Positions 1 through 21,744 of a DNA stretch of 21,744 nt are shown here, in pieces. The stretch is from positions 1-21,744 of the IMG/VR virus record IMGVR_UViG_3300023281_000777; one strand, 5' to 3'. The position numbers and the translations under genes were made by a program. Position 1 is the stretch's first letter; every line of letters starts with the position of its first letter. The stretch is from a virus. The notes below the pieces were generated by a model. That model saw only the letters and a list, made by a program, of their open reading frames with translations. It had not been told where the DNA came from and did not search any database.

Positions 1-33
1 ATGGAACGATTGAGGTTGGTGAAAAATGACTAA
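1..33 (+). CDS. 3' end of an upstream gene (partial)
   Basis: The frame beginning at base 1 stays open for ten codons and stops with TAA at 31-33. An ATG happens to sit at base 1, but a ten-residue gene is unlikely. The simplest reading is the tail end of a gene that begins before the window, overlapping the next start (ATG at 26) by 8 nt, the close packing seen elsewhere here. No function can be given. Confidence 0.3.
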   Translation: MERLRLVKND

Positions 34-175
34 CGACCTAGATGATCTGAGACGTAGGGTACAAGAACTTGAGCAAGATCGTAAAAGTTTCTTCAAGACA
101 GGTATTATTGTCCTCGGTGCTACAGTTGCTGGTCTAATCGGTTATATATGGGTGGCGCAAATTGGACGATATTAA
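26..175 (+). CDS. Small coiled-coil plus membrane-anchor protein (XhlA-like layout)
   Basis: Encodes 49 residues. Residues 4-22 are charged and heptad-like (LDDLRRRVQELEQDRK), suggesting a short coiled coil; residues 23-44 form one hydrophobic segment (GIIVLGATVAGLIGYIW) ending just before the C-terminus. A cytoplasmic helix followed by a C-terminal membrane anchor is the layout of the XhlA/hemolysin-type small phage membrane proteins associated with lysis, but no diagnostic motif separates that from any other small anchor. The ATG at 26 has GAGG about ten bases upstream. The gene overlaps the preceding reading frame by 8 nt and runs 14 nt into the next. The gene is likely real from its sequence character; the role is inference. 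Confidence 0.6.
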   Translation: MTNDLDDLRRRVQELEQDRKSFFKTGIIVLGATVAGLIGYIWVAQIGRY

Positions 176-356
176 GATTGACTGGCAATTCGATATAAGG
201 CTCGGGCAATGGGTGTTTGCTGCTACTCTTGGGGAAGATGGAGAACATTACTTTGTCGCACCCTGTGGGCATTCCAATCCAGCACACGAGCCGGGGTATC
301 TTGAATATTTAAAAGACAAAGCACGTAAAATGTTTAAAGAAAAGGGTGTACTTTAA
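162..356 (+). CDS. Small hypothetical protein, TTG start
   Basis: Encodes 64 residues, mixed charge, with no membrane segment and no recognised motif. One His and one Cys lie close together (APCGHSNPAH, residues 33-42), too few for a zinc site alone. The C-terminal 20 residues are rich in Lys and Tyr and probably helical. An in-frame stop lies shortly upstream (135-137), so TTG at 162 is the only plausible early start, weakly supported by GGGTGG upstream. The gene overlaps the preceding one by 14 nt and ends 2 nt before the first fibre gene, so co-translation fits. A distant small terminase subunit cannot be excluded, since none is otherwise visible, but nothing in the sequence argues for it directly. 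Confidence 0.55.
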   Translation: MDDIKIDWQFDIRLGQWVFAATLGEDGEHYFVAPCGHSNPAHEPGYLEYLKDKARKMFKEKGVL

Positions 357-358
357 AA

Positions 359-1102
359 ATGCCAAAGGCTCCAGTATTTGATACCCTAACAGCAGCATTC
401 GCTTCAGCTTCTTTGTTAAATGCAAACTTTGCTTCTATAGTAGCGTCGTTTAACAATACTCTGTCTAGGGATGGCTCTGCTCCTAACGCTATGTCCGCCG
501 ATCTAGATATGAATGGTAATGACATCTTAAACGTAGGAAGTATTACTGGTGGGACTACCGAGCCTACAGATGGGGACAAGGGCGACATTACAGTATCAGG
601 TGGAGGAGTAGTTTGGGACGTTGATCCTGATACTCCCGGCCTGTTCTTTCCCAAAGGGGCTGTGGCTGCTTCATCGGGTACAGCGATTTCCTTCACTGGA
701 ATTCCAGCAGGTACCAACAAAATAGATGTTTGTTTTAGAAAAGTTTCTGCCAGTGGCACCGACAACCTATTAATTCAACTTGGACACAGTGGTGGCTATG
801 TAAGCAGTGGGTATACCAGTTTAGCCTCTGAAGGTAGTGGTGCCCCAACCACGGACACTACTGGATTTGTCCTGAATGATGTCACTGTTGCTGGTGATAA
901 CTGGACAGGAGTAATTACCTTTATTCGTCTTACTGCTAACATATGGGTATCAAGTGGTAGTTTGTCAAAAGAAACCTTACAAATTAATGGGTCCAGCGGT
1001 GAGGTAGATGTTACTGCTGAGTTAGATCGTTTACAAATAAAATTCACTGGCAGTGATACGTTTGATAATGCTGGTGCTCAGATAAATATCTACACGCAGT
1101 AG
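359..1102 (+). CDS. Tail fibre/appendage-type protein, copy 1
   Basis: Encodes 247 residues. Around residues 32-60 is the signature NTLSRDGSAPNAM followed by DLDMNGNDILNVG, a motif common near the N-terminus of fibre and fibre-adaptor proteins of many podoviruses and prophages. It is followed by a GDKGDITVSGGG turn. The C-terminal half (from about residue 110: FTGIPAGTNKIDVCFRKVSA, then LLIQLGHSGGY and SSGYTS) is a beta-rich module also seen at fibre ends, where it is expected to be exposed and possibly receptor-facing. There is no obvious chaperone domain or triple-helix repeat, so it is short for a complete fibre and may be a tip or adaptor. It is a clear paralogue of the next gene. An AAGGG lies 10-12 nt upstream of the ATG. 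The function is inferred from motif and neighbourhood. Confidence 0.75.
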   Translation: MPKAPVFDTLTAAFASASLLNANFASIVASFNNTLSRDGSAPNAMSADLDMNGNDILNVGSITGGTTEPTDGDKGDITVSGGGVVWDVDPDTPGLFFPKGAVAASSGTAISFTGIPAGTNKIDVCFRKVSASGTDNLLIQLGHSGGYVSSGYTSLASEGSGAPTTDTTGFVLNDVTVAGDNWTGVITFIRLTANIWVSSGSLSKETLQINGSSGEVDVTAELDRLQIKFTGSDTFDNAGAQINIYTQ

Positions 1103-1111
1103 TAGCAACAG

Positions 1112-1852
1112 ATGCCAAAAGCACCCACATATCCTACCTTAGTTGCAGGTCTGGTACACAACGCAGAGTTAAATGATAGCTTCGATGAAACAGAGTTGTC
1201 CTTTGTTAACACCCTGTCCTTGGATGGCTCTATCCCAAATCAGATGAAAGACGATCTTGATATGGGTGGAAATGATCTTCTCAATGTAAATAATTCTCTT
1301 GTTGTTACTACTCAACCTTCTGATGGAGATAAAGGTGACATTACCGTTTCTGGAGGCGGACTTGTTTGGGACATTGATCCGGGAACTCTTGGAATTTATA
1401 ATTTTAAAGGAGTTCTTCCTGCCTCTTCAGGAACCACTGTTCCCTTTACTGGTTTGGCTTCCGGCATAAATCGTATAGATGTCGTCTTCCATAAGGTGTC
1501 AGTTACTGGTAACGATCAATTACTTTTACAACTCGGACACACAGGAGCACAATTTGATGGAAGTGGTTACACTAGTTTAGTTTCTGAAGGTACTGGTAGT
1601 GGTATAGCTACTAATGGTTTTGTTGTAAATGATACTAGTATAGCAGGTAATGAATGGACAGGCATTGTTACACTTGTCAGGCTTACAGGAAATACTTGGG
1701 TATCAAAAGGAAAGACCACCAAAGGAAGTGGACAAATTAATTTTTCCAATGGTGAACATGTTGTTAGTGCTGTGATTGATTCCATTCGGGTTAAATTGAC
1801 AGGTAGTGACTCCTTCGATGGAACTGGTCAAGTTAGTGTCTATACTCAGTAG
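1112..1852 (+). CDS. Tail fibre/appendage-type protein, copy 2
   Basis: Encodes 246 residues and aligns with the preceding gene end to end: the same MPKAP start, NTLSLDGSIPNQM and DLDMGGNDLLNV, an identical GDKGDITVSGGG turn, LLLQLGHTGA and GSGYTSLVSEG, and the same TGSDSFD...YTQ ending. Differences concentrate in the N-terminal 30 residues and in the stretch after the GYTS motif, so the two may attach to different partners or recognise different surface features. It starts 9 nt after copy 1, whose TAG is followed directly by a second in-frame TAG. No Shine-Dalgarno sequence is evident before ATG 1112, so reinitiation after copy 1 is plausible. Its 3' end overlaps the start of the following membrane-protein gene. 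Confidence 0.75.
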   Translation: MPKAPTYPTLVAGLVHNAELNDSFDETELSFVNTLSLDGSIPNQMKDDLDMGGNDLLNVNNSLVVTTQPSDGDKGDITVSGGGLVWDIDPGTLGIYNFKGVLPASSGTTVPFTGLASGINRIDVVFHKVSVTGNDQLLLQLGHTGAQFDGSGYTSLVSEGTGSGIATNGFVVNDTSIAGNEWTGIVTLVRLTGNTWVSKGKTTKGSGQINFSNGEHVVSAVIDSIRVKLTGSDSFDGTGQVSVYTQ

Positions 1853-2102
1853 AGCAGTCGATCCAATTCTACATGGTCTAGCTGCTACAGCTATATGTGG
1901 TGCTCTTGTCTACGCTACCACCCCTTGGTTGTATATGTCGGTTGCCAATGGACTGTTCTGGTTTGGTAGGGAATGGGTGCAGAGTACAACCAGCCATCGG
2001 CCAAAGTCTCCAAAGGACTGGTCAAGCCACAAACACCTTGAATGGATTCTACCAACCGTAGTAGGAGTAATTGCTTCTTATGTCTCACACCGATATCTCT
2101 GA
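1818..2102 (+). CDS. Small membrane protein, candidate holin
   Basis: Encodes 94 residues from ATG 1818; GTG 1806 would add four codons and GTG 1836 is also possible. A long hydrophobic stretch (about residues 16-48, including AATAICGALVYATTPWLYM and ending LFWFGREW) is followed by a polar loop (RPKSPKDWSSHKH) and a second hydrophobic segment (WILPTVVGVIASYV) near the C-terminus. The position between fibre genes and the large terminase matches that of the T7 holin (gp17.5), and two membrane spans with a polar loop suit a class II holin. A separate holin-like gene exists at 5848, so this one could instead be another membrane protein of the late operon. It overlaps the fibre gene upstream by 35 nt and the terminase gene downstream by 23 nt. 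Confidence 0.55.
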   Translation: MELVKLVSILSRAVDPILHGLAATAICGALVYATTPWLYMSVANGLFWFGREWVQSTTSHRPKSPKDWSSHKHLEWILPTVVGVIASYVSHRYL

Positions 2103-3630
2103 TGTAAGGAATGCAGCAGAAAAAGACCTAGCCGTTTTTATTCGTCTCGTAGATAAGAATAGAGTTCTTGGCCATGTACACGAAGACGTAATCAGGTGGT
2201 GGACCCGAAGGGACGCAAAGAGTCATCAGCTCCTGCTCCTTCCAAGGGACCACATGAAAAGTGCACTTGTGGCTTTCTATGCTGCATGGAGACTGACCAA
2301 GGACCCTATCCTGCGTGTCCTTCTTATTTCAAGTACTTCCAATTTGGCGGAAAAACAACTAGGTTTCATAAAGCAAATATTCGAAAGTCCGGTCCATCGT
2401 AGATATTGGCCAGATCACATACATCCAGATCGAGGTAAACGAGCTAAGTGGGATGTCTCTGAAATCTCTCTGGATCACCCTATGCGTAGGGAACACCTGA
2501 TTCGTGATCCAAGCATTATGGCCGGTGGTCTCACTACTTCTAGGACTGGCTTTCATTGTGACCTTACTATACTTGATGATCTTGTTGTCTTTGAAAATGC
2601 CTATACCAAAGATGGTCGAGAAAAGGTTAAACGTCTCTACTCTCTCTTAGCTTCTATTGAAGAAGCCAAAGCAGAACAAAAGGTGGTAGGCACTCGTTAT
2701 GAACCTCGTGATCTCTACAATGATATGCAGGAGATGACAGAAGACATCTACAGTAAAGATGGAGAGGTCATTGCAAAAGAGCCTATCTACGAAGTTTTCC
2801 AAAGAGAGGTTGAAGATCGTGGAGATGGCACCGGACAGTTCCTATGGCCCCGCCAGCGGAGAAGCGATGGCAAGTGGTTTGGTTTCGATCAGACCATCCT
2901 TGCCAAGAAGCGAGGCCAGTACCTTGATCGTATGCAGTACCGCGCTCAGTATTATAACGATCCTACTGATCCAGAGAATAGGCCAATTGGCTACGACAAG
3001 TTTCAATATTATGATGTCAAGAACCTTGTCCTCGAACACGGAACGTGGTACCTCAAAGGCTCGCGCCTCAACCTCGTCGCTGCTGTCGATTTTGCATTTA
3101 GTACGTCGAAAAGAGCAGACTTTACTGCAATCGTGGTTATCGGAATTGACGCGGAAAACAACATCTACGTACTTGACATTGATAGGTTCAAGACAGACGC
3201 ACGTATCTCAGACTACTACAAACACATAATGTCCTTGATGAATAGATGGTCCTTTCGTAAACTACGGGCAGAGTGCACTTCGGCACAAAGCGCCATTGTC
3301 CGAGAACTGAAAGAGATGTATCTTAAGCCTAACGGGATTGCACTTAAGATTGAGGAACACAGCCCTACTAGGCACGAAGGAAGTAAAGAAGAGCGTATGG
3401 CTGCGATCCTTGAGCCACGATATGATAACTTGATGATGTACCATAGACGTGGTGGTAACTGGCAAGTATTGGAGGATGAGCTGGTCTCCAGTAAGCCTCC
3501 TCACGATGATGTTAAAGATGCGCTTGCCTCGGCTATAGAGATTGCAGTTAAACCAACCATGCGTCTGACCCGACACACACAAGAGAGTAATGTACTCTAT
3601 CATCCTAGATTTGGTGGGAGAGCCTTTTAA
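2080..3630 (+). CDS. terL: Terminase large subunit (DNA-packaging ATPase and nuclease)
   Basis: Encodes 516 residues. The N-terminal ATPase domain shows a variant Walker A, LLLPRDHMKSA (about residues 52-62), and a Walker B, TILDDL (164-169), with VVGTRY (202-207) in the expected place of the coupling motif. The C-terminal RNase H-like nuclease shows AAVDFAFS (first catalytic Asp about 337), an acidic candidate in RAECTSAQ (about 398) and the late DDVKDA (about 476-481). Terminase docks on the portal, cuts concatemeric DNA and pumps it into the prohead. ATG 2080 is chosen over TTG 2071 because AGGAG at 2063-2067 lies 12 nt before the former but only 3 nt before the latter. The gene abuts the portal gene. 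No small subunit is recognisable beside it. Confidence 0.93.
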   Translation: MSHTDISDVRNAAEKDLAVFIRLVDKNRVLGHVHEDVIRWWTRRDAKSHQLLLLPRDHMKSALVAFYAAWRLTKDPILRVLLISSTSNLAEKQLGFIKQIFESPVHRRYWPDHIHPDRGKRAKWDVSEISLDHPMRREHLIRDPSIMAGGLTTSRTGFHCDLTILDDLVVFENAYTKDGREKVKRLYSLLASIEEAKAEQKVVGTRYEPRDLYNDMQEMTEDIYSKDGEVIAKEPIYEVFQREVEDRGDGTGQFLWPRQRRSDGKWFGFDQTILAKKRGQYLDRMQYRAQYYNDPTDPENRPIGYDKFQYYDVKNLVLEHGTWYLKGSRLNLVAAVDFAFSTSKRADFTAIVVIGIDAENNIYVLDIDRFKTDARISDYYKHIMSLMNRWSFRKLRAECTSAQSAIVRELKEMYLKPNGIALKIEEHSPTRHEGSKEERMAAILEPRYDNLMMYHRRGGNWQVLEDELVSSKPPHDDVKDALASAIEIAVKPTMRLTRHTQESNVLYHPRFGGRAF

Positions 3631-3632
3631 AT

Positions 3633-5375
3633 ATGCCGAGTGAAGTCCTTGACGTTCTAATAGCTCTCGAAGCAGACAGTGACGCTCTTGCCATTGGTGA
3701 TACGTGGCGTAAGTGGGTTATCTATCGTGATAATAAGATTGAGGAGTGGAAAGAACAACGTAATTATATCTTTGCCACCGATACTCGTACTACCTCAAAT
3801 CAGAAACTTCCGTGGGCCAACTCGACCACTACTCCAAAAATAACTCAGATTCGAGACAACCTACACGCTAACTACTTTGCTGCCATCTTTCCTACAAGCA
3901 AATGGCACAAATGGGAGGGTGATGATCGACAGAGTGACACCCAAAGCAAACGAGAAGTTATTCAGGCGTACGTAGAAACAAAAGCAAAACAGGGTGGATT
4001 TGTAGACACTATGTCTCGTCTTATCCTTGATTGGATCGACACTGGTAATGCCTTTGGAACCGTTGATCCGATTATTGATTTTATAGACGGAGAAGACGGA
4101 GACCTGATTACAAAGTTTGTTGGGCCAAAGCTTCGTCGTATTTCTCCGTATGATATTGTCTTTAATCCCTTGTCGGATAGTTTTGAGAATGCTCCGAAGA
4201 TTGTAAAAGAGCTTGTGTCAGTCGGGGACCTAAAGAAGAAAATTGACCAAGACCCAGCTAATGAATGGATGGCTGGTGCATTTGAGAAGATGCAGAGTGT
4301 GCGAGGCTCAGTTACTTCACAGGATGCAGAACTGGCAAAGGCAGATGGCTTCATAGCTGATGGTTTCTCAAGCTTGATTAACTACTATGAGTCTGGCAGT
4401 GTAGAACTTCTCCATTACTTTGGGGACCTTTACAATCACAACACGGATGAGTTACAGCTTAACCGTATCATAACTATCGCTGATCGTTCCCGTGTCTTAC
4501 GTAATATCCCCAACCCTTCTTGGTTAGGTGCTGCTGCTATTCGACACACAGGATGGAGACAGAGGCCAGATAATCTCTACGGTATGGGTCCTCTTGAGAA
4601 TCTAGTTGGTCTCCAATATCGTATTGACCACCTTGAGAACTTGAAAGCAGATGTCTGGGACAGGATTGCTTATCCTCAGATTGTTATTCAAGGTGATGTT
4701 CAGGAGTTTGGTGACGATCTTGGAGAGCGCATCTATGCAGGAGAAGAGGGCAGAGTAAGCTATCTAGTGCCTGATGCTACTGCCTTGAACGCTGATCTTC
4801 AGATCAAAGACCTTGCAGATAAGATGGAAGAGCTTGCTGGTGCCCCACGAAGTGCAATGGGTATTCGCACACCCGGAGAGAAAACGGCGTTTGAATTTGC
4901 TGGTCTTCAACGTGCAGGTAATCGAATCTTTGAACACAAAGCCTATCACTTTGAAAGAACCTTCCTCGAACCTCTCCTCAATGATATGTTAGAGGTTGGT
5001 AGACGTAACTTGGATGATAGTGATCTTATTCGTCTAGTGGACGACGATACTGGTATAGCAATCTTTAAGAGCATTACACGGGAGGATATCACTGCTAGAG
5101 GAAAGCTACGTCCCGTTGGTTCTCGACACTTTGCAGAACGAGCTGTTCGTCTCCAGAATATCCAGAACGTTGTTCAACTTAAACAGGACCCGACCATTGG
5201 TGTGCATATTAGTGGTAAGGAATTAGCTAGGGTTCTTAGTCTCGAGCTGGATGAACCTGATTTGTTCTCTGATAACGTTGCTATCTTTGAGCAGCAGGAG
5301 ACCCAGCGGTTAGTTGGCGAAGCAGAAGTTCAGATGGAAGAAGAAGAGCAAGTGGCAATTGAGGAAGGAATTTAA
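3633..5375 (+). CDS. Portal (head-tail connector) protein
   Basis: Encodes 580 residues, within the usual podovirus portal range. It is expected to form the dodecameric ring at one capsid vertex through which DNA passes. Recognisable features are a stem-like region WRQRPDNLYGMGPLENLVG (about residues 308-326) followed by a long helix (YRIDHLENLKADVWDR), the segment GAPRSAMGIRTPGEKTAFE (403-421) typical of the clip/stem region of these portals, and a very acidic C-terminus (EMEEEE-like, last 20 residues). It starts 2 nt after terL and ends just before a small basic gene; terminase followed by portal and scaffold is the classical packaging/head order. A GGGAG lies inside the 3' end of terL. Confidence 0.9.
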   Translation: MPSEVLDVLIALEADSDALAIGDTWRKWVIYRDNKIEEWKEQRNYIFATDTRTTSNQKLPWANSTTTPKITQIRDNLHANYFAAIFPTSKWHKWEGDDRQSDTQSKREVIQAYVETKAKQGGFVDTMSRLILDWIDTGNAFGTVDPIIDFIDGEDGDLITKFVGPKLRRISPYDIVFNPLSDSFENAPKIVKELVSVGDLKKKIDQDPANEWMAGAFEKMQSVRGSVTSQDAELAKADGFIADGFSSLINYYESGSVELLHYFGDLYNHNTDELQLNRIITIADRSRVLRNIPNPSWLGAAAIRHTGWRQRPDNLYGMGPLENLVGLQYRIDHLENLKADVWDRIAYPQIVIQGDVQEFGDDLGERIYAGEEGRVSYLVPDATALNADLQIKDLADKMEELAGAPRSAMGIRTPGEKTAFEFAGLQRAGNRIFEHKAYHFERTFLEPLLNDMLEVGRRNLDDSDLIRLVDDDTGIAIFKSITREDITARGKLRPVGSRHFAERAVRLQNIQNVVQLKQDPTIGVHISGKELARVLSLELDEPDLFSDNVAIFEQQETQRLVGEAEVQMEEEEQVAIEEGI

Positions 5376-5376
5376 A

Positions 5377-5643
5377 ATGGGAGAAAATAGACAAGGCCCA
5401 TTCCAAAGGCGAAGTATTGTAGGCGACCCTAGACTAAAAGGCGATCCCAGTGGGGCGTTCACTAGTTCTGCAAAACCCCCTAAGAAAAGAAAAAGGGTAG
5501 GCCCCAAGACATCCCCAAAACCTCGTAGGAAAGGAATTCAAGTCAAACCTTTAGGTGCTCCTAAACGTGGGCCGGTAGCTGGTAGACGAGTTACCACCAA
5601 AAGACTTAAAGTCTTTAAACCCTTTACGGTAGGAGACAGGTAA
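5377..5643 (+). CDS. Small highly basic protein (88 aa)
   Basis: Twenty-six of 88 residues are Lys or Arg, with clusters PPKKRKR, KPRRKG and RRVTTKRLK interspersed with Pro and Gly, so the protein is probably disordered and binds nucleic acid or an acidic protein surface. I do not recognise a family. ATG 5377 is preferred because AGGAAGG lies a few bases upstream; a TTG at 5314 inside the portal gene would add 21 residues. It begins one base after the portal stop and ends one base before the next basic gene. The acidic portal C-terminus next door is a conceivable partner, but that is speculation. Confidence 0.7.
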   Translation: MGENRQGPFQRRSIVGDPRLKGDPSGAFTSSAKPPKKRKRVGPKTSPKPRRKGIQVKPLGAPKRGPVAGRRVTTKRLKVFKPFTVGDR

Positions 5644-5644
5644 A

Positions 5645-5842
5645 ATGGCACTTCTAAAAAAGATTAAAAGGGCAGGGATAGGAGGACTTAGTAATCCTTT
5701 CCGTATTTTGCCAAAGGGTGTAGGCCCAAAGAAACTTGGTAAGGGTGGCCCACTCGGGCGATTGAGTAATAGGGGTGTGGCTATCCAACGAAAACAACTT
5801 TTTCCTAAACCCAAAGGAGCTCGTCCTAAAAGAAGGAGATAA
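5645..5842 (+). CDS. Small highly basic protein (65 aa)
   Basis: Twenty of 65 residues are Lys or Arg, with abundant Gly and Pro and a C-terminal cluster (KPKGARPKRRR). There is no membrane segment and almost no acidic residue, so it should be strongly cationic at any pH. I do not recognise a family. TAGGAGA lies about 9 nt upstream of the ATG, a good ribosome site. It sits between another basic protein and the holin-like gene. Possible roles include binding packaged DNA, RNA or the portal/scaffold; the sequence does not decide between these. Confidence 0.7.
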   Translation: MALLKKIKRAGIGGLSNPFRILPKGVGPKKLGKGGPLGRLSNRGVAIQRKQLFPKPKGARPKRRR

Positions 5843-5847
5843 TAAAG

Positions 5848-6027
5848 ATGGAACAGACAACTGTTGCAAAGGCTATTACGGCTATTATTACAGGGTTTGC
5901 CACTATTGCAGCCACTGTATTTTCGCAGAGTGTTGACTGGCTCACTCCGGAACTTACTGTTACTATCGGCTCGGCTATCACTGCCTTGCTGGTGTGGCTG
6001 GTTCCGAATAAACCTGTCGAAGAGTAA
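5848..6027 (+). CDS. Holin-like small membrane protein
   Basis: Encodes 59 residues with two predicted membrane spans: about residues 8-27 (AITAIITGFATIAATVF) and 36-54 (LTVTIGSAITALLVWLV), separated by a short SVDWLTPEL turn, ending in a short charged tail (NKPVEE). This is the form of small class II phage holins, which accumulate in the inner membrane and trigger lysis. A strong AGAAGGAGAT lies 7 nt upstream of ATG 5848. It is followed 2 nt later by the spanin pair, which supports a lysis role. The endolysin is not adjacent; the likeliest candidate is at 20571. Confidence 0.7.
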   Translation: MEQTTVAKAITAIITGFATIAATVFSQSVDWLTPELTVTIGSAITALLVWLVPNKPVEE

Positions 6028-6029
6028 AA

Positions 6030-6242
6030 ATGTCTAGTTGGGTTATTGCTGTAATTGGCTTGGCTATTGTAACCGGGCTCATACTGGTTGCTCGTAGATG
6101 GGGTAAGCTTTCAGCAGAACGCAAGATACTAAGAAAGAACATTGAAGCCGCCAAAAACCGAAAGGCGATTGACAATGAAACTGATAAACTTGACGACGAT
6201 GGTCTTACTAGTGAGCTTGATCGCTTCGTGCGCAAGTCCTGA
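6030..6242 (+). CDS. Inner-membrane spanin (Rz-like)
   Basis: Encodes 70 residues. An N-terminal membrane anchor (residues 4-21, WVIAVIGLAIVTGLILVA) is followed by a charged helical region rich in Lys, Glu and Asp (residues 25-68) that would lie in the periplasm as a coiled coil. This is the i-spanin layout, although at 70 residues it is short for the family. The decisive support is the overlapping out-of-frame lipoprotein gene starting at 6175, as in Rz/Rz1 pairs. Inner and outer spanins connect the two membranes and fuse them in the last step of lysis of a Gram-negative host. It follows the holin-like gene by 2 nt with only a weak ribosome site. Confidence 0.75.
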   Translation: MSSWVIAVIGLAIVTGLILVARRWGKLSAERKILRKNIEAAKNRKAIDNETDKLDDDGLTSELDRFVRKS

Positions 6243-6390
6243 AGGAGATTTTTGTCTTAGTGCCTCTCCGTTTCTTTTGAATGAAGAGACTGTAGGGTTT
6301 CTTGTCTTGAATGATAGAAGTTTAGCACGTAGCATTATTAGTCACAATGCTTATGGAGAAGAGGTTTGCGGTTGGGAGTTCGATGAATAA
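6175..6390 (+). CDS. Outer-membrane spanin lipoprotein (Rz1-like)
   Basis: Encodes 71 residues. The N-terminus is a lipoprotein signal: MKLINLTTMVLLVSLIAS followed by Cys19, a good lipobox (IAS-C), giving a mature protein of about 53 residues anchored in the outer membrane. The mature part contains DFCLSASPFLL, then SIISHN and EEVCGW; the F-C ... H-N ... C-G-W pattern recurs in small phage lysis lipoproteins I know, and the two Cys residues may form a disulphide. It starts inside the i-spanin gene in another frame and extends 148 nt past it. ATG 6175 is preferred to TTG 6142 because the signal peptide begins there and AAGG lies about 9 nt upstream. Its stop overlaps the next start (TAATG). 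Confidence 0.8.
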   Translation: MKLINLTTMVLLVSLIASCASPEGDFCLSASPFLLNEETVGFLVLNDRSLARSIISHNAYGEEVCGWEFDE

Positions 6391-6530
6391 TGGCGCGTAG
6401 TGACCCAAAAGACCCATTTAATAAAAGGGGATTCAGACAACGCGCTAGGGTTCGTGGTAGGGAACTTCTATCACGACAGAAGAAACGTAAAAAGAATTTT
6501 AGAAAACCTAGTAAGAAAGTTAAAAAATGA
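6390..6530 (+). CDS. Extremely basic mini-protein (46 aa)
   Basis: Encodes 46 residues, 21 of them Lys or Arg. It starts MARSDPKDPFNKRGFRQRAR and ends in a run of KKRKKNFRKPSKKVKK. Start and stop overlap both neighbours (TAATG with the outer spanin, ATGA with the next gene), so translation is probably coupled and the gene is likely genuine despite its size. The composition resembles protamine- or histone-tail-like condensing peptides and some RNA-binding tails. I do not recognise a family. It is the third cationic mini-protein within about 1.2 kb, the other two lying on the other side of the lysis genes. Confidence 0.7.
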   Translation: MARSDPKDPFNKRGFRQRARVRGRELLSRQKKRKKNFRKPSKKVKK

Positions 6531-6760
6531 AAGAGATTTGGTTTAGTGGAGCCAAGAAAGAAGATAGAGATAAGGTAAAACAAGATATTGCTCTGGCACA
6601 TAATGCGTTTAAGCGATTGTCAGAGATATTAGAAAAGAAGTATGTTGTTAACACGTCGTCTACTGAATACGACAAAGCTTCTTGGCCTTTCTATCAAGCC
6701 GATAACAATGGGTACAATCGAGCCTTAACAGAGGTTCTAAATTTAATTAAAGGAGACTGA
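6527..6760 (+). CDS. Conserved small phage protein of unknown function (77 aa)
   Basis: Encodes 77 residues beginning MKEIWFSGAKKEDRDKVKQD and containing YDKASWPFYQADNNGYNRAL near residue 48-67. The S-W-x-x-x-Q-A-D-x-N-G-x-x-R-A-L pattern is one I associate with a recurrent small protein near scaffold/capsid genes of podoviruses, but its function is not known to me. The protein is probably mostly helical with no membrane segment. It is coupled to the preceding basic gene by a 4-nt ATGA overlap and ends 5 nt before the scaffold gene. Confidence 0.7.
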   Translation: MKEIWFSGAKKEDRDKVKQDIALAHNAFKRLSEILEKKYVVNTSSTEYDKASWPFYQADNNGYNRALTEVLNLIKGD

Positions 6761-6765
6761 TAACC

Positions 6766-7503
6766 ATGTCAGCATTTGACACTAATGCTCCAACCGGAGA
6801 CCCCGAGAACTATCTTGATCATCTAGTAGGTGAAGATAAGAAGTTCACTGATACTGAAGCTCTTGCGAGAGGTAAGTACGAAGCTGATAAACATGTTGGT
6901 AATTTAGAGCGGCAGCTTGCTGAACTAAAAGAAGACATGCAGGAAGCTGGGAAAATCGATGAACTTATGGAACTGGTGCGTAACCAACAGCAGCAGAACA
7001 AGGCTATAGACGATCCTCCAAAGGAAGGCCCCGGCGATACCAGCTCTGGCCAATTGACTACAGAGGAGTTGAAAGCCTTAATTGAAACTCACGTTACTGA
7101 GCGTGATAAACAGTCAACCGAAGTTAGAAATTTGACAGAGGTAGACAGGGCTCTTGCAGACAAGTTTGGCGACAACGCTGGGCAAGTTCTCAGTAATAGA
7201 GCAACCGTCGTAGATATGACTGTTGATGAAATGAAAGAATTGGCTTCTAGGAACCCTAAAGCCTTCTACCGCCTAATGGGAATGGATAGTGACAGTCGTA
7301 AAGTTGAATCCGGGAACATGATGGGCGGTGGGCAACGTTCAGAGGGTGAGCAAATTAAGCGTGGTGGTTCCCGTGATTTTGCTTACTATCAGGAGATGCG
7401 TAGAGATAAAAAGACTAAACATCTTTATTACTCTCCAAAGATACAACAACAGATGGCAAATGATGCAGAGGTTATGGGGGCTGCTTTTTATAGCAACTCG
7501 TAA
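6766..7503 (+). CDS. Capsid scaffolding protein
   Basis: Encodes 245 residues, hydrophilic and acidic. The N-terminal motif (about residues 16-42) containing YLDHLVGEDKKFTDTEALAR and GKYEADKHV is typical of scaffolding proteins of marine and other podoviruses, followed by a coiled-coil-like stretch (NLERQLAELKEDMQEAGK, about 45-62) and a Gln-rich linker. The C-terminal 40 residues, with basic segments (YQEMRRDKKTKH), would form the coat-binding end. Scaffold directs capsid protein assembly around the portal and then leaves the prohead. AGGAG at 6751-6755 lies 10 nt before the ATG. Its position directly before the capsid gene supports the call. Confidence 0.85.
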   Translation: MSAFDTNAPTGDPENYLDHLVGEDKKFTDTEALARGKYEADKHVGNLERQLAELKEDMQEAGKIDELMELVRNQQQQNKAIDDPPKEGPGDTSSGQLTTEELKALIETHVTERDKQSTEVRNLTEVDRALADKFGDNAGQVLSNRATVVDMTVDEMKELASRNPKAFYRLMGMDSDSRKVESGNMMGGGQRSEGEQIKRGGSRDFAYYQEMRRDKKTKHLYYSPKIQQQMANDAEVMGAAFYSNS

Positions 7504-7507
7504 TTAC

Positions 7508-7514
7508 AGGAGGT
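7508..7514 (+). promoter_or_regulatory. Near-perfect ribosome binding site of the capsid gene
   Basis: AGGAGGT matches the canonical anti-Shine-Dalgarno complement over seven bases and sits 8 nt before ATG 7523. It is one of the strongest ribosome sites in the window and fits the very high protein output needed for a major capsid protein. Confidence 0.8.
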
Positions 7515-7522
7515 AGTGTAAA

Positions 7523-8461
7523 ATGCACACTACAGCAAACTCTACCCTCCTTATTCGCTCTGAAGTTTGGTCTAACGAGCTTAAGGAGATTCTGCGCGAC
7601 GAGCTAATGGCAATGACTTATGTGGATTGGATGACTGATTTCCCTGACGGGGATACGTTTACCATTCCTAGCATTGGCGTAGCGGATGTCGATGACTACC
7701 AAGAAGACGAAGATATCGTTTATCGTCCTCTTGATACTGGTGAGTTCCAGTTCACGATCACCGAGTACCTGTCGAGTGGTATCTATATCACCCGTAAGGC
7801 AGAGCAGGATTTGTTCTATGCAAATCAGCTTATGTCTCGGTTTGTTCCTGAAGAGGAGCGCGCCTTAATGGTTCGCCTTGAAGGTGACATTCTGAAAGTA
7901 GCCCCGGATGGTCAGACGGCTGCTGATACCAATGATATCAATGGTCAGAAACATAGGTATGTAGCTACTGGTACCAGCAATGTAATGTCGGTTGAGGATT
8001 TTGCCCGTGCTCGCCTATCGCTTAAAAAGGCGAATGTGCCGGATACTAATCTGATTGCGATTGTTGATCCTTCGGTTGAATACACCATGAATACCGAAAC
8101 CAATCTTGCTGATGTCTCGAACAACCCCCGTTGGGAAGGCATTGTTGCTGATGGTATCGCTTCTGGTATGCGGTTTGTCAAGAACATTTATGGTTTTGAT
8201 ATTTGGGAGTCTAACCATCTTAAGGTTAACCCCGTTGAGACGCTTGAGACTGTAGCGATCTCTGGATTTATCAATAATCTGTTCTTCTCGGCTGCTCCGG
8301 GTGTTTCACCGTTTAAGGGTGCTTGGCGACAGATGCCGACGGTTGATACTGAGTTCAATAAGGATAAACAGCGTACTGAATTCGTGACTACTGCTCGTTA
8401 CGGTTTGGCTCTGTTCCGTCCTGAGAACATGGTTATCGTTCCTTCGCAGCCTGCCGTGTAA
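7523..8461 (+). CDS. Major capsid protein (HK97-type fold expected)
   Basis: Encodes 312 residues. The order and character fit podovirus coat proteins: an N-terminal arm (residues 1-30), a region with DGDTFTIPSIG and a long acidic loop (DVDDYQEDEDIVY), the helix EEERALMVRLEGDILK (about residues 112-127), a middle domain with LIAIVDPSVEYTMN, and a C-terminal part with RTEFVTTARYGLALFRPENMVIV typical of the last strands of the fold. It follows the scaffold gene and has an exceptionally strong ribosome site. The codon choice looks less AT-biased than in the tail genes, consistent with high expression. No slippery sequence is seen at the 3' end, so there is no sign of a T7-style 10A/10B frameshift. 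Confidence 0.88.
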   Translation: MHTTANSTLLIRSEVWSNELKEILRDELMAMTYVDWMTDFPDGDTFTIPSIGVADVDDYQEDEDIVYRPLDTGEFQFTITEYLSSGIYITRKAEQDLFYANQLMSRFVPEEERALMVRLEGDILKVAPDGQTAADTNDINGQKHRYVATGTSNVMSVEDFARARLSLKKANVPDTNLIAIVDPSVEYTMNTETNLADVSNNPRWEGIVADGIASGMRFVKNIYGFDIWESNHLKVNPVETLETVAISGFINNLFFSAAPGVSPFKGAWRQMPTVDTEFNKDKQRTEFVTTARYGLALFRPENMVIVPSQPAV

Positions 8462-8464
8462 CAT

Positions 8465-8470
8465 AGGAGG
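8465..8470 (+). promoter_or_regulatory. Strong ribosome binding site of the decoration-like gene
   Basis: AGGAGG ends 8 nt before ATG 8479. A strong site next to that of the capsid gene suggests this product is also made in large amounts. Confidence 0.7.
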
Positions 8471-8478
8471 ACAAAGTT

Positions 8479-8985
8479 ATGGTACAGTGGACTAATGATG
8501 ATGGCCTTCAGGTTCCTTTCGGTCAGGATCAGGCTCGCGAAACCAAGTCTCTTATGGCCAAGGTTTCTGAGCAAGGTGTAAAGCGGCAGATGCTCGTCGA
8601 TATTAATTTTGACGATCTTCCTACGTTTACTGCTGATTTGAATAACGATGGCACACGAAATGGTTTCAGTGATTCGGATGCGTATATTCCTGCGGGTTCG
8701 TATATTACTGATGCCTACCTTATTGTTGAGACTGCCTTTGCTGGCGGAACATCGTATGACATTGGTTTGTATGATTTAGCTGGTGTGGCGATTGATCTTG
8801 ATGGCATTGATGCTGGGGTCTTGACCGCTGCATTGGCTGCTAATCTTGCAGTTGCTTGTAATGGCGCTCTTGTTAAGGGCACTGCTCTTGTCACTAGTGA
8901 TGCGTATCTTGTGGTTGCGGCCACTGGTACCTTTACTGCTGGTAAGATGAAGTTGGTTATTGAGTACACTCAGGTGGCTCCGTAA
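8479..8985 (+). CDS. Putative capsid decoration/structural protein
   Basis: Encodes 168 residues. A short N-terminal segment with VPFGQDQARE is followed by a beta-rich domain with AYIPAGSYITDAYLIVETAFAG-like strands, SYDIGLYDLAG and IDLDGIDAG, and a Val/Ala-rich C-terminus ending MKLVIEYTQVAP. This pattern (PAG..I.DA.L.V...GG.S.DIGLYD..G..ID.DGIDAG) occurs in proteins encoded immediately downstream of capsid genes in podoviruses and is usually regarded as a head decoration or minor structural protein. The low charge, Gly/Ala/Asp-rich composition and strong ribosome site agree. It is followed by the main intergenic gap, so it closes the head-gene block. Confidence 0.65.
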   Translation: MVQWTNDDGLQVPFGQDQARETKSLMAKVSEQGVKRQMLVDINFDDLPTFTADLNNDGTRNGFSDSDAYIPAGSYITDAYLIVETAFAGGTSYDIGLYDLAGVAIDLDGIDAGVLTAALAANLAVACNGALVKGTALVTSDAYLVVAATGTFTAGKMKLVIEYTQVAP

Positions 8986-9000
8986 TCTTTAATATGGCCC

Positions 9001-9024
9001 GAGGGGAGCCAACTTAATCCCCTC
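9001..9024 (+). terminator. Stem-loop after the capsid/decoration genes (possible weak terminator or processing site)
   Basis: GAGGGGA (9001-9007) pairs perfectly with TCCCCTC (9018-9024) around a 10-base loop. It is followed by ACTTATTCT, not a proper T-run, so efficient intrinsic termination is doubtful. Its position just after the head genes corresponds to where T7 has its main late terminator. It could also stabilise the capsid mRNA end or mark processing before the tRNA that begins 10 nt later. Confidence 0.45.
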
Positions 9025-9033
9025 ACTTATTCT

Positions 9034-9110
9034 GCCGGTATAGCTCAGTTGATAGAGCGTTGGTGTTGTAATCCAAATGTCGCAGGTTTGAATCCTTGCT
9101 ACCGGCTCCA
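9034..9110 (+). tRNA. tRNA-Thr(UGU)-like gene with irregular T arm
   Basis: The acceptor stem GCCGGTA/TACCGGC (9034-9040/9100-9106) is perfect, the D stem GCTC/GAGC is intact, and CCA is encoded (9108-9110). The anticodon loop GTTGTAA (9065-9071) has U33, anticodon UGU (reads ACA, Thr) and A37. Irregularities: the anticodon stem TTGGT/TCCAA has a U-U mismatch at 31-39; the 3' side of the T arm has one base more than standard (13 instead of 12 bases between position 53 and the acceptor stem), giving an 8-base loop or a bulged T; and the D loop has G18-A19 in place of GG while position 56 is T in place of C, which would preserve the 19-56 tertiary pair as A-U. It may be functional but divergent, or decaying. 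Confidence 0.8.
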
Positions 9111-9128
9111 ACATAGGAGATAGCCCTT

Positions 9129-9968
9129 ATGGCTAATGTTGAACACAATGTCCTAACTGGTGTATCACTACACGAACCAAAGGGTGTGGCAGCAGCATCG
9201 GCTAATGAAGTATATGTTGCAGACGGTGCTGCTAGTGGCTCGCACAAACAGATTACACCCACCAATCTTGTGATGGTACACAGCGCCAGTGATTTTCCAA
9301 CTGCTGCTGCTGGTGTTCGTACTCTTGTAGCAAGTACAGTTTATTGGGTTGTCGGGGCAGTTAGTATCGGTAGTGATCGTTTGGTGATGTCCGCCGATAC
9401 ATCCCTCTTTGGTATTAATCCTGAGTATGATACTTTGACTACCACCAATGCAGGTAACATGATTACTAGCGCAGATGATGGTAGAATTAGTGGACTTGGG
9501 TTTATTTGTACTAGTGGGGCATGGATTAGTATTTCAGGGGCAACCAATACTAAACGATTTACTATATCAAACTGTATTGTTATATCTTGTGATACTGTTG
9601 GAACGGTAGACCAATCGTTATACTTTGCTCTTATTAATTCAGAAGTAAGAGCTTCCTTAAATGTTACTGCCGGTGGTTTAGTTCTTAGTGGAACTGGTAC
9701 TGATTTACGAATTATGAATAATCGTTTTGATATTGATCAAGGACCCTTTATTGATTTTGCAGCTTCTATATGGAGTAACGCATTTGTTGGTTTCAATGTA
9801 TTTGATAATGCTTCAGGTGAATGGGCGATAACTTTAAACGTTACCCAAGATTTAAACATTGTTTCTACTGGTGTAGGTTACATTGTTGACAATATGATTC
9901 TAACAATTGCTAACGACATTGAAAATGAAGGTACCCCTGTTCTTTGGAATATAAGGACACATACGTAA
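9129..9968 (+). CDS. Beta-helix-like structural protein, possible head fibre
   Basis: Encodes 279 residues. The N-terminal segment NVLTGVSLHEPKGVAAA then VYVADGAASGSH is a motif I associate with structural/fibre proteins of marine podoviruses, probably an attachment module. The rest is rich in short beta strands, Thr, Ser, Asn and Gly with repeated patterns (DDGRISGLGFIC, SGAWISISGA, KRFTISNCIVIS, LRIMNNRFDID), as expected of a right-handed parallel beta-helix. No catalytic residues of a polysaccharide lyase are evident, so a structural role is likelier than enzymatic. AGGAGA at 9114-9119 lies 9 nt before the ATG, only 3 nt after the tRNA. It lies between head and tail-tube genes, so either particle location is possible. 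Confidence 0.6.
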   Translation: MANVEHNVLTGVSLHEPKGVAAASANEVYVADGAASGSHKQITPTNLVMVHSASDFPTAAAGVRTLVASTVYWVVGAVSIGSDRLVMSADTSLFGINPEYDTLTTTNAGNMITSADDGRISGLGFICTSGAWISISGATNTKRFTISNCIVISCDTVGTVDQSLYFALINSEVRASLNVTAGGLVLSGTGTDLRIMNNRFDIDQGPFIDFAASIWSNAFVGFNVFDNASGEWAITLNVTQDLNIVSTGVGYIVDNMILTIANDIENEGTPVLWNIRTHT

Positions 9969-9969
9969 A

Positions 9970-10728
9970 ATGGTAGCAATGAAGAAAACAGTGCTTGAGA
10001 TTTCTCAGGACATACTTAATGATCTTGATTCTGATAGTGTGAGTTCAATTAATGACACGGTAGAGTCAATACAGGTTGCTAACATAGTCGCCCAAACCTA
10101 CTTTGATTTAATTTCTGACAGGACTATACCAGAACACAAACAGTTATTCCGTCTCACTGCTTTAAGTGACAGTCTCACGCCTACTCATTTTTCACTTCCT
10201 GATAATGTTGCAAACGTAGAAAAAATTGAGTATAATAAAAGCACGGATGGAGATCAAGAATATCAAGAGATACATTGGCGTGATCCCTTAACCTTTTTAC
10301 GAAATACTGAAGCAAGAGATTCAAGTGCTACTACTGTAACAACTGTGTTAGATATTGACGGTAGTACAGAACTTCTAGTGTATAATGATCGTATGCCGAG
10401 TTTCTATACCTCATTCAATAACAAACACCTAGTTATGGATGCCCATGATGTCGCTATTGATGATACCCTACAGGCGTCTAAAGGTAGAGGGTACGGAGAA
10501 CTCATCCCTACAGTCAATTTAATTGACACCTTTATCTTTGACATAGAGGCTAAGTATTTTCCGTATCTACAGGCTGAAGCCAAATCTAGAGCATTTGAAA
10601 TTCTTCATAAAACAATTAGCAACAAAACAGAACAGACTGCTAAACGACATAAGAGTTTTATTCAAAAAGAAAAATATCGTTTTGACACACAAAAACCAAA
10701 GGATGTGCGAAACTATGGAAGAACTTAA
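9970..10728 (+). CDS. Tail tubular protein A-like (gp11-like adaptor)
   Basis: Encodes 252 residues. The N-terminus, with VLEISQDILNDLDSDSVSSI and then VESIQVANIVAQTYFDLI (residues 8-48), is the family signature of the podovirus gp11-type neck/tail-tube protein that forms the ring between portal and nozzle. It continues with DNVANVEKIEYN and a C-terminal helical region rich in Lys (AEAKSRAFEILHK, KRHKSFIQKEKYRF) that would pack on the portal. ATG 9970 is chosen because AGGA lies 12 nt upstream; ATG 9979 is the alternative. The gene overlaps the next by 14 nt. The gp12-like gene follows after one small gene, as expected. Confidence 0.82.
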   Translation: MVAMKKTVLEISQDILNDLDSDSVSSINDTVESIQVANIVAQTYFDLISDRTIPEHKQLFRLTALSDSLTPTHFSLPDNVANVEKIEYNKSTDGDQEYQEIHWRDPLTFLRNTEARDSSATTVTTVLDIDGSTELLVYNDRMPSFYTSFNNKHLVMDAHDVAIDDTLQASKGRGYGELIPTVNLIDTFIFDIEAKYFPYLQAEAKSRAFEILHKTISNKTEQTAKRHKSFIQKEKYRFDTQKPKDVRNYGRT

Positions 10729-11041
10729 GTTTACTGAAGACCATGAAAACCAGATTGTCCTAATCACTACACCAAAAAGAAAACATAGAATTAAAGTTTA
10801 CGTTCCAATTGGAAATTTTGCTCATTGGAAGATATCCTATGAAGACGGTAAACCAATTGAGGGACTAAGTGAGGGCGTATTTCTTTCTAGAAAACGGGCA
10901 ATGAATGCTGTTTCTCTATGGAATATAACCGCAAAGAAGACAAAAGATGCAAAACAATTTGAATTATTTGGTGACAAAGAACCCCCTGTTCTTAAAAGGA
11001 AGAGTGTAAGTGGCACAAGAAGTAAAACAGACACCAGTTAA
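10715..11041 (+). CDS. Small hypothetical protein between tail-tube genes (108 aa)
   Basis: Encodes 108 residues: a possible compact beta-rich domain (residues 10-60, IVLITTPKRKHRIKVYVPIG, WKISYEDGKPIEGL) followed by a helix (SRKRAMNAVSLWN) and a Lys-rich, probably flexible tail ending in RKSVSGTRSKTDTS. I do not recognise it. ATG 10715 is chosen because AAAGGA is upstream; the frame is open further 5', inside the previous gene, but that part has AT-rich shadow composition. It overlaps the previous gene by 14 nt and the next by 32 nt, so the three are probably translated together; a tail-assembly or regulatory role is only a guess. Confidence 0.65.
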   Translation: MEELKFTEDHENQIVLITTPKRKHRIKVYVPIGNFAHWKISYEDGKPIEGLSEGVFLSRKRAMNAVSLWNITAKKTKDAKQFELFGDKEPPVLKRKSVSGTRSKTDTS

Positions 11042-13214
11042 TTCTTTTGTTAGGGGCCTTATTACTGAGGCATCTCCCCTTACTTTTCCAGAGAATGCAT
11101 CTGTTGATGAGGATAACTGTACTCTATCAAAAACAGGTGTTCGTGGAAGACGTAAGGGTATTGAATTTGAAACAGGCTTTAGTTTATCCACATTTACTAC
11201 TACAGCCGGGGGACTGGTTCATTCCTTAACTTGGGAGAATGTATCAGGAGAAGCTGGTGTTGAGTTTGAGGTAGTACAAGTGGGGTCTACACTATACTTT
11301 TATGATAAGTCTACGGCCCCTGTGTCTGGTAATTTAAAAACTTTTACAGTTAACCTAAACAATTTTAATGCTGGGACCAGTGAGGTTGTCGCAGAATCCC
11401 GTATAGCGGGTGACAGTATTAACGGTAATTTTATTGTAGTCTCTGCTGCTATTGATTCATTTTATATTGAGTATGATAGTGTTGCTGATACAATCACTAC
11501 AACACAAATTATCCCAAAGGTAAGAGACTTTGATTGGCAAGGGGATATTAGTGGTTACACAGATAAAATCTCCGCTGCTAGTGTATCTGATGAACGAAGG
11601 TACGACACCTACAATGCTGGTTGGATAGATGAAACGGGTGGCTCGCAAGATGTTTTATTTGGTGGTTCAGAGGGATTTGTAACCCTAACTGGAAGTTGGC
11701 CCCACCTAACACATCCTTGGTTTGCAGGAAAAGATGGTACTGGATTCTTTGATCGTAATGAATGGGAAAAGGTTTATGGTGGTAACTCTTTAATTGGAAA
11801 CGGTAGGTTTACCTTAAACTTGTATTCAAAAGATAGGTCAACTGCCTCTGGTGTTACAGGGTTAGCGATTGAAACTGAAGTTTCTAGATTTTCTACTACA
11901 AAAAACTATGCAGGTAGGGCGTGGTTTGCAGGTTTGAATTCAATTAAGAATGGTTCTAGGGTTTTCTTTACACCAGTACTTGAAGATATGACAAAGATAG
12001 GAAATTATTTTCAAGAAGCTGACCCAACATCAGAGGATGCATCAGACCTAATTGACAGTGATGGTGGTGTAATTAACATTCCCTCTGCATCTAAAATCAA
12101 GGCCCTGTTTGAGTGGAATAACTCTCTTCTTGTCTTTGCTGAAAATGGCGTGTGGGAAATTAGTGGTGTAGACGGGATATTTAAAGCAACAGAGTTTTCT
12201 GTTTCTCGTATACGTGAGGCAGGGGGTCTAATTAATACCGCTGCTTTGGTAGATGCAGAAGGGACACCCTTTTGGTGGGGGGTTAACGCTATTTATACTG
12301 TTACACCAAATACAGATTTAACCGTCAATACTGCTACACAAGGGACAAATATATCCTTAGCTACAGTTCAAACATTTTGGGAAGCTATAGATGGTGATCA
12401 AAGAAGAGATGCTGTTGGGGAGTACGACCCCATTAACAATAGAGTATTTTGGCTATATGGTAATGATAGTGTTACAAGGTATAAGTATAATAAAGTTTTA
12501 ATTCTTGATATATTGCTACAGGCATTTCATCCTTGGACCTTTGAAGATGAGACTACTACAACAAGTTATGTTGTTAATATGTCTTATTTTTCAGGGCTTG
12601 GAACAACCACTCAGTTAAAAGATGTTGTTGATAATTCTGGGGCAGATGATGTTCTTGATAATGCTGGTGTAGACGATGTTGTTTCTACTGTGTCTGTCCC
12701 TACAGCATTAGGTGATACTGAAATTAAATTTTTAGTTAGAGATGGAGATACTGGTAAATTAAGTTTTGCTACTATTTCTAATACCTCATTTAAAGATTGG
12801 GCTACAGAAGATTACCTAAGTTTTGCAGAAGCATCTTACGATTTTGAAGATGATTTTACCACAGATAAACATGGTATCTATGTAACAACTTACTTTAATT
12901 TAACTGAGACAGGTTTTACAGGTGATGAGACTAATGGTTATGATGTTACCAATCCCTCTAGCTGTTTGTTACAAGCATTTTGGGATTTAAAAACTGCCTT
13001 TAGTAGTTCTCAAGAAGTTTATCGTTTTTTAATTCCTATTGTTGTAGATACTGGTGATCTTACTTCGTTTGCTTATCCATATTCGTCTGTTATAACTCGT
13101 AATCGTATACGAGGTAGGGGCCGAAACTTGAAATTGAGGTTTGAAAGTACAACTGGTAAGGACTTTCAGCTTCAGGGGTATGAGGTAGTTAATGCCAAAA
13201 ACCAAGGCTTATAA
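11010..13214 (+). CDS. Tail tubular protein B-like (gp12-like nozzle)
   Basis: Encodes 734 residues from GTG 11010, supported by AAGGAAG about 8 nt upstream. The N-terminus VNSFVRGLITEASPLTFPEN, followed by NCTLSKTGVRGRRKGIEFE, is the signature of podovirus gp12-type tail nozzle proteins, which form the hexameric tube end through which DNA leaves. The long middle part is beta-rich (propeller-like repeats such as IKALFEWNNSLLVFAENGVWEISG, given here in summary form) and the C-terminal part contains SSVITRNRIRGRGRNLKLRF-type strands with many Arg. A tandem nine-residue repeat lies at about residues 538-555. It overlaps the acetyltransferase gene by 23 nt. Length is close to the T7 gp12 class (about 800 residues). 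Confidence 0.83.
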   Translation: MAQEVKQTPVNSFVRGLITEASPLTFPENASVDEDNCTLSKTGVRGRRKGIEFETGFSLSTFTTTAGGLVHSLTWENVSGEAGVEFEVVQVGSTLYFYDKSTAPVSGNLKTFTVNLNNFNAGTSEVVAESRIAGDSINGNFIVVSAAIDSFYIEYDSVADTITTTQIIPKVRDFDWQGDISGYTDKISAASVSDERRYDTYNAGWIDETGGSQDVLFGGSEGFVTLTGSWPHLTHPWFAGKDGTGFFDRNEWEKVYGGNSLIGNGRFTLNLYSKDRSTASGVTGLAIETEVSRFSTTKNYAGRAWFAGLNSIKNGSRVFFTPVLEDMTKIGNYFQEADPTSEDASDLIDSDGGVINIPSASKIKALFEWNNSLLVFAENGVWEISGVDGIFKATEFSVSRIREAGGLINTAALVDAEGTPFWWGVNAIYTVTPNTDLTVNTATQGTNISLATVQTFWEAIDGDQRRDAVGEYDPINNRVFWLYGNDSVTRYKYNKVLILDILLQAFHPWTFEDETTTTSYVVNMSYFSGLGTTTQLKDVVDNSGADDVLDNAGVDDVVSTVSVPTALGDTEIKFLVRDGDTGKLSFATISNTSFKDWATEDYLSFAEASYDFEDDFTTDKHGIYVTTYFNLTETGFTGDETNGYDVTNPSSCLLQAFWDLKTAFSSSQEVYRFLIPIVVDTGDLTSFAYPYSSVITRNRIRGRGRNLKLRFESTTGKDFQLQGYEVVNAKNQGL
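12621..12674 (+). repeat. In-frame tandem 27-nt repeat in the nozzle gene
   Basis: Two adjacent 27-base units (12621-12647 and 12648-12674) encode DVVDNSGAD and DVLDNAGVD, followed by a third partial unit DVV. The period is exactly nine codons, so the frame is preserved. The products are Asp/Gly-rich and could be a surface loop. Confidence 0.7.
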
Positions 13215-13662
13215 TGTTCGTGTTGCTACTGAAAAAGACATAATTGATCTAACTATCTTAGGAAAACAATTTGTTAAAGAGTCACAATACTATGACTTGT
13301 TGGGGTGGGACGCTAGTAAAGTACATATTACTTTAACAAATGCAATGGAAAGAGAAGATTTTGAAATTTTTTGTTTCTGTTGTGATTCTGAAGTAGTAGG
13401 GTTGCTTGCTTGTTTTGTTACTCCGTGTTTCTTTTCAGAAACGATACAGGCAGTAGAAATGTTGTGGTATGTAGACCCAGAGCACAGAGGTTCTAAGGAG
13501 GCACAACAGTTATTAGATCATTATGAAGAATGGGCAAAAGAGAAGAAAGCTGTAGTAGTAAATTTAATAAACTTAGACGTTTTAAATGCGGAAAAAGTAG
13601 GTAGGTTGTACGAGCGTAGAGGTTATCGTCAAATAGAAAATACATTTATAAAGGAACTTTAA
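13192..13662 (+). CDS. GNAT-family N-acetyltransferase
   Basis: Encodes 156 residues, the usual single-domain GNAT length. The N-terminus NVRVATEKDIIDLTILGKQF is a typical first strand and helix; the core strand and acetyl-CoA loop are at residues 86-108 (EMLWYVDPEHRG then SKEAQQLLDH), where the loop reads R-G-S-K-E-A in place of the commoner R-G-x-G-x-G/A; the final part LYERRGYRQIENTFIK (139-154) is the usual GNAT C-terminal helix and strand. It transfers an acetyl group from acetyl-CoA to an amine, but the substrate is unknown. Its location inside the virion operon suggests modification of a virion or host protein late in infection. The ATG overlaps the gp12-like gene by 23 nt with GAGG 6 nt upstream. 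Confidence 0.8.
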   Translation: MPKTKAYNVRVATEKDIIDLTILGKQFVKESQYYDLLGWDASKVHITLTNAMEREDFEIFCFCCDSEVVGLLACFVTPCFFSETIQAVEMLWYVDPEHRGSKEAQQLLDHYEEWAKEKKAVVVNLINLDVLNAEKVGRLYERRGYRQIENTFIKEL

Positions 13663-14097
13663 ATGGCTGTAACATCCACCACTGTTGCTATCGCTGCTCT
13701 TGCTGTTGCTGCTGCTGGTACTGGTGTTGCTATTCAACAGGGTCAAGCATCTGCTGCTGCTGACAGAAGGGCTGCCCAAGAAGAGAAGAAACGGGCTGCT
13801 GTGATAACACGTAGGGAGCGTAGGAGAGTAATCCGACAGACACGAATTGCACGAGGTGAGTTGATTAACCAAGCTGCCTTTGTTGGGGCAGGAGAAAGTT
13901 CTGGTCTAGCTGGTGGTCTAAGTGGTCTTTCCTCTCAGCAAGGAGCAGAACTGGGGTTTTCCAATCAAACTCAGGGTATCAGTAAGAATATCTTTGACCT
14001 CGGCATCAAATCAAATAAAGCAAGAAGTAGAGCTGCAATTGGTCAAGGTGCTGCCAGTTTTGGTAGTGCTGCCTTCTCTGCTTCAGGTGGGTTTTAA
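13663..14097 (+). CDS. Internal virion protein, T7 gp14-like
   Basis: Encodes 144 residues. A hydrophobic Ala/Val-rich N-terminus (residues 5-25, possible membrane segment) is followed by a long basic helix (QEEKKRAAVITRRERRRVIRQ) and a Gly/Ser-rich part with RGELINQAAFVGAGESSGLAGG and LSSQQGAELGF. This arrangement is characteristic of the small internal virion proteins of podoviruses (T7 gp14 class, about 150-200 residues) that are ejected first and form the outer-membrane part of the DNA channel. It is followed immediately (TAATG overlap) by two large ejection-type proteins, as gp14 is by gp15 and gp16. Confidence 0.8.
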   Translation: MAVTSTTVAIAALAVAAAGTGVAIQQGQASAAADRRAAQEEKKRAAVITRRERRRVIRQTRIARGELINQAAFVGAGESSGLAGGLSGLSSQQGAELGFSNQTQGISKNIFDLGIKSNKARSRAAIGQGAASFGSAAFSASGGF

Positions 14098-17000
14098 TGC
14101 CAGAGCCTGAGTTTAGTTTAACAGAAGACATTCAAGAGTTAGATATTTTTCCTTCGTCTAATCTTGGCAGACAACCTACTTCTGTTTTACAAAAAGAAAT
14201 ACTAATTGCTCTCCGTTCTCAAAGGACAGGGGAGCCTATTGAGTTAATTCGTCAGCAGGTTGAGGCTTTAGGAGAAGAATTCTTTAGCCACTCTGCTAGG
14301 CGGGATGCTGCCTTTAGTGTTGATAGTGAATTTAACATTAAGGCTACTGAAGCAATTCGAGAAACCTTACTACAAGATATCATAGAAGCAGATAATGAAC
14401 GTTCGATTGGTCTTGAGGTTGCAGCTAACACCATAGTTCCAGAAGAAGTGGCAACGGTTTTTAGTGGCAACGCCTTTGAACGCAAGACGGCAATCTCTAC
14501 ATCCAGAGTCTTTGGTCTTCTTAAACTTATTGAAGAAGAAACGGCCTCTGAAGAAGTTTCTGTTGGTAGTATTGCAACTGATATTTTGGATATGTTTATC
14601 ACTATTCCATTTGATGCTCTTAGGCTTGGCGGATTTAAAAGAACAGAACAGGCGCAAGAACTTCGTAGGCTTATTTCTGCTGAAATACCTGATAAACAGT
14701 TTTACGCTCGTGCAAGAGAAATTATTAAAGATGCCGCTGATGCTGGTATTCTTACAGAGTCTAACTTCTTTTTCTTTAGTGCTATTACAGCTAATCTGAT
14801 TGAAGGTGGTGAAGGTGAGGCAGGAAAAGCAGAAGAGTTCTTTAATCTTGTTGACCTTGCTGGTATACCGGGATTTGCGCGTGGTGCTACTAATGTAGTT
14901 AGAATGTTAAAGAACTCTACAACCTCTACTGCTGCTCTTCGTAATCCTGAAGCTGGTACTAGAGTCCTTGCCGATGGTGTTGCACAACCCGGAACTGTAG
15001 TGGCAGAGGTTGCTGGTGTCGCCAGAGAAACAAGCGTAAGTGTTGTTCGGCCTCTTGAAAATGGTGGGGCGCATACTGTTATGGTAGCTGCTGGTGCCGC
15101 TATAAGTCAAACCCTAGAGAGAACTAACACTATCTTTAAGATTATTAGGGACGCCCCATTCTTTCGAGATGTTGATCCTAGTGTTTTTTCTGCTTGGCTA
15201 CCAACAGGTCGCCGCCGTCTTTCTGAAGTAATTGAGAAACAACAGAGACGACGTGTAAACAATCTTGTAGTTGAGCAAGATAGCCTCAGTAATATTATAG
15301 GTACCGTAGTCTTTGGTAGAACAGATGGTATGCCCTTTAAATCAATTGAGGCTGCCGAACGATTTGCTGATGATGTAAGTGGTAGAGTTGTCCCTCTTCC
15401 ATTTGTGGGTGAGCCTCGCTTCAGTGTTACACTACAAAAAAATCTCTCAAGAGAGGGACTAGTCGATGCTTTGGATGCTAATGAAGTCGGACAGAGTTTC
15501 TTCAGAGCCTTTGGGGGTACCTTTTTAAGTGTTCCAGATCGTCTTCTTTCTTTAGCACAGTTTGGTGAGAGTGCTTTGTCTGGGGTGGCTGCTAAGGTTG
15601 GCCGTATCCTTGAACGAGATATAAAGGCAGCAGGGAGAGAGCAGTCACGTATTGTTGATCAGGTTTTTTATTCTCTTAGGGATGGAGAACGGCTGGGACA
15701 TCGACGTGTAGCCTTAAACATACATGAGTTTCGTACTGAATTTGCTGTTCATAGTAAAGGACACGTCGCACCTACTAAAGCGGCAGAAGACCTTTACTTC
15801 ACTATACAAGAATTAAATGATGCTCTTTACTTTTTAAAGGCAGATGTAGAATTTAAAAGGGTAGTCGAACAAGGTAGTGAAGTCTTACAGTTTTCTCTTA
15901 TTCGTCAGAATGGGGATGTAGATGATATATCTATGGTTGTTAAGGGTGTTTCTAAAGATGAGCTTACTGGTGAAACCTTAGTATTTAACCCCCTTAGTGG
16001 TCAAGAGATTAAGGTATCTGAGTTAGGTAAAGGGGATAGAGTCTTTCGAGTGGCTGGAGATGGGTACCGTCTCGGTGATCGTACGGCTGAATTTATTATT
16101 GGTGAGTCCTCTAACCTTCGACGAGTTTATCACAGTGATGTACTTGGGTACAACCCCGGTGGTCCTCGTAATTATGAAGGACAGTTTTCACACATTGTAA
16201 AGCAACGAACCACTCATACAATGCTAGATGGAAGTACAGTTACTGGAAGGGATCGTTCATTTATTCTTGCCAGATCAAGTGAAGAAGCTCATGGCGCGGC
16301 AGAAGAAATAAACAACATTTTTAAAGCATTCCGTGGTGTTGTTTCTAATTTAGAGAATCTTACTCTTGCTCGTGCTTTTGATACAGTAGCTACCTTAGCT
16401 GGTAGAGAATCTTTAGAGGCTATAGTAAAAGCTAATACCCGGTGGAACACCAGTATTGAAAGTATTGAAGACCTAGTTCTATTTATGAGGAAACAGGAAC
16501 TTGACCCTCGCGTAAATGTCGGTGTTGCTGCTAAAGATGAGGCCTTGGCTGTCTTAGATGACGCGGGTAGACCAATTTTTGGTGCTCGTATTGGGGAAAC
16601 GTATGACGATACTGTAACACGAGCCTTAAATCAACCGCGTAACGGTCCTCGTCGTGACGACCCTCTTCTTGCCTTTGGTAAGGGCGAAATTGCTGAGACT
16701 ATCTCTCCATTGGACCTTATCCAAAATGATTTTATGAGGGTTACACACGCAAAAGCCTTCCAAGCATTCCATTTTAGAGCAGTAAATGGGTGGCTGGAGG
16801 GGGCACAGGACTTTATTACTCCTGCTGGTAAAGAGGCTATTCAGGGTCTTGATCCTATCGCAGCAATGAAAGTTGATTCAAAAACTCTATTCGGAAGAAA
16901 CCCCGGAAAAGAGGGGCGTTCTTTCATTGCCTCTAAGGATGCTATCTTAAGGGTTCTTGGTAGTAAGACAGAGTTAGAAATTAAATGGAACGATATGATT

Positions 17001-18563
17001 AATCGTTTTGGTGAGTTTCTTTACGACAAGAAATGGAAATGGCTATCAAAGGTTCTCCGTAATTCAAAATTAGCCAAGACTCCACTTGAGTTTCTCAGGT
17101 CTATGGTATTCGATGCTCGTCTTGGTTTACTTGATCCCGGCCAGCTTATCGTCCAGTCGTCACAGTCATTTAATATACTAGCTATTATTGGTACTCGTAG
17201 GGGTGGAGAGTGGTTACAGGCTATGGCTTCCCATCTCCCCCTTCGTCTTGCTATGAGGACAGACGACCCCGCCACTATAAGAGAGATTGGCCGTAGGGCT
17301 GGTGCTTGGATTGGAATGGATGTAGATGAATTTGTAGACTGGGTTAGATGGTCCAAGGACATTAGTAGACTCAGAGTTGGTGAGGAAGCTATCGAAATTG
17401 CAGGACGTAACCTTACTCTCGCCCGTAGTTTTGGTAGGAGGGTCCGCACAGGTTCTAGGGCTTTCTTTAATGAAGGTGAAAAAGTTCCTCGTAGTGCTGG
17501 ACTTCACGTAGCTTGGAAAGAATTCAAGGCAGAGTTTCCAAAAGGTGACCCATTTAGTGAACATGGGAAACAATTTATCACGTCTCGTCAAAATGCTTTA
17601 ACAGCGGCTATGACAACGGTTAATAGGGCAGCATGGCAACGCGGCCCTATGAGTATCCCTCTTCAGTTTATGACTTATTCATCCCGTATGATGGAGAGTC
17701 TGTTTACTAATCGCCTTCTTACTGTTGCAGAACGTAAAAGACTTGCTACAGCACAGGTAGTGTTCTGGGGTGCTGCTGGTACTGGTCTCGGGCCAGTTCT
17801 TGATGGGTACCTACTTGAAGCTGGTATTGAGATAGATGATACTCAACACCGACTAATGCGTTATGGTGCTCTTGATGCTGCTCTTCAGTGGTCAACAGGA
17901 ACTCAGGCTGTTTTTGGTGGTCGTCTTGCAATGGCAGAGGGGTTTAGTGATCTTATTGGTAACGCAACACAGGGTAACTTTTTGGAAGTAGTTAGTGGAC
18001 CCGGTGGACAGTTAATTAATGATGTTGGGTTACAGTTAATCCAAGGGTTTGGAGATATTGCAAACGGTAGAACCAGTCTAATTAAAGCAGATATTAAAAA
18101 ACTTGTAAGAAATTTTACTGGCCCTAATAAAGCCTATAATGCTTGGATGATGTTCACAATTGGGGACTACCTATCCCGAAATGATGATGTTATTGTGTCT
18201 GGTGTTACGAATACAGACGCACTTCTTCATACTTTTGGTGGGCAAATGGCGGAAGCTAATCTAGCATTTGATAGAATTAATGTTATGCAAAATCAAGATG
18301 AATACCTTAAAGAGCATGGTAAAAAAATTAGTACAATGATGGAAGTATTAAGATCAAAGGCAGAGTCAGGGGATTTTCAGGGGGCATTAGAGGTCCAAAA
18401 TCAGGTAAGTGCGGCTTTTGCAATACTACAACCGTGGCAAGTAAACAAACTTAGGTTCTCTTTAAACCCACAATTGGACAGTATTGCTGAAAGTGTTATA
18501 CAAAGAAGTGTTCTTGATAGAGGAATGTCTATTTTGACATCAGAATTAGGAGGAGATAACTAG
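14097..18563 (+). CDS. Giant internal/ejection protein (1488 aa, gp15/gp16-like)
   Basis: Encodes 1488 residues, the longest gene here. It is mostly helical and hydrophilic, with hydrophobic stretches such as ESNFFFFSAITANLI (about 221-235) and VVFWGAAGTGLGPVLDGYLL (about 1221-1240). The segment around residues 1173-1200, with NRAAWQRGPMSIPLQFMTYSS, resembles the C-terminal part of large internal virion proteins of podoviruses. I see no lytic transglycosylase domain at the N-terminus, unlike T7 gp16 (about 1300 residues). By position (after the gp14-like gene) it should sit inside the head and be ejected to form the periplasmic/inner-membrane conduit for DNA. It starts by a TAATG overlap and its TAG overlaps the next GTG. 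Confidence 0.75.
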   Translation: MPEPEFSLTEDIQELDIFPSSNLGRQPTSVLQKEILIALRSQRTGEPIELIRQQVEALGEEFFSHSARRDAAFSVDSEFNIKATEAIRETLLQDIIEADNERSIGLEVAANTIVPEEVATVFSGNAFERKTAISTSRVFGLLKLIEEETASEEVSVGSIATDILDMFITIPFDALRLGGFKRTEQAQELRRLISAEIPDKQFYARAREIIKDAADAGILTESNFFFFSAITANLIEGGEGEAGKAEEFFNLVDLAGIPGFARGATNVVRMLKNSTTSTAALRNPEAGTRVLADGVAQPGTVVAEVAGVARETSVSVVRPLENGGAHTVMVAAGAAISQTLERTNTIFKIIRDAPFFRDVDPSVFSAWLPTGRRRLSEVIEKQQRRRVNNLVVEQDSLSNIIGTVVFGRTDGMPFKSIEAAERFADDVSGRVVPLPFVGEPRFSVTLQKNLSREGLVDALDANEVGQSFFRAFGGTFLSVPDRLLSLAQFGESALSGVAAKVGRILERDIKAAGREQSRIVDQVFYSLRDGERLGHRRVALNIHEFRTEFAVHSKGHVAPTKAAEDLYFTIQELNDALYFLKADVEFKRVVEQGSEVLQFSLIRQNGDVDDISMVVKGVSKDELTGETLVFNPLSGQEIKVSELGKGDRVFRVAGDGYRLGDRTAEFIIGESSNLRRVYHSDVLGYNPGGPRNYEGQFSHIVKQRTTHTMLDGSTVTGRDRSFILARSSEEAHGAAEEINNIFKAFRGVVSNLENLTLARAFDTVATLAGRESLEAIVKANTRWNTSIESIEDLVLFMRKQELDPRVNVGVAAKDEALAVLDDAGRPIFGARIGETYDDTVTRALNQPRNGPRRDDPLLAFGKGEIAETISPLDLIQNDFMRVTHAKAFQAFHFRAVNGWLEGAQDFITPAGKEAIQGLDPIAAMKVDSKTLFGRNPGKEGRSFIASKDAILRVLGSKTELEIKWNDMINRFGEFLYDKKWKWLSKVLRNSKLAKTPLEFLRSMVFDARLGLLDPGQLIVQSSQSFNILAIIGTRRGGEWLQAMASHLPLRLAMRTDDPATIREIGRRAGAWIGMDVDEFVDWVRWSKDISRLRVGEEAIEIAGRNLTLARSFGRRVRTGSRAFFNEGEKVPRSAGLHVAWKEFKAEFPKGDPFSEHGKQFITSRQNALTAAMTTVNRAAWQRGPMSIPLQFMTYSSRMMESLFTNRLLTVAERKRLATAQVVFWGAAGTGLGPVLDGYLLEAGIEIDDTQHRLMRYGALDAALQWSTGTQAVFGGRLAMAEGFSDLIGNATQGNFLEVVSGPGGQLINDVGLQLIQGFGDIANGRTSLIKADIKKLVRNFTGPNKAYNAWMMFTIGDYLSRNDDVIVSGVTNTDALLHTFGGQMAEANLAFDRINVMQNQDEYLKEHGKKISTMMEVLRSKAESGDFQGALEVQNQVSAAFAILQPWQVNKLRFSLNPQLDSIAESVIQRSVLDRGMSILTSELGGDN

Positions 18564-20569
18564 TGGCTGGATTTTTAGCTCCACAATTAAATGAAATTAG
18601 TGCTGCTCCGGGAGTTCGACCTCCTCCTTCTAATTCTGTTGTAGGAGATGCCCTCTCTGGTGCTGCCTCTATTATTGATCTTCTTGGTAGAGGTAGGAGT
18701 AGTCTTACACAGTCAGATAAGGACGATGCCGCTCTTAAACCCTACTTTGATAGGTTGATTAGCTTAGTAGAACAGAGAGATTCTGGGGGCATGCCGCCCG
18801 ATGTAGCAACCTTAAAAATACGGTCTTTAATTAGGTCTACTGTAAGTAATTTTTCCCATCTAAGAGAGACGATCTTTGAGGGCGCGGGCGATATTGCTGG
18901 GGAAAGCTTTGACTTTAGAGAGCCAATAGTCGGAAATGAAATAGTTAAAAGAGATACTGATTTTGCCTTCACTGATCCAGAGGCTCGTGCCCGTTTATCA
19001 GAGGCTATCGTTCGTAATAAAGATGGGACAATAAATAATCGTAAAACATTGCTAGGTATCAGTGCTCTTGTTAAGAATATTCAGGCTACACGATCAGATT
19101 TGGCCTTAAGAAAAGCAGAAATAGAGAGTCTTACTCAAGAAAATTCCTTTACTAATGAGAAACAGGCAGAGTTAATTGATCCTTTGCTCACTAGTATGGC
19201 TGTTATTTCTCGTAAAGGTATTCAAGGGGCAACAGACCTTTTCCTTAGCCAGAGTCCAGAAGAACGTTCATCAACAGATGCTCCGGCTATTATAGCAGAA
19301 CTTAACAGAATTAAAGCAGACTACTCCGCAATCTTTATCGAACAGGCTGGTAGTGCTGGTGTCTTGGATGAGGAGAGGTTTACAAGAGGGTTGGCACAGG
19401 TTTTAGCCCCATTTGATAACATGATTAAAACCTTTACTCAACTTGCTGCTAATCCAAACCTTATAGACGAGATACAAAATTCAGAAGAACGTATACTTCT
19501 TAGGGAATTCGCCAATAGTGTTGGTTCTCTTTTAACACCAGAATTTGCACAGTCTCTTGGTATTGATATGCTTGTAAATAGTAAGGCTGAGATTTCAACA
19601 AAGCTTCCAGCTTTCCAAAAGATAATTAAACAGACTAAAGTTGAACTTAGTACTGCTGGTGAGACTGTTGTAGATGGAGAACTTACTGACGGGGCTGTTG
19701 ATACTATAATCACTTTTAGTCCTAAAGAGGTAAAAGAAGATGTAGTCACTGCTCTTGATGCGTGGGATACAATTGATTTACAAACTGATGAAACCTTAGT
19801 TGAAGAAGATTCTCGACGCTTCTATAATGAAAAGTTTGGTGTAGCTACTGGTATAATTACTACTACCGGAGAAGCAATAAATGAAGAAACGTTTAATAGG
19901 ATGTTTGGTACTCAATTTTTTAAACGATATGATCGTATGACAGCAATTGATGATGAGGTCACACGTCAATTTAAAAAATCTGTGCGAAACAGTCTTTCCA
20001 ATATTCTTGACAGACGTAGAGTATTAGTCAATCAGAATTTGACTAACTCCTTTTCTAGAGATTTCCCAAGTCTTGGGCTCAAATGGAACGGCAGTTCTTT
20101 TGTTCTTGTAATGAGCCAAGAAGACGGCCCAAAAACACAAGCCGAAAAAAATTTACTAGAGTCTTTATCTACTGAAAGCTTACCCTTTACTCTTGAAGGA
20201 GTAGAAGAATTGGGTCGTAGGGTGCGTAGACAGCAACTCGGTATAGGGGATACCAACCTTGATCCTCAACTTGTTAGAGCCTTTAATATTAGTACAATTA
20301 ACACCAACCAACCTATTTTCTTAAAGTTAAAAGATAGTGTAGGTATGTTAAATAAGGTTGTTGGAACTATTAAAGTACTTCCTGATGAGATTTCTTCAGA
20401 GGTTCTACCAACTAAGGAAGAAGTTGGTGATACCACAGCAGTCTTAGAAATAGATACTTTTGAAGAATTAAATAGTTTGGAACCCGGTACCCGTTTTCAC
20501 ATTAAAGGGACTCCCTTAGATCGTGTATTTACTCGTAAACAAGAAGAAATAATGAGTGAGGAGTTTTAA
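18563..20569 (+). CDS. Second large internal/ejection-type virion protein (668 aa)
   Basis: Encodes 668 residues from GTG 18563, with AGGAGGAG at 18548-18555 about 7 nt upstream; the GTG shares its G with the stop of the previous gene. The protein is largely helical and hydrophilic with a Pro-rich N-terminus (APGVRPPPSNS) and no membrane segment. Near the C-terminus (about residues 632-658) is TFEELNSLEPGTRFHIKGTP, resembling a short F..L..G..F..P.G motif seen near the C-termini of phage internal proteins. I do not recognise an enzyme domain. Position between the giant ejection protein and the transglycosylase suggests a T7 gp15-type partner in the DNA-ejection apparatus. Confidence 0.65.
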   Translation: MAGFLAPQLNEISAAPGVRPPPSNSVVGDALSGAASIIDLLGRGRSSLTQSDKDDAALKPYFDRLISLVEQRDSGGMPPDVATLKIRSLIRSTVSNFSHLRETIFEGAGDIAGESFDFREPIVGNEIVKRDTDFAFTDPEARARLSEAIVRNKDGTINNRKTLLGISALVKNIQATRSDLALRKAEIESLTQENSFTNEKQAELIDPLLTSMAVISRKGIQGATDLFLSQSPEERSSTDAPAIIAELNRIKADYSAIFIEQAGSAGVLDEERFTRGLAQVLAPFDNMIKTFTQLAANPNLIDEIQNSEERILLREFANSVGSLLTPEFAQSLGIDMLVNSKAEISTKLPAFQKIIKQTKVELSTAGETVVDGELTDGAVDTIITFSPKEVKEDVVTALDAWDTIDLQTDETLVEEDSRRFYNEKFGVATGIITTTGEAINEETFNRMFGTQFFKRYDRMTAIDDEVTRQFKKSVRNSLSNILDRRRVLVNQNLTNSFSRDFPSLGLKWNGSSFVLVMSQEDGPKTQAEKNLLESLSTESLPFTLEGVEELGRRVRRQQLGIGDTNLDPQLVRAFNISTINTNQPIFLKLKDSVGMLNKVVGTIKVLPDEISSEVLPTKEEVGDTTAVLEIDTFEELNSLEPGTRFHIKGTPLDRVFTRKQEEIMSEEF

Positions 20570-20570
20570 A

Positions 20571-21281
20571 ATGCCTAAAGGATTACCAGAATGGTTTATC
20601 TTAGCAATCAACAGAGAACAGATGGCTGAACTCCCTGACTGGTTTAAAAAGGCTATCAGAGAAGAGCAGAGGGTTGAAGATGAGGACCCTGAACTGGTAG
20701 AGCGACATCAGGCTAAGGCAGAGGGTGGGTTCACAGAGCAGCTTATGTCTACTATCCGTAGTAAGGAAGCCCCACGCTTTGGGTATGACTCTTGGTTTGG
20801 ACGTGGTACCTCTCGTGGACCTGTATCTCCACCTAAATCTCCAACGCAAATGACAGTGAATGAAGTGCTTGAATGGCAAAACACTCACAACCCTGCGGGA
20901 CCTGAAACTACAGCTATTGGTGCATATCAGATCGTTGATCAACCTAATGCTCGCACCCTTAGTGGTCTTGTTAAACGTATGGGGCTGACTGGTGACGAAC
21001 TCTTCACACCCCAGCTTCAAGATGAGATGGCTCTTAATCTGTTAAAAGGTAGGGGTCTCGACAAGTTCCTATCTGGTGATCTTGACGCCGACAGTTTTGC
21101 GAATAAGGTAGCACGAGAATGGGCCTCACTTCCTGTGCTTAAAGAAGACAGGCGTAGAGGTAGGACTATTAAAATTGGCCAGAGCTACTATTCTGGTGAC
21201 GGTATCAACAAAGCCTTTAGAGGCAAGAAACAGTTAGAGGAGTACCAAGAGTTGTACGCCTTAGCTGATTTAGGAGGATAA
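20571..21281 (+). CDS. Lambda-endolysin-like lytic transglycosylase (GH104-type)
   Basis: Encodes 236 residues. From about residue 58 it follows lambda R protein: STIRSKEAPRFGYDSWFG (candidate catalytic Glu66), GAYQIV (117-122, compare GRYQLL), LFTPQLQDEMALNLL (144-158), a RGLDKFLSG segment and the diagnostic EWASLP (183-188, compare IWASLP). The enzyme would cleave the peptidoglycan glycan strand without hydrolysis. The first 55 residues are an added Trp/Glu-rich extension with two similar units (LPEWFILAINREQ and LPDWFKKAIREEQ). No signal peptide is seen, so it needs a holin or delivery in the virion. ATG 20571 is preferred because GAGGAG ends 7 nt upstream. Its location after the ejection genes, away from the holin and spanins, allows either a virion-associated or an endolysin role. 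Confidence 0.8.
   Translation: MPKGLPEWFILAINREQMAELPDWFKKAIREEQRVEDEDPELVERHQAKAEGGFTEQLMSTIRSKEAPRFGYDSWFGRGTSRGPVSPPKSPTQMTVNEVLEWQNTHNPAGPETTAIGAYQIVDQPNARTLSGLVKRMGLTGDELFTPQLQDEMALNLLKGRGLDKFLSGDLDADSFANKVAREWASLPVLKEDRRRGRTIKIGQSYYSGDGINKAFRGKKQLEEYQELYALADLGG
21272..21277 (+). promoter_or_regulatory. Strong ribosome binding site of the last gene
   Basis: AGGAGG ends 8 nt before ATG 21286, within the end of the transglycosylase gene. The same strength and spacing are seen only before the capsid and decoration-like genes, suggesting high output. Confidence 0.65.
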
Positions 21282-21285
21282 AACT

Positions 21286-21744
21286 ATGGCAACATTTACT
21301 AAAATTGCTGATTTTGTCGAAGGGGGTATGGAGCAGGAGCATTTCCTAGGCGCTGGGGGTAACGTAATTGAAGTTGCTCTGTCTAACACCGCTCCGGGAT
21401 CAGAGGCTCCTGACCCCACTACAACTGGAAACGGCATCCTTGCGAACGTTACACAGATTGCTTACACCAACTATACCGACAGTCTTGGTACTGACAGGGT
21501 GTTGGAGAGTGTAACATCTGTTGAAGCTAGTGGTGTGTGGACTTTCGATGCTGCTGACTTTACTATTACTGCGAGTGGCGGTGCTATTGCTACTTGGAGG
21601 TATCTCTATGTTTTCAACCAGACTTCGACTACTCCAGATGATCAGTTGATTGGTGTCTGGGATCACGGTTTGGCTATTGACCTTGCTAATGGTGAGACAG
21701 CAAATATTAATGTCAATGCCAGTGGCCTGATAACAATTACCTAA
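21286..21744 (+). CDS. Beta-rich phage structural protein of unknown place (152 aa)
   Basis: Encodes 152 residues and ends exactly at the window edge with TAA. Recognisable parts are FTKIADFVEGGMEQEHFLG, then VALSNTAPGSEAPDP, NVTQIAYTNY and a C-terminal beta stretch with ATWRYLYVFNQTS and LIGVWDHGLAIDL. The LSNTAP and R-Y-x-x-x-x-N-x-T...D-x-G pattern belongs to a small protein recurrent in marine phage structural regions, generally of unassigned role; I can name no enzyme activity. Low charge, Thr/Asn-rich strands and a very strong ribosome site suggest an abundant virion component such as a decoration or tail-associated protein. Confidence 0.65.
   Translation: MATFTKIADFVEGGMEQEHFLGAGGNVIEVALSNTAPGSEAPDPTTTGNGILANVTQIAYTNYTDSLGTDRVLESVTSVEASGVWTFDAADFTITASGGAIATWRYLYVFNQTSTTPDDQLIGVWDHGLAIDLANGETANINVNASGLITIT

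Follow-up and report, generated by a model that had tools for sequence, protein, structure and literature searches.

In a marine Zobellviridae-like podophage, the junction between the portal gene and the small gene of the phrog_8956 protein looks like a real, selected and overlooked accessory slot of the head module, in which small and strongly cationic proteins are encoded. Its position, the charge of its products, the coding selection on its frames and their close packing with the portal frame were all observed directly. The phage is represented by an entire IMG/VR virus record of 21.7 kb (21,744 nucleotides, hereafter the window), evidently a genome fragment, as named relatives have 38-50 kb. 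The window portal was closest to those of Cobavirinae and other Zobellviridae, the best named matches having 45-57% identity, and the assignment to a Zobellviridae-like podophage is based on portal similarity and head-gene order, which agreed.

Cationic mini-ORFs and their block in the window

Three mini-ORFs lie in the block (Table 1), and the coordinates and K/R counts that a previous sequence-only reading had given for them proved exact. K and R made up 26 of 88 residues in ORF1, 20 of 65 in ORF2 and 21 of 46 in ORF3, with 4, 0 and 3 acidic residues, giving net charges of +22, +20 and +18 and a pI of 12.0 for all three. Among small proteins annotated in two Zobellviridae genomes (78 compared; median K/R fraction 0.126, 95th percentile 0.218), none was as rich in K and R. 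No Pfam or PHROG match was obtained for the three proteins even at E≤1, in agreement with the earlier statement that they lack recognised domains. Disorder was predicted by charge-hydropathy, and the AlphaFold2 model of ORF2 was of low confidence (mean pLDDT 64.8, pTM 0.26). A common origin of ORF1 and ORF2 was not supported (E=0.73).

Table 1. Genes of the portal-side block of the window and adjoining head genes.
Feature	Coordinates	Strand	Match or counterpart
Portal (head-tail adaptor), acidic C-terminus	3633..5375	+	phrog_332, E=1e-78
ORF1, 88-aa cationic mini-protein	5377..5643	+	homologue L004:7742-8044
ORF2, 65-aa cationic mini-protein, zero acidic residues	5645..5842	+	homologue L003:6677-6862
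Holin-like membrane protein, lysis cassette	5848..6027	+	weak PHROG matches, e.g. phrog_2879 holin, E=0.13
i-spanin	6030..6242	+	phrog_1026 Rz-like spanin, E=2.7e-6
o-spanin, overlaps i-spanin gene	6175..6390	+	phrog_1275 Rz-like spanin, E=4.6e-9
ORF3, 46 aa, 46% K/R	6390..6530	+	other cationic ORFs in the slot of L005, L013, L006
phrog_8956 protein, small, helical, conserved; closes the slot	6527..6760	+	phrog_8956, E=2e-16
Scaffold protein, acidic (pI 4.9)	6766..7503	+	phrog_7931, E=9.5e-35

The sequence-only reading had placed the block between portal and scaffold. It does adjoin the portal gene, but its 3' neighbour is the phrog_8956 gene, and the scaffold gene comes next, at a position which agrees with the annotated scaffold genes of GX1, ICBM1 and CW02. 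The AlphaFold2 model of the phrog_8956 protein was helical (mean pLDDT 86.9); a fold search gave no informative PDB match, and its confident matches were only to proteins seemingly of the same family, e.g., from Lentibacter phage ICBM2. Close packing of the genes was also borne out, whereas the tight stop/start overlaps described earlier were found only around ORF3 (o-spanin/ORF3, TAATG; ORF3/phrog_8956, ATGA); ORF1 and ORF2 each start 1 nt past the preceding TAA. Scans for Rfam families, local repeats, promoters and terminators returned nothing relevant inside the block. Elsewhere in the window, neighbouring genes at 359-1102 and 1112-1852 encode proteins of 247 and 246 aa that look like a tandem duplicate, both starting with MPKAP and having many stretches in common.

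The proposal that these are real, coupled genes held up. In dinucleotide-preserving shuffles, an ORF of at least 90% of the length appeared in 0, 0 and 1 of 2000 trials for ORF1, ORF2 and ORF3, respectively. Single-protein IMG/VR scans with ORF1 and ORF2 returned nothing, nor did tblastn searches of named phages with all three; homologues of ORF1 and ORF2 surfaced only via portal synteny. Against its single homologue ORF1 had a pN/pS of 0.38 (0.17 over the N-terminal 28 codons) and ORF2 one of 0.43, rough values because there was one homologue each and synonymous sites were near saturation. Both frames were thus kept, and the two outcomes named beforehand as arguing against the genes, a lack of homologues and a ratio near 1, were not what we found for ORF1 and ORF2. 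For ORF3, comparison with the relatives' loci and named phages gave no sequence homologue, and the case for a real gene is built on composition, the shuffle test, the overlaps with both neighbours and positional counterparts.

These counterparts came from the near relatives. Five IMG/VR contigs had portals 74-84% identical to that of the window, and L013 was added at 77%. The block of L003 contained an ORF2 homologue, the holin and spanins and was without ORF3, and that of L004 an ORF1 homologue, a 126-aa charged protein, the holin, spanins and an 86-aa ORF. In L005 and L013, a different holin-like ORF and spanins were followed by a cationic frame of 59 and 51 aa in the ORF3 position (54 and 51 aa when counted from an inner ATG), while L006 had the same different holin-like ORF, diverged spanin-like ORFs and then two cationic ORFs. 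The portal of L002 was directly followed by the holin, where the contig ends. Because block contents differ among these loci, ORF1, ORF2 and ORF3 are, judging from gene content, gained and lost separately. At least one strongly cationic ORF was nevertheless present in the block of every near relative that was complete there.

Only members of the window's clade had the holin and spanins in the slot, and from this distribution the lysis cassette is best read as an insertion into a pre-existing portal/phrog_8956 slot. The cassette looks incidental to the cationic ORFs, and the slot does not look like a part of the lysis genes; the earlier link between the two was not upheld, as lysis genes were absent from the slot in the majority of relatives that have a cationic ORF in it. 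In cobaviruses, lysis genes were described as preceding the internal virion protein genes (PMC6775973). Homologues of the window's holin-like gene occupied the equivalent place in L002, L003 and L004, and a second holin-like ORF, dissimilar to it, occurred at this position in other members of the one small clade (L005:3175-3366, L006:2022-2213 and L013), likely a lysis-gene swap.

Recurrence and selection at the portal/phrog_8956 junction

Two further alignment scans added about 155 loci, besides named phages; each scan gave the best 80 loci of more than 580 matching, and the contigs were metagenomic and partly redundant. Five junctions were scanned with one ORF finder. An ORF was taken as cationic when K+R was at least 22% and exceeded D+E by at least 12%; these thresholds were set after seeing the window ORFs and the first relatives and were the same at all junctions. 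Among the matches listed, one or more cationic mini-ORFs (17-161 aa) were present at portal/phrog_8956 in 52/168 loci, compared with 4/176 at terminase/portal, 7/161 at phrog_8956/scaffold, 3/155 at scaffold/capsid and 2/96 at capsid/adaptor (Fisher p of 8e-10 or less for each of the four comparisons). On inspection, the seven at phrog_8956/scaffold mostly look like out-of-frame readings overlapping the scaffold start. The terminase/portal cases were convincing and flank the portal gene itself on its other side, in L003, L004, L013 and L015, the last being sister of the window's clade; the mini-ORFs just upstream of the portal there have 25-80 aa, and one is HNH-like. Those at capsid/adaptor were HNH-like proteins of ICP2 and VP41s3 (L007 and L012, before the adaptor gene), and another HNH-like relative of slot fillers was found in CW02 (gp36, L188:6001-6309). 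Counted as distinct peptides, 62/96 were cationic at portal/phrog_8956 vs 2/178 between the capsid and adaptor genes. The sequence-only reading had seen unrelated-looking ORFs with a shared property and not a shared ancestry, and this view was strengthened, since unrelated cationic mini-ORFs recur here far more often than at neighbouring junctions.

Outside the window's clade, the portal gene was followed either by phrog_8956 directly or by at least one cationic mini-ORF and then phrog_8956. Typical products were MPYKKGKVKPYKNTTKKPMKKK (22 aa) and MYGTTKKKPKPKKKPKK (17 aa), and in L127, L131 and L144 several slot genes stood in tandem. About two thirds of the listed relatives had no cationic ORF at the junction, so where the slot is without one the ORF is dispensable or lies elsewhere in the genome. 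In L145-L183, the portal/phrog_8956 gap was 36-45 bp and contained, as read by eye, a near-consensus sigma-70-like promoter (TTGACT...TATAAT or TATACT) in place of a cationic ORF.

A cationic ORF was found in 46/53 distinct gaps, vs 14.2 (sd 2.8) in shuffled gaps, and in 26/53 distinct junctions one ORF spanned the gap from edge to edge. Among 72 slot ORFs, 62 had a Shine-Dalgarno-like 4-mer and 30 started 1 nt after the previous stop. In the largest cluster (28 sequences) dN/dS was 0.17 (13 pairs), with 104/181 differences at third positions (p=4e-11), and in the HNH-like cluster it was 0.10, substitution patterns which indicate that the slot frames are under purifying selection. All-against-all comparison sorted the peptides into about 35 clusters that showed no similarity to one another at E<1e-3, an upper estimate, since remote relationships may go undetected between very short basic peptides. 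Furthermore, presence of a slot ORF changed at least 17 times on the portal tree (149 rows). By these sequence comparisons, charge and position are kept in the slot, and sequence is not. Known families account for some fillers (DUF6321; phrog_4590/6437, HNH-like; phrog_16028), and one was DUF5872-like, just below the Pfam cut-off.

Possible roles of the slot proteins

We propose, tentatively and by analogy, that the slot proteins may be disordered cationic accessories of virion assembly that work at the portal vertex or the DNA end much as T7 gp6.7/gp7.3 do, without being homologous to them. A variable accessory slot beside the portal gene would repeatedly recruit small, disordered and strongly cationic proteins, which would be made late, along with portal and scaffold, and would bind negative surfaces at the unique vertex (the packaged DNA end, the acidic portal or the scaffold) during procapsid assembly, packaging or ejection. 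As the binding would be electrostatic, sequence would be replaceable and charge would not. A broader form of this proposal, on which we place somewhat less weight, is that phages might have a general class of portal-linked cationic micro-proteins, some as short as 17 aa, that annotation has passed over; charge, size and position, not sequence, would be conserved among them, and each would serve as an exchangeable electrostatic component of the portal vertex or DNA end. We found no virion proteomics of any carrier and no binding data in the literature searched, and no description of a portal-adjacent cationic slot in Zobellviridae in a search covering mainly open-access papers.

Several other roles were weighed. 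The peptides could be packaged DNA-binding cargo, protamine- or nuclease-like, which coats the head DNA or is co-ejected and uses the portal operon only for late expression. In fact, fillers of several relatives resemble nucleic-acid-binding modules (phrog_4590/6437; DUF6321, E=8e-30), one phrog_4590/6437 protein weakly matching HNH_3 (E=0.0023, short of the curated threshold), and DUF6321 also occurs among the head genes of pelagiphage HTVC103P and cyanophage P-SCSP1g. A cationic protein of P12053L weakly matched a minor head/DNA pilot PHROG (E=0.0017); this protein, gp37 (L184:17209-17478, 89 aa, phrog_7595), comes from a genome without a slot ORF. However, 17-37 aa is a small size even for a DNA-binding protein, the strict portal-side position would be left unexplained, and we consider this role unlikely. 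Much the same doubt attaches to a moron-like cassette, in which host-directed RNA- or DNA-binding mini-proteins sit where the late operon tolerates an extra gene and their charge reflects generic nucleic-acid binding. The patchy, interchangeable content, the tandem genes and the HNH-like members at other sites in ICP2, VP41s3 and CW02 fit such a cassette, but a tolerant site should accept non-cationic genes equally, which is not what the proportions of cationic peptides at this junction and at capsid-adaptor indicate.

An assembly cofactor that bridges the acidic scaffold and the acidic portal in the procapsid and is lost before maturation seems improbable to us. Both proposed partners are encoded beside the slot (the last 39 aa of the window portal have a pI of 4.1), and the portal C-terminus was slightly more acidic in loci with slot ORFs, the median net charge of its last 40 aa being -8 with and -7 without them. 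However, both groups are acidic, and slot charge did not covary significantly with portal, scaffold, phrog_8956 protein, capsid protein or GC content in phylogenetically independent pairs, which leaves the suggested charge partnership with the acidic portal C-terminus without firm statistical support. Because these tests singled out no partner, DNA-coating and host-directed roles remain candidates. Membrane-active lysis factors that aid holin and spanins, like the disruptin of phage phiKT, are very improbable: the holin and spanins are adjacent and the N-terminal part of ORF2 includes an amphipathic stretch (hydrophobic moment 0.56), but both ORF1 and ORF3 are highly polar, an i-/o-spanin pair is already present in the window, and lysis genes are missing from the slot of most relatives with an ORF there. 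Hardly credible is a purine-rich non-coding leader whose translation would matter solely because it couples the portal to the gene after it; the edge-to-edge stop-start fit and the promoter-like spacer of another clade would suit it, whereas dN/dS far below 1 with a third-position excess, in-frame length changes and the conserved N-terminal motif of ORF1 speak against it.

ORFs this short are often missed by gene callers, and sequence-based families cannot group them; for this reason, a recurrent head-module part of a widespread aquatic phage group may be overlooked. If the peptides are virion parts, they would offer a simple genetic handle on how DNA is held and released at the portal vertex, and an example of function kept via charge and not sequence.

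Comparison with known systems

The order terminase, portal, phrog_8956, scaffold and capsid is common to the window and the head module of Zobellviridae (ICP2, Siovirus/Veravirus, Citrovirus, Paundecimvirus). However, in the named genomes examined the gene in the phrog_8956 position directly follows the portal, without a slot ORF, except in GX1, where the slot has two small ORFs, one with 29% K/R. The disruptin of podophage phiKT is a short cationic lysis peptide, as the window ORFs are short and cationic, and disruptin-type peptides are defined as replacing spanins in a phage without them. In contrast, both i-spanin and o-spanin are present in the window, so such a replacement was rejected, and relatives lacking lysis genes at this site still have the slot. 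DUF6321 (PF19846) and phrog_4590/6437 proteins are likewise small and basic, come from aquatic phages and occupy the slot in some relatives of the window, but ORF1 to ORF3 match neither profile (E≤1). A similar 42-aa lysine-rich peptide is also encoded among the head genes of HTVC103P.

The closest likeness in action would be that to T7 gp6.7 and gp7.3 (88 and 99 aa), two small, ejected virion proteins whose genes adjoin that of the portal (PMC11784390), whereas the window proteins are known from their genes alone. Twelve copies of gp6.7 lie at the portal barrel, and six of gp7.3 at the adaptor/nozzle, where it anchors the DNA end in the tail channel (PMC11784390). The T7 genes are located just upstream of the portal gene and the window ORFs downstream, and the net charge of the T7 proteins (K/R 0.18 and 0.20) is far lower. 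By sequence the window proteins are not members of these families: BLASTP of ORF1 to ORF3 against gp7.3 gave E≥7 or no alignment, and they match no PHROG, while gp6.7 (compared via PHROG only) and gp7.3 match phrog_1391 and phrog_1320, respectively. A small protein encoded at the equivalent place in the genome of Vibrio phage Peru-2 was detected, in low amounts, in the virions of that phage (PMC13320782).
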